Position numbers and translations under genes: made by a program. Source: an uncultured Sphingomonadales bacterium (GTDB taxonomy: Bacteria > Pseudomonadota > Alphaproteobacteria > Sphingomonadales > Sphingomonadaceae). Taken from it: a DNA stretch of 64,000 nt. Positions 1-64,000 of the stretch are shown piece by piece; the stretch's first letter is position 1; each line of letters starts with the position of its first letter. The stretch spans positions 1-64,000 of the forward strand of contig CAIJLW010000060.1 in NCBI GenBank assembly GCA_903821685.1. Direction: 5' to 3'. A model generated the notes under the pieces. The model was not told the DNA's origin. It saw nothing but the letters and a program-made list of their open reading frames with translations, and did not search any database.

Positions 1-968
1 ACTTCGCCTTCGACAATCTCTTCGCCTGTATGCGCATGTTCTGCGCCGGGGCGGGCAGGGATGCCATAATTGGTGTCGTAAATGCTGTAGGACAGGCCAA
101 GATTGCCGCCGTCGTCGATAAACGCGATGCCGCCCGCTGCGGTCCATGTCTTTACCGCGCTGTTGGGAATGCGGCCCCGTTGGTCCGCACGTTCTTGGGC
201 TTCTGTGGCTTCTTCAAAATGGCCTTCGCTTGCTTCCTCCGCGGCAAAGTCCAACAGTTCTGTGCGCAAGCTTGGGGCGAATATATAGCCGCCCGTGCGG
301 GTATCGTCGGCATTGCGATAGCTGCCGTCGACATGGACAACGATCCGGTCGGACACAGGCACATCGACGGACGCACCGCCCGAATAATCCCGGGCCGCGC
401 TGCCATAAGCGACCAATGCATCGACATGCACAGGCTCATCGGGAACCGCGCGCGGTATGCGCTTGTCGAGCGCGTTGACGGCGCCGCCAACGGCCTGACC
501 GCCAAAGAGGAGAACCGCAGGCCCGCGCAGCACTTCAATCCGCTCAACCGTCAACGTATCAATCGTGACGGCATGATCGGCCGATGTGTTGGAGGCATCA
601 ATGTTGCCAATACCATCCGTCAGGACAGCGACCCGATTGCCTTGATAACCACGTAAGACAGGCCGCGATGCCCCCGGCGAGAAGCTGGTTGCCGATACGC
701 CTGGCAAGCTTGCCAAAATATCGCCCAGTTGCGCACGTGTTTTTTCGGCGAGGATATCACCCGTCACTGCAGAAGTGCCTGACAGAAGGTCGAGCCGTTC
801 GACATAAGGCGCGGTGACTACAATTTCGTCGGCGCTGTGAAAATCATCGGTCTTTGTGTCTGTCGTTGATGAATCTGGTCTGCTTTGCTGGGCATAAGCG
901 GGTGCGGCCAAAGCCAGAGATAAAGCGGTGAGGCTTGCGGAGAAGGCGCGAACTGGAACAGTTTTCAT
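1..968 (-). CDS. TonB-dependent receptor, ZnuD-like (5' part, runs off the window)
   Basis: Reading the minus strand from ATG at 968 gives an open frame of 322 codons that leaves the window at base 1. It begins with a signal peptide (MKTVPVRAFSASLTALSLAL, then APAYAQQ), a TonB-box-like segment (DEIVVTAP) and a plug domain with PVLRGYQGNRVAVLTDG and ERIEVLRGPAVLLFGG, so it is an outer-membrane active transporter. The last visible part has an acidic stretch (FAAEEASEGHFEEATEAQE) and then YGIPARPGAEHAHTGEE. A His/Glu-rich loop after a YGIP motif is typical of ZnuD-type zinc receptors. A Zur-box-like palindrome lies about 50 bp upstream of the start, which fits zinc. The metal specificity is inferred; the receptor family is clear. 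Confidence 0.85.
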   Translation of the reverse strand, partial: MKTVPVRAFSASLTALSLALAAPAYAQQSRPDSSTTDTKTDDFHSADEIVVTAPYVERLDLLSGTSAVTGDILAEKTRAQLGDILASLPGVSATSFSPGASRPVLRGYQGNRVAVLTDGIGNIDASNTSADHAVTIDTLTVERIEVLRGPAVLLFGGQAVGGAVNALDKRIPRAVPDEPVHVDALVAYGSAARDYSGGASVDVPVSDRIVVHVDGSYRNADDTRTGGYIFAPSLRTELLDFAAEEASEGHFEEATEAQERADQRGRIPNSAVKTWTAAGGIAFIDDGGNLGLSYSIYDTNYGIPARPGAEHAHTGEEIVEGE

Positions 969-1015
969 AAAAAGGCATCATCCAAGGGAGGCAGAAGGAC
1001 ATTGATTAATGGTAA

Positions 1016-1030
1016 TGATATAATATATCA
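1016..1030. promoter_or_regulatory. Candidate Zur operator (15-bp palindrome)
   Basis: TGATATAATATATCA is a perfect odd palindrome (7-1-7) between the divergent receptor and cysteine synthase genes. It matches the gammaproteobacterial Zur core TGTTATAATATAACA, as I remember it, at 13 of 15 positions, and the two differences are symmetrical. It lies 48 bp upstream of the receptor ATG, where a repressor site is expected. A Fur or Mur site is the main alternative. Confidence 0.5.
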
Positions 1031-1150
1031 ACAGATAAATTGAACTTTGGCAGTTTCCTTAGTTTTAAGGCGCCAAATACACTGTCTTTTGGCATGGCAT
1101 CGGCCAGACCGGCTTGCGATTACCCATCAACGCGCGTAGCTGTCTGTGGT

Positions 1151-2143
1151 ATGAACACGATTGCTTCGACACTCGATCTGATTGGAAACACCCCGCTGGT
1201 GCGCCTTAAAGGGCCAAGCGCGGAAGCTGGATGCGATATTTTTGGTAAGTGCGAATATGTGAACCCCGGCGCATCGGTAAAGGACCGCGCTGCGCTCTAC
1301 ATCGTACGCGATGCCGAACGGCAGGGGCTGCTTAAACCGGGCGGCACGATTGTCGAAGGCACGGCTGGCAATACCGGCATTGGCCTCGCGCTGGTCTGCA
1401 ATGCGCTTGGGTATAAGACGATCATCGTCATGCCCGAAACGCAGAGCCAGGAGAAAAAGGACACGCTGCGTGCCTTGGGTGCAGAGCTCGTGCTCGTTCC
1501 TGCCGCGCCATATTCGAACCCCGGCCATTTCGTGCACACTTCACGCCGCTTGGCCGAGGAAACCGAAAACGCGGTATGGGCCAACCAATTCGACAATATC
1601 GCCAACCGCCGCGCACATATTGAAACCACTGCCGAGGAAATTTGGACGCAAATGGGCGGTGCCATTGACGGCTTTATTTGCGCAGCTGGAACAGGCGGAA
1701 CTATCGCTGGGGTAGGGCTTGGACTTAAGGCGAAGGATGAGGCGGTCACTATTGCCTTGGCAGATCCGCACGGCGCGGCGCTGTATAATTATTATGCGTG
1801 CGGTGAATTAAGCTCGGAGGGCAACTCAGTCGCCGAAGGCATTGGGCAGGGCCGGATAACCGCCAATCTCGATGGTGCGCCGATTGATACGCAATTCCGC
1901 ATTTCGGATGAGGAAGGCCTTGTCTGGGTCCGCCGTTTGTTGGCGGAGGAGGGGCTTTGCCTTGGTCTTTCGTCCGGTATCAATGTGGCAGGCGCGATCG
2001 CGTTGGGCAAACAATTGGGGCCGGGTAAGCGCATTGTTACCATCTTGTGCGACACGGGTTTCCGGTATCTGTCCACCATCTATAATCCCGCATGGATGCG
2101 CAGTAAAAACCTTCCCATAATGCCTTGGCAAATGGATAGCTAA
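1151..2143 (+). CDS. Cysteine synthase family protein (O-acetylserine sulfhydrylase-like)
   Basis: The 330-residue product is a fold-type II PLP enzyme expected to make cysteine from O-acetylserine and sulfide. It shows GNTPLVRLKG at the N-terminus, the PLP-binding lysine in NPGASVKDR (Lys44), the phosphate/substrate loop EGTAGNTG (alanine where CysK usually has serine) and the glycine-rich PLP loop AAGTGGT. The frame is open further upstream to a TTG at 1040, but family homology starts at the ATG at 1151, which I prefer although its Shine-Dalgarno is weak. The gene diverges from a ZnuD-like receptor over a Zur-box-like site, so it could be zinc-regulated. It may be a secondary CysK paralogue rather than the housekeeping copy. 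Confidence 0.85.
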   Translation: MNTIASTLDLIGNTPLVRLKGPSAEAGCDIFGKCEYVNPGASVKDRAALYIVRDAERQGLLKPGGTIVEGTAGNTGIGLALVCNALGYKTIIVMPETQSQEKKDTLRALGAELVLVPAAPYSNPGHFVHTSRRLAEETENAVWANQFDNIANRRAHIETTAEEIWTQMGGAIDGFICAAGTGGTIAGVGLGLKAKDEAVTIALADPHGAALYNYYACGELSSEGNSVAEGIGQGRITANLDGAPIDTQFRISDEEGLVWVRRLLAEEGLCLGLSSGINVAGAIALGKQLGPGKRIVTILCDTGFRYLSTIYNPAWMRSKNLPIMPWQMDS

Positions 2144-2173
2144 AGGCGATATTGGGTTTAGAGGAGGAAGCAG

Positions 2174-2467
2174 ATGGTCCAGCAAAGGCAATCCGCAGTT
2201 CAACGCATTCAGGTTGGTGTCGTCGGCCTTGTCATCGTGCTGCTGTTCGTGACACTGGCCAGCATGGTTCTCGATAGGGTTAGGCCAGCGCCGCAAGCTG
2301 GCGGTATGTCAGGCGCGGCCCCCTTGACCGCGGGCAATGGCTCAACGCCTGCTGAGCCGCTGGCCGAATTGGGCGTGACGCCGGTCGCCAAAGATTCTGC
2401 CGCTGAACAGCCTGCCAATGGGGCTGCGCCAGCGCCGCGACAATCCGCACCCGCGCCGCGGCGGTAA
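2174..2467 (+). CDS. Small single-pass membrane protein, unknown function
   Basis: This 97-residue protein has a short basic cytoplasmic start, one hydrophobic segment at about residues 13-33 (VGVVGLVIVLLFVTLASMVL) and a low-complexity tail rich in alanine, proline and glycine that ends in APAPRR. A good ribosome site (GAGGAGGAAG) precedes the ATG. It ends 3 bp before the next gene, the GldG-like protein, and the two are probably translated together. I do not recognise the family. The layout resembles a small inner-membrane or periplasm-facing accessory protein. Confidence 0.6.
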   Translation: MVQQRQSAVQRIQVGVVGLVIVLLFVTLASMVLDRVRPAPQAGGMSGAAPLTAGNGSTPAEPLAELGVTPVAKDSAAEQPANGAAPAPRQSAPAPRR

Positions 2468-2470
2468 TAG

Positions 2471-3298
2471 GTGACTGATAGATTTGCCCGCTTTGGGGGC
2501 AGAACGCGGCTTTTTGTCGCGCTGCTTGCCGTATCATTAGTCCTGCTGCTGTTTGCAGGGCTTGGCTTCACGCGGTCCGCAGATGATAAGCCAAAGGCGG
2601 TCCTAGCCCTCATGACAACATTGCCGTTGCAGTGGAGTGAGGGCGGTATTGAAGCTGATCTTGCCCAAGATGCCGCGCCGCACCCTGCTTTCGCACGCCT
2701 TACCCAGCGTTACGACATTGACCTCATCGATGACCTGACGACATGGAAACCACGCAACGGGCAACTGCTCCTGCTTGCCCAGCCAAGGGCTTTTGCTCCG
2801 GCGGAGCTCGTGCGCTTGGACAATTGGGTTCGGAGCGGCGGTCGGCTGTTGATACTGGCGGATCCTGCTTTGCAATGGGGCAGCCTTTATCCGTTGGGGG
2901 ACAAGAGGCGCCCGTTGTTTACATCTTTGCTCTCCCCCTTGTTCACACATTGGGGGCTTGAGCTGGTTTTGCCCATTACCGATGACAGCCCCCGTATTAT
3001 CCGCAAGATCGGCGCTTTCAATATCCGCACGGTAACGCCCGGCGAATGGCTTCCCAAAGGGACAATAAGCCCGCGCTGCAGCATTTCCGCCGAGGGCCTG
3101 TTGGCGGATTGCCGGATCGGTAAGGGGCGCGCGGTGTTGGTTGCCGATGCTGACATGCTAGACGCTGCCTTTTGGGAAGCACAGGGGATGCGGATACTCA
3201 CCGGAGGTGACGAGTTCGCCAATTTGGCCTTTGTCGAAGCGCTGTTGATGGCGTTAAAATCCAATAATGCGCTTCGTGGGGATTTTGTGGGAAAATGA
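2471..3298 (+). CDS. GldG/DUF4350-like membrane-anchored protein
   Basis: The 275-residue product starts at GTG, 3 bp after the preceding stop. It has one N-terminal transmembrane segment (about residues 13-32, LFVALLAVSLVLLLFAGLGF) and a soluble periplasmic part. Segments such as LLLLAQPRAFAPAELVRLDNWVRSGG and RLLILADPAL resemble the class-I glutamine-amidotransferase-like fold of GldG-type or DUF4350 proteins, which are auxiliary components of ABC systems. No ABC ATPase or permease lies nearby, so a transport role is not supported here. It lies immediately upstream of the dcw promoter region. Function is unknown and the family call is tentative. Confidence 0.55.
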   Translation: MTDRFARFGGRTRLFVALLAVSLVLLLFAGLGFTRSADDKPKAVLALMTTLPLQWSEGGIEADLAQDAAPHPAFARLTQRYDIDLIDDLTTWKPRNGQLLLLAQPRAFAPAELVRLDNWVRSGGRLLILADPALQWGSLYPLGDKRRPLFTSLLSPLFTHWGLELVLPITDDSPRIIRKIGAFNIRTVTPGEWLPKGTISPRCSISAEGLLADCRIGKGRAVLVADADMLDAAFWEAQGMRILTGGDEFANLAFVEALLMALKSNNALRGDFVGK

Positions 3299-3451
3299 CG
3301 GGCGCAGAAGAATTTTATGCAATTAACTGCTCAAAAACCGCCAATTTAGGCGATTTTGGATGCTTATATTGGGGTGCATTACGCATGGCAATTTGGAGGA
3401 AACTATAAAAACAACGGAATTTCGGCAAATTTCGTCATAAAAATTAAGCAT

Positions 3452-3487
3452 TCCCATAAAATCCCTCTTTTCATCCATAAATTCCCT
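3452..3487 (-). promoter_or_regulatory. Candidate MraZ-box array (four GGGA-like repeats)
   Basis: On the minus strand the region reads AGGGA-N5-TGGAT-N6-AGGGA-N5-TGGGA. MraZ binds direct repeats of TGGGN spaced by 5 bp upstream of its own gene in E. coli, so the helical spacing and the position fit an autoregulatory operator. One repeat is degenerate and one spacer is 6 bp. Confidence 0.45.
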
Positions 3488-3513
3488 TGTTATGACCATG
3501 GCTTCAAGGGGTG

Positions 3514-3525
3514 GATTCCTGATTC
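3514..3525 (+). promoter_or_regulatory. Paired GANTC (CcrM methylation) sites
   Basis: GATTC occurs at 3514-3518 and again at 3521-3525, about 85 bp before the preferred mraZ start. In Alphaproteobacteria CcrM methylates GANTC, and GcrA uses methylated sites in promoters of division genes. Two sites within 12 bp in the dcw promoter are consistent with cell-cycle control. Confidence 0.4.
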
Positions 3526-3546
3526 TATCGGTCGTTACGGCGTCCG

Positions 3547-3567
3547 CATGACGCGTGTTTCGTCATG
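3547..3567. repeat. Inverted repeat 7-7-7 in the mraZ leader
   Basis: CATGACG and CGTCATG form a perfect 7-bp inverted repeat separated by 7 bp, about 40 bp upstream of the preferred mraZ start. It could be a protein-binding site or a small hairpin in the leader RNA. There is no T-run, so it does not look like a terminator. Confidence 0.35.
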
Positions 3568-3607
3568 ATTGGTAATTTCCACCCTTTATTGGGGGGTGGT
3601 TCAGGCA

Positions 3608-4096
3608 GTGTCAGCGTTGGTCGTCTATGCAGGTTCGGGGGTGTCGAGTGTCGACGCCAAGGGCCGTACGACCATTCCCGCCGAGCTGCGTGACAGCGTC
3701 CAGCAGTCGAGCGGCAGCAACAATGTCTGTATTTCCCGCCATTCCAGCTTACCTTGCCTGATTGGCTTTGGTGGGTCCGAGCGTCTTAAGCTGCGTGCCG
3801 ACATTGAGGCGCAATGGCAAAGCGCAGTTAACCGCGGTACCGAATTTGACCGCGAAATGGCTGGCGTTTCGGCTTCTTCGATTTTTGAAACTGCTTTTGA
3901 GGCAAGTGGCCGCTTCGTGCTCTCGCCTATGCTTAAGCATTTCGGTCGCATTAACGACCGCGCTTTCTTCTTTGGCGCGACAACGCACTTCATGCTGTGG
4001 AACCCTGATGTCTTCCTTAAGGAAGCGCCTGCAGCGTTTAACCCCATTAAGGACGAGCTGAATTACTGGCTGTCCCAGGCAAAGCGCGACAAATGA
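3608..4096 (+). CDS. mraZ: MraZ, transcriptional regulator of the dcw cluster
   Basis: MraZ is a ring-forming DNA-binding protein with two AbrB-like half-domains that usually represses its own operon. The first signature is [14 protein letters not shown] near residues 15-28. The second is [16 protein letters not shown] in the C-terminal half, where glutamate replaces the usual aspartate of DxxxR. The start is uncertain: the frame is open to a TTG at 3569, but I chose the GTG at 3608, which has a GGGGGGTGG stretch upstream and gives 162 residues, close to family size. It overlaps rsmH by ATGA. Confidence 0.85.
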
Positions 4097-5049
4097 GCGC
4101 GCTCGCCCCACATATTCCAGTTTTACTGGATGAAGTGATTCACGCACTGCCCATCACCCCGGGCGCTGAGATCGTGGATGGTACCTTTGGTGCGGGTGGA
4201 TACAGCCAAGCGATACTGGCTGGCGGTGCGCGCGTTTACGCGTTCGACCGCGATCCCGATGCACTTAAAGAAGGTGCGGACCTTGCAGGCCGGAGTGAAG
4301 GTGCTTTGCGTCTTTACTCGGCCTGTTTTTCTAACATGGACGATGTCCTGATGGCTGATGGTGTCATGTCGGTCGATGGCGTCGTGCTCGACATTGGCGT
4401 TTCGTCGATGCAACTTGATCGCGCAGAGCGCGGCTTTTCCTTCCAGAAGGACGGTCCGCTCGATATGCGCATGGGTCAGGACGGCATGTCGGCTGCCGAC
4501 TTCGTCAACGAAGCTGAAGAATCTGACATTGCCGACATCATCTTTCGGTATGGCGAAGAGCACCGTTCACGCCGCATCGCGCGTTCGATTGTGGCTGCGC
4601 GTCCCATCACGACAACTGCGCAGCTCGCTGCAATCGTCCGCAAGGCCGTTGGCCATAAGCCCGGCGCGCCGAAAGACCCCGCAACTCGCGCGTTTCAAGC
4701 CATCCGCATTCATGTGAACCGCGAACTGGACGAGTTGACCGACGGGCTGGAAGCTGCAGAGCGCATGTTGAAGCCCGGTGGTCGTCTAGCTGTCGTTACC
4801 TTTCACAGCCTTGAAGATCGCATCGTAAAGCAATTCTTGCGCCGTCGTAGTGGCGCAGAAGCCGCAGGGTCACGGCACGTGCCAATGGTTGGTAATGACG
4901 GTCCTGCGCCCACTTTCGACAAAGCTGATAAAGCGGTCCGGCCATCGGACGCCGAGTTGGCCCGTAATCCACGGTCACGTTCAGCAACATTACGTTCCGC
5001 AACCCGCACACACGCACCCGCATGGGCAATAGGAGGACTGGCAGCATGA
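4093..5049 (+). CDS. rsmH: 16S rRNA (cytosine-1402-N4)-methyltransferase RsmH (MraW)
   Basis: This SAM-dependent enzyme methylates N4 of C1402 in the decoding centre of 16S rRNA. The 318-residue product opens with [10 protein letters not shown], then the SAM motif [10 protein letters not shown]. It continues with [18 protein letters not shown], the inserted [13 protein letters not shown] and the late [12 protein letters not shown], all hallmarks of the family. Its ATG overlaps the mraZ stop and its stop overlaps the ftsL ATG, so translation of the three is likely coupled. This is the standard second gene of the dcw cluster. Confidence 0.97.
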
Positions 5050-5639
5050 GTCTCGCCATGAAAAGACTTCAGAATATCGGCTGGCTGGCTTTGGTGTTCA
5101 TGGTTGCAATCCTGTTATACCCATTGTCGTTGAACGTTGCCGCGATGCACAGCAATCTGGTCGCCGTTGATCGCAACATACTGGAAACAAAGCGTGAAAT
5201 CAGCTTCCTTCAAGCCGAAATCCGTACGCGCGCTAGTCTGCAGCAGCTTGAGGAGTGGAACGAGCTTTTGTACGGTTATCAACCACCAATGGCTAACCAG
5301 TTCGTTAGCGGTGAGGCTGCACTTGCGGAACTGACGGGTGATCTGCAAACGACTAAGCCAGTGATGATGGCTTCGGCCGACATTGACGCTGCGCCAAGCG
5401 CGAACCAAGCCAATCCAGCGCCAACAATCGAGGCCGTTGTTAAAAAATCCACCGAAATTGCCACAGCCGTTGCGGCGCCGATCTTTGCCGAGCCGGTAAA
5501 GCGCGCCGCACCTAAGCCTGCGGCACCGAAGGTTGAGCAGACGCGGACCGAACGACTGGCGCGGATGGACGAAAAGCTTTTGTCCGACGACTTCATGCGG
5601 GATATTTCGGCTAAGGCCGCTAACGAACGCCGCCGGTAA
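5046..5639 (+). CDS. ftsL: FtsL, cell-division protein
   Basis: Identified mainly by position between rsmH and ftsI and by its bitopic layout: a short cytoplasmic start, a transmembrane helix at about residues 9-30 and a coiled-coil stretch (about 35-70). FtsL pairs with FtsB and FtsQ to activate septal wall synthesis. AGGAGG at 5031-5036 fixes the ATG at 5046, which overlaps the rsmH stop. At 197 residues it is much longer than the usual 100-120 because of an Ala/Pro/Lys-rich C-terminal tail with a conserved-looking end ([20 protein letters not shown]). The role of the tail is unknown. Confidence 0.8.
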
Positions 5640-7375
5640 TGATTCCCCAAATCGCCCGCACGACAACTCGGAAAAGCGGCGTTAACCCTCCGCCTTTTGC
5701 GGCCCATGGTTTCTGGCGGATGCTTATTCTGCTGGTTGCATTTGGCATGTTCGTTGCGTTGCTCATTGGGCGGCTTGCGACTTTGGCCTTATTCGAAAGC
5801 AGCCGCGCTTACGGTGCGACCAGCACAAACTATGTGCCAGATCGCGGTGACATTGTTGATCGTAACGGCATTCCTCTGGCGCGCAGCATTTATGGCTATG
5901 CCATTTGGGTGAAGCCTGCCGACCTGCTTGGCGACCGCAAGCAATTGGCAACACAGTTGGCGGCAATTTTTCCAGATACGCCAGCGGCTGAATTCTATGC
6001 AAAACTGACCGATGACAAGCCCAGTTACTTGCGTAACCGCGCATTGCCGGAGCAAGTCCGCGCGGTTCATGATCTTGGCGAAATCGCCATTGAGTTTCCA
6101 CGCGAAGCCACACGGCTTTATCCGCAACACGACATGGCCGCCCATGTCCTCGGTTTCGTAAACCGTGACGGCAAAGGCGCAATGGGCATGGAGCGGGTAA
6201 TGAACGATTATCTGCGAGATCCAGCCAAGCGTGGGACACCTTTGAACCTCGCCTTGGATGTCCGAGTTCAAGCAGCGTTGGAGAGCGAACTGGCGTCGGG
6301 CATGACCGCTACGGCCGCCAAGGGTGCCGCCGGGGTCGTGTTGGATGTGCAAACGGGCGAAGTGGTTGCCATGGCAACATTGCCTTCGTTCAACCCGAAC
6401 CGGCCGTCCTTTGCGAACATCCCCGATCTTGGCCAAGCGATTACCGACGGTCGCTATCCCATTTCGCGGCAGACGAACAACGTAACGAACCGTGTATATG
6501 AACTCGGCTCTACCTTTAAGCCGCTTACTGTTGCCGCTGCTTTGGACGCGGGAACTGTGCGCGATCTTTCCGTTCAGTATGACGCCACCAAGCCACTTCA
6601 AGTTGGAAAGTTTAAAATACGGGATTCGCACCCATTAAACCGCTGGATCAATACACCAGAGACGCTCATCCACAGTTCTAACATTGTGACAGCGCAAATC
6701 GCTGACCAATTGGGTGCTGTCCGCATGGACGCGATGTTGCGTGCAATGCATTTCAACGCGCGTCCGGATATCGAACTGGCAGAAAAATCTATGCCGCTAT
6801 ATCCCAAGACTTGGGGCCGCCTGACCAATATGACCGTCGGGTTCGGACATGGCATCGCGGTTACGCCAATGCATTTGGCGAGCGCGTATGCCGCGATGGT
6901 CAATGGCGGCATTTATCGTCCGGCCACAATGTTCAAGACGAAAGCCGATGCCAAAATTCCCGGTAAGCGGGTCTTTACCGCGGCAACCAGTGCACGGATG
7001 CGGCAATTGATGCGCATGATCGTCGTGGACGGCACGGGCAGCCAAGCCGATGCACTGGGATACCGCGTTGGCGGCAAGACGGGGTCTGCGGAAAAGCCAG
7101 GCGTTGGCGGCTATAGCCGCAATCTGGTCGTCTCCACCTTTGCCGCTGCATTCCCGATGGATAACCCGCGTTATGTGGTGCTTGCGATGCTCGACGAACC
7201 TCAGGGTACCGAAGCCTCAAGCTTTCAGCGGACCGCCGGTTATACCGCTGCGCCCGTTGTCCGTAAGACAATTACACGCATTGGGCCATTGATGGGAATT
7301 ATACCTGACATGAAACGCGATGTTGATGTATCTGAACTGATGCCTTTATTGTGGAAGGCGAAGGGAGAGCAATAG
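5639..7375 (+). CDS. ftsI: FtsI (PBP3), septal peptidoglycan transpeptidase
   Basis: This class B penicillin-binding protein of 578 residues cross-links septal peptidoglycan on the periplasmic side. It has one N-terminal membrane helix (about residues 27-52), a dimerisation domain with RGDIVDRNGIPLA, then the transpeptidase domain. The active-site triads are visible: STFK (Ser291), SSN in HSSNIVTAQ, and KTGS (Lys480). The ftsL stop and this ATG share bases (TAATG). It partners with FtsW, encoded downstream in the same cluster. Confidence 0.97.
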   Translation: MIPQIARTTTRKSGVNPPPFAAHGFWRMLILLVAFGMFVALLIGRLATLALFESSRAYGATSTNYVPDRGDIVDRNGIPLARSIYGYAIWVKPADLLGDRKQLATQLAAIFPDTPAAEFYAKLTDDKPSYLRNRALPEQVRAVHDLGEIAIEFPREATRLYPQHDMAAHVLGFVNRDGKGAMGMERVMNDYLRDPAKRGTPLNLALDVRVQAALESELASGMTATAAKGAAGVVLDVQTGEVVAMATLPSFNPNRPSFANIPDLGQAITDGRYPISRQTNNVTNRVYELGSTFKPLTVAAALDAGTVRDLSVQYDATKPLQVGKFKIRDSHPLNRWINTPETLIHSSNIVTAQIADQLGAVRMDAMLRAMHFNARPDIELAEKSMPLYPKTWGRLTNMTVGFGHGIAVTPMHLASAYAAMVNGGIYRPATMFKTKADAKIPGKRVFTAATSARMRQLMRMIVVDGTGSQADALGYRVGGKTGSAEKPGVGGYSRNLVVSTFAAAFPMDNPRYVVLAMLDEPQGTEASSFQRTAGYTAAPVVRKTITRIGPLMGIIPDMKRDVDVSELMPLLWKAKGEQ

Positions 7376-8802
7376 TGAAGCTCGGGCAATTGGTAAGCGG
7401 TGCCGATCCGGCATTGGCCGAAAGAATAGTGACCGGCTTTGCCATCGACCATCGGAAAATTGCGCCCGGCACAGTTTTTGGCGCATTTGAGGGCGCCGCA
7501 TTCAACGGCGAAGATTTCATCGGCGCTGCAATCGCCGCCGGTGCAGTTGCTGTTGTCGCGCGTCCTGAGGCTATGGTGCATGGCGCTGTGCATGTTGCCG
7601 ACGCCAACCCACGCAAGGCATTTGCCGAACTCGCGGCAAAATTCTTTCGGCCATTTCCCGAAAATGTGGCGGCGGTCACCGGAACGAATGGCAAGACTTC
7701 GACTGCTGAGCTTACGCGGCAGCTGTGGCGAATGTCGGGGCACAATGCGGCATCTATCGGAACATTGGGCATTACAACGGCTTCCGATCAGGCAAGTACT
7801 GGCCTTACAACCCCAGACATTGTGACTTTCCTTGCCAACATGTCTGGCCTTGCACGTGAAGGCATCAGCCATGCGATATTCGAGGCATCAAGCCACGGCC
7901 TGTCGCAATATCGCAGTGAAGGCGTGCCCGTTTCGGTTGCCGCTTTCACTAACCTAAGCCGTGACCATCTTGATTATCACGGGACGATGGAAAATTATTT
8001 TGAGGCCAAAATGCGCCTGTTTGACGAAGTCGTCGACGCCAATGGCTGCGCGGTGATCTGGGCAGACGATATTTGGTCTGACCAAGTCATTGCGCGTGCC
8101 CGCAAACGCGAATTGCGTCTGATCACCGTGGGGGAAAAGGGCAAGGGCATTCAACTGATATCCCGCCAAGCGACCCAGCTTGGGCAGACGCTTGAGCTGC
8201 GTATTCAGGGCGATGTGCATAAGGTTAAGCTGCCGCTCATCGGCGCCTATCAGGCCGCAAATGCGCTCGTCGCGGCAGGGGTAGTTATGGCAAGCGGGGG
8301 AGAGGTGGAGAGCCTGCTGTCGCATCTGGCAAGGTTGCAGCCAGTGCGGGGACGACTGGAGCGTGCCGTCATCACCAAAAGTGGCGCGCCCGTGTATGTC
8401 GATTATGCGCATACGCCCGACGGCTTGCGCGCGGCCATTGCAGCATTGCGCCCGCACACGAAGGGTAAGCTGATTACTGTGTTCGGCGCAGGCGGCGACC
8501 GCGATACAGGCAAGCGTCCGGAGATGGGCGCTGTGGCCGTCGCGGACTCCGACATTGTGATTGTCACTGACGATAACCCAAGAAGCGAAGACCCATCGCT
8601 CATCCGGGCTGACGTCATGGCAGGTGCCAAGGGCGCGCATGAGATTGGCGACCGCCATTATGCGATCGCCTTTGCCATTGAACATGCCGAACCCGACGAT
8701 ATCGTGCTGATCGCGGGCAAGGGCCATGAACAAGGGCAAATCATTATGGGCCGCGTTCTGCCTTTTGACGATGTTGAAGTCGCCCGGGAATGCGCGGCAT
8801 GA
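7375..8802 (+). CDS. murE: MurE, UDP-MurNAc-tripeptide synthetase (meso-DAP type)
   Basis: This cytoplasmic ligase adds meso-diaminopimelate to UDP-MurNAc-Ala-Glu. The ATP loop GTNGKTS is at about residues 103-109, and the DNPR motif (from Asp400) is the diagnostic DAP-binding sequence. I chose the GTG at 7375, which overlaps the ftsI TAG and follows GGGAG at 7363-7367; an in-frame GTG at 7351 would add eight residues inside ftsI. The product is 475 residues. It is followed by murF with an overlapping ATG. Confidence 0.95.
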   Translation: MKLGQLVSGADPALAERIVTGFAIDHRKIAPGTVFGAFEGAAFNGEDFIGAAIAAGAVAVVARPEAMVHGAVHVADANPRKAFAELAAKFFRPFPENVAAVTGTNGKTSTAELTRQLWRMSGHNAASIGTLGITTASDQASTGLTTPDIVTFLANMSGLAREGISHAIFEASSHGLSQYRSEGVPVSVAAFTNLSRDHLDYHGTMENYFEAKMRLFDEVVDANGCAVIWADDIWSDQVIARARKRELRLITVGEKGKGIQLISRQATQLGQTLELRIQGDVHKVKLPLIGAYQAANALVAAGVVMASGGEVESLLSHLARLQPVRGRLERAVITKSGAPVYVDYAHTPDGLRAAIAALRPHTKGKLITVFGAGGDRDTGKRPEMGAVAVADSDIVIVTDDNPRSEDPSLIRADVMAGAKGAHEIGDRHYAIAFAIEHAEPDDIVLIAGKGHEQGQIIMGRVLPFDDVEVARECAA

Positions 8803-10187
8803 CCGTGTTATGGACATTCGAGGAGTTGCTGGCGGCAACTGGCGGGACAGCTTCGGGGCATTTTGACGTTACGGGCGTTGCGTTTGATTCCCGTGAAATC
8901 GGCAAAGGCGACCTCTTTTTTGCGTTGAAGGGTGCAGAGACCGATGGGCATCTGTTTGTCGACAAGGCCTTTGCCAATGGCGCAGCGGGCGCGATTGTGT
9001 CGCAGGCCGTGCCGTATCCGCACATTCTTGTTGCAGACACGATGAAAGCGCTTGAGGCGCTTGGTCATGCCTCACGCGCGCGGACTAAGGCGAAAATCAT
9101 TGGGGTTACGGGTTCCGCCGGTAAGACAGGCACGAAGGAGGCGCTGTTTGCCGCGCTTGATCGCTGCTCACGCGGGCGGGCGCACCGTTCGGTCAAAAGC
9201 TACAACAACCATGTTGGCGTGCCCTTAAGTCTTGCGCGGATGCCCGCGGATTGCGACTTCGGCGTTTTTGAGATGGGCATGAACCACGCTGGTGAAATGC
9301 GCGCGCTTAGCCATATCGTCCGGCCCGATGTCGCCATCATCACCACCATTGCACCTGCACATATCGAATTTTTCAAGGACGAAAGCGGTATTGCCGACGC
9401 CAAGGCCGAAATCTTCGAAGGCTTGGTCGAAGGCGGCACGGCGATATTGCCTGCCGACAATGTGCATTATCCGCGTTTGCGCGCAGCAGCAGAGCAATAC
9501 ACCAACGCCATATTGTCTTTTGGCTTCAGCGCGGATGCAGATGTCCGCGTGATCGATCATTTGGATAGTGTGCATGACAGCACGCTGATTACGGCCAAGG
9601 TTTGCGACGCAATTTTGTCTTTCAACCTGTCTCAACCCGGGCGGCACTGGATCGGTAACAGCATGGCCGTATTGGCCGCAGTGTTGGCAGCGGGTGGCGA
9701 TCTTGCCTCTGCTGGCCTTGCCATGGCGGAAATGGGTGGCCTTGCCGGACGCGGTGCGCGGCACGACGTTGCGATTGCCGGAGGCACCGCCCATTTGATC
9801 GATGAAAGCTACAACGCCAACCCTGCCTCAATGGCCGCGACTATCGGCCAATTGGGCTTGTCGGGCGGCGGGCGACGCATCGCTGTGCTGGGGTCTATGA
9901 AAGAGCTTGGCGACAAAGGCGATGATTATCACCGCGCCCTTGCAGCACCCCTGGCTGCTGCAAAGGTCGATTTTGCTATCCTTGTCGGGAAAGAGATGAC
10001 AATTCTTGCTGATGAGTTGAAAGCAGGGGTTGAGGGACCGAAGGAATTCGCGCATTGCGCGACCGCGCAGGAGGCACTTGCCCTTCTGCAACAATATCTT
10101 TGCGCATCGGACACGATTTTGGTCAAAGGTTCCAACAGTATGGGACTTTCCACCATCGTCAGCGCGCTGACGGGTGGGGAAAACTGA
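8799..10187 (+). CDS. murF: MurF, UDP-MurNAc-tripeptide-D-Ala-D-Ala ligase
   Basis: MurF adds D-Ala-D-Ala to the UDP-MurNAc-tripeptide, completing the pentapeptide precursor in the cytoplasm. The 462-residue product carries [19 protein letters not shown] at the N-terminus, the P-loop [13 protein letters not shown] (about residues 102-114), [11 protein letters not shown] and [11 protein letters not shown]. The ATG at 8799 overlaps the murE TGA; an ATG three codons earlier (8790) is also possible. Its substrate D-Ala-D-Ala is made by Ddl, encoded later in the cluster. Confidence 0.95.
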
Positions 10188-11257
10188 TGCTTTATGTTTT
10201 GGCTGAATATCTAGGTTTTCCTGGGATACTTAACCTTATTCGCTATCTAAGCTTCCGCTCCGGAGCTGCGGTTGCAACCGCTCTTGTTATCGGCCTGCTT
10301 ATCGGTCCACGCTTCATTAGCATGCTGCGCGTGCGCCAAGGCAAGGGCCAGCCCATCCGCAGTGATGGGCCGCAATCCCATCTTGCAAAAGTGGGCACCC
10401 CAACAATGGGCGGGCTGATGATATTGGTCTCGGTCGGCATTTCCATGCTGTTGTGGATGGATTTGAAGAATGTTTACGTTTGGGCCTGCTTGCTCGTGAC
10501 CGTGGGCTTCGGCACCGTCGGGTTTCTCGATGATTATGATAAGGTCAAGAAACGCAGCCACAAAGGCGTATCTGGCAAAGTCCGCTTGTTGTGGGAGTTT
10601 GCGATTGCGGGCGTTGCGGTATCGCTGATTGTCGCGCAATCAGGTGGGAATTTGTATCTGCCGTTTGTTAACGGCCCCGTGATCGACTTGGGCTGGTGGT
10701 ATGTACCTTTTGGTGCGTTTGTGATTGTTTCATTCGGCAATGCAGTAAACTTGACCGACGGCCTTGATGGCCTTGCGACGATGCCCGTCATCATTGCCTC
10801 CATTGCATTTATGTTGATCGTCTACATGGTCGGCAATGCCAAATATGCAGCATATCTGGGTATTCCGTTCTTTTTGGGGGCAGGGGACCTCGCCATGCTT
10901 TGTGGCGCGATTGTGGGCGCGGGCCTTGCCTTTTTGTGGTTCAACGCCCCGCCTGCGGCTGTTTTCATGGGCGACACGGGAAGCCTTGCTTTGGGTGGAA
11001 CGCTGGGCGCGATTGCCGTTGTGGCGCACCATGAATTTGTTCTTGCCATCATCGGCGGACTTTTCGTTATTGAGGCGCTTTCGGTCATCATTCAGGTGTT
11101 CTGGTTCAAGCGGACCGGAAAGCGCATTTTCCGCATGGCCCCGATTCACCACCATTTTGAACAGCTGGGCTGGTCGGAGCCGACCGTTGTCATTCGGTTT
11201 TGGATTGTGGCTTTCGTATTGGCGCTTGCGGGGCTATCAACCCTTAAGCTCAGATGA
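10187..11257 (+). CDS. mraY: MraY, phospho-MurNAc-pentapeptide translocase
   Basis: This integral membrane enzyme of 356 residues transfers phospho-MurNAc-pentapeptide to undecaprenyl phosphate, giving lipid I. Many hydrophobic helices are visible together with the catalytic acidic motifs: [16 protein letters not shown] and [12 protein letters not shown], and the His-rich MAPIHHHFE loop. The start at 10187 shares bases with the murF stop (TGATG), and the sequence MLYVLAEYL agrees with family N-termini. It feeds MurG, encoded three genes downstream. Confidence 0.97.
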
Positions 11258-12543
11258 TTACTAGCCCTGCCTTTAAAGACCGGAAGTACGCTATATTGGG
11301 GCTTGCGCGCTCCGGTCTGTCCGCGGCACGTTCCCTCGTGGCAGGCGGCGCGCAGATATTGGCGTGGGACAATGATGAAGGCGCACGCGCCAAAGTCGCT
11401 GACATCGCGACGATTGCTGACCCGTTGCTGAGTGACCTGTCCGGTTATGACGCGATTGTGGTATCACCCGGGGTACCGATTAACCGTCATCCTATCGCTG
11501 AAAAGGCACAGGAAGAAGGCCTGTCGCTGATTGGTGATATGGAATTGTTTGCGATGGCGCGGCCTAATTTGCCGCCGCACCGCGTGGTCGGCATTACCGG
11601 AACCAATGGCAAATCTACGACGACGGCGCTTGTGCATCATGTGTTGGAAAGCGCAGGGCTGCCGGTGCGCATGGGCGGCAACATCGGGCTGCCCATATTG
11701 TCGCAAGCGCCATTGCCCTCAGGCGGCGTGTATGTGCTTGAGCTTTCAAGCTACCAGATCGATATTATGCATACGCTTGCTTGCGATGCTGCCGCGCTCA
11801 TCAACCTGTCGCCTGACCATCTTGACCGCTATGACGGCTATGAAGGCTATATGGCGTCGAAAGCGCGTCTTTTCGAAATGCAGACGGGACATGAAACGTC
11901 GGTCTTTGGCAAAGGCGACACCGACACCGAGCGGGTCTATCGCGACGTGCTTACCCGGCGCGGGGCGGAGTTTGTGCATTTGGTGGATCCGCAGTCGGTC
12001 AGCGGTCAAGAAGAATGGCCGTCGCTGCAAGGGCCACATAACCTTCAAAATATAGCAGTGGCCATCGCCATCGTGGAATCGCTTGGCGTGACCGAAGCGC
12101 AATGGCGGCCTGCTATGCGGACCTTTAAGGGGCTTGCCCACCGCATGGAGGTTGTTGCCGAACGGAACGGCGTATTGTTCATCAACGACAGCAAGGCGAC
12201 CAATGGTGCGTCCACCGCGCCTGCGCTGGCGGCATATCCGCGTGTGCACTGGATCGTCGGCGGCTTGCCTAAAACCGACAATCTTGATGAATGCATTCCC
12301 AATTTCGGCCATGTTGTAAAGGCGTATACCATTGGTGAGGCGGGGCCGCTGTTTCACGAACTGCTGTCCCCCCATTTGCCAGTAGAACGCAGCGAGATGA
12401 TGGGCACCGCAGTGCACTCGGCGGCGGCACAGGCGCAACCCGGTGACGTTATCATGCTGTCACCTGCGTGCGCGTCCTTTGACCAGTTCAAGGATTTCGA
12501 AGCGCGCGGCGATGCATTCCGCGCAATTGTGGAAGCGTTATGA
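11254..12543 (+). CDS. murD: MurD, UDP-MurNAc-L-Ala-D-Glu ligase
   Basis: MurD adds D-glutamate to UDP-MurNAc-L-Ala in the cytoplasm. The 429-residue protein starts with a Rossmann-type domain ([17 protein letters not shown]), has the ATP loop [15 protein letters not shown], the ELSSYQID motif, the central-domain LSPDHLDRY and the third-domain FINDSKATN. It overlaps mraY by ATGA at its start and ftsW by ATGA at its end, so it is deep inside the translationally coupled run. Confidence 0.96.
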
Positions 12544-13760
12544 GCGACGGCAAAGATGTTCCTTGGGTATTGGCGGCAAAGACGGGCAAGATCGGCTTTG
12601 CCAACCGTTTGGGCCGTGGTGACCGTTCGCCGCTGGGCGTCTGGTTCTGGGAACTTGACCGCGTGTTGTTGTCGTTGATGATGGTGTTGATTGCGATTGG
12701 CTTGCTTGCGGTTGCGGCGGCATCGCCCGCCGGTGCGCAGCGGCTGTCGGCTTCGACATCGCAATTATCCTCGCTGTATTTCTTTTATCGGCAGCTGATG
12801 TGGGTGATTGTTGGCGTGCCAATCATGCTGTTTATCTCGATGTGTCCGCGCGAAAAGGCCCGACGCATTGCCGTTTATGGTTTCTGCATTGTGTTCGTGC
12901 TGCTTGTGCTCGTGCCTGTATTAGGGCGCGAAGTGAATGGATCGCGCCGCTGGATTGGCCCCAGTTTTGCGGGGCTTCAGCCATCGGAATTCCTAAAGCC
13001 CTTTTACGCCGTTACGATGGCATGGATTATCAGCTGGCGGTTGAAAGACCCGACTCTGCCAGTCCTGTTTATCAGCAGCATTGTTACCGCAGCTGTCTGT
13101 ATCTTCCTTTTGATGCAACCCGACCTTGGCCAGACGATATTGTTCATGGGCACATGGTTCGCATTGATGATGGTCGCTGGCGTTCCTGCAAGCCGTCTCT
13201 GGGGCCTCATTGTTAGCGGCATCATATTCATCGTGCTGGCCTATAATTATTACCCGGTTGCAACGCAGCGCATCGATGCCTGGATTTTTGGAACTGAGGG
13301 CCTAACTCATGACAAGATGGCGCTGGCGACATTGATCAATGGGGGCTTTATTGGCCTCGGCCCAGGACTTGGGGTCAAAAAATATTCTTTGCCTGAGGGG
13401 CATACCGACTACATCTTCTCCGTGATAGGCGAAGAATTCGGTCTGCTTGCCTGCATGGTCATCGCCATACTGTACTTTGCCATACTGGTGCGCATCATCA
13501 TTCGCTTGCTGGATGAAAAGGACCAGTTTGTAGTGCTGGCGGTTACGGGGCTGGGCGCGCAGTTTTGCGGGCAGGCGATGATTAACATTGCGGTTAACCT
13601 AGGGGTCTTTCCCTCCAAGGGCATGACTTTGCCCTTCATTAGCTATGGCGGATCATCCATAGTTGCGCTTTCGATGACATGCGGTCTTATACTCGCACTG
13701 ACGAAGCGAAACCCTTATCTTGACCGGTCGTTGTATATGGTGAAGGGACAACGGCCATGA
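12540..13760 (+). CDS. ftsW: FtsW, septal peptidoglycan glycosyltransferase (SEDS family)
   Basis: FtsW polymerises lipid II at the septum together with FtsI. The 406-residue product has a polar cytoplasmic start of about 38 residues, then about ten membrane helices. SEDS signatures include GREVNGSRRWIG with LQPSEFLKP, GPGLGVKKYSLPEGHTDYIF and the C-terminal SYGGSS. Its position between murD and murG is canonical. Start and stop both overlap the neighbouring genes. Confidence 0.96.
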   Translation: MSDGKDVPWVLAAKTGKIGFANRLGRGDRSPLGVWFWELDRVLLSLMMVLIAIGLLAVAAASPAGAQRLSASTSQLSSLYFFYRQLMWVIVGVPIMLFISMCPREKARRIAVYGFCIVFVLLVLVPVLGREVNGSRRWIGPSFAGLQPSEFLKPFYAVTMAWIISWRLKDPTLPVLFISSIVTAAVCIFLLMQPDLGQTILFMGTWFALMMVAGVPASRLWGLIVSGIIFIVLAYNYYPVATQRIDAWIFGTEGLTHDKMALATLINGGFIGLGPGLGVKKYSLPEGHTDYIFSVIGEEFGLLACMVIAILYFAILVRIIIRLLDEKDQFVVLAVTGLGAQFCGQAMINIAVNLGVFPSKGMTLPFISYGGSSIVALSMTCGLILALTKRNPYLDRSLYMVKGQRP

Positions 13761-14938
13761 CCATATATCGGCATTATGTCTTGGCCGCCGGCGGAACCGG
13801 GGGGCATCTGATCCCCGCCTTTGCCTTGGGGCAAGAACTGATAAACCGCGGCCACCATGTAGCTTTGATTACCGATGCGCGTGGCGCAAAGATTCCGGGC
13901 TGCCCAGACAAGATGGCAACCCATTTGCTGCCCGCTGGCCGGATCACCAAAAAACCCAACAGCTGGTTTTCGGGGATCCTGGCGATTGCCCAAGGCCGCA
14001 AGATGGCGCGCCGCTTATACGAAAAATTTGAACCAAGCGCTGTGGTTGGTTTTGGTGGATACCCCGCATTTCCAGCGCTTCTCGGTGCCTTTGCCGAGAA
14101 AATTCCGACGATTATTCACGAACAAAATGCCGTGCTTGGCCGCGTCAACCGCTTCACTTCGCGGCACGTGAATGCCATTGCCACATCCTATCCCGAAGTG
14201 CTTCGCCTGTCGCCGCGCTACGCAAGCAAGGTGCATCTTGTCGGCAACCCGATCCGTGAAGAGGTGCTTGCCCTGCGCGACAAACCCTATCCCCCGCTTT
14301 TGGACGAGGACATTTTTCGCGTGCTTGTGACGGGCGGAAGCCAAGGCGCAACCGTGCTTTCTGACGTTGTGCCCGATGGCCTTTCCCAACTGCCGCTAAA
14401 TTTGCGGCGTCGGTTGCAGGTAACGCAGCAGTGCCGCGCCGAAGACATTGAGGCTGTGCGCGCAGCATATGTCGCCCACGGCATTCCGGCCGAACTGGCG
14501 ACCTATTTGCCTGACCTGCCTGAACGACTTGGCTGGGCGCATATGGTGATATCGCGGGCAGGGGCGTCAACGATAGCCGAACTAACCTGCGCTGGACGGC
14601 CCGCCATATTGGTACCGCTACCAAGCGCAACCGATGACCACCAAAGCTATAACGTTAAGGAAATGGTCCAAGCAGGCGGCGCCCGCGCCATCGCGCAGCC
14701 AGCATTCACCGCGGTAGAGTTGGCCAAGCAGATCGAGAAAATTGCGCTTGAGCCCGGTGCGCTGAAAAATGCGGCGAAGGCAGCGAAAAACTGTGGCAGG
14801 CCAAATGCGGTTGCCGACCTTGCCGACCTTGTCGAGTCTTTTGGCCGCGCCCCAATCATGCATCATATAAAGTCCCCATCAGACCACAGGGGCGCGTTCA
14901 ATACGTCCCCTGCACTTGCCAAAGAGAATGCAGCGTGA
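13757..14938 (+). CDS. murG: MurG, lipid II-forming GlcNAc transferase
   Basis: MurG is a peripheral inner-membrane GT28 enzyme that adds GlcNAc to lipid I. The N-terminal acceptor loop [10 protein letters not shown], the second glycine loop GGSQGA and the UDP-GlcNAc site [24 protein letters not shown] are all present. The length is 393 residues; the last 30 or so ([20 protein letters not shown]) extend beyond the usual fold and look non-conserved. Both ends overlap neighbours. Confidence 0.96.
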
Positions 14939-16353
14939 AGGGTGTTCCTACCGATATTGGCATTGTCCATTTCGTCGGCATCGGCGGCATAGGGATGTCA
15001 GGCATTGCAGAGGTGATGCATAATCTTGGCTATAACGTGCAAGGCAGCGACATTGCGGACAGCTATGTCATTGATGGCCTTCGCCAACGCGGCATCAAGG
15101 TGATGATCGGCCACAGTGCGGACAATTTGGGCGAGGCGACCGTCGTTGTAACGTCAACTGCCGTCAAGGAAGGCAATCCCGAGCGCGATGCAGCTTTGGA
15201 ACGGCGGATACCGCTGGTACGCCGCGCCGAAATGCTTGCCGAATTGATGCGGCTGAAAAATACCGTTGCCGTGGCGGGCACGCATGGAAAGACGACCACG
15301 ACATCGTTGATCGCCGCGATGCTTGACCATGGCGGCATTGACCCGACGGTCATCAACGGCGGGATCATCAATAGCTATGGTTCCAACGCGCGCCTTGGGG
15401 CAAGTGACTGGATGGTGGTTGAAGCCGATGAAAGCGATGGCAGCTTCTTACGGCTTGACGGCACGCTGGCGGTGGTCACCAACATCGACCCAGAACATCT
15501 CGACCATTATGGGGATTTTGACGCGATCAAAAGGGCGTTTGTCGAATTTGTCGAAAACGTTCCCTTTTATGGCGCGGCGATCATGTGTCTCGACCATCCC
15601 GAAGTGCAGGCCATTTTGCCCAAGATCCGCGACCGTCGGATTATCACTTACGGATTTTCGGCGCAGGCCGATATTCGCGGCGAAAATGTAACCCCGAACC
15701 CGGGCGGCAACCGTTTCGATGTGGTCGTACGCGCACGCGATGGATCGCAGCGTACGATAAAGGGTATTCAGCTTCCCATGCCGGGCCGCCACAATGTACA
15801 GAACGCGCTGGCCGCGGTCGCCGTAGGCCTTGAAATGGGGATGAGCGACGCAGACGTTGCGCATGGCTTTGCCAAATTCGGTGGCGTTAAGCGCCGATTT
15901 AGCAAGGTTGGCGAAGTTGTCCTTGACGGTGGGGTCGTTACGATCATCGACGATTATGGCCACCATCCCGTCGAAATCCGCGCGGTGCTGTCGGCTGCAC
16001 GCGAAGGTGCGCAGGGGCGAGTCATTGCCGTGGCGCAGCCGCACCGCTTCACCCGGCTGCGCGACCATATGGATGATTTCCAACAAGCATTTAATGATGC
16101 CGACATGGTGTTCATATCACCCGTCTATGCTGCTGGCGAGGGTCCGATTGACGGCATAGATGCAGATGCGCTGGTGCATGGCATAAAGGCGCGCGGGCAT
16201 CGTTCGGCTGCGACTGTGGCCGATGCCGATGATCTGGCACGCAAGCTGGCCGAAGTTGTTCAGGCGCATGACATGGTCGTGTGCTTGGGCGCTGGCGACA
16301 TCACCAAATGGGCGGCTGGCCTTGCCGACGCAATTCAGGCAGCGCGCGGATGA
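14935..16353 (+). CDS. murC: MurC, UDP-MurNAc-L-alanine ligase
   Basis: MurC adds the first amino acid, L-Ala, to UDP-MurNAc. The 472-residue product begins at a GTG that overlaps the murG TGA. It has [17 protein letters not shown] (UDP-binding), [14 protein letters not shown] (ATP loop), [22 protein letters not shown] and [10 protein letters not shown]. MurC stands immediately before murB, which makes its substrate, as in most Alphaproteobacteria. Confidence 0.96.
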
Positions 16354-17246
16354 CAGTGCTGCATATGCCGCAAGTGCAAGGACGTTTGACGCAAGCCGCA
16401 CCGCTGGCGCCTTTAGTCTGGTTTAAGTCGGGCGGCTGCGCTCAATATCTGTTTGAGCCTAAAGACATCGCCGATCTGCAATCCTTTTTGCACGAACTTG
16501 ACCAAGCCGTGCCGGTCATGGCGCTTGGCTTGGGATCTAACCTGATCATCCGAGATGGCGGCGTCAGGGGTGTCGTTATCCGCTTGGGTAAGGCATTTGC
16601 TAAAGTCATTTGTGCCGACGCTGTCACGATGGAATGCGGTGCAGGGGCATCAGGCATTTTGGTGTCCTCCACCGCGCGCGACAATAAAATTGCTGGTCTT
16701 GAGTTTCTGCGCTCTATTCCAGGAACTGTCGGCGGCTTTGTTCGCATGAACGGCGGCGCATATGGCGGCGAGGTGAAGGACATTTTGCGCGATTGCGACA
16801 TTGTGATGCGGGACGGGACTTTTGCGACGTTGACTTTGGATGAACTGCACTACAGCTATCGCCACTCCGAATTGCCCGACGGCGCAATCGTCGTGGCTGC
16901 CCGTTTTCAAGGACGTCCCGGAGAACCCGAAGCCATCCAAGCCGAGATGGACCGCATCAGCGCATCACGCGAAGCATCGCAGCCATTGCGATCCAAAACC
17001 GGCGGGTCGACCTTCAAAAATCCGGACGGACATAAGGCATGGCAATTGGTCGATGCTGCGGGGTGCCGCGGGCTTCAGATTGGCGGTGCGCAGGTGTCCG
17101 AAAAACACACCAATTTCCTGATTAATACCGGCGATGCGACCAGCGCGGATATCGAGGCGCTTGGCGAAGAAGTCCGTGCACGCGTAATGGCACAGTCTGG
17201 CGTGGCACTAACATGGGAAATCCAGCGCGTGGGTGAAACGAGATGA
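16350..17246 (+). CDS. murB: MurB, UDP-N-acetylenolpyruvoylglucosamine reductase
   Basis: MurB is the FAD/NADPH enzyme that reduces UDP-GlcNAc-enolpyruvate to UDP-MurNAc. The 298-residue product shows [13 protein letters not shown], the FAD-binding [12 protein letters not shown] and [21 protein letters not shown], and the proton-donor serine in GGSTFKNP. The ATG at 16350 overlaps the murC TGA; an in-frame GTG at 16281 lies inside murC and is unlikely. The overall length and the SIPGTVGG region suggest a type IIa/b MurB. Confidence 0.95.
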
Positions 17247-18166
17247 GTAAGCACATTCACGTTGCCGTGTTGATGGGGGGGTGGTCGAATGAGCGGCCTG
17301 TGTCCTTGATGAGCGGCAATGGGGTCGCCGATGCTTTGGAAAAGGTCGGATATCAGGTTAGCCGCGTCGATATGGACCGCAATGTCGCGCAAGTGCTGGC
17401 TGGCCTTCGTCCTGATGTCGTATTCAATGCCTTGCATGGTGTCCCGGGTGAGGATGGCACAGTGCAGGGCATGTTGGACCTCATGGGCATCCCTTATACG
17501 CATAGCGGCATGGTGACGTCGGTTATCGCGATTGACAAGGAACTGACCAAGCAATGCCTTGTGCCTGCCGGAATTCCTATGCCCAAGGGCACGATGGTCG
17601 ATAGCGAAAGTCTATATGCGGCTGATCCGCTGCCGCGGCCTTATGTGCTTAAGCCCGTGAATGAAGGCAGCTCGGTTGGCGTGGCAATTGTCACTGATGA
17701 CAGCAATTATGGCAATCCGATTACCCGTGATGCCAAAGGGCCGTGGCAGGAATTTGACCGGTTGCTAGCAGAACCTTTCATCAAAGGCCGCGAGCTGACG
17801 GTAGCAGTGCTGGGTGACAAGCCGTTGTGCGTGACTGAGTTGAAGCCAAAGAGCGGCTTTTACGACTTTGACGCGAAATACACCGATGGCCTGACTGAAC
17901 ATATCTGCCCTGCAGAAATCCCCGATGATGTGGCGCAATATATGCTGGATACTGCGCTGCGCGCGCATCAATTGCTTGGCTGTAAAGGTGCCTCACGTAC
18001 CGATTTTCGTTGGGATGACGAAGCGGGTATGGACGGTATATTCGTTCTGGAAACCAATACGCAGCCCGGCATGACACCGTTAAGCCTCGTGCCCGAGCAA
18101 GCGCGGCATGTTGGTATCAGCTATGAACAGCTGGTCGACATCATTGTGAAAGAGGCGCTGGCATAA
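17243..18166 (+). CDS. ddl: D-alanine-D-alanine ligase
   Basis: This ATP-grasp enzyme of 307 residues joins two D-alanines for the MurF reaction. Visible motifs are the N-terminal VLMGGWSNERPVSLMSG, the ATP-grasp segments YVLKPVNEGSSVGV and EPFIKGRELTVAVLG, and the metal-binding/glycine end FVLETNTQPGMTPLSL. It starts inside the murB stop and ends with TAATG shared with ftsQ. The DdlB position inside the dcw cluster is conserved. Confidence 0.95.
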   Translation: MSKHIHVAVLMGGWSNERPVSLMSGNGVADALEKVGYQVSRVDMDRNVAQVLAGLRPDVVFNALHGVPGEDGTVQGMLDLMGIPYTHSGMVTSVIAIDKELTKQCLVPAGIPMPKGTMVDSESLYAADPLPRPYVLKPVNEGSSVGVAIVTDDSNYGNPITRDAKGPWQEFDRLLAEPFIKGRELTVAVLGDKPLCVTELKPKSGFYDFDAKYTDGLTEHICPAEIPDDVAQYMLDTALRAHQLLGCKGASRTDFRWDDEAGMDGIFVLETNTQPGMTPLSLVPEQARHVGISYEQLVDIIVKEALA

Positions 18167-19107
18167 TGGCAGGTGCGACACGCAAGCCAGCAGCAAAGCG
18201 CAAAGCAACTGCGGCCAGCCCGCGGAAGAAGGTCTCCCAGATTTCGGGTGTCGACAAAGTGTTGCGCATGCTCCCATTTTCCGAAGAGGAAGTGCAGCGC
18301 GTCATCACTTGGATTATCGTCGCGGTGCTTGCTGCGCTTGCCTTTGCCGCTGCGCAATATGCTGGACTTACCGCCGCTGCCTATCAGCAATATGCCGCGC
18401 TTGCCGCAAAAGCCGGTTTTCAGGTGCAGCGCATTGAGGTCACGGGCATGGAGCGGGTCGACCAGTTGAGGGTCTACCAACTCGTTCTCGCCGAAAAAGA
18501 CCGTGCGATGCCGTTGGTGGATATCGACAAAGTGCGCATGGATCTTTTGCAATATGGCTGGATTAAGGACGCCCGCGTTGCACGGCGGCTGCCGGATACG
18601 CTTGCAGTCGAGATTATCGAGCGCACACCGACCGCCATTTGGCAACGCAACGGGAAATATTCGTTAATCGACGCAGAGGGGATTGTTCTGCAAAATATCC
18701 GCCCCGGTGAGGGCGGTGACTTGCCGATGCTGAATGGAAATGATGCAAACCGGCACACGGTCGCGCTGAGTGCGTTACTCGACAAAGCGTCTGCCCTGAA
18801 ATCACAAGTTTCCGGTGCAACCTGGGTCGGCAATCGTCGGTGGGATATTCAGTTTCAAACCGGAGAAACGCTTGCGCTGCCAGAAGGAGAGGCCGCCGCA
18901 GCTAAAGCGTTGCTGAATTTTGCGCGCATGGATGGTGTGCACCGCTTGCTTGGCCGAGACCTGATTCACTTTGACCTGCGCGACCCAGATCGCGCCTATT
19001 TCCGCAAAGCACAGAAGGTGGAACCCGCCAAAGTGGAGAAGACGGAAAAAGTGGAAAAAGTGGATACCAACGAAGTTATCTCTAAAATCAGTGGACAAAC
19101 AGCATGA
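18166..19107 (+). CDS. ftsQ: FtsQ, cell-division protein
   Basis: FtsQ scaffolds FtsL/FtsB and links early and late divisome proteins. The 313-residue product has a basic cytoplasmic start (KPAAKRKAT), a membrane helix near residues 44-66, a POTRA domain beginning FQVQRIEVTGMERVDQLRV, and the FtsQ beta-domain with WIKDARVARRLPDTLAVEIIERTP. The C-terminus is a Lys/Glu-rich repeat (KVEPAKVEKTEKVEKV) of unknown role. It overlaps ddl and ftsA. Confidence 0.93.
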   Translation: MAGATRKPAAKRKATAASPRKKVSQISGVDKVLRMLPFSEEEVQRVITWIIVAVLAALAFAAAQYAGLTAAAYQQYAALAAKAGFQVQRIEVTGMERVDQLRVYQLVLAEKDRAMPLVDIDKVRMDLLQYGWIKDARVARRLPDTLAVEIIERTPTAIWQRNGKYSLIDAEGIVLQNIRPGEGGDLPMLNGNDANRHTVALSALLDKASALKSQVSGATWVGNRRWDIQFQTGETLALPEGEAAAAKALLNFARMDGVHRLLGRDLIHFDLRDPDRAYFRKAQKVEPAKVEKTEKVEKVDTNEVISKISGQTA

Positions 19108-20369
19108 AGACGACGCGCGTTGAAAGGCTGATATCGGCAATCGATATCGGCTCGTCGAAGGTTTCTGCGTTGATTGCGGGTCAAACCGATAGTGGCGAAT
19201 TGCTTGTTCTTGGCACAGGGCAGCGCGAAAGTCGGGGTGTGACGCGCGGATGCATTGCTGATGTCGAACAGGCAGAACTATCCGTGCGCCATGCGGTCGA
19301 ACAAGCGGAGCGGATCGCTGGCCTCAACATCGACCGCGTTTGGGTTGGCATGTCTGCTGGCGGGCTCGATAGTATGCTCGCGCCGGTCGAAATCGAATTA
19401 GGCGGCGACCGCATTACACAAGAAGATGTGAGCGAACTGCTGCAGGCTGGACGCGACAATATCCAAACCGGCGGCAAAATGGCGCTGCATATTCAACCGA
19501 CCTTATATTCGCTTGATGGGGTTGGCGGCGTAGCAAACCCAATTGGACTGCATGCCGACCGCTTGGGCGTTGACGTGCATGTTATCCTTGCTGATCCATC
19601 GCCGGTTCGGAATATGGACATGACGGTCCGCGCGGCACATTTGGATGTAGAATCGCTAGTCGTTGGACCGGTTGCAACTGGCCTTGCGTGTCTGACATCA
19701 GAGGAGCGTGAACTGGGCGTTGCGCTGGTCGAATTCGGCGCGGCGGTCACCAATGTGTCGGTGTTCATCGGCGGAATGTTAGTTGGGCTTGAGACCATTC
19801 AAAAGGGCGCGTCGGACATTACCGATGACATCGCCTCAGCCTTTGGTATTCGCAGGGCGCAGGCAGAACGATTGAAATGCTTTCATGGTTCTGCCTTAAC
19901 CAGTCCGCGCGACTATCAGGAAGTTCTTGATATCGGTCCCGACGAAAATGGCGTTGAGCCCGGAAGCCAAGCGCCACGCATCACCAAAGCACAGTTAAAC
20001 GCAGTGGTTTGCCAGCGCGTCGACGGCATTGTTACCGAAGTTGCGCAAGCATTGAAGACGCTAGGATTTTCTGGACCGTCTGGACATCAGGTGGTGCTGA
20101 CCGGCGGCGGTGCGGAGCTTAAGGGTGCCGCCGAACATATGCAGAGCGCGCTTGGACGGACTGTGCGCATTGGTCGTCCTTCTGGGCTAACCAGTATTCC
20201 CGAAGCACATTCTGGCCCCGCATTTTCGACACTGGTGGGTTTGATTCATTATGCCGCATCGGAGCGTCTTGAGCTTCAATCCGGCTATGATATGCGCGCT
20301 GAACAGCTTGGCGGGACGATGCCTAGTTTGATTGAACGCATAAAACGGGCGGTTCGTGAGAACTTCTAA
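19104..20369 (+). CDS. ftsA: FtsA, actin-like Z-ring membrane anchor
   Basis: FtsA is the actin-fold ATPase that tethers FtsZ to the membrane. The 421-residue protein shows AIDIGSSKVSALIAG (phosphate 1), a 1C-domain region after ADVEQAELSVRHAVEQAE, VEFGAAVTNVSVF (phosphate 2) and VVLTGGGAELKGA (adenosine). It ends in the amphipathic membrane-targeting helix (LIERIKRAVRENF). It is the last gene of the overlapping run. A 104-bp gap follows before ftsZ. Confidence 0.96.
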   Translation: MKTTRVERLISAIDIGSSKVSALIAGQTDSGELLVLGTGQRESRGVTRGCIADVEQAELSVRHAVEQAERIAGLNIDRVWVGMSAGGLDSMLAPVEIELGGDRITQEDVSELLQAGRDNIQTGGKMALHIQPTLYSLDGVGGVANPIGLHADRLGVDVHVILADPSPVRNMDMTVRAAHLDVESLVVGPVATGLACLTSEERELGVALVEFGAAVTNVSVFIGGMLVGLETIQKGASDITDDIASAFGIRRAQAERLKCFHGSALTSPRDYQEVLDIGPDENGVEPGSQAPRITKAQLNAVVCQRVDGIVTEVAQALKTLGFSGPSGHQVVLTGGGAELKGAAEHMQSALGRTVRIGRPSGLTSIPEAHSGPAFSTLVGLIHYAASERLELQSGYDMRAEQLGGTMPSLIERIKRAVRENF

Positions 20370-20473
20370 CAGAAAGCTGTGCAAAACGGGTAATTTTGGG
20401 GTGTGCGTTTTTTACTTTTGTGTCAAAAGCATAAAAATTTCGAACATGCTGATGGGGCTAAGGGGATAAAATT

Positions 20474-21991
20474 ATGAGCATCAATATCGGGCCACCAATG
20501 GTTGACGAATTGAAGCCGAAAATCGCAGTTATTGGGGTTGGCGGCGCTGGCGGTAACGCAGTTGCAAACATGATTGGCGCGCAGGTCGAAGGCGTTGATT
20601 TCGTTGTAGCCAACACGGACGCGCAGGCCCTGAACGCTTCGCCTGCTGAATATCGTATCCAGCTTGGCCCTGAAATTACACAAGGATTAGGTGCTGGATC
20701 ACGTCCTGAAGTTGGCCGTGCGGCCGCGGAAGAAACCATCGAGCAGGTGAAGGCCGCATTGGCCGGTTGCCACATGTGCTTCATCGCGGCGGGTATGGGG
20801 GGCGGAACCGGAACCGGTGCTGCTCCCGTTATTGCCCAAGTTGCGCGTGAAATGAATATTTTGACAGTTGGTGTTGTTACAAAGCCATTCCTTTTTGAAG
20901 GATCGCGCCGGATGCGCTCGGCAGAATCCGGCATTGCCGAGTTGCAACAGCATGTTGACACATTGATTGTCATTCCAAACCAGAATCTGTTCCTGGTCGC
21001 TAATCCCAACACGACGTTCAAAGAAGCCTTCCAGCTTGCAGACGAGGTTTTGCAGCAAGGTGTTCGTGGCATCACTGATCTCATGGTCATGCCTGGCCTT
21101 ATCAACCTCGACTTTGCCGACGTTCGGTCTGTCATGCACGAAATGGGCAAGGCAATGATGGGTACTGGTGAAGCAGAGGGTGACAACCGCGCACTTGAGG
21201 CTGCGGAAAAGGCAATTGCCAATCCGCTGCTCGACGGCGTTTCGATGCAGGGTGCTAAGGGCGTTATCGTCTCGATCACCGGCGGCGAAGATATGCGCTT
21301 GATGGAAGTCGACGAGGCTGCAAACTACATCCGCGAATTGGTTGATCCCGATGCCAACATTATCTGGGGCTCGGCGTTTAACGAAAATCTGAACGGCAAA
21401 ATCCGTGTTTCTGTCGTTGCTACTGGCATTGACAATGAAGGCTTGAGCGCTTCGCCTGCGACACAATCGCGCACGCCTTTCTCATTCAGCCGTCCAGCGG
21501 TGGCAGTTTCGTTCAGCCGTTCAGAGATGGCAGAACCCGTTGCGCCTGAAAGCTCAACATCCCTGTTTGATCACACGCCTGCGGCTGCACCTGAAGACGC
21601 AAGCCATGATGAACAGCCGGAGATTGAAGCTGAAGACGATAGCTTGGTTTTGGGCAGTGATTTCGAAGCAACCGATGCTGATGAAGACATTGAGCCGATG
21701 GTTGCAGAAACGCCAGCTCCGCCCAGCATGTCGTCAAGTTCGTGGGCAGGTGCAGATGCACTTGAACTCAACACGCCCGCTGAGGAAGAGGTGCCTGTAC
21801 CTGCCGCAGCCCCAGTTGATGTGCCTGCGGCGTCTGAACGCGTTGCTCCGCGCATTCCAACAGGCGGAACATTGTTTGAGCGGATGTCCAATCTGTCTCG
21901 CGGTCTTTCGCGCTCCGATGACGAGAACAAGGCTGATGATGACGCTAGCAGCGTCAATATCCCGCGGTTCCTTGATCGGCAGAACAACTGA
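20474..21991 (+). CDS. ftsZ: FtsZ, tubulin-like division GTPase
   Basis: FtsZ polymerises into the cytokinetic ring. The N-terminal GTPase domain has VGGAGGNAV and the tubulin signature [10 protein letters not shown] (residues 109-118), then the T7 loop [11 protein letters not shown]. From about residue 320 a long acidic, Ala/Pro-rich linker follows, ending in the conserved peptide [11 protein letters not shown] that binds FtsA. The size (505 residues) is typical for the group because of this linker. The 104-bp AT-rich gap upstream (20370-20473) probably holds a separate ftsZ promoter; the ribosome site is AAGGGGA. Confidence 0.97.
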
Positions 21992-22100
21992 TAGGTTGCG
22001 CATCCAGCGCAGCGTCAGTTCGTCCTCTTTAGACAACCGTTTGTCCGAGCAGAGCGTTAACGCGCTTTGCGGCGGGCAGCGGCTGCTCCAATAGAGGCGC

Positions 22101-23765
22101 ATGCATGTGACAATTTTACGAAGCGCGGGGCTATTGTGCGCGCTTATGATATCAACCAGCGCCTTTGCGCAAGCGGTTGACGAAAGCGCACTTGAAGCTT
22201 TTGACAGACAAACTCCTAAAGTGCCCCCCGTTATATCGGAACCTGCAGGGGCCGTGGAACTGCGCTCTGCAATGCGGAGAATTTCATTCAACCCGTCGGA
22301 CGCTGACGCATTGGCGGACGCTGGCAATGCGTCTTTAGTTTTGGGTGATGCCAACGCGGCGCTCAATTTCTTCACACGCGCAAACGCGCTGCGCCCCGGT
22401 AACAGCCGCATCGTTTCGGGCCTGGCTACTGCCACCGTGCGTACCGAAAACCCCTTTGAAGCGCTTCGATTGTTTGATGACGCGGTCCGGTTGGGCGCGA
22501 ATGAACGCTCAATTGCGATTGATCGCGCATTGGCGTTCGATCTGCTGGGAAATTTTGATCGCGCACAGCAGGATTATAAGCTGGCGCGGACCGCATTTAC
22601 CTCAGATGATTTGATTATAAGGCAGTCTGTATCCTTGGCCTTGGCCGGGCAAAAGGAACAAGCTGATGCGATGCTGGTACCGCTGCTTGAGCGCAAAAGC
22701 GCTTCCGCTTGGCGTGCGCGCGCCTTCATGCTTGCGGCGCGGGGCGAGTTGCGTGAATCAACAAAAGTCGCGCAAGGCTTTATGGATGGCCCTTCCGCGG
22801 AACGCATGGAGCGGTTCTTTCGTTTAATGCCCAACCTTACAGGCGCGCAGCAGGCGGCGGCCATTCATCTTGGGCATTTCCCAACGAGCCAATATGTCGG
22901 GCGTGACAGCGAACAGGTCCGCCGCGTTGCAGCAGCGCTTCCGCAAACTGCGCTTGCATCTCCGCAAAACCGCCTAATTCCGTTGGGCGATCCGTTTGGT
23001 CCGAAGACTGCAAAAACCGGAGATACCAAAATTGCGCAGGCGCCTGACGTCAAGAAGGACCGAAAGGCCCAGGAGACCGGAAAGGTTCTGACGGCTGTGG
23101 CTAATATTCCCGCGTCGCCGAAGCCTGCCGCGACGTTGAGCCCAGCGCCAACTGCCATTTCTGGTCCTGTCAGCAATGTTCCTATCATTACCCAAGCGGA
23201 GACAAAGGCAGCTTTTTCCGCCATAATGGGGGCAGCCATATCGTCACCGGCGCCGTTACTAACTGTGCAAGGGCCGACACCTGCGCCGACCGCACTTGCA
23301 GTTGCATCATCCAGTTTCGATCTCGGTGCGGTTGTTGCCTCTATCGAAATTCCCGAGGGTGAACAGCTGCCCTCGCAAGTTCCGGTCGATTTGAAAAGTT
23401 TGAAGCCTGTGATGACCAAGGTGGCAGCAGAGCGCGCCAAGATCGCTAAGGTTGATGCCAAGATTGCGGCAAAGGCCAAGCTCGAAAAGGATAATCCAGC
23501 GCGATATTGGGTGCAAATCGCCGCTGGAAATGCTGGTGCGCTTGGCTTTGACTATCGCAAATTTGTCAAAAAATATCCGGAATTGCTCAAGAAGAGAAAT
23601 CCTTTCACGGCGGAATGGGGCAAGACAGATAGGCTTTTGGTTGGTCCTTTTGCGGACCAGAAAGCGGCGAAGAAGTGGGAGGGCGACTATAAAAAGGGTG
23701 GCGGTGATGCTTTCATGTGGAAAAGCGAGATTGGCGAGGCCGTTAGTCCGTTGAAAACAAAATAG
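22101..23765 (+). CDS. TPR and SPOR-domain envelope protein
   Basis: The 554-residue product has a signal peptide (cleavage after STSAFAQA), several TPR-like helical repeats between about residues 50 and 250, and a long Pro/Ala/Lys-rich linker. A C-terminal SPOR domain starts at about residue 470 with WVQIAAGNAG and includes DRLLVGPFADQKAAKKW. SPOR domains bind denuded peptidoglycan at the septum, so a division or wall-remodelling role next to the dcw cluster is reasonable. The exact function is not known. It is transcribed in the same direction as ftsZ after a 109-bp gap. Confidence 0.8.
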   Translation: MHVTILRSAGLLCALMISTSAFAQAVDESALEAFDRQTPKVPPVISEPAGAVELRSAMRRISFNPSDADALADAGNASLVLGDANAALNFFTRANALRPGNSRIVSGLATATVRTENPFEALRLFDDAVRLGANERSIAIDRALAFDLLGNFDRAQQDYKLARTAFTSDDLIIRQSVSLALAGQKEQADAMLVPLLERKSASAWRARAFMLAARGELRESTKVAQGFMDGPSAERMERFFRLMPNLTGAQQAAAIHLGHFPTSQYVGRDSEQVRRVAAALPQTALASPQNRLIPLGDPFGPKTAKTGDTKIAQAPDVKKDRKAQETGKVLTAVANIPASPKPAATLSPAPTAISGPVSNVPIITQAETKAAFSAIMGAAISSPAPLLTVQGPTPAPTALAVASSSFDLGAVVASIEIPEGEQLPSQVPVDLKSLKPVMTKVAAERAKIAKVDAKIAAKAKLEKDNPARYWVQIAAGNAGALGFDYRKFVKKYPELLKKRNPFTAEWGKTDRLLVGPFADQKAAKKWEGDYKKGGGDAFMWKSEIGEAVSPLKTK

Positions 23766-23804
23766 CCGCTTTCGAATTAGGTCGGTTGGCGGCATAAGCG
23801 CGAC

Positions 23805-24956
23805 ATGTCGCAACTGGCCCCTTATGCTTCCTTTCCTGACCATAGTCGTGGCCGGCTTCATGCCGAGCCGAAGAGCGACATTCGCGGACCGCGCGATATT
23901 TTTCAGCGTGATCGCGACCGCATCATTCACTCCATTGCTTTCCGCCGCCTGCGTCACAAAACGCAGGTGTTCATTTCACCCGATGGGGATCATTACCGCG
24001 TACGCCTTACCCACAGCCTTGAGGTCGCGCAGATCGGCCGCACCATCGCCCGCGCGCTGGGGTTAAACGAGGATTTGACCGAGGCCTTATGTCTCGCGCA
24101 CGACATTGGCCATCCGCCCTTTGGCCACGCGGGAGAGGATGCACTTGAAGCGGCGATGAAGCCTTTTGGCGGGTTCGATCATAATGCGCAGACGCTCCGC
24201 ACATTAACACATCTTGAATCGCCATATCCATCATGGCCGGGCTTAAACCTAAGCTGGGAACTGCTTGAGGGGCTGGCCAAGCATAATGGCCCCGTCGCAC
24301 GTCCCGGTTGGGCCTTGGCCGAGGTAGATGCAGGCTTTGATTTACGCCTCACTGACTGGCCATCGCTTGAGGCGCAGATTGCGGCGATCAGCGATGATAT
24401 TGCTTATGACAATCATGACATTGACGATGGCATTCGGGCTGGCTTGCTCGACATTGACCAATTGCTTGAACTGCCTTTTGTGGCGGAGCGTTGGGAAGCG
24501 ATATTGGTTCGCCATCCCGACGTGCGCCCGCGCCGGTTGATTGGCGAACTGACGCGCGAACAGATTGGTATCATGGTCAATGATGTGATTGAGTCTACGC
24601 GTGGCAGAATACAAGAACTGGGCATCAAGAACGCCGATGATGTGCGCAAGGCGGGCGTCATGATCGGCGGGTTTTCGTCGGAAATGGCGGCGCGCGAACG
24701 TCTGCTCAAGGCGTTTATGTATGAAAAGCTGTACCATCATCCCACGCAAAATGAAGCGGCGGTTGGTGCCTCGAAAATCGTGCGCGAATTGTTTGTGGCC
24801 TATCGCAATGACGTGCGCCTGCTGCCACTTGAATGGCGCGAAAATTTGCCGGAACACGACCCAAAGCGCAGCCGCCACATCGGTGATTTTCTGGCTGGTA
24901 TGACGGATCGCTATGCCACTGACCGGCATCGTGAGATATATAGGGACATGGCATGA
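23805..24956 (+). CDS. dgt: dGTPase-like HD-domain triphosphohydrolase
   Basis: The 383-residue protein belongs to the deoxyguanosinetriphosphate triphosphohydrolase-like HD family. It shows [36 protein letters not shown] (His70) and the metal-binding [14 protein letters not shown] (His99-Asp100), with a later Asp in [15 protein letters not shown]. These enzymes release triphosphate from dNTPs. The alphaproteobacterial short form is often annotated as dgt-like because its substrate range is not proven. It overlaps the next gene by ATGA. Confidence 0.9.
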
Positions 24957-25609
24957 AGCGAAAAATTCTTATCGCCGGTGGTTCAGGGTTGGTTGGCAGA
25001 CAAACCGCGGATTTTTTGGTGGGCAGCGGATATGAGGTCCACTTGGTTTCGCGGCGGCCGTCGGCGCTGTCGATGCCTGCCATAAAAGAGCATGTCGCCT
25101 TAAGCGATGACTGGCCGGAGATTGTGGCCCGCATCAAGCCTGACTGCTCCATTTCCTGTTTGGGCACGACTATACGCAAGGCCGGATCGCAGGATGCTTT
25201 CAAGGCGGTCGACCATGATCTTGTGCTTGCCTTTGCACAGGCCAGCCATGCAGCTGGAGCGCAGTATTTTATAACGGTTTCATCCGTAGGTGCGATGCCC
25301 GCCAGCGGCAGTTTTTATCTAAGAACAAAGGCGGAGATGGAGCAGGGGCTTCGCAATATCAGCTTTCAACGTCTTGATATCATGCGACCCAGCCTGCTGA
25401 CGGGTGGTCAACGTGATGACCATCGTCCTGGTGAGGCCTTCGGTATCCTCTTGGCGCCGATTGCTGATTTGCTGATGTTCGGACCGATGAAGAAATATGC
25501 TTCTACGCCGTCTGACAAAGTAGCAAAGGCTATTGCTGCGCTGGCAAACAGACATGAAGGTGGTGTTTTTATCCACGAAAATGATTCGATAAACGCGCTG
25601 GCTGGTTGA
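24953..25609 (+). CDS. Atypical SDR / NAD(P)-binding protein (TIP30/NDUFA9-like)
   Basis: This 218-residue Rossmann protein has the nucleotide motif [16 protein letters not shown] and arginines after strand 2 (VSRRP) that suggest NADP. It retains a YxxxK pair ([11 protein letters not shown]), as in atypical short-chain dehydrogenases related to HTATIP2 or the complex-I accessory subunit NDUFA9. No substrate can be named. Its start overlaps the dgt stop, and its end is about 35 bp before the glycine riboswitch, so it is upstream of that control and separate from the gcv operon. Confidence 0.75.
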
Positions 25610-25644
25610 CTCTATAGGGCGGCAAGGCCAATGCGGATCGGTCG

Positions 25645-25860
25645 CTGACGAAGCGGGAGAGCGTCCCTTTAAGGGGCCGCCGAAGGAGCAACCGCCCCGG
25701 AATCTCTCAGGCAAAAGGACCGCTTCGGCTTTTGCGACACTCTGGAAAGCGCATGTCTTTGCGATTTTTAAAGATATGCCACCGAAGGTGTAACCTGCCT
25801 TTGTGACCGTTCGCGGCAACAAAGGCGGATAAAGCTCTCAGGTACCCGTGACAGAGGGGG
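25645..25860 (+). promoter_or_regulatory. Tandem glycine riboswitch upstream of gcvT
   Basis: Two glycine aptamers are readable. The first has GCGGGAGAG (25652-25661), CCGAAGGAGCAACC (25680-25693) and AATCTCTCAGGCAAAAGGAC (25701-25720), with the linker GACACTCTGGAAAGC. The second has CACCGAAGGTGTAACC (25790-25795 inside it) and AAAGCTCTCAGGTACCCGTG followed by ACAGAGGGGG. The two-aptamer architecture and the adjacent gcvT make the call secure. The gcvT start lies only about 55 bp downstream and there is no U-run, so control is probably at translation initiation. Glycine is expected to switch the operon on. Confidence 0.93.
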
Positions 25861-25914
25861 CAGCAGACCTTGCGCCAACCGGCGTCGGTCGCTGCGACTC
25901 TTGAACGGACTGAT

Positions 25915-27063
25915 ATGAGCGAAGAAGACGAATTCGACCTCGAACCCATAGAAATATTGGAGCTGCCGCTCGACGCATGGCATCGCGACAAGGGCGCGCG
26001 CATGGTAGAGTTTGCGGGCTATCAGATGCCCATCCAATATGAAGGCATCATGGCCGAACATATCTGGACGCGCGACAATGCCGGGCTTTTTGATGTTAGC
26101 CATATGGGGCAATTGATGCTGACCGGCGACGGCGTGGCCGAAGCGCTTGAGGCGATGGTCCCTGGCGATATCTCGGCGCTTAAAGAAGGCAAGATGCGTT
26201 ATTCACTCTTGCTCGCCGAAGACGGCGGCGTTCTTGATGACATGATGATTACGGCTGTGCCGATGGGGCTGTATGTTGTCGTCAACGGCGCGGTAAAATG
26301 GGACGATATGGGCTATTTGCGCGAGAACCTGCCCGACGAAATCACCATCAACAATATGGAAGACCGCGCCCTATTGGCGCTTCAAGGCCCCAAAGCTGCG
26401 GAAGCATTGAAGCGCGTTGTGCCCGGCGTTGACGCTTTGTACTTCATGGAGGCAGGCTCTTTCTTCTGGGGGCCAAAGACGGATCCGGAGCCGCTTTGGA
26501 TCAGCCGTTCAGGCTATACCGGTGAGGATGGCTTTGAAATTTCGGTGCCCGCGGCCCATGCACCAAGGCTTGCTGACCAGCTGTGTGCGCAGCCCGAAGT
26601 TAGGCCGATCGGCCTTGGTGCAAGGGACTCGTTGCGGCTTGAGGCGGGACTTCCCCTTTATGGTCACGACATGAACCCAGATGTTGACCCCGTCGAAGGC
26701 AATGTAGCCTTCGCAATCTCCAAACGCCGCCGCGCCGAAGGTGGGTTTGCGGGCGCAGAACGCATATTGAATGCACTTGCCAAAGGCCCCGCACGCAAGC
26801 TGGTTGGGCTGTCGGTCGACGGGAAAATGCCCGTGCGAGAAGGCGCGCCGATATTTGCAGGCGAGGCGCAAGTCGGCATTATAACCTCAGGTGGATTTGC
26901 CCCAAGCTTAGGCGCACCCATCGCCATGGGCTATGTCGATGCCGCCCATAATGCCGCCGGCACCGCGCTTGAGGCAGAGGTGCGCGGCAAGCGCGTTTCC
27001 GTCACCGTCGCAAACCTCCCCTTCGTCCCGCATCATTATCATCGCAAAGGAGCCAAAGCATGA
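25915..27063 (+). CDS. gcvT: Glycine cleavage T-protein (aminomethyltransferase)
   Basis: The T-protein transfers the methylene group from the H-protein to tetrahydrofolate. The 382-residue product has the folate-binding region [27 protein letters not shown], the [12 protein letters not shown] motif and [21 protein letters not shown] start it at the ATG at 25915; the frame is open to a TTG at 25870, which lies in the riboswitch expression region. The first 25 residues ([14 protein letters not shown]) are an acidic extension before the conserved fold. It overlaps gcvH. Confidence 0.93.
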
Positions 27064-27431
27064 CCCGTTATTTCACCGAAGATCATGAGTGGATCGAAGT
27101 TGATGGCGACAGCGTTACGGTCGGCATCACACATTATGCGCAAAGCCAATTGGGCGATATCGTGTTCGCGGAAGTTCCGGCGGCAGGCGCAACCTTGAAA
27201 AAAGGCGGTGATGCAGCGGTTGTAGAATCAGTGAAGGCCGCATCGGACGTTTACGCGCCGGTCAGCGGCACTGTAATTGAAGGCAATGACGCATTGGAAG
27301 GCGACCCTGCCTTGGTCAACAGCGATCCAGAAGGCGAGGGCTGGTTCTTCAAACTGACCTTAAGTGACAGCAACGAGCTCGATAGCCTCATGAATGCCGT
27401 TGCGTATCAGGCATTTGTTGACGGACTTTAA
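27060..27431 (+). CDS. gcvH: Glycine cleavage H-protein (lipoyl carrier)
   Basis: This is a 123-residue lipoyl-domain protein that shuttles the aminomethyl group between P-, T- and L-proteins. The lipoylation site is Lys59 in [17 protein letters not shown], and the start ([20 protein letters not shown]) is typical. The ribosome site AAAGGAG lies in the end of gcvT, which it overlaps by ATGA. No lipoate-attachment gene or lpd is present in the window, so the L-protein must come from elsewhere. Confidence 0.97.
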
Positions 27432-27470
27432 GACAATCTGTTCCCCCGCCAGTGCGCCAAGGAGATTGAC

Positions 27471-28829
27471 ATGCGTTATTTGCCGCTAAGCCCATCCGAC
27501 CGACAGGCTATGCTTGGCATCATCGGGGTAAAATCAATTGATGATTTGTTCGTTGATGTGCCTGCCCAAGCGCGGTTGGACGGGCCAATTCGGGGCCTGC
27601 CAAACCATGCCAGCGAAATGGCGGTGGAACGGCATTTCTCCACCCTCGCGCGCAAAAACATGACGGCGTCGCAGCATCCGTTCTTTTTGGGTGCAGGCGC
27701 GTACAAGCATCATGTGCCGGCGAGTGTTGATCACATCATCCAGCGCGGCGAGTTCCTGACGGCCTACACGCCGTATCAGCCCGAAATCGCGCAGGGCACG
27801 CTACAAATGCTGTTCGAATTCCAGACGCAGGTTGCGCGACTGTTCGGCTGCGATGTTGCCAATGCGTCGATGTATGACGGCTCCACGGCGTGCTGGGAAG
27901 CGATTGGCATGGCTGGCCGCATTACCAAGCGGACAAAGGCAGTGCTATCGTCGGGGCTGCACCCGCATTATGTCAGCGTCGCCAAGACCATGGCGCAATA
28001 TACAGGCGACACACTCGATACTGCCTTGCCGCACCTGTCCGCCAAAACCGATAGCGTGCGGTTGCTCGACGCCATTGATGGCGAGACCAGCTGTGTCGTT
28101 GTGCAATATCCCGACATATTGGGGCGGATTGAAGACCTGTCCGCTATCGCTGCCAAAGCCCATGAGCATGGCGCGTTGCTGATCGCGGTGGTGACGGAGC
28201 CGGTTGCTTTGGGTGCGATTAAGGCACCGGGCGACATGGGCGCGGACATCGTTGTGGGTGAGGGGCAGTCGCTTGGCGTTGGCCTGCAATTTGGTGGACC
28301 TTATGTCGGCTTATTCGCGTGTAAGGAAAAATTCGTCCGCCAGATGCCCGGTCGCTTGTGCGGAGAGACTGTGGATGCGCAAGGCAAGCGCGGCTTTGTC
28401 CTGACCTTGTCTACGCGCGAGCAGCATATCCGCCGTGAAAAGGCGACATCAAATATCTGCACAAATTCAGGACTTTGTGCGCTGGCCTTTAGTGTACATC
28501 TAACCTTGCTGGGCGAAAAAGGGTTGCGCGGATTGGCGCAGTTGAACCATGCGCTCGCGGTGCAGGTGGCGGATCGGCTGACCCAGATTGCTGGTGTCGA
28601 ATTGGTCAATGATAGCTTCTTCAATGAATTCACGCTCAAGCTGCCCAAGGAGGCGCGGCCAGTGGTGCGCGCGCTTGCAGACCGCGAAATTCTAGGAGGC
28701 GTGTCGCTTGGACGGCTCTATCCGGGGACGGATGCACTCTCCATGGGACTCGTTGTGGCCGTTACTGAGGTTGTAACCAGTGAGGATGTGGAAACATTCG
28801 CGGTTGCTTTGCAGGAGATTTTGGCATGA
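27471..28829 (+). CDS. gcvPA: Glycine dehydrogenase (decarboxylating) subunit 1
   Basis: N-terminal half of the split P-protein, the PLP-dependent glycine decarboxylase. The 452-residue product opens with [15 protein letters not shown] and carries [11 protein letters not shown] and [20 protein letters not shown], typical of GcvPA. This half lacks the PLP lysine, which is in subunit 2. AAGGAG sits 7 bp before the ATG. A 39-bp gap follows gcvH; its stop overlaps gcvPB. Confidence 0.95.
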
Positions 28830-30397
28830 ACGCAATCAATCAAAGCGGATGGAAGCCTGAAATGGGCAATGCGGACGAAACCACGCCTGCGACCTTCACA
28901 GGTAACAAGGCGTTGATGCTTGAAGAAGCATTGATTTTCGAAATTGGCACCGCCGTAACAACGGGTGTTGACCTTGCCAACCCGCCGAAGGTTGCCGCGC
29001 GCTTGGGCAATTTGGAGCGGTATCGCGAAATTGGCCTTCCCGGCCTGTCGGAACCTGAAACCGTCCGCCATTATACCCGCCTTAGTCGTCAGAATTATGC
29101 GATTGATTTGGGCTTCTTCCCGCTGGGGAGCTGCACGATGAAGCACAATCCGCGGCTGAATGAAAAGGTGGCACGTATGGCAGGCTTTGCCGATGTGCAT
29201 CCTTTGCAGCCTATCGAGACCGTGCAGGGGGCATTGGCAGTTATCAATGAGTTGGCCATGTGGCTGATCCAGCTCACGGGCATGCACGGGGTCGCTATGA
29301 CACCGAAGGCTGGCGCTCACGGGGAGTTGTGCGGAATATTGTGCATCAAGGCCGCTCTTGCGGCACGTGGTGATCCGCGCAGCGTCATTCTCGTTCCCGA
29401 AAGCGCGCATGGGACCAACCCTGCCAGCGCCGCTTTCGCCGGTTTCTCGGTTGAGAATATCCCGGCAACCTCCGAAGGCCGTGTGGATCTTGCGGCGCTT
29501 AAAGCAAGGCTTGGTCCTGATGTGGCCGGGGTGATGATCACTAACCCCAACACATGTGGCCTGTTCGAAAGTGACATGCGCGAGATCTCTGATGCCGTCC
29601 ACGCGGCTGGTGGCTACGTCTATTGCGATGGTGCGAATTTCAACGCGATTGTTGGTCGCGTCCGTCCCGGCGATCTCGGCATCGATGCGATGCACATCAA
29701 CCTGCATAAGACCTTCTCCACCCCGCATGGCGGCGGTGGGCCGGGTTCCGGGCCGGTCGTATTGTCTGAAGCGCTGTCGCCTTATGGCCCCTTGCCCTAT
29801 ACCGCACGCAATGCTGATGGCCATTACGAACTTATCGAGGAAGAACCCGCTCAGGAATGCCATCCACACAGTTTTGGGCGCATGACCGCTTTCCACGGCC
29901 AAATGGGTATGTTTACCCGCGCACTGTCCTACATCTTGTCGCATGGTGCAGACGGTTTGCGCCAAGTGGCCGAAGATGCAGTCCTCAACGCTAACTATAT
30001 CTTGCGCAGCCTCGAAGATGTGCTTGAGGCGCCATTTGCGCATAGCGGCCCGTGTATGCATGAGGCATTGTTCAGCGATAACGGTTTGGCCGAAGGCTTT
30101 TCCACCCTCGACATCGCCAAGGGCCTGATCGACGAGGGCTATCACCCGATGACGGTGTATTTCCCGCTTGTGGTCCATGGCGCTATGTTGGTTGAACCGA
30201 CCGAAACCGAAAGCAAAGCAACGCTAGACCAGTTCATCGGCGCACTACGTTCGGTGGCGGAGCGGGCAAAGGCGGGTGACCCGTCGTTGAAGTCTGCGCC
30301 GCATCACGCGCCGCGCTGTCGCCTTGATGAAACCCAGGCGGCGCGCAAGCCCGTGCTGGTATGGCGGGAACCAGAACAATTGGTTGCAGCCGAGTGA
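28826..30397 (+). CDS. gcvPB: Glycine dehydrogenase (decarboxylating) subunit 2
   Basis: C-terminal, PLP-bearing half of the P-protein, 523 residues. The Schiff-base lysine is Lys295 in [19 protein letters not shown], with [13 protein letters not shown] and [11 protein letters not shown] also conserved. GGAG before the ATG overlaps the end of gcvPA. Together with gcvT, gcvH and gcvPA it forms the glycine cleavage system that feeds 5,10-methylene-THF. Its TGA overlaps the next gene. Confidence 0.96.
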
Positions 30398-31023
30398 GCG
30401 GCCCGCAGCCATTTGTGTTTGAAGCCGGGGTCGAGGTCAAACGATACGCGCCCGCGACCGAGCGGAACCGCGATGTGATTGCGGAAACGCTGGTGAATGT
30501 ACTTCCTGCGCAGGGATTGGTGTTAGAAATCGCCAGCGGTACTGGTGAACATGCTGTGCACTTTGCGCAGCTGTTCCCGGGAATAATGTGGCAACCAAGC
30601 GACCCTGACCCCATTGCCATTGCATCGATCAACGCTTGGCGCGGGGACTGTGCCTTGCCGAATCTGCAGCCGGGGATGTTGCTGGATGCCTCGGCGGACT
30701 GGTCAATCGCGCACGCCGACGCGATTGTCTGCATCAACATGGCGCATATTAGCCCATGGGCGGCCACAGTCGGGCTACTCCGTAACGCCGCCCGCATCTT
30801 GCAGCAATCCGCACCGCTTTTCATCTATGGGCCATTTCGCCAGCGCGATGTCCCCTTAGCCGAAGGTAACGCGATATTCGACACTGCGCTGCGACAACAG
30901 AACACGGAATGGGGCCTGCGTTATGTTGAGGACATTACCAAAGAAGCGCGCGACGTCGGCTTGACCCTGGATCAGATTATCCCGATGCCGTCGAACAACC
31001 TATCGCTGATTTTCTGTCGTTGA
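30394..31023 (+). CDS. DUF938 family SAM-dependent methyltransferase-like protein
   Basis: The 209-residue product begins at a GTG overlapping the gcvPB stop. It has VLEIASGTGEHAVHFAQLFP, a class-I methyltransferase SAM motif, preceded by RYAPATERNRDVI and followed by INMAHISPW, a set characteristic of DUF938. Substrate is unknown. The overlap puts it in the riboswitch-controlled gcv operon, which is notable because glycine cleavage supplies one-carbon units. Whether the link is functional or positional cannot be told. Confidence 0.8.
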   Translation: MSGPQPFVFEAGVEVKRYAPATERNRDVIAETLVNVLPAQGLVLEIASGTGEHAVHFAQLFPGIMWQPSDPDPIAIASINAWRGDCALPNLQPGMLLDASADWSIAHADAIVCINMAHISPWAATVGLLRNAARILQQSAPLFIYGPFRQRDVPLAEGNAIFDTALRQQNTEWGLRYVEDITKEARDVGLTLDQIIPMPSNNLSLIFCR

Positions 31024-31140
31024 AGGACACTTCAGTCCTCGCTCGGATTAGCAAATCGCAGCATTGACACGCCGCTACAATCTCCCGACAAAACACATCA
31101 GGCCTCTGCGAAAATACGGTCATTCTTGGGAGATAAAAAC

Positions 31141-32700
31141 ATGGTCGCTGCCGGTTACGACATACTTACGTTCGATGGCTTCTTAAAGCATTGGACGACG
31201 GAAAGACCGGATTGGGCCGCGCTTTCACAAGATAACGCGCATTTCACGTATGCGCAGTTGGAAGAACGCACCGCAAAAATAGCGAATATGCTGCTTGGGC
31301 TGGGTTTGAAAAAGGGCGACCGCGTTGCCTGGATTGGCAAGAACAGCGATCTGTATTTTGCGTTGTTCTACGGCGCAGCTCGTGTCGGCATCGTAATGGT
31401 CCCGGTTGGCTGGCGTCTGGCGCCCGCCGAATGGGCCTATATCGCCAAGGATACCGGCGCGCGCGTTTTGTTTGCAGGGCAAGGGTTTGAGGCTGGCGTT
31501 CAGGCGCTTGGCGATCAGACTGCGACTGTCGAGCGCGTAATCGGCGAGGACGAAGCGCGACAGATGATTGACACGACGCCGCGCGCAACGTTCGACGCTG
31601 CTGGCCCCGATGACGCCGCGCTGCAGCTTTATACGTCAGGCACCACAGGTAATCCCAAGGGTGCGGTGCTCTCCAACCGCAACCTGTTTGCCTTGCGCAA
31701 AAATGCGGCTGAAGAAGAACATGCCTATAGCAAGTGGGATGATGATGAGGTTGTCCTTATCGCCATGCCCTGCGCGCATATTGGCGGGACCGGGCTTGGC
31801 ATTATGGCGCTGGCGTCTGGTCTGCCGGCGCTGGTACAGGCCGAATTTACGCCAGATTCGGTCTTTGATGGCATCGAAAAGGGCGGAGCAACGCGATTGT
31901 TCATTGTGCCCGCCGCCTTGCAGATGATGGTCAATCACCCCAGATGCCGGGATGTTGATTATAGCCGGCTCAAATATATCCTATATGGTGCCGCGCCCAT
32001 TCCGCTTGAGCTATTGCGTCAATGCATGGACGTGTTCAGCGCTGAATTCATTCAAGTCTACGGCATGACGGAAACGACGGGCACCATTTGCATGTTGCCG
32101 CCTGAGGATCACGACCCCAATGGCAATAAACGGATGCGCTCGGCTGGCAAGCCACTGCCGGGTGTGGAATTACGGGTCGTCGATGGGGCGGGGAATGATG
32201 TTCCTGTAGGCGAAGTTGGCGAGATATGGACGCGGTCATCGAACAATATGATTGGCTATTGGAACTTGCCTGACGCCACGAAGGGAACTGTCGCCGAGGG
32301 TGGTTGGATAAAGACCGGAGATGCCGGATATCTTGATGAAGACGGATATATGTACATCCACGACCGCGTGAAGGACATGATCATAACCGGCGGCGAAAAT
32401 GTGTATCCTGCGGAAGTGGAAAGCGCGATTTACGGCCATCCTGATATATTAGAGGTCGCCGTCATTGGCGTGCCTGATGAAAAATGGGGCGAGGCGGTGA
32501 AGGCGGTGTGCGTTCCCAAACCCGGTGCTCAGGTGGATCCCGAAAGCGTCATCGCTTGGGCCCGCGCACGCATTGCCGGTTTCAAGGTCCCGCGCTCGGT
32601 CGACGTAATCGCTGCTTTGCCCCGCAATGCGTCAGGCAAAATATTACGCAAGGATTTACGAGCGCCTTACTGGGCTGGTTACGACCGGCAGGTAAATTAA
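31141..32700 (+). CDS. Acyl-CoA synthetase (AMP-forming)
   Basis: This 519-residue member of the ANL superfamily activates a carboxylic acid to its CoA thioester via an acyl-adenylate. Motifs are YTSGTTGNPKG (residues 164-174), YGMTETTG, the hinge region TGDAGYLDEDGYMYIHDRVKDMI, and the catalytic lysine Lys500 in NASGKILRK. GGGAG at 31128-31132 supports the ATG at 31141. It is a stand-alone gene between the gcv operon and convergent sugar-nucleotide genes. The substrate is probably a medium or long fatty acid, but specificity cannot be read. It might serve the CoA operon at 45-54 kb, although it is not adjacent. Confidence 0.88.
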   Translation: MVAAGYDILTFDGFLKHWTTERPDWAALSQDNAHFTYAQLEERTAKIANMLLGLGLKKGDRVAWIGKNSDLYFALFYGAARVGIVMVPVGWRLAPAEWAYIAKDTGARVLFAGQGFEAGVQALGDQTATVERVIGEDEARQMIDTTPRATFDAAGPDDAALQLYTSGTTGNPKGAVLSNRNLFALRKNAAEEEHAYSKWDDDEVVLIAMPCAHIGGTGLGIMALASGLPALVQAEFTPDSVFDGIEKGGATRLFIVPAALQMMVNHPRCRDVDYSRLKYILYGAAPIPLELLRQCMDVFSAEFIQVYGMTETTGTICMLPPEDHDPNGNKRMRSAGKPLPGVELRVVDGAGNDVPVGEVGEIWTRSSNNMIGYWNLPDATKGTVAEGGWIKTGDAGYLDEDGYMYIHDRVKDMIITGGENVYPAEVESAIYGHPDILEVAVIGVPDEKWGEAVKAVCVPKPGAQVDPESVIAWARARIAGFKVPRSVDVIAALPRNASGKILRKDLRAPYWAGYDRQVN

Positions 32701-32756
32701 AGCTTATTGGAGGCTTGCGGCTGCAATCGTCCAACTTCTAAAATTGCCTATGTTCG

Positions 32757-34058
32757 TCAGCGCCCGACGCTGACATAATTGAACCCAGCTGCCTGCGCTT
32801 CTTCGGTGCGGTATATGTTGCGCAAATCCACAAGAACATCGCCCGCCATTGCGGCGTGTAGTTTCTTGAGATCAAGCGCTCGATATGCGTCCCACTCGGT
32901 AATCAAGGCCACTGCTTGTGCATCTTGCGCGGCGTCATAGGCACTGCTGGCCATGATGACATCGGGAAGAATTTTTGCGGCCTCTTCCATACCTTCGGGG
33001 TCATGTGCGTGCACAATTGCGCCGGCATCGAGCAAGGTCTGAACAATCGCAATGGACGGCGCATCGCGCATATCATCTGTATTGGGTTTGAACGTGAGGC
33101 CAAGCAGACCAATTTTCAGGCCCCGCACATCACCGCCCAGCGCGGTGATGATCTTGCGGCCCATAGCGCGCTTTCTAAGGTCATTGGCCTGCACGACAGC
33201 CTCGACTATACGAACCGGCGTTTCATAATCCTGAGCGGTCTTGAGAAGCGCCAGCGTGTCCTTGGGAAAGCAACTGCCGCCATAGCCAGGACCAGCGTGT
33301 AAGAACTTTGACCCAATGCGGTTATCAAGGCCGATGCCGCGCGATACGTCTTGCACGTTAGCGCCCAGTTTCTCGCACAGATCCGCCATTTCGTTGATAA
33401 AGGTGATCTTCGTCGCCAAAAATGCGTTCGCGGCATATTTGATCAGCTCGGACGAACGGCGGCTGGTGAACAATAAAGGCGATTCGTTGAGAAACAGCGG
33501 ACGATACACAGCGCGCATGACGTCGCGCGCCCACTCAACATCGCTACCTACGACGATGCGGTCGGGCCGTTTGAAATCACCAATGGCAGCGCCTTCGCGC
33601 AAGAATTCAGGGTTTGATACGACTGCAAACTCAAGCTGTGGGTTGGTTTCGCGAATGATGCGTTCAACTTCGTCGCCAGTGCCCACAGGAACGGTAGATT
33701 TTGTCACGACAACCGTACGCGGATCAATGGCGCTGGCCAGTTCCTCGGCAGCGGCGTAGACATAGCTCAGGTCCGCATGGCCATCGCCACGGCGCGATGG
33801 CGTGCCAACGGCTATGAAAACAGCGTCGCACCCTTTGACCGACCGCAGGACATCCGTTGAAAAGCAGAGCCGTCCAGCGTCTACGTTCGATTTAACCAAT
33901 GCGTCCAAGCCGGGCTCGTAAATCGGCATGATGTTTGCGTTCAATCGGTCGATCTTTGCCGCATCCTTGTCTACGCAGACAACTTCATGTCCGAAATCCG
34001 CAAAGCACGCCCCAGACACAAGGCCGACATAGCCCGAACCGATCATTGCAATCTTCAT
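32757..34058 (-). CDS. ugd: UDP-glucose 6-dehydrogenase
   Basis: This enzyme oxidises UDP-glucose twice to UDP-glucuronate for surface polysaccharides. The 433-residue protein has the NAD motif MIGSGYVGLVSGACFADFGH, TKSTVPVGTGDEV, NPEFLREGAAIGDF, and the catalytic cysteine Cys263 in GPGYGGSCFPKD. The NPEFLREG and IGLDNRIG segments favour the UDP-glucose type over UDP-ManNAc dehydrogenase. It follows the UDP-GlcNAc 2-epimerase on the same strand after 90 bp, so a shared role in polysaccharide precursor supply is likely. Confidence 0.93.
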   Translation of the reverse strand: MKIAMIGSGYVGLVSGACFADFGHEVVCVDKDAAKIDRLNANIMPIYEPGLDALVKSNVDAGRLCFSTDVLRSVKGCDAVFIAVGTPSRRGDGHADLSYVYAAAEELASAIDPRTVVVTKSTVPVGTGDEVERIIRETNPQLEFAVVSNPEFLREGAAIGDFKRPDRIVVGSDVEWARDVMRAVYRPLFLNESPLLFTSRRSSELIKYAANAFLATKITFINEMADLCEKLGANVQDVSRGIGLDNRIGSKFLHAGPGYGGSCFPKDTLALLKTAQDYETPVRIVEAVVQANDLRKRAMGRKIITALGGDVRGLKIGLLGLTFKPNTDDMRDAPSIAIVQTLLDAGAIVHAHDPEGMEEAAKILPDVIMASSAYDAAQDAQAVALITEWDAYRALDLKKLHAAMAGDVLVDLRNIYRTEEAQAAGFNYVSVGR

Positions 34059-34148
34059 TGGATATCCCTCTTTCAGACGGCTGTCGAATAGCAGCGCCTT
34101 ATGACGTTATTTGGTCAGGAACAAGTGTTGCAGCAGGGCTCTGCGATA

Positions 34149-35291
34149 CTAAGCAGGTAATAGACGATCGTGTCGACGCGCATTCCAGACAATCTCAGCT
34201 ATGCGCTGGCTGGCGTACCCATCTCCAAACGGATTATGTGCCCGCGCCATGGCGGAATAAGCAGCATCGTCGTTTAAAATATTGGAAACTTCCGAAATAA
34301 TCCTGTGTTTATCGGTACCGATTAGCTTTGCGGTGCCTGCGGTGATGCCCTCAGGGCGCTCGGTAGTGTCACGCAGTACCAGCACAGGTTTGCCAAGCGC
34401 TGGTGCCTCTTCTTGAACGCCGCCGCTGTCGGTAAGTATGATGTGACTAATCGACAAAAGATGGGCGAAATTCGGATAATCGAGGGGCTCAATAAGCGCG
34501 ACATTTGGTAAATTTCTTAATGCAGCATCCATTATCGCACGGACATTTGGGTTCATATGTACGGGGAAGATACATGCCACATCGTCGCGTGCTGCTATGA
34601 CCGCGATAGCTGCAGCGATATTGCCCATGCTGTTTCCGAAATTCTCGCGACGGTGGGTGGTAATGCCTATGATCTTGCGACCAAGAAAACGGGCCTCAAG
34701 CGGCGCGAGCCTGTTGGCCAAAGATGGGTTTTCCACGATACGCTTAGTCACCCAATGCAGAGCGTCAATCACGGTATTGCCCGTTACAAAAACACGGTTC
34801 GCTGGAACCGCCTCCGAACGCAACGCCTCTGCTGCAACAGCAGTCGGCGCAAAATGCTGATCAGCAATAGTGCCAATAATTTTGCGGTTAACTTCCTCGG
34901 GCCACGGCTGGTAGATGTCACGGCTGCGCAACCCAGCCTCGACATGGCTCACTGGAATCTTCCGATAATAAGCAGCAAGCGCGCCCACCATGGCTGTTGC
35001 CGTATCACCTTGAACGATGACGCGGTCTGGTTTGGCGGTATCAAGCACTGAACCAATTGCCTCCAGCAGCCGCGCGGTGAGCGTATCAAGCGACTGGCCG
35101 GGCTGCATCAGGTCAAGGTCATAATCCGGCATAATTCCGCTTATCGCCAGAACTTGATCTAGCATTTGTCGATGCTGGGCGCTCACCAGAACTTCAGTTC
35201 GCATGTCCGAATATCGGGTCACAGCATCAATAACGGGGAAAAGCTTAATCGCTTCGGGCCGCGTCCCGAAAATCACCATATTCTTGTGCAT
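34149..35291 (-). CDS. wecB: UDP-N-acetylglucosamine 2-epimerase (non-hydrolysing)
   Basis: The 380-residue product interconverts UDP-GlcNAc and UDP-ManNAc. It starts FGTRPEAIKLFPVI, and has VQGDTATAMVGALAAYY, HVEAGLRSRDIYQPWPEE and LTDSGGVQEEAPALGKPVLVLRDTTERPEG, which are family signatures. It precedes ugd on the minus strand. No glycosyltransferases, flippase or polymerase genes are nearby, so the final polysaccharide is not indicated. Confidence 0.94.
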   Translation of the reverse strand: MHKNMVIFGTRPEAIKLFPVIDAVTRYSDMRTEVLVSAQHRQMLDQVLAISGIMPDYDLDLMQPGQSLDTLTARLLEAIGSVLDTAKPDRVIVQGDTATAMVGALAAYYRKIPVSHVEAGLRSRDIYQPWPEEVNRKIIGTIADQHFAPTAVAAEALRSEAVPANRVFVTGNTVIDALHWVTKRIVENPSLANRLAPLEARFLGRKIIGITTHRRENFGNSMGNIAAAIAVIAARDDVACIFPVHMNPNVRAIMDAALRNLPNVALIEPLDYPNFAHLLSISHIILTDSGGVQEEAPALGKPVLVLRDTTERPEGITAGTAKLIGTDKHRIISEVSNILNDDAAYSAMARAHNPFGDGYASQRIAEIVWNARRHDRLLPA

Positions 35292-35411
35292 GTCCGGTCC
35301 CTGTGTCTTTTGCTCGAGGCAAAACCGCAGATAAGACTAACATTTTAAGAAGTGACGAAATGTTCTATGAAGTCATTGAAATACCTGGCTATGCTTTGCG
35401 TAAAGCAGGTA

Positions 35412-38400
35412 TCAAACTGTAGGACGTTCTTGCGCTTCCATCTCTTGCGCAAGTCGGCGTGACACTGCTTCGGGTGAGCCAGTAAATTTGGCGAGGCGCG
35501 CATAAATCAGAGGAATGAGCACAAGAGTAATGAGCGTCGCGAGCGTTACACCGAATACAATAACTACGCCGATTGCGGACCGCGCCGCGCCGCCGGCACC
35601 GCCGGCAATTGCCAAGGGTATCGCGCCGAACACGGTTGCGATGGACGTCATTAAAATTGGGCGTAAGCGGCGCGCAGCGGCCTGCTGAATCGCGTCGAGA
35701 ATTTCCAAACCTTCATCACGCAATTGATTGGCAAATTCGACAATCAAAATCCCGTTTTTCGCGGCCAGCCCGACGAGCATCACAATACCTATCTGACTAT
35801 ATAAGTTCAGCGTCATCCCAGTGAGGGCAAGCCCAATGATGCCGCCACCGACAGCTAGGGGCACTGTCGTGATAATCGTGATCGGATGCACAAAGCTCTC
35901 AAACTGAGCCGCCAGCACCAGATAGACGAGAAGAATGGTCAGGAAGAAGACCACGATAATGGAACCACCCGTTTCCTTGAACGCCTGACTTTCGCCGCGA
36001 TAGCCAACGGCCAGTACCTCTGGCGATGCGACAGCTTGTTCTTCCAGAAACGCCAGCGCTTCACCCATGGAGTAGCCGGGTGCCAGACCGCCCGATAGGG
36101 TAATGGCGCGCAGTTTGTTGAAGCGGCCCAAATCGCGTGAGCCGGCTGTTTCAGTATATTTGATGACGTTGGCCAAAGAAACGAGCGCGCCATCGCGCGT
36201 TCGCAATTGAATGGCGGCAAGATTTTCCGCTGTGGCACGATCTTTCGCGTCCGCCTGTATGATGACGCGATACTCTTCGCCACGGTCCACATAGTTTGAA
36301 ACCCTGCGCGACCCCAACAGCGATTGAAGCGCCTGACTGACATCGGCTACCGATACGCCTAGATCGCCAGCGCGCGCGGTATCGACCTGAATCTCCATCT
36401 GTGGCTTGGTTTCTTTATAATCTGAATCGAGATTCACGATTCCGGGATTTTGACTTGCTGCTGCCAATATCCGGTTGCGTGCAACGGTTAGTGATTCATA
36501 GGTCGAACCTGCAATGACGAAATTCAGTGGCTGGCCCCGACCGCGCCCGATGGAGGAACGAACTGACGCGTTGCCTCGCACCGCAGGCAACTCGGCGAGA
36601 GCCTTATTGACCTGTGCGACCACATCTTCGGTTTTTTCGGTACGTTCCTCCCAAGGCTTCAGGAAAATCATGAACGTACCTGAATTGAAATCGTCACTTG
36701 CCGAATAGCCGCCAGGTGTGCGCTGGATAACGGAACGAACAGTGCCCTTGTCCAACAATTTAAGTAATGGTTCGGACGCCTGCAGCATGTATTTGTCCAT
36801 TGCCTCATAACCAGTGCCTTCAGGGGCGGCGATATTAGCGCTCAGGATGCCGACGTCTTCAGCCGGCGCTAGTTCCGACTGAACCGTCGTAAACGAGAGC
36901 CCGGCGACCATTAAGAACACAAGCACGCCCAGCAGTGTCACCAGCGGCTTTGCAATGACGCGCGCAAGCAAGTTGGAATAAATTTGCTCAATCCGCTGAA
37001 ACTTTTTATCTACCCAAGATGCCAAGCGTCCGCGCTTCTCTTGCTTTAGCAATTTCGAACACAGCATTGGAGCAAGGCTAAGTGCAACAAAACCGGAAAA
37101 GGCGACAGCAGCTATCATTGCGCCCGCCAGCTCGCGGAACAGCAAGCCTGTTTGTCCTGCAAGGAACATCACCGGCACAAACACCGCGCAAACAACGACG
37201 GTGGTCGAAATGACCGCAAAAGCGACTTGTCGCGTGCCGGTTACTGCAGCAACCAAAGGCGGTTCGCCCTGTTCAATCCGGTGATAGACGTTTTCAAGCA
37301 CAACAATGGCGTCGTCGACAACCAAGCCGATGGCCAAAACGAGCGCCAGTAGTGTGAGTAAGTTGATGGAAAAGCCTAACATCCACAACACAGCAAAGGT
37401 CGCAAGAAGGCAGATCGGAACGGTAACCGCCGGAATAATAGTCGCGCGCCAACTGCCCAAAAACAGGAAAATGACCAGGACAACCAATGCTGCTGCTTCA
37501 GCCAGAGTTATCCAGACGCCACTGATGGCTTTGCCGATGAACAGCGAATCGTCGGAGCCGACGGAAATCGTCATGCCGCGCGGGAGCGCAGGCTTAATCT
37601 GCTCTGCGAGCGCCTTGGCACTTTCCGCCACGGCCAAGGTGTTTGCCCCTGACTGGCGCACAATGCCTAAGCCTAAGGCTGACTCGCCGTTCAACCGAAA
37701 CGCCGCATACGGATTTTCCGGGCCTGTTTCGACCCGCGCAACGTCGGATAAACGGGTGAGCGATCCGTCAGCGCCCCGGGCGACCACCAACTGCCGAAAT
37801 TCGGCTTCGGTACCAAAGGGGCGGCTGACCCGAAGCGTGACGTTTTGGTCGGTAGATTCTAAACGCCCGGCGGGCAACTCGACATTCTGGCTACGCAAGG
37901 CATTTTCAACATCGAGCGGGGTCAATCCTAGCGCAGCCAGCCGGTCAGGCTGAAGCCATATACGCATTGATGGCCGTGCTTCGCCGCCGACAAAAATGCG
38001 GGCTACACCGTTGATAGCCGAAAAGCGGTCGACGAGATTGCGATCTACATAATCGCTTAATTCAAGACGCGACCAACCCGGTTTGGAGACCACGAGGAAC
38101 AAGATCGGCGATGCATCGGCGTCCACTTTGCGGACCTCGGGTGCCAACACCTCTTCAGGTAAATCATCCGCCACGCCACCGACGCGGTCGCGCACATCAT
38201 TGGCCGCGCTATCGACCGGGCGACCGGGCGCAAACTCGATGGTAATGTCAGACTTACCATCGCGTGAACGCGATGTTATTGTCTGGATACCTTCAATTCC
38301 GGCAAGCGCGTTTTCGAGAACTTGAGTGACGCGCGTCTCCACAACGCTTGCCGCTGCGCCAGTATAGGCCGTCTCAACAGACACGATTGGGGGTTCGGTG

Positions 38401-38516
38401 TCAGGATATTCCCGCACTGGCAAATTTAAAAAGCCAACGATCCCGACCAGCACCATAAGTATGGCGATAACCCCGGCAAATACCGGTCTGCGGACGGAGA
38501 TGTCAGAAATGCTCAT
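35412..38516 (-). CDS. RND efflux transporter, HAE1/AcrB family
   Basis: This 1034-residue inner-membrane proton/drug antiporter has the usual twelve-helix plan: helix 1 at the N-terminus, a large periplasmic loop, helices 2-6, a second loop and helices 7-12. The start ISVRRPVFAGVIAILMVLVG and the proton-relay pair GLVVDDAIVVLENVYHRIE in helix 4 are diagnostic. PDTEPPIVSVET suggests the family of multidrug HAE1 pumps rather than metal pumps. It lies 12 bp after its adaptor gene, in the same operon. No outer-membrane channel gene is present. Confidence 0.93.
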   Translation of the reverse strand: MSISDISVRRPVFAGVIAILMVLVGIVGFLNLPVREYPDTEPPIVSVETAYTGAAASVVETRVTQVLENALAGIEGIQTITSRSRDGKSDITIEFAPGRPVDSAANDVRDRVGGVADDLPEEVLAPEVRKVDADASPILFLVVSKPGWSRLELSDYVDRNLVDRFSAINGVARIFVGGEARPSMRIWLQPDRLAALGLTPLDVENALRSQNVELPAGRLESTDQNVTLRVSRPFGTEAEFRQLVVARGADGSLTRLSDVARVETGPENPYAAFRLNGESALGLGIVRQSGANTLAVAESAKALAEQIKPALPRGMTISVGSDDSLFIGKAISGVWITLAEAAALVVLVIFLFLGSWRATIIPAVTVPICLLATFAVLWMLGFSINLLTLLALVLAIGLVVDDAIVVLENVYHRIEQGEPPLVAAVTGTRQVAFAVISTTVVVCAVFVPVMFLAGQTGLLFRELAGAMIAAVAFSGFVALSLAPMLCSKLLKQEKRGRLASWVDKKFQRIEQIYSNLLARVIAKPLVTLLGVLVFLMVAGLSFTTVQSELAPAEDVGILSANIAAPEGTGYEAMDKYMLQASEPLLKLLDKGTVRSVIQRTPGGYSASDDFNSGTFMIFLKPWEERTEKTEDVVAQVNKALAELPAVRGNASVRSSIGRGRGQPLNFVIAGSTYESLTVARNRILAAASQNPGIVNLDSDYKETKPQMEIQVDTARAGDLGVSVADVSQALQSLLGSRRVSNYVDRGEEYRVIIQADAKDRATAENLAAIQLRTRDGALVSLANVIKYTETAGSRDLGRFNKLRAITLSGGLAPGYSMGEALAFLEEQAVASPEVLAVGYRGESQAFKETGGSIIVVFFLTILLVYLVLAAQFESFVHPITIITTVPLAVGGGIIGLALTGMTLNLYSQIGIVMLVGLAAKNGILIVEFANQLRDEGLEILDAIQQAAARRLRPILMTSIATVFGAIPLAIAGGAGGAARSAIGVVIVFGVTLATLITLVLIPLIYARLAKFTGSPEAVSRRLAQEMEAQERPTV

Positions 38517-38528
38517 GTCAAAGCTGCG

Positions 38529-39578
38529 TCAACGTGCTTTGTTCGATGGGTCGCTGCTTTTGGCTTTGCCCGTGCGAACAGTCGCGCCATCAGAGAGCTT
38601 CACGACGCCCTCGGTTACAATCCGGTCGCCAACATTTAGTCCTTTAATGACTTCGACAAGATTGCCATCGCGCGCACCTGTTGTAACAGGCATCCGTTTA
38701 ACCTTGAAATCCGCCCCCATGATGTAGACAAAACTGGTGTCGCCTTCCCGAACCAACGAAAGCTCGGGAACCGCTGGGGCGACGCGCGTTTTTGAGGTGA
38801 TCGTTACCGAAAGCAGCATGCCGGGTTTCAGCAAAGCATCGCGGTTGGGTAATATTGCACGTAACGTAGCTGTTCGGGTTTGTGGGTTAATTACCGGATC
38901 AATTGCCATAATCTTCCCGGATGCGACATAGTCGGGATAGGCAGACGCCTTGGCAGTAATCTGCTGCCCAATCTGAACATTTGCAAGCATCGTCTCGGGA
39001 ACGGTGAAGTCCAACTTTATGGAGCTGAGATCACTTACGGCCGCGATTTCGTCACCCGCGCTAACGACAGCGCCAATGGATATGCGCCGCAGCGACACTT
39101 GGCCGGAGAATGGCGCACGGACGACGCGGTCGCCAATCGAGGCGCGCGCCTCATTTGCAATGGCCTTTGCTGCGCTGGCTGAAGCTGTTTGGGCGTCCAA
39201 ACTTGCGTTGGTCGCAAAGCCGCGACGGTGGAGTTCGGTGATACGCGCCAGCTGCTGCTCTGTCTCGCGAACCCGCGCCTGCGCGCTGGCGAGAGAGGCG
39301 GTTTCTTGACCTTGTGCGAGCACGGCAAGCATCTGCCCTTTTTGGACATAATCCCCATCGGAAAAGCCAAGCTGTGTTATCCGTTCGGTAACCGGTGCAC
39401 GCACGGATACTTGTTCGTTGGCGTTAGCTGTGCCGACAGCGACGTAATTATCCGAGAATTGATTTGAGACTGCTGGTCCGACTGTCACCAATGGCGCCGG
39501 ACGTTCGCGCTTTTCATCGCTGCTGCCACCACATGCTGCAATACAGAACATCAAAGAGAGAATGATAAGCTTGCGCAT
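38529..39578 (-). CDS. RND efflux periplasmic adaptor (membrane fusion) lipoprotein
   Basis: The 349-residue product bridges the RND pump to an outer-membrane channel. It begins with a lipoprotein signal (MRKLIILSLMFCIAAC, lipid on Cys16), then a beta-barrel/lipoyl half with APVTERITQLGFSDGDYVQKGQML, an alpha-hairpin (ASAQARVRETEQQLARI) and the second lipoyl half RVVRAPFSGQVSLRRISIGAVV. The start is chosen at the lipoprotein Met; an upstream Met at 39611 would hide the signal. It is the first gene of the two-gene pump operon. No regulator is adjacent. Confidence 0.9.
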   Translation of the reverse strand: MRKLIILSLMFCIAACGGSSDEKRERPAPLVTVGPAVSNQFSDNYVAVGTANANEQVSVRAPVTERITQLGFSDGDYVQKGQMLAVLAQGQETASLASAQARVRETEQQLARITELHRRGFATNASLDAQTASASAAKAIANEARASIGDRVVRAPFSGQVSLRRISIGAVVSAGDEIAAVSDLSSIKLDFTVPETMLANVQIGQQITAKASAYPDYVASGKIMAIDPVINPQTRTATLRAILPNRDALLKPGMLLSVTITSKTRVAPAVPELSLVREGDTSFVYIMGADFKVKRMPVTTGARDGNLVEVIKGLNVGDRIVTEGVVKLSDGATVRTGKAKSSDPSNKAR

Positions 39579-39743
39579 TTTTTCACCGAGTGGGAAGGGG
39601 ACGGAAATCAATTCTCTTTACCCGTTGGCGAAACTAACTGCAATCGACCAGTATTTTTCGACGAATGGAGTTTTTGTTAACGATTCCGCTTGTGCCAGCG
39701 CGCAAACTGCACGGCGTGCTGGGATTTACCATCGGGTCTCGTA

Positions 39744-41294
39744 TCAATGCCGGATGATGTGATCGAAAGCTGATAGGCCAGCCTTTGTCCCTTCGCCCAT
39801 GGCAACGATAATCTGCTTATACGGCACCGTCGTGACATCCCCGGCGGCAAATACGCCCGGCAGATTTGTTGCATTAAGTGCGTCCACTTCAATTTCGCCG
39901 CGCGGCGACAAGGTGAGTGGACCCTTCAGCCATTCGGTGTTGGGGACCAAACCAATCTGAACGAATATGCCGTCCAGATCGATACGGTGCGACACGCCGG
40001 TGTTCCTGTCGGTGTAGACCAAGGTTTGAACCTTTTCACCATCGCCAATCACTTCCGTGCTCAGCGCCGATGTAATGATATCGACGTTCGTTAAGCTGCG
40101 CAGCTTTTTCTGTAACACAGCGTCAGCGCGCAATTGGGAGTCAAACTCGATCAATGTGACGTGGGCAACGATCCCAGCAAGATCAATTGCGGCTTCAACG
40201 CCAGAGTTACCGCCGCCGATTACTGCCGTGCGCTTGCCCTTGTACAATGGGCCATCGCAATGTGGGCAATAGGCCACGCCCTTGTTGCGATATTCCTCTT
40301 CACCGGGGACGCCCATTTGCCGCCAGCGCGCGCCGGTCGAAAGGATCAGCGTGCGTGCCTTTAACGAGGCACCACTTGCCAGCTTTATTTCGTGCAGCCC
40401 ATCGGCTCCGGCAGGGATGAGTTCCGCGGCAGTCTGAAGGTTCATGATGTCGACATCATATTCGCGGACATGCTGCTCCAACTGCGCGGCGAGTTTTGGG
40501 CCTTCTGTATGCTGAACCGAAATAAAGTTTTCGATTCCCATTGTGTCCAGTACTTGGCCACCAAAGCGTTCGGCCACCACGCCGGTGCGAATACCCTTGC
40601 GCGCCGTATAAATAGCTGCGGCAGCGCCAGCAGGGCCACCGCCAACAATAAGAACCTCAAACGGCTCCTTCGCATCAATCTTCTCAGCAGCGCGGGCAAC
40701 GGTCCCTGTGTCCAGCTTCGCCATGATTTGCGACAGGTCCATACGGCCTTGACCGAAAAGTTCACCATTTAGGTAGATCGCCGGCACAGCCATGACCTTG
40801 CGGGTCTCGACTTCCTCGCGGAACATCGCGCCGTCAATCGCCACATGACTTACGCTTGGGTTCAACGCGGCCATGATGTTGATTGCCTGAATAACATCAG
40901 GACAGTTTTGGCATGACAAAGAGAAAAATGTTTCGAAGCGATAGTCGCCTTCCAGTGACTTCACAGACGCCAGTAACTCGGCCTCTTCCTTTGGCGGGTG
41001 TCCACCCATGTGAAGCAGTGCGAGCACGAGCGAGGTGAATTCATGCCCCAATGGCAGGCCAGCAAAATGCGTTTCTGCTGTGCCATCTGCGCGGCGGATT
41101 GCAAAGGATGGCGTCCGGTCTGCGTGGCCGTCGTAGCGCGCCGACAACAGGTCCGATTGCGCAGCCACAGTTTCCACCAGCGTGCGCATTTCCAATGATT
41201 TTGGGCTGTCGTCCAAAGTCGCGACGAGCTCAACGGGCGTGCGCAGATTTGCCAAATAGTTTTTTAGCTGGGCAGTTGTAGCAGCATCAAGCAT
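39744..41294 (-). CDS. ahpF: Alkyl hydroperoxide reductase subunit F
   Basis: AhpF is the NADH- and FAD-dependent reductase that recycles AhpC. The 516-residue protein has an N-terminal double-thioredoxin domain with SCQNC (Cys128/Cys131), a FAD domain ([19 protein letters not shown]), the redox CPHC (Cys343/Cys346) and an NADH domain ([18 protein letters not shown]). The ATG at 41294 follows AGAGG; the longer upstream frame has no homology. It lies 114 bp downstream of the ahpC stop with a terminator hairpin in the gap, so expression may be lower than that of ahpC. Confidence 0.95.
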
Positions 41295-41363
41295 GGGGAG
41301 AGCCTCTTTCAAGCATACAGGATCGCGCCGCGCGAAGACGCGTGTGGGTTTCTTCGAACATCG

Positions 41364-41397
41364 AAAAAGTGGTTGCCGCGCCGAAAACGCGGCAACC
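41364..41397 (-). terminator. Rho-independent terminator/attenuator between ahpC and ahpF
   Basis: GGTTGCCGCG (41371-41380) and CGCGGCAACC (41388-41397) form a perfect 10-bp stem with a 7-nt loop. On the minus strand it is followed by ACTTTTT (41370-41364). It lies directly after the ahpC stop and before ahpF, so most transcripts should end after ahpC with read-through into ahpF. Confidence 0.8.
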
Positions 41398-41407
41398 CGT
41401 ATTTGGT

Positions 41408-41971
41408 TTAAATCTTGCCGACGAGGTCGATCGAAGGAGCAAGCGTCTCGCCGCCTTCTTCCCACTTCGCAGGGCAGACTTGGCCTGGATGCTCACGCAC
41501 GTAAATGGCTGCCTTGATCTTGCGGACCAGTTCAATCGCGTTACGGCCAACACCTTCACAGGTGATTTCCATGACCTGAATGACGCCGTCTGGATCGACA
41601 ACGAAAGTTGCACGGTCTGCAAGGCCTTGGCCTTCCCGCAGAACGCCAAAATTGTTGCTGATCACATGGTTTTGGTCGCCGAGCATATGGTAATTGATTT
41701 TGCCAATTGCTGGCGAACTGTCATGCCATGCTTTATGGCTGAAATGCGTGTCGGTTGACACCGAATACACCTCAACGCCCATGGCTTGCAGGTCGGTATA
41801 CTGATCGGCAAGGTCTTCCAACTCGGTTGGGCAGACAAAGGTAAAATCAGCAGGATAGAAGAAGAATACGCCCCATTTGCCTTTTACGTCGGTGTCCGAC
41901 ACTTCGACAAACTTGCCTGCTTTGTAAGACTGCGCGGTGAACGGCTTAATGCTTGTACCAATGATACCCAT
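41408..41971 (-). CDS. ahpC: Alkyl hydroperoxide reductase subunit C (2-Cys peroxiredoxin)
   Basis: AhpC reduces peroxides in the cytoplasm and is recycled by AhpF. The 187-residue product has the peroxidatic Cys47 in [13 protein letters not shown] and the resolving Cys166 in GQVCPAKW, both intact, plus GGETLAPS near the C-terminus. It is of the AhpC/Prx1 subtype with normal length. It begins 39 bp after the upstream kinase-like gene, so any promoter lies in that short gap or inside the neighbour's end. I could not recognise an OxyR site. Confidence 0.97.
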
Positions 41972-42010
41972 ATGAATAATCCTTAAAGTGTAGATAAGTT
42001 GATTTGACTG

Positions 42011-43450
42011 TCATGCCTCAACACGATTTTCAGGACTTAGTCCAGCAACGGTTTTTACAATGACTAATCGCTTTTGTCGATAAGAGGGTTCGTTTAACAA
42101 CTGTGGGTGGCGTCGCTTAACTACCTTATATATATATCGCTTTAGCATGCCATTAACGTCGACTCGGGCCTTAAGACGGCTGGCCAATGAGAATATACCG
42201 CCAAGCTTACGCTGAACGAATAAGGTGTCTGAAGGCGGAATATGCCAGTTGCGCCGATCGGCAGCGATGGCCATACCGTCGTCGCGTATGTCCGTGACAA
42301 AATCGGTTCGGCTAAAATCAAACGGACCTGGCAATTGAATCATCGCAATCGCAGTCCCGATGAGCTTGTCGATCTCATATCTGTTTTGCTGGGCTGTTTG
42401 CCCATTCATGAACCCGATATCGAGCACTGCTGCCAGCACGCCTTGCTTGTCACCTGCCAAGCCCTTGTTCAACAAGGTTCGATATTGGGTAACAACGGTC
42501 TCTGGCAATACGCGCGTTGCTCCGAAATCCAGAAGCACAACTTGGCGTGACTTCTCATCATAGCGATAGTTTGCGAAATTGGGGTCCGTCTGCATCAATC
42601 GGAACTCAAACAATTCACGCAACACCAGTTCAATCAGAAGCGTCATGATCCGGTCCCGCTCCGCCTGAGGTGCGGTGATCATCGATTCGATTGGCACACT
42701 TTCAATGAAGGACATTGCCAGCACATTCTTGCCACTCAGCGGTGCATAGAAGGCAGGCACGGCATATCCGGCATCATCCGCTAATAAGTCGCCAAACCGC
42801 TTCAGATAATCGCCCTCGCACGCATAGTCGGCTTCTTCATGGAGTTGCCGCTTCGCCTCCGTCAGCAAGTTGGTGATGTCTAGGGTCTTTGGCAGCACAG
42901 TTGAAAGCCGCAATAATGTGGCGACATTGTCGACATCGCTATCAATGCTGCGGCGCACACCGGGATATTGAACTTTGATTGCGACGTCCTGATTATCAAG
43001 TGTCAGGGCGCGGTGCACTTGACCAATCGAGGCAGCTGCAATCGGCTTATCATCAAAGCGGATGAATTGGCTGCGCCAGTCCTTACCCCAATGTCGCGTC
43101 AGGACCATGCTTAGCTGCCCCGGGGGCATATGTTGGGCATCTGCGCGAAGCCTTGCAAAAATGTCGGTCAATTCAGGCGGCAGAAAATCGCCTGTGTCCA
43201 TCGATACCAACTGCCCAAGCTTCATAGCCGCGCCCCGCATTTGACCCAATTGCAGAGTTACACGCAAAGCATTCGCGGGCGTCATTAGTAGTTCGCTGAC
43301 GCTTGGCTTGCGGCCACTGACGAGTTGCTTGGCGCCATCCAGCAACATGCTACCAGCGATACCCGTCGCCATGTTGCCAAAACGCGCGATGCGGGAAAGC
43401 CGTCCGCTCGGGACACGCAGTCCCTTGGACGCAAACTGATCAGAGGACAT
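42011..43450 (-). CDS. ABC1/UbiB (ADCK)-type atypical kinase
   Basis: This 479-residue member of the ABC1 family is related to UbiB and COQ8, which support ubiquinone synthesis or lipid handling. It has the family KxGQ motif (AAMKLGQLVSMD), the alanine-rich loop PIAAASIGQVHRA, the lysine in VAIKVQYPGVRRSIDSDVDN, DPNFANYRYDE and the LLDFGATR metal motif. No long C-terminal membrane helices are visible, unlike canonical UbiB. It diverges from the S41 protease gene with about 195 bp between them. Confidence 0.85.
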   Translation of the reverse strand: MSSDQFASKGLRVPSGRLSRIARFGNMATGIAGSMLLDGAKQLVSGRKPSVSELLMTPANALRVTLQLGQMRGAAMKLGQLVSMDTGDFLPPELTDIFARLRADAQHMPPGQLSMVLTRHWGKDWRSQFIRFDDKPIAAASIGQVHRALTLDNQDVAIKVQYPGVRRSIDSDVDNVATLLRLSTVLPKTLDITNLLTEAKRQLHEEADYACEGDYLKRFGDLLADDAGYAVPAFYAPLSGKNVLAMSFIESVPIESMITAPQAERDRIMTLLIELVLRELFEFRLMQTDPNFANYRYDEKSRQVVLLDFGATRVLPETVVTQYRTLLNKGLAGDKQGVLAAVLDIGFMNGQTAQQNRYEIDKLIGTAIAMIQLPGPFDFSRTDFVTDIRDDGMAIAADRRNWHIPPSDTLFVQRKLGGIFSLASRLKARVDVNGMLKRYIYKVVKRRHPQLLNEPSYRQKRLVIVKTVAGLSPENRVEA

Positions 43451-43644
43451 GAGATTGGTTGCTCTAGAGAGGAGTAGGAAACCTAGATGAGGTTTCGAAC
43501 GTATTTAGGCAAGTGAATGCGGCTGAACAATTTACAAGCAACGTCTATTTAATTTCGATTTGAGATGGAAAAGTGACTTGTGGACGCGAAGCATCCGGTG
43601 CACCTAGGCTTAGTCGGGATGATGCAAGCCAAGGAGGAATTGGC

Positions 43645-45090
43645 ATGACAAAGCAATCGTTAAAATGCATCGTACTCATTCTGGCAGCAGGCGTATCGGC
43701 ATGCGGCGGTGGAAGCGGTTCCGGAGGCGGAGCGGTTGTCGTGCCACCAACAAGTTCAACGCCGCCGCCTTCACCGCCATCATCGACCAGCTGCAGCTTG
43801 GTCAATCGGCAGAATTTTGCTGCGTCCGTTTTGAACGAATGGTATCTTTTTCCTGAAACCTTACCGTCGGCTTTAGACTCAGCAGCGTACACTTCAGTCC
43901 AGGCCTATATCAACGCACTGACTGCCACAGCTCGCGGGCAGGGTCGCGACCGGTACTTCACCTATGTCACTTCAATTCAGGAAGAAAATGCCTATTACGC
44001 CTCGGGTGCTACGGCAGGCTTTGGAGTGCGACTTGCTTACCAAGGAAGCCGCATTTTCGTAATTGAGGCGTTTGAGGGGGCGCCTGCGCTTGCAGCAGGT
44101 ATCGACCGTGGCACCGAAATTCTGGCGATAGGAACGAATACGTCAAACCTAGTTTCTGTGGCTGACATATTGGCCACACAAGGCTCTGCGGGCATCTCGA
44201 GCGCCTTGGGTCCAAACACGGTTGGTACAAGCCGAGTTTTGCGTATCAGTGATGCATCGGGTGCACGCAACATCACCGTTGCCAAGGCAGATTATAACAT
44301 CGACCCGCTATCATCGCGTTATGGGGTGAAGGTCATTGATAATGGCGGCGGACAGCGCGTCGGGTATGTTAATATGCGCACATTCATTTCGACCGCTGAT
44401 AATCAGTTGCGCACGGCTTTTGCGGATTTCCGCGCGCAGGGGATCACGAACTTTGTCATCGACTTCCGCTATAATGGTGGCGGATTGGTCTCTACGGCTG
44501 AGGTCATGGGCGATTTGCTTGCTGGCAACCGCTTTAGCAGCGATATATTCTCTGTGACCCGCTTCCGTGCCTCAAAGGCGTCAAATAATGAAACCAAGAG
44601 ATTTGCGCCACAAACACAATCGGTCTCGCCGGTCAAAATTGCGTTCATCGCGACCGGCGCTACCGCGTCTGCCAGCGAGTTGGTGATGGCCAGCTTCGTT
44701 CCGTATCTTGGGGTCAATGCAGCGCTGATAGGCAGTAACAGCTACGGCAAGCCCGTTGGTCAGATCGCCCTAGACTTAACCGCCTGTGACGATCGTATCC
44801 GCGTCGTGGCCTTTGCGAAAGAAAACGCGGCGGGGCAGGGCGATTATTATTCTGGGCTTGCAGGTACGATGCGGTCCACCTGCGCGGCTGCAGACGACAT
44901 CACACGGCCGCTGGGCGACCCGCAGGAGGCATCGCTGCGCACTGCGTTGGACTTCATTGCCGGTCGCAGCTGTACGGCCATTGTTGTCGGCCAGAGCGCG
45001 CAAAGCGCTTCCACACGCACAGAACGGCGTGTCCTACCTGTCCCAGAAAATGCCAACACAGCGCAGCGTGACGTGTCTGGCTCATTTTAG
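43645..45090 (+). CDS. S41-family (C-terminal processing-like) peptidase, lipoprotein
   Basis: The 481-residue product starts with a lipoprotein signal (LILAAGVSAC, lipid on Cys20), then a Gly/Ser/Pro linker. A small N-terminal domain, a PDZ-like region (FVIEAFEGAPALAAGIDRGTEIL) and the tail-specific protease core follow. The catalytic serine is in TASASELV (Ser342) and the lysine in SYGKPVGQ (Lys369), so the Ser-Lys dyad is intact. The ATG at 43645 has GGAGG upstream. Related lipoproteins are common in sphingomonads and Bacteroidetes. The substrate is unknown and no partner is nearby. Confidence 0.87.
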   Translation: MTKQSLKCIVLILAAGVSACGGGSGSGGGAVVVPPTSSTPPPSPPSSTSCSLVNRQNFAASVLNEWYLFPETLPSALDSAAYTSVQAYINALTATARGQGRDRYFTYVTSIQEENAYYASGATAGFGVRLAYQGSRIFVIEAFEGAPALAAGIDRGTEILAIGTNTSNLVSVADILATQGSAGISSALGPNTVGTSRVLRISDASGARNITVAKADYNIDPLSSRYGVKVIDNGGGQRVGYVNMRTFISTADNQLRTAFADFRAQGITNFVIDFRYNGGGLVSTAEVMGDLLAGNRFSSDIFSVTRFRASKASNNETKRFAPQTQSVSPVKIAFIATGATASASELVMASFVPYLGVNAALIGSNSYGKPVGQIALDLTACDDRIRVVAFAKENAAGQGDYYSGLAGTMRSTCAAADDITRPLGDPQEASLRTALDFIAGRSCTAIVVGQSAQSASTRTERRVLPVPENANTAQRDVSGSF

Positions 45091-45243
45091 CAGGAGATCA
45101 GCCTAAAGTAGGCAGATGTGTGTAGGCAGAAACCTTTTAACTTGATGAATGGCGAAGCTTTCCCATCGACAAGTGTAGCGTGCAATGTCACGGCTTTATT
45201 TTGGAATGAAGGTGTGACAACACCCTAAGCCAAACAAAGGCCG

Positions 45244-45257
45244 AAACCATATGGTTT
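45244..45257. promoter_or_regulatory. Perfect 14-bp palindrome before the CoA operon (candidate operator)
   Basis: AAACCATATGGTTT is a perfect even palindrome ending 22 bp before the first ATG of the catabolic operon. Its AAAC...GTTT arms resemble operators of TetR-type regulators of acyl-CoA metabolism. No regulator gene is in the operon and I found no second copy in the window. Confidence 0.45.
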
Positions 45258-45279
45258 GGGTCGCAGGAAAGAGATCATT

Positions 45280-46434
45280 ATGGATACCGATGTTTTTGAG
45301 CAGTTCATTGAGCAGCTCCAGCGTTATGTGCGCGAGCGCCTTATCCCGGCTGAAAAAGAAATTCTCGAAACCGAAACTATCCCTGAAGCCATCGTGTCGG
45401 AAATGCGCGACATGGGTTTGTTTGGCTTAACTATGCCGGAGGAATATGGCGGTGCGGGGATGAATATTCAGCAGTATATCCGCACCATTCGTGAACTTAG
45501 CTACGCCATGCCCTGCTATAGGTCTATCACGTCGATCAACATTGGCATGGTGAGTTCGGCATTCAAGAACGGCGCGACAGACGCGCAAAAGGCTGAATGG
45601 TTGCCACGACTTGCAGCAGGGGAAATTGCTTCGTTCGGGCTTACCGAGCCAGGCTCAGGGTCCGATTCTGCCGCCATGCAGACCATCGCCGTCAAATCGG
45701 GAAATGGCTGGGTTCTTAACGGCACGAAGCGTTATATCACCAATGCGCCTTTTGCGAATGTCGCGTTGATTATGGCGCGGACAAGCAAGGAGGCCTTGCC
45801 TAAAAACGCCCATGTTTCCGCTTTCATTGTGCCTATGGATACACCCGGCATTAGCGTAGGTAAGTCCGACAAGAAAATGGGGCAGTCGGGCAGTCATATC
45901 GCCGATATCATTATGGATGATGTAAAACTGCCTGCGGACGCAATTTTGGGGGGTGAAGAGGGCAAGGGCTTCGCATTTGCGATGAAAAGCCTCGATAACG
46001 GCCGTTTGTCGATTGGAGCTGCTGCGACAGGCTATGCGCGCCGCGCGCTCGACAGTGCGTTACGCTATGCCAATGAACGTAAGGCATTTGGTGAGCCAAT
46101 TGCCAATTTCCAACTTATCCAGCAAATGCTGGCTGACAGCGACATCGAAATCTATGCGGCGGAAGCCATGTTGGAAGATGCAGCGCGCCGCGCAGACGCC
46201 GGAGAAAATGTGCTGCGCAAGGCCGCCGCGGTTAAGGTCTTCGCAAGCGAAATGTGTGGACGCGTGGTTGACCGCGTGGTCCAGATTTACGGTGGCGCTG
46301 GTTATCTCGCAGAATATGATGCGGAACGTTTCTACCGCGACGCACGCATTTACCGGATTTATGAAGGCACAACCCAGATCCTGCAGCTTCAGATTGCCAA
46401 GCATATGCTGCGCGAATGGGCGGCTCAGAGCTGA
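45280..46434 (+). CDS. Acyl-CoA dehydrogenase (operon gene 1)
   Basis: This 384-residue FAD flavoenzyme catalyses alpha,beta-dehydrogenation of an acyl-CoA. It has FGLTEPGSGSDSAAMQT (FAD contact), VLNGTKRYITNA, ERKAFGEPIANFQLIQ and the catalytic glutamate in RIYEGTTQI, the position used by short/medium-chain enzymes. The ATG at 45280 follows AGGAAAGAG. It is the first gene of an eight-gene same-strand run and lies just downstream of a 14-bp palindrome. Glutaryl-CoA or branched-chain types are possible; the substrate is not certain. Confidence 0.88.
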   Translation: MDTDVFEQFIEQLQRYVRERLIPAEKEILETETIPEAIVSEMRDMGLFGLTMPEEYGGAGMNIQQYIRTIRELSYAMPCYRSITSINIGMVSSAFKNGATDAQKAEWLPRLAAGEIASFGLTEPGSGSDSAAMQTIAVKSGNGWVLNGTKRYITNAPFANVALIMARTSKEALPKNAHVSAFIVPMDTPGISVGKSDKKMGQSGSHIADIIMDDVKLPADAILGGEEGKGFAFAMKSLDNGRLSIGAAATGYARRALDSALRYANERKAFGEPIANFQLIQQMLADSDIEIYAAEAMLEDAARRADAGENVLRKAAAVKVFASEMCGRVVDRVVQIYGGAGYLAEYDAERFYRDARIYRIYEGTTQILQLQIAKHMLREWAAQS

Positions 46435-46465
46435 TGACACGTGCGTAATTCCCAAGGTCTAATGC

Positions 46466-47668
46466 ATGTATGATTTGCTGGATGGTCTCAAGATTATCGA
46501 GGCGTCGTCCTTTGTGGCGTCGCCGACAGCTGGTCTGTATTGCGCGCAGTTCGGGGCAGAGGTGATCCGTGTCGATCAGGTTGGTGGCGGCCCGGATTAC
46601 CATCGCTGGCCAGTGACTGAGGCGAATGACTCGCTGTACTGGGAAAATCTAAACCGCGCCAAAAAGTCGGTAGCACTTGATTTATCTAGCCCACAAGGGC
46701 GAGAAATACTTCAGGAATTGGTGCGCGCTACGGGGCAATTTATTACTAATTTTCCCGCAGAGGGCTTTCTGTCGCATGCCAAGCTAGCCGAAAGACGGGC
46801 CGATCTCGTCACCGTTCGGGTCATGGGCTGGGCCGACGGGGCGCCTGCGCTTGATTACACGGTGAATAATGCGGTTGGCTATCCCATGATGACTGGGACT
46901 GGTCCTGAACCCGTCAATCATGTGTTGCCTGCTTGGGATGTCATCAGCGGCGCCTATGCTGCATTTGCAATGCTGGCGGCTATTCGAAGGCGCGAACAGA
47001 CGGGCGAGGGCAGTGAGGTTCGCATTCCACTGTCGGACGTCGCTATAGGCACCGTTGCCAATCTGGGCGGTGTCGCAGAAGTGTTGCACAATAATGCCAA
47101 TCGTCCTCGGCTCGGTAACGCGGTCTATGGTTTGTTCGGGCGTGATTTTGTCACCAAAGACAAAATACGCACGATGATCGTTGTTGTAACCCACCGCCAA
47201 TGGACAAATCTAATCGGCGCGCTTGATTTGAAGGCGCAAGTGGAGGCAATAGAGGCGGAGCGCGGCGTTAGTTTTGCCAAAGACGATGGGCTTCGCTTTG
47301 AGCATCGTGATGCGCTCTATCCATTGTTTGAAAGGGCGATTGGTTCGCTCGACCACGCGGTGATGGCTACGACGCTTAATGAGGCCGGAATTGTTCATTC
47401 GGCCTATCGAACCATGTTGGATGCCGTGCATGATCCACGCTTGGTCGGCAACAACCCGATGTTTAGCGACTTTGACGCAAACCCATCGGGCTTCAATTAT
47501 CCTGCTGCTGGTGCTTTTGGCAGTATTCCCCAACTGCAGCGTGGTGACGCAAAGGCAGCCCCGCGCAATGGGGAGCATAGCGAGGAAATATTGAGCACTG
47601 CGCTCGGCCTGTCCTCGGGCGAAATCGCCCGTCTCATCGACTCTGGAATAGTAGGAATTGCCAAATGA
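46466..47668 (+). CDS. mct: CaiB/BaiF CoA-transferase family; probable 2-methylfumaryl-CoA isomerase (Mct)
   Basis: The 400-residue type III CoA-transferase has the catalytic aspartate at Asp158 in VNHVLPAWDVISG. From memory it matches Chloroflexus Mct closely at several places: YHRWPVT, QFITNFPAEGF, DYTVNN..GYPMMTG, RPRLGNAVYGLFGRDF, NPMF, and a C-terminal GEHSEEIL...LGLSSGE. Mct moves CoA within mesaconyl-CoA from C1 to C4. Its neighbours, an Mcd homologue and a Meh-like hydratase, are the preceding and following steps, which supports the call. Generic CaiB activity with another acid is the alternative. Confidence 0.75.
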   Translation: MYDLLDGLKIIEASSFVASPTAGLYCAQFGAEVIRVDQVGGGPDYHRWPVTEANDSLYWENLNRAKKSVALDLSSPQGREILQELVRATGQFITNFPAEGFLSHAKLAERRADLVTVRVMGWADGAPALDYTVNNAVGYPMMTGTGPEPVNHVLPAWDVISGAYAAFAMLAAIRRREQTGEGSEVRIPLSDVAIGTVANLGGVAEVLHNNANRPRLGNAVYGLFGRDFVTKDKIRTMIVVVTHRQWTNLIGALDLKAQVEAIEAERGVSFAKDDGLRFEHRDALYPLFERAIGSLDHAVMATTLNEAGIVHSAYRTMLDAVHDPRLVGNNPMFSDFDANPSGFNYPAAGAFGSIPQLQRGDAKAAPRNGEHSEEILSTALGLSSGEIARLIDSGIVGIAK

Positions 47669-48879
47669 ATAAGCTTCGCCGTGCAGCCATTGTTGCCCCT
47701 ATCCGAACGCCTGTTGGCAAATTTGGCGGCGCGCTTGCGTCGTTAAATGCCGCGGAATTGGGCGGCATTATCCTGAAGGCACTGATGGAACGGACGAAGA
47801 TTGATCCCACACGGGTCGATGATGTTGTCTTCGCCCAAGGCTATGGCAGTGGCGAAGCACCCTGTATCGGCCATTGGTCTTGGTTGGCGGCGGGGCTACC
47901 GATTGAAGTACCTGGTTATCAGATTGACCGACGTTGTGGTTCCGGCCTGCAAGCAATCGCGAATGCTGCAATGATGGTTCAGACCGGTGTTAGCGACATT
48001 GTCGTGGCCGGTGGATGTGAAAGCATGTCCAACGTAGAGCATTACACCACCGATATTCGCAAAGGCGTTCGCACGGGTAATTTGACGTTGCATGACCGGT
48101 TGACGCGCGGCCGGTTGATGAGCCAGCCCGTCGAGCGCTTTGGCGTGATCAGTGGTATGATTGAGACGGCCGAAAATCTGGCGAAAGATCATGACATCAG
48201 TCGTGAAGCCTGCGACGCATATGCAGCGCGGTCGCATCAGCGCGCGGCGGCAGCATGGGCAAATGGCCTATTTAACGATGAATTGGTGCCCATCAGCATC
48301 GCCCAACGGAAGGGCGACCCGATCATCTTCGATCATGATGAAGGCTATCGTGCCGATGCGACGGCCGAGACGATGGCTGCCTTACGCCCGCTTGAGGGCG
48401 GTGTTGTGACGGCGGGTAATGCGAGCCAGCAAAATGATGCAGCGGCGGCATGTCTGGTTGTAGCGGAGGATAAGCTTGAAGAGCTCGGCTTGGAACCCAT
48501 TGCCTATTTCCACAGCTGGGCAGCGGCAGGATGCGAGCCGTCACGCATGGGTTATGGCCCGGTGCCTGCTACCGAGCGGTTGTTTGCGCGCAATGGCCTG
48601 AGCTGGAATGATATCGGCCTTATTGAGCTTAACGAGGCGTTTGCGCCGCAAGTGCTCGCCTGTCTCAAGGGCTGGGGCTGGTCGGATGATGACAGCCGCC
48701 ATGACATGCTTAACGTCAACGGTTCCGGTATTTCGCTTGGTCACCCCATTGGTGCAACGGGTGGTCGTATATTGGCGAACCTGACCCGCGAAATGCATCG
48801 CAGGGATGTCCGTTTCGGGCTTGAAACCATGTGCATTGGTGGCGGTCAGGGAATTGCGGCGGTGTTCGAGCGCGCATGA
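47665..48879 (+). CDS. Thiolase family protein (acetyl-CoA C-acyltransferase)
   Basis: The 404-residue protein has the complete thiolase set: nucleophilic Cys91 in DRRCGSGLQAI, the GHPIGATGGR histidine and the second cysteine in MCIGGGQG. It should cleave a 3-ketoacyl-CoA with CoA, or run the reverse. It overlaps the CoA-transferase gene before it and the Mcd gene after it (ATGA both times), so it is part of the same operon. It presumably performs the last step of a beta-oxidation round. No 3-hydroxyacyl-CoA dehydrogenase is nearby. Confidence 0.92.
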   Translation: MNKLRRAAIVAPIRTPVGKFGGALASLNAAELGGIILKALMERTKIDPTRVDDVVFAQGYGSGEAPCIGHWSWLAAGLPIEVPGYQIDRRCGSGLQAIANAAMMVQTGVSDIVVAGGCESMSNVEHYTTDIRKGVRTGNLTLHDRLTRGRLMSQPVERFGVISGMIETAENLAKDHDISREACDAYAARSHQRAAAAWANGLFNDELVPISIAQRKGDPIIFDHDEGYRADATAETMAALRPLEGGVVTAGNASQQNDAAAACLVVAEDKLEELGLEPIAYFHSWAAAGCEPSRMGYGPVPATERLFARNGLSWNDIGLIELNEAFAPQVLACLKGWGWSDDDSRHDMLNVNGSGISLGHPIGATGGRILANLTREMHRRDVRFGLETMCIGGGQGIAAVFERA

Positions 48880-50468
48880 GATTTGCCACCGCTCTGGAAG
48901 CCGCTGAAGCTTACCGCGATGCGGCGAAAGCTGCGTTGGTCGGGCGCCTATTGGAGCAGTCGATTGAAGCGGACCAGCGCGCAGCGCATGGCTTTGCATG
49001 GGTAGCAACCAGCGTTGCTGCGTTGGGCGCCGTTCATTATTGGCTCGATAGCAATGGCGGCGGGACACAGTTGGACCAACAAATAGCATCGCTGATTTTT
49101 ACGGAAACCTTGGGCCAACTAACGGGCGGCTTGCCAATGGGGCAGAACGAGATATTTCGGCCCATCGACCTTGGGACAAACAACGCGGCGCAATCACTGG
49201 CACAAAATTGCGCGTCTTGGTTGCACACCGATCAAGCCGATACGCGCGAGGCAGTGGCGCAGGCGTTGGCAGAGGGCCAGATGCCAAGCGAAAGCCTGCA
49301 TGACGCCGAACTTGACGCTATCCGTGACCAATATCGGCGGTTTACGACAAGCGAGATATTGCCACATGCCCATAAATGGCATCTCGCGAATGACCTTATT
49401 CCAGATGCAACGATCGCCGACATGGCTGCGCTTGGTACTTTCGGCGTGTGCATCCCCGCTGAATATGGCGGTTTGGGACTATCCAAGCTGGTCATGTGCG
49501 TTGTTACAGAAGAGCTATCGCGCGGCTGGATTGGCGCAGGTTCGCTTAGCACGCGATCAGAAATCGCGGGCGAATTGATTTCAATGGGCGGCACGGAAGC
49601 GCAAAGGACGTTCTGGTTGCCCAAGATTGTAAGCGGCGAAATACTGCCAAATGCAGTGTTTACTGAGCCAGACACCGGCTCCGACCTTGGCGCGCTTCAA
49701 ACGCGGGCGCGGCGCGATAATGGCAATTGGATTATAAGCGGGGCGAAGACCTGGATTACCCATGCAAGCCGCTCTGACCTCATGACAATGCTTGTGCGGA
49801 CCGCCCCAGATGAAAAGGGCTATGCGGGGCTGTCTATGCTGTTGGTGCCAAAACCACGGGGGACACAAGCTGACCTATTTCCATCGGCTGGTATGTCGGG
49901 TAGTGAAATCGAAGTACTCGGTTATCGCGGCATGCGGGAATATGCGCTGCAATTTGACGGTATGATTGCCCCTGATGATGCTCTGTTGGGTGGTGAGGAA
50001 GGGCAAGGCTTCAAGCAGTTGATGCGCACATTCGAAGGCGCGCGTATTCAGACAGCGGCGCGGGCTGTCGGTGTTGCGAAAAGGGCGCTGGAGCTGGGTT
50101 TGGATTATGCCACCAATCGCAAGCAATTCGGCAAAGCCATCATCGGGTTCCCGCGCGTGGCCGATAAGCTTGCCATGAGCTTGGCGGATTTCGTTATGAC
50201 ACGCGAACTGACTTATGCGGCTGCCCGTGCCAAGGATTCCGGAAAAAGATGTGATATTGAGGCGGGTATGGCGAAACTGCTGGCTGCGCGCGCGGCATGG
50301 AGCAATGCCGATGCTGCGCTCCAAATTCATGGCGGCAATGGCTATGCGCTAGAATATGAAATCAGCCGCGTTTTATGCGATGCGCGGATCTTGAACATTT
50401 TCGAAGGGGCCGCGGAAATTCAGGCACAGGTCATTGCCAAGGGCCTTATCGGAGGACGGAGTTCATGA
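48876..50468 (+). CDS. mcd: (2S)-methylsuccinyl-CoA dehydrogenase (Mcd-type acyl-CoA dehydrogenase)
   Basis: At 530 residues it is about 150 longer than ordinary acyl-CoA dehydrogenases. The N-terminal extension contains LTGGLPMGQNEIFRPIDLG, which I recall as characteristic of Mcd. The core shows VVTEELSRGWIGAGSLSTRSEIA, VFTEPDTGSDLGALQTRA, EIEVLGYRGMREY and the active-site RILNIFEGAAEIQAQ, again Mcd-like. Mcd oxidises methylsuccinyl-CoA to mesaconyl-C1-CoA in the ethylmalonyl-CoA pathway. The ATG overlaps the thiolase stop and the stop overlaps the Meh-like gene. Confidence 0.8.
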   Translation: MRFATALEAAEAYRDAAKAALVGRLLEQSIEADQRAAHGFAWVATSVAALGAVHYWLDSNGGGTQLDQQIASLIFTETLGQLTGGLPMGQNEIFRPIDLGTNNAAQSLAQNCASWLHTDQADTREAVAQALAEGQMPSESLHDAELDAIRDQYRRFTTSEILPHAHKWHLANDLIPDATIADMAALGTFGVCIPAEYGGLGLSKLVMCVVTEELSRGWIGAGSLSTRSEIAGELISMGGTEAQRTFWLPKIVSGEILPNAVFTEPDTGSDLGALQTRARRDNGNWIISGAKTWITHASRSDLMTMLVRTAPDEKGYAGLSMLLVPKPRGTQADLFPSAGMSGSEIEVLGYRGMREYALQFDGMIAPDDALLGGEEGQGFKQLMRTFEGARIQTAARAVGVAKRALELGLDYATNRKQFGKAIIGFPRVADKLAMSLADFVMTRELTYAAARAKDSGKRCDIEAGMAKLLAARAAWSNADAALQIHGGNGYALEYEISRVLCDARILNIFEGAAEIQAQVIAKGLIGGRSS

Positions 50469-51322
50469 GCGCATGGGATGCATGGATCGGGCGCGAGGAG
50501 GTGCGGACAGATCGGATCGATGATGGTCTGGCGTCGCGCTGGCTTGCGACATTGGATCGCGCTGCGCCGGGTGACAACACCGTGGCACAGGGTCTTCATT
50601 GGTGCCTGTGCGTGCCGGACGCCTCGACAGCCCAGCTTGGCGCTGATGGTCATCCCGCGCGTCATGATAGCCCGGATAGTCTCCTTCCCCCCGTGCCGCT
50701 ACCCCGCCGGATGTGGGCATCAAGCAAAGTGGAATTTTTTGCGCCCTTGATTTTGGGGGAGGCCGTTTCGCGGACGTCGCGGATTATATCCATTACCGAA
50801 AAATCTGGCGGATCGGGCCAATTGGTCTTTGTTGATGTAGCGCATGAAACCGCTGGCGAAGCCGGCCTTGCGGTTCGTGAGGTGCAGAGCATCGTCTATC
50901 GGGACGCTGCGGCATCAGATGCTCCTTTGTCACCTCCGGTTGTCAGTGATGAGACATTTGATGCAAGCGGTTGGGGCAGCCACCGCATGCTTGTCCCCAG
51001 CGCACCATTGCTGTTCCGCTTCTCTGCGCTGACCTTTAACAGCCACCGCATCCATTATGACTTTCCTTATGCGCAAGACACGGAGCGCTATCGCGGACTC
51101 GTCGTCCATGGTCCGTTGACCGCTACATTGTTGCTGGATTTGGCACGTCGCGAGCTTGGCGACAACGCGCTGGCAAATTTTGCATTTAGAGGTCTTTCGC
51201 CCGCGATCTGTGGCGAAGCTTTACATCTGGTGATGCGGGCGCAGGACGATACCATTGAACTCGGCGCTTTCGCAGCCGACGGGCGGCACGTCATGGCGGC
51301 TTCGGCCATCAAGAAAGTTTGA
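50465..51322 (+). CDS. meh: MaoC/HTD2-like hydratase; probable 3-methylfumaryl-CoA (mesaconyl-C4-CoA) hydratase
   Basis: This 285-residue double hot-dog hydratase resembles Meh of the 3-hydroxypropionate bicycle, which hydrates mesaconyl-C4-CoA to citramalyl-CoA. It has LLPPVPLPRRMWASSKVEFF and a hydratase segment HRIHYDFPYAQDTERYRGLVVHGPLTATLLLDL, whose Asp/His residues fit the active site. GGAGG with a second GGAG precedes the ATG at 50465. The position straight after Mcd, with Mct three genes upstream, supports this substrate. Other fumarate-like enoyl-CoA substrates (itaconyl-CoA) are possible. Confidence 0.7.
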   Translation: MSAWDAWIGREEVRTDRIDDGLASRWLATLDRAAPGDNTVAQGLHWCLCVPDASTAQLGADGHPARHDSPDSLLPPVPLPRRMWASSKVEFFAPLILGEAVSRTSRIISITEKSGGSGQLVFVDVAHETAGEAGLAVREVQSIVYRDAAASDAPLSPPVVSDETFDASGWGSHRMLVPSAPLLFRFSALTFNSHRIHYDFPYAQDTERYRGLVVHGPLTATLLLDLARRELGDNALANFAFRGLSPAICGEALHLVMRAQDDTIELGAFAADGRHVMAASAIKKV

Positions 51323-51323
51323 A

Positions 51324-52499
51324 ATGACCGACAATGACAACATCTCTGAAATCCGGCGTTCGGTTCAGGCATTATGCGCCGAATTCCCTGGCGCATATTG
51401 GCGCGAAAAAGACAGCGCGCGCGCCTATCCCGCAGAATTTGTCGATGCGCTGACTAAAGCAGGGTTTCTCGCTGCATTGATCCCTGAAAGCTACGGCGGG
51501 TCAGGGCTAAAGCTGGACGCTGCAGCGGTGATTATGGAGGAAATCCAAGCCGCCGGGTGCAACGGTGCATCTGCGCATGCGCAGATGTACATCATGAATA
51601 CGCTGCTGAAATATGGCAGCGAGGAACAGAAACATCAATATCTGCCGCGTATTGCTACCGGCGAATTGCGCTTACAGGCATTTGGCGTTTCCGAGCCTAC
51701 CAGTGGCACAGATACGCTCTCGTTGCGTACCGTTGCCGTGCGGGATGGTGACGAATATGTCATCAACGGCCAGAAGATTTGGACAAGCCGCGCGGAATAT
51801 TCCGACCTGATGATGTTGCTTGCGCGGACAACGCCGCGTGAAGATGTGGCTAGCAAGACCGAAGGGCTTTCCATCTTTTTGGTCGATATGCGCAAGGTTG
51901 TTGGACCAAAATCCGAAGCGGGTGGGGGCATGATGATTAAGCCAATCCGCACGATGATGAACCATTCAACGACGGAGGTTTTCTTCGACGATATGCGCAT
52001 CCCCGCTTCCGCGCTTATCGGTGAAGAGGGCAAGGGCTTTCGTTACATACTTTCGGGTATGAATGCCGAACGGATATTGATTGCCGCCGAATGCATCGGC
52101 GACGCCAAATGGTTTATTAAAAAAGCGACCGATTACGCAAGCGAGCGCAATGTTTTCGGACGCGCCATTGGTCAGAACCAAGGCGTACAATTCCCCATCG
52201 CACGTTGCTACGCGCAGATGTGTGCGGCCGAACTGATGGTGCATCATGCAGCGCAGGTGTTTGACGCAGGCGGCAATCCTGGCGCAGAGGCCAATATGGC
52301 CAAACTGCTGGCTTCCGAGGCAAGCTGGGCGGCCGCCGACATGTGCGTGCAAACGCATGGTGGTTTTGGATTTGCCGAAGAATATGACGTCGAGCGCAAA
52401 TTCCGCGAAGCACGCCTGTACACCGTTGCCCCGATCAGTACGAACCTGATCCTCAGCTATCTTGCGGAACATGTGCTCGGCCTGCCGCGCAGCTATTGA
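51324..52499 (+). CDS. Acyl-CoA dehydrogenase with isovaleryl-CoA-type catalytic glutamate position
   Basis: The 391-residue FAD enzyme has FGVSEPTSGTDTLSLRT, VINGQKIWTSRAEYSDL and the C-terminal RLYTVAPISTNLIL in place of the usual YEGT motif, so the canonical glutamate is absent. Glu249 in SGMNAERILIAAE aligns with the catalytic base of isovaleryl-CoA and long-chain dehydrogenases. It starts 2 bp after the Meh-like stop; the ATG at 51324 gives a family-like N-terminus. Substrate is probably a branched or bulky acyl-CoA (inference). Confidence 0.85.
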   Translation: MTDNDNISEIRRSVQALCAEFPGAYWREKDSARAYPAEFVDALTKAGFLAALIPESYGGSGLKLDAAAVIMEEIQAAGCNGASAHAQMYIMNTLLKYGSEEQKHQYLPRIATGELRLQAFGVSEPTSGTDTLSLRTVAVRDGDEYVINGQKIWTSRAEYSDLMMLLARTTPREDVASKTEGLSIFLVDMRKVVGPKSEAGGGMMIKPIRTMMNHSTTEVFFDDMRIPASALIGEEGKGFRYILSGMNAERILIAAECIGDAKWFIKKATDYASERNVFGRAIGQNQGVQFPIARCYAQMCAAELMVHHAAQVFDAGGNPGAEANMAKLLASEASWAAADMCVQTHGGFGFAEEYDVERKFREARLYTVAPISTNLILSYLAEHVLGLPRSY

Positions 52500-52513
52500 G
52501 AAGGAATTAGTCC

Positions 52514-53680
52514 TTGAATTTCGAACTCGCTGAAGAGCACCGGATGCTTAAAGACCTCGTCTGCAAATTTGTGGACGCGCAACTCATGCCGCTGGAAAGC
52601 GACGTGTTGGCGCGCGAGACAGCGGGCCAAGGCAGCTACCTGACTAAGGATGAGCAGGCGCGGGTCGATACCGTTTCCAAAGACCTTGGCCTCTGGGGGC
52701 TTGATGCACCTGAAGAAGTTGGCGGGATGAACCTTCCTATGGTCGCAATGGTGGGCGTGGGCGAGGAACTTGGGCGGACAGTAACACCCTATACGATTCC
52801 GCCAGATTCCCCCAATCTGCGTATGATGATGGCTGCCGCTGACGCAAAGCAACGCGAACATTATCTGGCCCCTTATGTACGCGGAGAGACGATTTCTGCC
52901 ATCGGCATTTCAGAGCCGGGTGCTGGCGCCGATCCGCAGTTGATGAAAACCACTGCAATTCAAGATGGCGACGATTGGATTATCAACGGCCGCAAAATCT
53001 GGATTACCAAAGCGGATGAGGCCCATTTCACTATATTGATGGCGGTAACCGACAAAAATGCGGAAGGCCGCAACGGCATGTCTGCATTTCTAGTGGACCG
53101 CGACACGCCCGGGTTCAACGTCCTGCGCAAAATCCCCATGATCGACGGTACCGCGACCTATGAGATTGCGCTCGATGATTGCCGTGTTCCGGGGTGGAAG
53201 TTGCTTGGAAAACGTGGGCAAGGATTTCTGCCGATGCAAGTACGGCTTGGCACAAGGCGGATTGAAATGGCGTCATGGTCGATTGGCATGGCGCAACGTG
53301 CGCTTGATATGATGGTCGAATATGCGCCGCAGCGGGTCACATTTGGAAAACCGCTTTCGTCACGTCAGACAGTGCAAAACTGGGTATCCGATGCCGCAAC
53401 ACGCATTCATGCGATGCGGTTGATGACGTATGACTGCGCGTGGAAAATGGATGCAGGCCGGGACACAAGGCAGGAAATCTCAATGATTAAATCCTATTGC
53501 ACCGAAACCGCATATGACATTGTCGACCATGCGATGCAGATGTTTGGTGGCATGGGTATGACGCGCGAAATGCCGCTCTATTTGCTGTCGAACAAGCTAC
53601 GCACCATGCGCATTTACGATGGACCAACCGAAATTCACAACTGGGTGGTGGCGCGCGACTTGCTTGGAACGCGGGACTGA
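52514..53680 (+). CDS. Acyl-CoA dehydrogenase, ACAD10/11-like
   Basis: This 388-residue enzyme begins at a TTG 15 bp after the preceding stop. AAGGA about 8 bp upstream and the family-like start MNFELAEEHRML justify it. It contains ISEPGAGADPQ, WIINGRKIWITKA, and the ending RIYDGPTEIHNWVVARDLLG, where aspartate replaces glutamate as in the ACAD10/11 group, which act on branched or hydroxy long-chain acyl-CoAs. It is the fourth acyl-CoA dehydrogenase of the operon. The substrate is unknown. Confidence 0.86.
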   Translation: MNFELAEEHRMLKDLVCKFVDAQLMPLESDVLARETAGQGSYLTKDEQARVDTVSKDLGLWGLDAPEEVGGMNLPMVAMVGVGEELGRTVTPYTIPPDSPNLRMMMAAADAKQREHYLAPYVRGETISAIGISEPGAGADPQLMKTTAIQDGDDWIINGRKIWITKADEAHFTILMAVTDKNAEGRNGMSAFLVDRDTPGFNVLRKIPMIDGTATYEIALDDCRVPGWKLLGKRGQGFLPMQVRLGTRRIEMASWSIGMAQRALDMMVEYAPQRVTFGKPLSSRQTVQNWVSDAATRIHAMRLMTYDCAWKMDAGRDTRQEISMIKSYCTETAYDIVDHAMQMFGGMGMTREMPLYLLSNKLRTMRIYDGPTEIHNWVVARDLLGTRD

Positions 53681-53724
53681 TCTAGCCACGGATAGCACAT
53701 AACGCCGGAGGAGGGCGCGTAACG

Positions 53725-54510
53725 ATGACCTATGAAACGATTACTTTGAATGTTGAGGACAACATCGCGACAATCACGCTCAACCGTCCCGAACGCATGA
53801 ATGCTTGCTCGCTTGAGATGGCGGGCGAGATAAATGACGCGGTTTCTAATGGTCTTGCCGACGCACGTTGCCTCGTTATCACAGGCGCAGGCCGCGGTTT
53901 TTGTTCAGGTGCCGATCTATCAGCGCGCGGCACACGTTCAATTTCAGGCGGTGAGGGTAGTTATATTGCGCTTACTCGACATTATAACCCGCTGATGATG
54001 AATCTTGCGCGTCTGAATATGCCTATCATCACTGCCATAAATGGCGCGGCGGCTGGGGTAGGATGCTCAATCGGGCTGTGTGGCGATTTTGTCATAGCTG
54101 GTAAATCAGGCTATTTTCTTCAGGCTTTCGTCAATATAGGCCTTGTACCTGATGGCGGCGCATCTTGGATGCTTCCACGCTTGGTTGGCAAAGCCCGTGC
54201 GACCGAAATGATGATGCTCGGCGAGAAGATCAGCGGAGAAAAGGCCGCGGATTGGGGTATGATCTACAAATGCGTTGAGGATGAAGCGCTTCAGGCCGAA
54301 GCCCGCGCTCTTGCAACCCGCCTCGCCAATGGTCCAACGGTGGCTTATGCGGTGACACGCAAAAATATCCTGACCGCGCTGGAAAACTCTTACGCCGAAC
54401 AATTGCTTGCCGAAGCCGAAGGACAGCGCATCGCCGGCAGTTCACTCGATTCGGCAGAAGGCTCGAAAGCCTTTGTGGAAAAACGCAAAGCAGCGTTTAC
54501 GGGGCAGTAA
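53725..54510 (+). CDS. Enoyl-CoA hydratase/isomerase family protein (crotonase fold, PaaG-like)
   Basis: The 261-residue crotonase-fold enzyme has RGFCSGADLSARG (oxyanion hole) and NGAAAGVGCSIGLCGDF (second oxyanion). The glutamate of the classic hydratase CE motif is missing, and the second acidic residue is the Asp in FVNIGLVPDGGASWMLPRLVG, as in PaaG-type isomerases. It may therefore be an enoyl-CoA isomerase rather than a standard hydratase. GGAGGAGGG precedes the ATG. It ends the CoA operon, 45 bp after the last dehydrogenase. Confidence 0.85.
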   Translation: MTYETITLNVEDNIATITLNRPERMNACSLEMAGEINDAVSNGLADARCLVITGAGRGFCSGADLSARGTRSISGGEGSYIALTRHYNPLMMNLARLNMPIITAINGAAAGVGCSIGLCGDFVIAGKSGYFLQAFVNIGLVPDGGASWMLPRLVGKARATEMMMLGEKISGEKAADWGMIYKCVEDEALQAEARALATRLANGPTVAYAVTRKNILTALENSYAEQLLAEAEGQRIAGSSLDSAEGSKAFVEKRKAAFTGQ

Positions 54511-54558
54511 TGGGCGGACGTGCCGAGGGTTGATCGTCATTGCGGTTGACCATTACAA

Positions 54559-54603
54559 GATTGTGCGCCCTGATGGGTTTGAACCAGCGACCTGATGATT
54601 AGC
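54559..54603 (-). pseudogene. Degenerate tRNA-Arg-like 3' half (possible att-site scar)
   Basis: On the minus strand the segment runs TAATCATCAGGTCGCTGG (54600-54583), then TTCAAAC, CCATC and AGGGCGCACA. It has a T-loop, a T-stem with one mismatch and an acceptor strand that resembles the 3' half of tRNA-Arg(UCU) of Alphaproteobacteria. There is no matching 5' half, the CCA is altered to ACA, and the stem is imperfect, so it cannot be functional. Such fragments are left by integration of elements into tRNA 3' ends. It lies 50 bp after the CoA operon. Confidence 0.5.
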
Positions 54604-54756
54604 TGATGCAGGGTAGCCTCGAATGCAGAGAACCCTATCGCTGCGTGAAGAGCATACGCAGGCAGGGCGCATCATTCCCTTGCGCCTTTCGCTCGAGCAG
54701 GGATAGAAGCGTCCAAAGGCGCGGCGGCGTAGAACGATAGGGGAGTGAATTTGGGC

Positions 54757-56115
54757 ATGGTCGAACAAAATGCCGATGGCCAACTTCACGGCCACCCCAA
54801 GGGCCTGTACTATCTGTCCTTTACCGAAATGTGGGAGCGATTTTCCTTTTACGGAATGTCTGCGCTGCTGACGCTTTACATGGTGAAAGAGCTACTGCTG
54901 CCGGAAAATGCGGTGCAGGTGATTGGTCTCGCCGCTCTCCGCAATATGTTCGAATTTCGCGGACCGATGAGCGATGTGGCGTTTTCGGCAATCATTTATG
55001 GCTGGTATGCGGGCCTTGTCTATTTCACGCCTATGGTTGGGGGTTGGGTTGCCGACCGTATACTGGGTGCAAAGCGCACGGTGATGATCGGTGTAGTGTT
55101 GATGAGCGCAGGGCATGTGGCCATGTCCTTTTATGAAAGCTTCCTATTTGCGCTGTTGCTGCTGATCCTTGGTTCTGGATTTCTCAAGGGGAATATCTCC
55201 GCGCAGGTCGGCGCGCTGTATCCCCGGTCTGATGAGTCCATGCGCTCGCGCGGATTCACCATTTTCTCGACCGGGATTTGCATCGGCGCTGCGAGTGGGC
55301 CGCTCGTGACTGGGCTGGTTGCCGCTATCTATGGCTGGCACGCCGGGTTTGCGGTTGCAGCGGCTTTGATGTTGATTGCGCTCGTCGCTTATATTTTGGG
55401 CCAGCGGCACTTGCCTGATGACCGCCCCGTGGCGCGCAAACGGGAAAAGGCGCCCATAATGACCGCCGCCGAACGGAAACGTGTGGCGGTGCTTTTGCTC
55501 GTTATTGCGCTGACGATACCCGCTGAAATTGCCTATCCGATGGTATGGAGCATCGGCATATTGTGGGTCGATCAATATGTGAACTTGGCCACATCGCTTG
55601 GCGCGGTGCCATCGAGTTGGTTTGCATCGATGGACTCTATTGGCGCCATTCTTGCCGCGCCCGCGTTGATTGCATTCTGGGCATGGCAGGCCAAGCGCGG
55701 CAGCGAGCCAAGCAGCGTTACCAAAGTAGGTATTGGAACATCCATTATTGCCATTGCCGGACTTCTTTTTGCTTATGGCAATTTAGGATTGAGTGAACCG
55801 GACAGTGTGGGCGCAGGGTGGGCTATCGCCGGCTGGCTGATCATGGGACTCGCCTGGATGTATTATTGGCCAACGACGCTGGCCATTGTTAGCAGGGCCG
55901 CGCCTGCGGGAATGGGCTCTTTCCTAATGGGGGTTGCGTTCCTGTCTCCCTTTGTCGGACATGTGCTCGCGGGATGGGTAGGTAGCTATTTTGACCAAAT
56001 GCACCCGTCCGTTTTCTGGGCGATGGATGCCGGCATCGCGTTTGTAGGCGGTATGGTCATCTTGCTGTTCCGTAAACGCCTTCAAGCTGCGCTGGACCCT
56101 GATCTGGCGTCATAA
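54757..56115 (+). CDS. POT-family proton-coupled oligopeptide transporter
   Basis: This 452-residue major-facilitator protein has about 14 hydrophobic segments. The POT signature EMWERFSFYGM (ExxERF) is in the first helix, and SGFLKGNISAQVGALYPRSD is the second PTR2 motif. It imports di- or tripeptides, or related compounds, with protons. The region GTG-TTG-ATG near 54745-54757 makes the start uncertain; I chose the ATG at 54757, with GGGGAG upstream. It stands between the tRNA-like scar and a TonB receptor, so the two may act in sequence across the two membranes (inference). Confidence 0.9.
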   Translation: MVEQNADGQLHGHPKGLYYLSFTEMWERFSFYGMSALLTLYMVKELLLPENAVQVIGLAALRNMFEFRGPMSDVAFSAIIYGWYAGLVYFTPMVGGWVADRILGAKRTVMIGVVLMSAGHVAMSFYESFLFALLLLILGSGFLKGNISAQVGALYPRSDESMRSRGFTIFSTGICIGAASGPLVTGLVAAIYGWHAGFAVAAALMLIALVAYILGQRHLPDDRPVARKREKAPIMTAAERKRVAVLLLVIALTIPAEIAYPMVWSIGILWVDQYVNLATSLGAVPSSWFASMDSIGAILAAPALIAFWAWQAKRGSEPSSVTKVGIGTSIIAIAGLLFAYGNLGLSEPDSVGAGWAIAGWLIMGLAWMYYWPTTLAIVSRAAPAGMGSFLMGVAFLSPFVGHVLAGWVGSYFDQMHPSVFWAMDAGIAFVGGMVILLFRKRLQAALDPDLAS

Positions 56116-56295
56116 TCGTTGCGCGTACTTCCCTTATTCTAATTCTTCGCCGGAGTGCGTGGCCGCTTTAAGAAATGCGCGCGCCATGGCCTTCATAAAG
56201 GCTTCATCAAAGTGACTTGCTGCAGACCCCGTTCCGACCACTAGTAGCCTTTAACGTTCGTTAGTGGGCATGAACTTCTAACCAGGAGTTCTTTC

Positions 56296-58566
56296 ATGCG
56301 CCGTTTGTCATTACTTGCTATTTTATTTTCCTCAACCACAGCCTTACCGGCTTTTGCCCAAGGTGTGCCGACAAATGAGGCTTTGAGAGAAGACGAAATT
56401 ATCGTTACGGCCCAAAAGCGCGAAGAACGTCAGATTGATGTCCCGTTAACGATTACCGCGGTTACGGGAACACGCTTGCGCGAAATTGGCGTTAATGACC
56501 TAGACGAGCTTTCAAACTATGTCCCTGGGCTCAACATTCAGGAGCAGAGCGCGAACAACCCTGGCATCGTAATTCGTGGTATTACATCTGACTCCGGCTC
56601 TGCCCAGCAAGGCGCGCGCGTTACGCTGTATTATAACGGCGTTGATATCTCTCGTTCGCGCGGTTCATATCAGGATATATTCGACATGGAGCGTATCGAG
56701 GTGGTCAAGGGACCACAAGCGACCCTCTTTGGCACCGCCTCTGCCGTCGGCGCGATCAGCTTGATCTCCGCGCGGCCAGAAGATGGCTTCAGCGGCGAAT
56801 TGGGCGGCACATATGGTAACTTCAATCAACATTCAGCCACTGGGTTTATTAACGCAGGCTCGGAAAAGGTCGCTGGACGCGTTGCCTTTGCCTACAAAAA
56901 GCGTGACGGTTATGTAAACAATCTGGCTGCCGGCCAAGACGACTTATACGCCCAAGACCAGTTTGGTACGCGCGGTTCGCTGCGGTTTAAACCCAGTGAC
57001 GCGTTTACCGCCGACTTGATCCTTACCTATGACCGTCAGCGGAATTCAGGCACACCCTTTATCTCCCTTACGTATCCAACCGCGTCGGGCGCGCCCAACG
57101 CCTTTGGCGATGCAGCTCTAGGCGGTACACCCAACGCACTCCGGGATCTCGGGCTGAGCAAACTTGGTCTCAAGCGCGATGTCTATGATGCCAATTTGAC
57201 GGTCAACTGGGATATCGCAGATGATTGGGTACTCACTATGGTCAACGGCTACCGCAAGTTTGACTCGCTCGAAGTATTTGATGCGGATGGGACAGCTGCC
57301 GAATATCTTGAGTTCGCTGAGCTTGCCCAAGGTGACCAGTTTAATCAGGAAACTCGTTTCTCCTACAACAGCGACAAATTCCGCGGGTCGTTCGGATTTA
57401 ACTACTTCCACGAAAACGGGGTGCAAAACGTACCCTTCTCAACGAATGAAAACACGTTTTTTGCTTGCCTCACCGCAACCGCCGCAACGCGGGCGCAGTG
57501 CGTAGCTCCAGATGGTAGCGTTCCTGCCGCCGCCAAACCGCGCATCGACTATCGGTCATTCTTCGAAAATCAAGGCCGTAACACCAGCTATTCCATGTTT
57601 GCCGACGGCACGTGGATCCCGACGCCAAGTCTCGAGATTACAGCAGGTGTTCGCGTGCAGATAGAAAAACGGCTCTCAGGATTCCAGGCTGGCGTGCCGC
57701 GTTCGGGATTGACCGGGGGCGCGTCAGTTGTACCCGGACAAGTCGATACGGCAGGGCAGACATTCAAGTCTGAGGATAGTTATGCCGACGTGCTTCCACG
57801 CTTTAACCTGCTGTATAAGTTCTCGGACAATTTCAATGCCTACGCCACCGTATCAAAAGGACGCCGCTCGGCAATCGTCAATGTCTCTGCGCGCTCTACA
57901 TCCGGTGGCCCCGTTGCCAATATATCGCCAGTTCTTGAGGAAGTTCTCTGGAACTATGAACTCGGGGTAAAGGGCACTATGGGTATCCTTTCAGGATCAA
58001 TCGGTGTTTACTATCTGACATATGATAACTTTCAGGTGAGCATCATCATCCCACCAAGCATTGTCGGCGTAACGCAAAGCGCAGGCACGGCGACAAACAA
58101 AGGCGTTGAGGCAGAAGTTAATGTCCGCCCAACATCATGGCTGACAATGTTCGCCAACGGCGCTTACATTGATGGTGGCATCGACAATCGAGCAGATATT
58201 GCGGCAAACTTCCGTGGCGCCAAATTCCGGTTGCAGCCTGACTATCAGGCATCGGCAGGTTTGATCATTGATGCTCCGCTCGGTAACGTTAATGTGTTCG
58301 CAACGCCTAGCATCACGTATCGCAGCAAGCTGTATTTCGAAACGCCTAACCTTGAAGCGCGGAGCCAAGGACCGGTTACGCTCGTCAATATCGTCGGTGG
58401 CGTTCGGTTCGCCGATAATCGCTACGAAATCTCTGCCTTTGCGCGCAACATTTTCAACAGTCGCTACTTGCTCGACGCCGGAAACACCGGGGGAGCCTTT
58501 GGCATCCCTAGCTTTATCCCCGGTGAACCACGGTTCTATGGATTGAAAATGAGCGCAAAATTCTGA
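56296..58566 (+). CDS. TonB-dependent receptor (sphingomonad type)
   Basis: The 756-residue outer-membrane receptor has a signal peptide (cleavage after ALPAFAQ), a TonB box-like DEIIVTAQKREE and a plug with VPLTITAVTGTRL, NNPGIVIRGIT and ERIEVVKGPQATLFGTASAVGAI. A beta-barrel follows and ends in a terminal phenylalanine (KMSAKF). AGGAG precedes the ATG. It belongs to the large group of sphingomonad receptors whose substrates (glycans, aromatics, siderophores) cannot be read from sequence. It is transcribed towards the minus-strand bet operon and ends before the terminator between them. Confidence 0.92.
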   Translation: MRRLSLLAILFSSTTALPAFAQGVPTNEALREDEIIVTAQKREERQIDVPLTITAVTGTRLREIGVNDLDELSNYVPGLNIQEQSANNPGIVIRGITSDSGSAQQGARVTLYYNGVDISRSRGSYQDIFDMERIEVVKGPQATLFGTASAVGAISLISARPEDGFSGELGGTYGNFNQHSATGFINAGSEKVAGRVAFAYKKRDGYVNNLAAGQDDLYAQDQFGTRGSLRFKPSDAFTADLILTYDRQRNSGTPFISLTYPTASGAPNAFGDAALGGTPNALRDLGLSKLGLKRDVYDANLTVNWDIADDWVLTMVNGYRKFDSLEVFDADGTAAEYLEFAELAQGDQFNQETRFSYNSDKFRGSFGFNYFHENGVQNVPFSTNENTFFACLTATAATRAQCVAPDGSVPAAAKPRIDYRSFFENQGRNTSYSMFADGTWIPTPSLEITAGVRVQIEKRLSGFQAGVPRSGLTGGASVVPGQVDTAGQTFKSEDSYADVLPRFNLLYKFSDNFNAYATVSKGRRSAIVNVSARSTSGGPVANISPVLEEVLWNYELGVKGTMGILSGSIGVYYLTYDNFQVSIIIPPSIVGVTQSAGTATNKGVEAEVNVRPTSWLTMFANGAYIDGGIDNRADIAANFRGAKFRLQPDYQASAGLIIDAPLGNVNVFATPSITYRSKLYFETPNLEARSQGPVTLVNIVGGVRFADNRYEISAFARNIFNSRYLLDAGNTGGAFGIPSFIPGEPRFYGLKMSAKF

Positions 58567-58610
58567 AGCGTGATAAAATAGGAACGATCACGCTTGTGCT
58601 GTAGATTTCG

Positions 58611-58647
58611 AAAAACGCTTGGCCAGTGGAGACGCTGGCCAAGCGTT
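58611..58647 (-). terminator. Rho-independent terminator of the bet operon
   Basis: AACGCTTGGCCAG (58614-58626) and CTGGCCAAGCGTT (58635-58647) form a perfect 13-bp stem with an 8-nt loop. On the minus strand the stem runs straight into TTTTT (58615-58611). It ends minus-strand transcripts after the FAD oxidoreductase gene. The same hairpin lies about 48 bp beyond the plus-strand receptor stop, but with no T-run on that side. Confidence 0.85.
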
Positions 58648-58706
58648 ACATTCGCCGGAACACAGGAGGGGTGGACCAAGGATTGGCTAATCACTCTCAA
58701 AGTGCT

Positions 58707-60071
58707 CTAACCAATCCTCGCGCCTTGGCGGATCAGTTCCTTTTGCACGGCGCTTATATCAACGTCGCAAAAATCCCGGTCCGACTTGACCGCCAACGCT
58801 GCTGCAACGCCCGCGCCTTGCCCTGCAACCGCGCAGCACATCATGTTTCGTACGGCCGCATGGCTGACCTTGTCGCCACCAATCACGCGGCCGGCGGTAA
58901 TCAAATGCTTCACATTCTTGGGCAACATCGACCGGTAAGGCAGATGGAAATAGCGGCCTGTAGTCGGCAAGATAAGATAGCCATAGCCATCGATGAATTC
59001 CGGAAAGATGCCGATGCTATCGTCAAACCGGCCTTGTTCCATCACGTCGTCTGCCGTCATATTGTACACCGCATCAATCTTGCGCGTATCGCGAATGCCG
59101 AGCGTCATACCGAAGTTACGCAGCTTCGCATCCTCGCAGCCGGGCATGAACGCCTGCAACGCCGCAATGGCATGCATCGCCTGCTTACGCCCTGCCATCT
59201 CGCCATGCGTTAGCGCATCGGGGTTGGTACCGTCGAGATAGAGGTGGCACATGTTGAGATAGGTCAGGTCCCCCTGATCCGAGACTGTACCCCAAGTGCC
59301 TGCCATTGTTTTCACGCTGTCGGGTATCAGCCCTGCTTCCAATGCTTTTTGAAACGGCTTACGCAAAAAGGGCGAAAACATCGCATCCTCTTTGCCGCTG
59401 GTGATCACTTCCCACTCACCACCCACAGCCCAGTCACCATAGGTCTGCGGGTCGGCCTTTACGGCGTCAATAAACCGCGTCTTATTGACGCCGCACATCG
59501 AAAACATGACCGAGACGGACATCATCTCGTCGACTGGATGCATATGCGTCGGGGCCCCAGCGCGGTGGGCGATGTCGGCATCTCCTGTCGCGTCAATGAC
59601 CCGCTTGGCGAGGATAGCTTCACGTCCCGCCTTGCTCTCCACAATCACGCCGTGGATCGTATTGCCCTCCATGATAGGCGCAACACATAATCGGTGGAGC
59701 ATCGGTATAACGCCTGCTTCTTCCACCAGCGTGTCTGCTACAAATTTGAAGGCTTCGGCATCCAGACTGTGGCTTATGGATTGGGGCTCGGGCATGGCTG
59801 CGCCCATCAATTTTGCGCGGTCTTCGAACTCACGTCCGATGCCCTCGCTGTCGATGGTTGCCGGATGCCGATACCAAGCAAAACCCTCGACCCCAACTTG
59901 GGTGATATTGCCGCCGAAGCAGCCATAGCGTTCCAGCAGCGTCGTTTCGACGCCCGCCCGCGCCGATGCCAACGCGGCGGCAAGGCCGCCAGGGCCGGAG
60001 CCAATGACAAGGACATCCGTCTGGCGGATTATATCAATTTTGCGGGCAGGTTCGAGGATAGTATTCATCAT
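58707..60071 (-). CDS. FAD-dependent oxidoreductase, unknown substrate
   Basis: This 454-residue flavoprotein has an N-terminal dinucleotide motif VLVIGSGPGGLAAALASARAGVETTLLERYG and GCFGGNITQVGVEGF, then an ATGDADIAHRAGA motif and a C-terminal GYLILPTTGRYFHLPYRSML segment. The pattern matches the FAD_oxidored family (PF12831-type). The ATG overlaps the betA stop, so it is the third gene of the choline operon and ends before the terminator. It is not a known bet gene, and the reaction is unknown; a role in a related C-N oxidation is only a guess from position. Confidence 0.8.
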   Translation of the reverse strand: MMNTILEPARKIDIIRQTDVLVIGSGPGGLAAALASARAGVETTLLERYGCFGGNITQVGVEGFAWYRHPATIDSEGIGREFEDRAKLMGAAMPEPQSISHSLDAEAFKFVADTLVEEAGVIPMLHRLCVAPIMEGNTIHGVIVESKAGREAILAKRVIDATGDADIAHRAGAPTHMHPVDEMMSVSVMFSMCGVNKTRFIDAVKADPQTYGDWAVGGEWEVITSGKEDAMFSPFLRKPFQKALEAGLIPDSVKTMAGTWGTVSDQGDLTYLNMCHLYLDGTNPDALTHGEMAGRKQAMHAIAALQAFMPGCEDAKLRNFGMTLGIRDTRKIDAVYNMTADDVMEQGRFDDSIGIFPEFIDGYGYLILPTTGRYFHLPYRSMLPKNVKHLITAGRVIGGDKVSHAAVRNMMCCAVAGQGAGVAAALAVKSDRDFCDVDISAVQKELIRQGARIG

Positions 60072-61735
60072 CTCTGGGCAACTTCCCAATCTGGCGCGAC
60101 ATAAAAAGGTGCGTTGGACGGCGCAAGCATTGGCTTTCCAAGGATATGATCTGCGCCCTTTTCACCAATCATGATCGTGGGCGCATTAAGATTGCCTGTG
60201 GTGATGGTCGGCATAACGCTGCTATCGACAACGCGCAGTCCTTGGACACCGATGACGCGCAATTCAGGGTCCACGACCGCCATTGGATCACGCGGGCTGC
60301 CCATCTTGCATGTGCAACTGGGATGCAATGCGCTTTCGACATGTTCGGCGATAAAGGCGTCAATCTGCGCATCGGTAACTATGTCAGCACCGGGTTGAAT
60401 TTCACGTCCACGGAATGGCGTAAAGGCCGGTTGTTGAAAAATCTCACGGGTCAGTCGCACACAGGCCCGCATCTCCGCCCAGTCGTCGGGATGGCTCATA
60501 TAATTGAACAGGATTTTGGGCTTGTCGTGCGGGTCTGCGCTTTTGAGCGTCACTGTGCCACGGCTTTTGGAGCGCATGGGGCCGACATGGGCCTGAAAGC
60601 CATGTTCGGTTGCCAGCGACGATCCGTCATAATTGATTGCCATTGGAAAGAAATGATATTGGACATCAGGATATTTTATACCCGCACGGCTGCGGATAAA
60701 GCCGCAGCTTTCAAACTGGTTTGACGCCCCCAATCCCGACCGCCCGAGCAGCCATTGCGCGCCAACCGTGGCTTTGCCGAGAAGATTTGCCTTGCCATAC
60801 AGAGTGATGGGTTGGGTGCAGGCCATTTGAAAATAGAATTCCAGATGATCCTGTAAGTTTGCGCCGACACCGAGGCGGTCAGCGCGTACTTCTATGCCAT
60901 TCGCTTTTAACTCGTCTGCGGGGCCAATGCCGGAAAGCTTGAGCAGCTGCACGGAATTGATAGGGCCGCCCGCCAAGATGACTTCGCGCGCAGCGCGCAG
61001 TTGATGTATCTGGCCCGCTTGTTCATATTCCACCCCAATGGCGCGCGTGCCTTCAAATAGGATGCGCGTAACCAATGCCTTTTCAATCACTTTGAGATTG
61101 GGCCGTTTCCGGGCTTCGTAAAGATAGGCCTTGGCCGCCGAACAGCGCGTGCCGTCACGCACCGTCATATCCATTCGGCCAAAGCCTTCTTGGGCGTAAC
61201 CATTATAGTCTTCCGTCAGGGCATAGCCTGCCTGTTGCGCGGCATCTAGCCACGCCTGATGCAGCGGGTTGTCGAGCGGGCCATAGCTGGTCGACAGCGG
61301 ACCATCGCCGCCCCGATACTCGTTGCCACCTTCGGCGCGGCCTTCGGCGCGTTTGAAATAGGGTAGCACGTCGGCATAGCCCCAACCGGTGGCGCCCTCA
61401 TCCTCTTTCCAGCGTTCAAAATCGAGCGCGTTGCCGCGCACATAGACAAGTCCGTTAATCGAAGAGGATCCGCCTAGGCCCTTGCCGCGCGGGCAATTCA
61501 GGCGTCGGTTATTCAAATGCGGCTCCGGCTCGCTTTCATAGCCCCAGTTCCAACGCTTGGTATTCATGGGATAGGCAAGCGCTGCTGGCATCTGAATGAA
61601 GATCGAACGGTCACTGCCACCATATTCAAGCAACACCACCTGATGCGTGCCATCGGCGCTCAGCCGGTCCGCCAGCACACAACCGGCAGACCCTGCACCG
61701 ACGATGATATAGTCGGCAGCCTCAATAGGGGGCAT
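60068..61735 (-). CDS. betA: Choline dehydrogenase
   Basis: BetA is a GMC-family FAD enzyme oxidising choline to betaine aldehyde at the membrane. The 555-residue product has YIIVGAGSAGCVLADRLS, PRGKGLGGSSSINGLVYVRGNALD, GPINSVQLLKLSGIG and the catalytic region HVESALHPSCTCKMG. The order and spacing match E. coli BetA throughout. The start at 61735 has GGAG 7 bp upstream and overlaps the 3' end of the BetI-BetB fusion by 14 bp; an upstream ATG at 61756 lies inside that gene. Both enzymes of choline-to-betaine conversion are thus translated from one operon. Confidence 0.93.
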   Translation of the reverse strand: MPPIEAADYIIVGAGSAGCVLADRLSADGTHQVVLLEYGGSDRSIFIQMPAALAYPMNTKRWNWGYESEPEPHLNNRRLNCPRGKGLGGSSSINGLVYVRGNALDFERWKEDEGATGWGYADVLPYFKRAEGRAEGGNEYRGGDGPLSTSYGPLDNPLHQAWLDAAQQAGYALTEDYNGYAQEGFGRMDMTVRDGTRCSAAKAYLYEARKRPNLKVIEKALVTRILFEGTRAIGVEYEQAGQIHQLRAAREVILAGGPINSVQLLKLSGIGPADELKANGIEVRADRLGVGANLQDHLEFYFQMACTQPITLYGKANLLGKATVGAQWLLGRSGLGASNQFESCGFIRSRAGIKYPDVQYHFFPMAINYDGSSLATEHGFQAHVGPMRSKSRGTVTLKSADPHDKPKILFNYMSHPDDWAEMRACVRLTREIFQQPAFTPFRGREIQPGADIVTDAQIDAFIAEHVESALHPSCTCKMGSPRDPMAVVDPELRVIGVQGLRVVDSSVMPTITTGNLNAPTIMIGEKGADHILGKPMLAPSNAPFYVAPDWEVAQR

Positions 61736-63719
61736 CGATTGGCTCCATGGCAACATAGACGCTCTTTAGCTGGGTATAATGTTCAATCGCCGCCTTGCCG
61801 TTTTCGCGGCCAAGACCGGACTGCTTGTTGCCGCCAAATGGCATTTCAATAGGCGTGATATTGTAGGTGTTGATCCAGCAGGTGCCTGCCTCCAACGCCG
61901 CGATGACACGGTGCGCGCGTGGCAAGTTATTCGTAAAAATACCTGCAGCCAGACCAAAATCTGTATTGTTGGCCCGCGCAATAACCTCTGCTTCATCTTC
62001 AAAATCGAGTACTGCCATTACGGGGCCGAAAATCTCTTCGCGGACAATGGCCATCTCGTCAGTACAGCCGGTGAAGATGGTCGGTTCCACAAAGGACCCC
62101 TGCGCAAGATTTCCATTAATTACGCGCTTTCCGCCGGTCATTAGGGTAGCGCCCTGCTGCTGACCAAGCGCGATATATCTCAGTACTTTTTCCATATGCG
62201 CCCGAGAAATCAGTGCGCCCATTTGAGTGGCAGGGTCCAAGGGATCGCCAATCACCATCGCCTCAGTGCGCGCCTTCAGTTTTGCAAGAAACGCATCACG
62301 GACATCTTTATGAACAAAAACCCGCGTGCCGTTGGTGCAAACCTCGCCCGCGGAGTAGAAATTCGCGAGCAGAGCGCCGGAAACGGCCTCGTCCAGATCT
62401 GCGTCCCCGAAGACGATCAGCGCGGATTTTCCGCCAAGTTCAAAGGTTACATATTTTAGCGTGCCCGCCGCATCGACCATAACCTTTTTGCCAGTACCGA
62501 CTTCGCCTGTCAGCGACACTTTGGCAATGCCGGGATGCAGGCTCAGCAAGCGGCCGGTGTCTGCCTTGCCTTGCACCACTTGGAATAGTCCATCCGGCAG
62601 GCCAGCATCGCGATAGGCCTTTTCCAGCTCAATCGCGGTCAGCGGCGTTAGCTCTGCGGGCTTAAAGATCATCGCGTTGCCGCAAGCCAGCGCTGGTGCT
62701 GATTTCCAGCACGCGATTTGGATGGGGTAATTCCAAGCGCCAATGCCAGCAACTACACCCAAGGGTTCGCGCCGGGAATAGCCGAATGCACCCGTGCCAA
62801 GATCATGATGTTCACCTGCTATCGTCCGTGCGAGGCCAGCATAATATTCGATGCAATCCGCGCCGGATAGAACATCCACAGCAATTGTTTCTTGAATGGG
62901 TTTGCCTGTATCTTGCGTTTCAAGTCGAGCGAGCGTTTCGTTGCGCTCAACAAGCAGCGCAGCAGCGCGGTGGAGGATGCGCCCACGTTCTACACCTGGC
63001 GTTTTTGCCCACAGTTTTTGTGCATCGGCGGCGCGACCCACAGCATTGTCGACTTCTGCCTGTCCGTCTATCCGGATCGTCGCAAGCAGTTGCCCTGTCG
63101 CCGGGTTGATCGTGTCAAAATGCGATGCAACCGGCGAAGGTCTGGGGGAACCCAAATTCCGCTCGATGAAATCAAAAATAAGGTCCCGCGCTAAGCCGTT
63201 TTGTAATGCCCCGCCGCCATTCATCGCTGCGCGCAGCCAAACGCCATCGATCATCGCGGCTATGGTGTCCGCCATCGGCAATACATCACGCGCGTCGACC
63301 AACTGGCGCAAATCAAATTTAAGGTTGGACAACATGCGCTTTTGATGTGCGCGCTGCACGCGGGCAAGTTGCGGCACATGCAGGGCCTGTCCCCAAAAGG
63401 ACAACCAAATTCGGGCACTATCCTCGGCATATTCATTATGCCCCAGATGTGAATCCACCAGTGCCTCTATGCGCGCACGCGACCCCGCAGCAAGCCCGAG
63501 GCGCACCGTTGCCTGATTGTTCAGCTGACGCACCACGGATCGGAAGGCAGCTTCGAGAAGGGCTTCTTTACTGCCAAAATAATGCACAATCAGCGCGGCC
63601 GAGACACCTGCTTGGCGCGAGACTTTATTGAACGTGAATTCAACTATTCCATATTCAGCTATAACACCGATTGCCGAAGCAATAATATGTTGGTGACGCG
63701 CGTTAGAATGTCGAGGCAT
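61722..63719 (-). CDS. BetI-BetB fusion: TetR repressor joined to betaine aldehyde dehydrogenase
   Basis: One 665-residue frame holds two proteins that are separate in E. coli. Residues 1 to about 193 match BetI: a TetR helix-turn-helix (FTFNKVSRQAGVSAALIVHY, residues 28-47) and the BetI ligand domain (ARIWLSFWGQALHVPQL, AAMIDGVWLRAAMNG). A short linker (SPRPSPVASH) leads into BetB, from TINPATGQLLA at 203 to the end. BetB has Asn330 (GAWNYPIQ), Glu427 (FELGGKS) and nucleophile Cys461 (EVCTNGTR). BetI normally represses bet genes until choline binds; BetB oxidises betaine aldehyde to glycine betaine. No in-frame ATG lies near the junction. The Shine-Dalgarno is weak and a palindrome lies 20 bp upstream. 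Confidence 0.93.
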   Translation of the reverse strand: MPRHSNARHQHIIASAIGVIAEYGIVEFTFNKVSRQAGVSAALIVHYFGSKEALLEAAFRSVVRQLNNQATVRLGLAAGSRARIEALVDSHLGHNEYAEDSARIWLSFWGQALHVPQLARVQRAHQKRMLSNLKFDLRQLVDARDVLPMADTIAAMIDGVWLRAAMNGGGALQNGLARDLIFDFIERNLGSPRPSPVASHFDTINPATGQLLATIRIDGQAEVDNAVGRAADAQKLWAKTPGVERGRILHRAAALLVERNETLARLETQDTGKPIQETIAVDVLSGADCIEYYAGLARTIAGEHHDLGTGAFGYSRREPLGVVAGIGAWNYPIQIACWKSAPALACGNAMIFKPAELTPLTAIELEKAYRDAGLPDGLFQVVQGKADTGRLLSLHPGIAKVSLTGEVGTGKKVMVDAAGTLKYVTFELGGKSALIVFGDADLDEAVSGALLANFYSAGEVCTNGTRVFVHKDVRDAFLAKLKARTEAMVIGDPLDPATQMGALISRAHMEKVLRYIALGQQQGATLMTGGKRVINGNLAQGSFVEPTIFTGCTDEMAIVREEIFGPVMAVLDFEDEAEVIARANNTDFGLAAGIFTNNLPRAHRVIAALEAGTCWINTYNITPIEMPFGGNKQSGLGRENGKAAIEHYTQLKSVYVAMEPIDAPY

Positions 63720-63738
63720 AACATGCGTGTATCAAATA

Positions 63739-63754
63739 TTGAACGTCTATTCAA
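63739..63754. promoter_or_regulatory. Candidate BetI operator
   Basis: TTGAA-N6-TTCAA (ATTGAACGTCTATTCAAC) is an inverted repeat 20 bp upstream of the fusion start. It closely resembles E. coli BetI sites, which as I remember contain ATTGAACGT. The location overlaps the likely promoter, so it suits autorepression by the fused BetI domain. Confidence 0.55.
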
Positions 63755-63885
63755 CGGCGATAGCAGATCCATGCTCACCGTATTAGAAAAGGCTTTGGAC
63801 CGGAGCCATTCTCAGCACATTATACGTGGCGTGAGAGGAAGGCTCCGGTAATGGCTAACAACATGACCCCAACATCACTGCGCGC

Positions 63886-64000
63886 TTAGTTCGCCCAATA
63901 GACATATTCCTGATCCTTCTTCCATTGGGCATTAAGCGGAACGTCGATCCGGATCGCGCCTTCGAGTAGGCCGGGCCATAGTGGCTTGGGTAGGCCGGCA
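63886..64000 (-). CDS. 3' end of an unidentified gene (runs off the window)
   Basis: On the minus strand the frame entering at 64000 ends at TAA (63888-63886) and encodes 38 residues finishing PLNAQWKKDQEYVYWAN. The segment has LWPGLLEGAIRIDVP before it. I do not recognise the family from so short a piece. Codon use looks normal. It lies upstream of the bet fusion on the same strand with about 165 bp between, a gap that holds the BetI-like operator, so the bet operon probably has its own promoter. Confidence 0.6.
   Translation of the reverse strand, partial: AGLPKPLWPGLLEGAIRIDVPLNAQWKKDQEYVYWAN

Follow-up and report, generated by a model that had tools for sequence, protein, structure and literature searches.

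The window, meaning the whole 64,000-nucleotide stretch of DNA that was analysed, carries on its minus strand a gene in which a BetI-like repressor is joined in frame to betaine aldehyde dehydrogenase (BetB). The features of the locus are as follows:

61722..63719, minus strand: BetI-BetB fusion gene, 665 codons, ATG at 63719, stop at 61722-61724
63546..63686, minus strand: TetR_N helix-turn-helix domain (Pfam), residues 12-58; His46-Tyr47-Phe48 invariant in the 49 fused proteins aligned
63153..63479, minus strand: BetI-type C-terminal domain TetR_C_6 (Pfam), residues 81-189; Trp105, Trp109, Asp158, and Trp161 invariant
63126..63152, minus strand: junction or linker, residues 190-198, in the place of the first ~20 residues of BetB (alignment, pLDDT)
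61758..63125, minus strand: betaine aldehyde dehydrogenase domain, residues 199-654 (Pfam) or 198-665 (NF009725)
62730-62732, 62439-62441, and 62337-62339: codons of Asn330, Glu427, and Cys461, respectively
63739..63754: BetI box 1, TTGAATAGACGTTCAA on the minus strand, -35 to -20 relative to the ATG
63628..63643: BetI box 2, TTGAATTCACGTTCAA on the minus strand, within codons 26-31, its centre 111 bp from that of box 1
60068..61756, minus strand: betA, choline dehydrogenase (TIGR01810, 827 bits, cut-off 732)

The longest betA frame shares 35 nt with the end of the fusion gene, and the gene upstream of the fusion is co-directional. The initial annotation described one 665-codon frame containing a BetI-like TetR protein and BetB. 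This is borne out by the ORF call, in which 61722-63719 of the minus strand encodes 665 amino acids with zero internal stops, and by the Pfam domains, since PF00440 (TetR_N) scores 41.4 bits (cut-off 24), PF13977 scores 77.5 bits (cut-off 27), and the Aldedh match at residues 199-654 also lies above its cut-off. The BetI part scores 163.7 bits against NF001978, above the cut-off of 118, and 174.1 bits against TIGR03384, below the cut-off of 201.3. The BetB part scores 763.5 bits against the betaine-aldehyde dehydrogenase model NF009725 (cut-off 593), matching from model position 21, and 656 bits against TIGR01804, just below the cut-off of 668.6, matching from model position 14.

The enzyme half had also been described as a complete BetB with its catalytic residues. 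Asn330, Glu427, and Cys461, the catalytic trio of aldehyde dehydrogenases, are intact and are invariant in 49/49 aligned fused proteins, but the first ~20 residues of BetB are gone, replaced in the alignment by the junction, with the IGG.x.V strand kept in Ancylobacter-type fusions. Linker length varies among the aligned fusions. The AlphaFold monomer contains two folded domains and a weak linker (pLDDT <50 at residues 191-195), but its pTM of 0.65 and low confidence at residues 612-659 make the domain placement uncertain. The operon with betA and the structural matches predict oxidation of betaine aldehyde with NAD(P) by a tetramer, and the invariant Trp105, Trp109, Asp158, and Trp161 might, at a guess, bind choline.

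Distribution and origin of the fused frame

Betaine regulator and enzyme were said to be encoded separately in known bet operons, which is true for E. coli, where betI and betB lie 13 nt apart, and for the unfused loci sampled. The window's genome is a 148-contig draft, but an assembly or sequencing error hiding a stop or frameshift at the junction is rejected with near certainty, as 79 of the 80 closest public loci carry a single fused frame and a complete Komagataeibacter plasmid record has one 676-aa CDS annotated across the junction. In that record the fused protein is annotated as plain betB, which hides the regulator. Among the matches listed, the open-licence literature does not name a BetI-BetB fusion, a result that says nothing of print outside open licence.

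Across 397 genomes of the family, 17 of 20 BetB genes are fused. The wider distribution of fused loci also rejects an oddity local to one genus. The initial annotation asked if the fusion is limited to a single clade. The fused genes do form one clade in gene trees, but the record titles span several alphaproteobacterial orders as well as MAGs labelled Gammaproteobacteria. Fusion counts rest on direct ORF calls only; such calls on candidate open frames of ~700 aa yielded no further fusions and instead identified 12 loci with a single in-frame stop between betI and betB. Excluded from the comparison were L282-L285 and L288, while other aldehyde dehydrogenases and pattern matches among L002-L037, L279, and L280 entered by their rows only.

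In the BetI tree, 88 fused rows fall on one side of one branch (SH-aLRT 97), leaving several independent fusions unsupported. The corresponding set in the BetB tree comprises 93 rows, namely the 88 fused rows and five without BetI (SH-aLRT 90), and the next row out is L135, which has betI-TGA-betB in one frame (support 95). The BetB tree requires six changes because the five rows without BetI are nested within the fused clade. These trees, together with the sister loci in which the stop persists, suggest that the fusion probably had a single origin through stop-codon loss in a betI-stop-betB arrangement, after which BetI was lost a few times. A stop separating betI from betB in the same frame would have disappeared once, and the fusion would then have been inherited and spread.

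Paired BetI boxes and the proposed regulation

Of 89 upstream regions, one of them a duplicate, 63 contain the palindrome TTGA-N8-TCAA, where 0.45 would be expected; other spacings give 0-6, and the betT-betI region of E. coli carries TTGATTGGACGTTCAA of the same form. The 2.12 Mb assembly to which the window belongs has only two TTGAAYNNNNRTTCAA palindromes, both at the fusion gene. The palindrome reported earlier at 63739-63754 is real, and by sequence match the box at the gene's own promoter is a candidate operator, but the second palindrome at 63628-63643 had been missed.

Two boxes are present in 75/85 fused loci compared with 2/72 loci with separate betI, the latter being L138, with boxes separated by 20 bp, and L205, with a weak second match at a distance of about 200 bp. 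That two-box loci are usual with the fusion and rare with separate betI is new in this analysis. With a PWM built from unfused boxes, two matches are found in only 45/85 fused loci, and in 1/72 unfused loci. The ten fused loci with one box are five of the Caulobacterales, L076, L090, L101, L047, and L063; with a stricter first PWM, 15/88 fused loci fall short, including three Acidocella-type loci and two with <70 nt of upstream sequence. If the fusion had one origin, its association with paired boxes amounts, in phylogenetic terms, to little more than one event.

The account that we regard as fairly probable is that of one bifunctional chain, in which a choline-responsive autorepressor lies within its own enzyme, the BetB tetramer may carry two DNA-binding dimers that bridge paired operators, and the fusion arose through a single stop loss. 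Without choline, the TetR half would occupy the TTGA-N8-TCAA boxes of its own promoter, thereby repressing both the fusion gene and betA, and choline would release it from the boxes; such control is suggested by the conserved boxes, the conserved BetI residues, and the known biology of BetI. Betaine aldehyde dehydrogenases are tetramers, so a BetB tetramer would gather four BetI domains, equal to two DNA-binding dimers. One particle could then hold two operators, hypothetically the -35 to -20 site and the codon 26-31 site in the window. Each enzyme molecule induced would also be a repressor, so that feedback at a 1:1 ratio is built in by the fusion.

A further and more tentative proposal, which we would sooner doubt than expect to be true, is that the enzyme tetramer serves as a scaffold that makes the TetR dimer bivalent, that promoters co-evolved a second operator, and that the particle bridges or loops DNA. 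Jointly with bridging, and with the same reserve, the fusion would be old and the second operator of the window clade would sit within the codons of the repressor. Paired boxes accompany the fusion, which lends indirect support to the suggestion of the initial annotation that one enzyme carries two operator-binding dimers. The suggestion is weakened by the box spacings, which range from 41 to 231 bp and are not phased at 10.5 bp (R 0.11, p about 0.37), and by the fused lineages with one box. Helical phasing at 10.5 bp is therefore rejected; at 10.0 bp, R is 0.35 with p about 0.0001, a value obtained from seven periods tried on related rows.

The unphased spacing suits a simpler reading, a serious contender although we lean somewhat against it, in which the two halves act as separate BetI and BetB proteins on a plain tether, with no bridging or cross-talk, and box 2 is the operator of a neighbouring promoter or, in the window clade, a chance run of codons. 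The variable linker suggests loosely joined domains, as this reading would have it. A choline-transporter-like frame lies divergently upstream in 43 fused loci, the far box of many fused lineages could act at a divergent choline-transporter promoter, and Caulobacterales fusions lacking such a frame have one box. However, where a divergent choline ABC transporter gene is present, two boxes occur in 36/43 fused loci but in 1/20 unfused loci, the other 19 having one box. In addition, two boxes are found in 11/11 fused loci scored as co-directional upstream, although this score is weak and can pick antisense shadow frames. In the window itself the upstream gene is co-directional and box 2 lies within coding sequence. 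A chance codon run is also at odds with the retention of the box 2 core in 15/16 window-clade genes, where codon resampling expects about 0.10 per gene; the core is retained in L063 despite three differing residues and lost in L055. The synonymous conservation of box 2 ranks third of 551 six-codon windows, two others being slightly higher.

A switch like that of PutA, the analogy drawn in the initial annotation, in which the enzyme half would alter DNA binding by the repressor half in response to betaine aldehyde or NAD(H), draws on architecture only, in that an enzyme and a repressor of one pathway share a chain. It is unlikely, as the chain has no PutA-type flavoprotein domain and a linker of low pLDDT and variable length gives no hint of a rigid allosteric path.

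Integrity of the chain and of its repressor half

The initial annotation argued for one polypeptide from the absence of an internal ATG near the junction. An ATG is indeed absent there, but a single TTG, weakly scored for a Shine-Dalgarno sequence, precedes the BetB core by 12 codons. Free BetB might also be made from an internal start or by proteolysis, and an in-frame ATG near the junction is kept in 29/81 fused genes, of which roughly half are Ancylobacter-type or Caulobacterales. Nevertheless, this second product is improbable: 52/81 genes lack a junction ATG, 18/81 lack a start codon of any kind there, a Shine-Dalgarno energy of -6 or stronger accompanies 5.4% of junction starts compared with 11.6% of internal codons, and the window offers only the weak TTG. 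An internal start as a shared design is rejected, as junction starts are not enriched among the 81 fused genes.

It is very improbable that the BetI half is a relic carried passively along with the enzyme. Its score below one of two BetI model cut-offs (TIGR03384) and the five BetB genes inside the fused clade without adjoining BetI could be read in this way, as could the window group, in which dN/dS is higher in the BetI domain than in BetB (0.078 vs. 0.030). However, median dN/dS of the BetI domain is 0.072-0.209 in five groups, well under 1 in all of them and close to that of BetB in four, although these ratios are rough because dS approaches saturation in several groups. The domain thus appears from its codons to be under purifying selection, its helix-turn-helix and C-terminal residues are invariant, its operators are conserved, and no other close BetI that could replace it was found in 24/24 fusion genomes searched. 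The single polypeptide with a working-looking repressor half proposed earlier is therefore well supported by the conserved frame, the purifying selection, the lack of enriched internal starts, the conserved operators, and the lack of another close BetI in the genomes searched.

Should the favoured account hold, an entire lineage of bet operons does without a free repressor and its ratio of regulator to enzyme is fixed at 1:1, while operator number would track an oligomeric state lent by the enzyme. The question opened, and now testable, is the DNA logic of a repressor that gains valency by fusion. Sister loci with betI-stop-betB, fused lineages with one box, and BetB genes without BetI provide natural controls.

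Comparison with known systems

The BetI proteins of E. coli and Ruegeria pomeroyi (BetI1; PMC12442346) resemble the fusion in their helix-turn-helix, BetI-type C-terminal domain, TTGA/TCAA promoter palindromes, and linked betB and betA. Known BetIs are stand-alone proteins, whereas in the fusion BetI makes up the N-terminal half of the chain and operators usually come in pairs. The BetB structures PDB 6wsa, 3r31, and 2wme share 55-59% identity with the BetB of the fusion in structural alignments, and the catalytic residues are kept, but in the fusion the N-terminal ~20 residues are replaced by the repressor domain and a short linker.

PutA also unites an aldehyde dehydrogenase and the DNA-binding repressor of its own operon in one chain, as the fusion does. 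PutA contains a ribbon-helix-helix domain, a proline dehydrogenase flavodomain, and a P5C dehydrogenase, and it switches between membrane and DNA. In contrast, the domain search finds only TetR and one Aldedh in the fusion chain, and the PutA domain set is absent. The LacI tetramer has an auxiliary operator inside lacZ, and by analogy the fusion may repress multivalently, from an operator at the promoter and a second within coding sequence. Any loop formed by the fusion is hypothetical, and, unlike in LacI, its oligomerising part would be a metabolic enzyme.

The fusion gene and its surroundings

The regulator BetI and the betaine aldehyde dehydrogenase BetB are encoded in one open frame, as the initial annotation had claimed in describing 665 codons with a BetI-like TetR domain and BetB. 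The features of the gene, its protein and its surroundings are as follows.

61722-63719, minus strand: BetI-BetB fusion gene, single open frame of 665 codons with an ATG start
Fusion protein residues 12-58: TetR_N (Pfam)
Fusion protein residues 81-189: BetI-type C-terminal domain (Pfam)
Fusion protein residues 199-654: aldehyde dehydrogenase domain (Pfam)
Next gene after the fusion: betA (TIGR01810), its longest frame overlapping the fusion by 35 nt
58707-60089, minus strand: FAD-dependent oxidoreductase gene, downstream of betA (Pfam)
63886-65562 (contig coordinates), same strand as the fusion: upstream sulfatase gene, equal to L281:7887-9563(-)

The regulator half is identified as BetI, and the enzyme half as betaine-aldehyde dehydrogenase, by one of two NCBIfam models each. 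The dehydrogenase domain is present at residues 199-654, but the earlier description of BetB as complete does not extend to its first ~20 residues, which are absent from the window group in the alignment and present in Ancylobacter-type fusions. An AlphaFold model (mean pLDDT 80, pTM 0.65), which informs on domains and not on assembly, contains two folded domains with a weak linker, and its best structural matches are BetB structures. The genome assembly is a draft of 148 contigs and 2.12 Mb. The upstream sulfatase scores under the cut-off of the choline-sulfatase model TIGR03417. Judged by eye, L281:12074-12988(+), beyond the sulfatase, resembles a formylglycine-generating enzyme gene, and window 56296-58566(+), convergent to the oxidoreductase gene, resembles a TonB-dependent receptor.

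Distribution and origin of the fusion

The question of how widespread the fusion is was addressed by a sequence scan of one genome per species (84,980 species) with the best 80 loci retained, a set that favors fusions because it was ranked by similarity to a fused query. Both domains occupy one full frame in 79 of these 80 loci, and the exception, L064, is also fused, with a premature stop late in BetB. This copy, from a genus member (G023:C51), carries a premature TGA near residue 564 and is decaying or mis-assembled. Samples at four further levels were drawn irrespective of fusion. Among the matches listed for 45 genomes of the genus, the full fusion occurs in 10, no unfused close BetB was found, and the best matches in 32 others are aldehyde dehydrogenases of <=43% identity; G023 has its premature TGA, and G014 and G031 carry the fusion in contig-end fragments. 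In the family sample, BetB was detected at E<=1e-130 in 20/397 genomes, 17 fused and three unfused, compared with three fused among 49/385 genomes in the class (E<=1e-125) and five among 112/398 in the phylum, where reading frames were examined at the listed places. Thus, fused BetB predominates in the Sphingomonadaceae family sample and is in the minority elsewhere. Record titles with the fusion name Sphingomonadales, Caulobacterales, Ancylobacter, Azorhizobium, Bosea, Rhodomicrobium, and Acetobacteraceae genera, and many fusion-bearing MAGs are titled Gammaproteobacteria, labels being as given in the records. A complete Komagataeibacter plasmid record (NZ_CP023037.1, 96699-98729) holds the fusion as one 676-aa CDS, WP_254058047.1, which is named betB alone; gene lists that do so hide the regulator domain.

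Both trees come from quick searches, and many of their forks are weak. All 88 fused rows of the 162-row BetI tree fall to the same side of a single branch (SH-aLRT 97), and in the BetB tree (138 rows) one set comprises the 88 fused and five BetI-less rows (SH-aLRT 90). Immediately outside this set is L135 (95), in which separate betI and betB share a frame with a single TGA between them. This one-stop, same-frame layout occurs in 12 unfused loci (L135, L140, L151, L157, L162, L174, L176, L211, L214, L229, L249, and L258), and thus loss of one stop codon between betI and betB would be a simple route to the fusion. These loci are natural pre-fusion layouts, in which rare readthrough would yield the fused protein. 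Four BetI-less loci (L048, L050, L051, and L143) are, by eye, without the usual BetB N-terminal strand, like Sphingomonad fusions, consistent with the BetI half having been lost later; L136, the remaining locus of this kind, retains the strand.

Maintenance of the BetI half and its predicted operators

Selection acts on both halves. Median pairwise dN/dS in five groups is 0.078, 0.209, 0.122, 0.136, and 0.072 for the BetI domain and, in the same order, 0.030, 0.164, 0.113, 0.123, and 0.075 for BetB, ratios that are rough because median dS is ~0.5 to 1.2. Across 49 aligned fused proteins, the HTH residues His46-Tyr47-Phe48 and the C-terminal residues Trp105, Trp109, Asp158, and Trp161 are invariant. 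The fused BetI is the sole close BetI (E<=1e-10) in 24/24 fusion genomes searched; two weak paralogues of 26-29% identity occur in G295 and G886, and no close BetI was found in three genomes with a BetI-less relative, one of them just 80% complete. No internal start common to the fused genes was found at the junction, in line with the earlier proposal of one polypeptide.

Of 89 fused loci (one a duplicate, L107 = L132), 63 carry the predicted BetI box, TTGA-N8-TCAA, no more than 250 nt upstream of the BetI domain, against 0.45 expected from dinucleotide shuffles, and other half-site spacings from 2 to 15 occur just 0-6 times. The E. coli betT-betI intergenic region contains TTGATTGGACGTTCAA, with no second site of this kind in 8 kb. 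PMC12442346 gives a betI box, ATTGACG*CGTCAAT, with a similar half-site but shorter spacing. The operator palindrome predicted earlier at 63739-63754 (box 1) is borne out by the stricter form TTGAAYNNNNRTTCAA, found in the window genome solely there and at 63628-63643 (box 2); a looser palindrome also occurs solely at these places within the 64 kb window.

In the window clade, box 2 falls within codons 26-31 of the fusion gene. Its core is retained in 15/16 genes (L055 being the loss), where resampling codons by each gene's own usage predicts ~10%, a comparison that is not a p-value because the rows are related. Codons are near-fixed at Val26 (GTT, 15/15), Glu27 (GAA, 13/13), Thr29 (ACG, 14/14), and Phe30 (TTC, 13/14), whereas the Phe28 codon varies in its third base, which falls at the box centre, where constraint is weak. 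In synonymous conservation, these codons rank 3 of 551, and L063 encodes VDFKLN with the box core nonetheless unchanged.

Paired boxes, regulation and known systems

Paired predicted boxes go with the fusion: scanning -400 to +560 with a PWM found at least two in 73/88 fused and 2/74 unfused betI loci. In a stricter set (upstream sequence >=350 nt, boxes >=16 bp apart), which leaves the window itself outside and excludes L115, L117, L195, and L274 for short upstream sequence, the counts are 75/85 and 2/72; when the PWM is trained on unfused boxes, two boxes are found in 45/85 and 1/72. The two unfused exceptions are L138 (boxes 20 bp apart) and L205 (~200 bp apart, the second weak).

Since a divergent choline ABC transporter gene stands beside many fused loci, an obvious explanation is that each box serves its own promoter, the fusion's and the transporter's. 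However, among loci with this divergent gene, 19/20 unfused ones have a single box, whereas 36/43 fused ones have two. At L118:2814-4841(-) and L079:2930-4780(-), the divergent gene is itself a substrate-binding protein-permease fusion (Pfam), the former matching TIGR03414 plus TIGR03416. At L071:2867-4459(-), the large frame lying closest to the fusion on its upstream side is an MttB-type trimethylamine methyltransferase gene, suggesting broader quaternary-amine use.

At the level of sequence, the one frame, the conservation of the predicted boxes, the selection on both halves, and the association of paired boxes with the fusion are established. We infer that the fusion protein would repress its own promoter and that choline would lift this repression. 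A hypothetical extension is that the BADH tetramer may hold two BetI dimers that bridge both boxes; the probable single origin of the fusion and the existence of fused lineages with one box count against bridging, as does box spacing, in which no phasing at 10.5 bp was found. BetI and BetB are already known, and no prior account of a BetI-BetB fusion was found among the matches listed in the open-licence literature. Regulator-enzyme fusions are known in principle, as exemplified by PutA.
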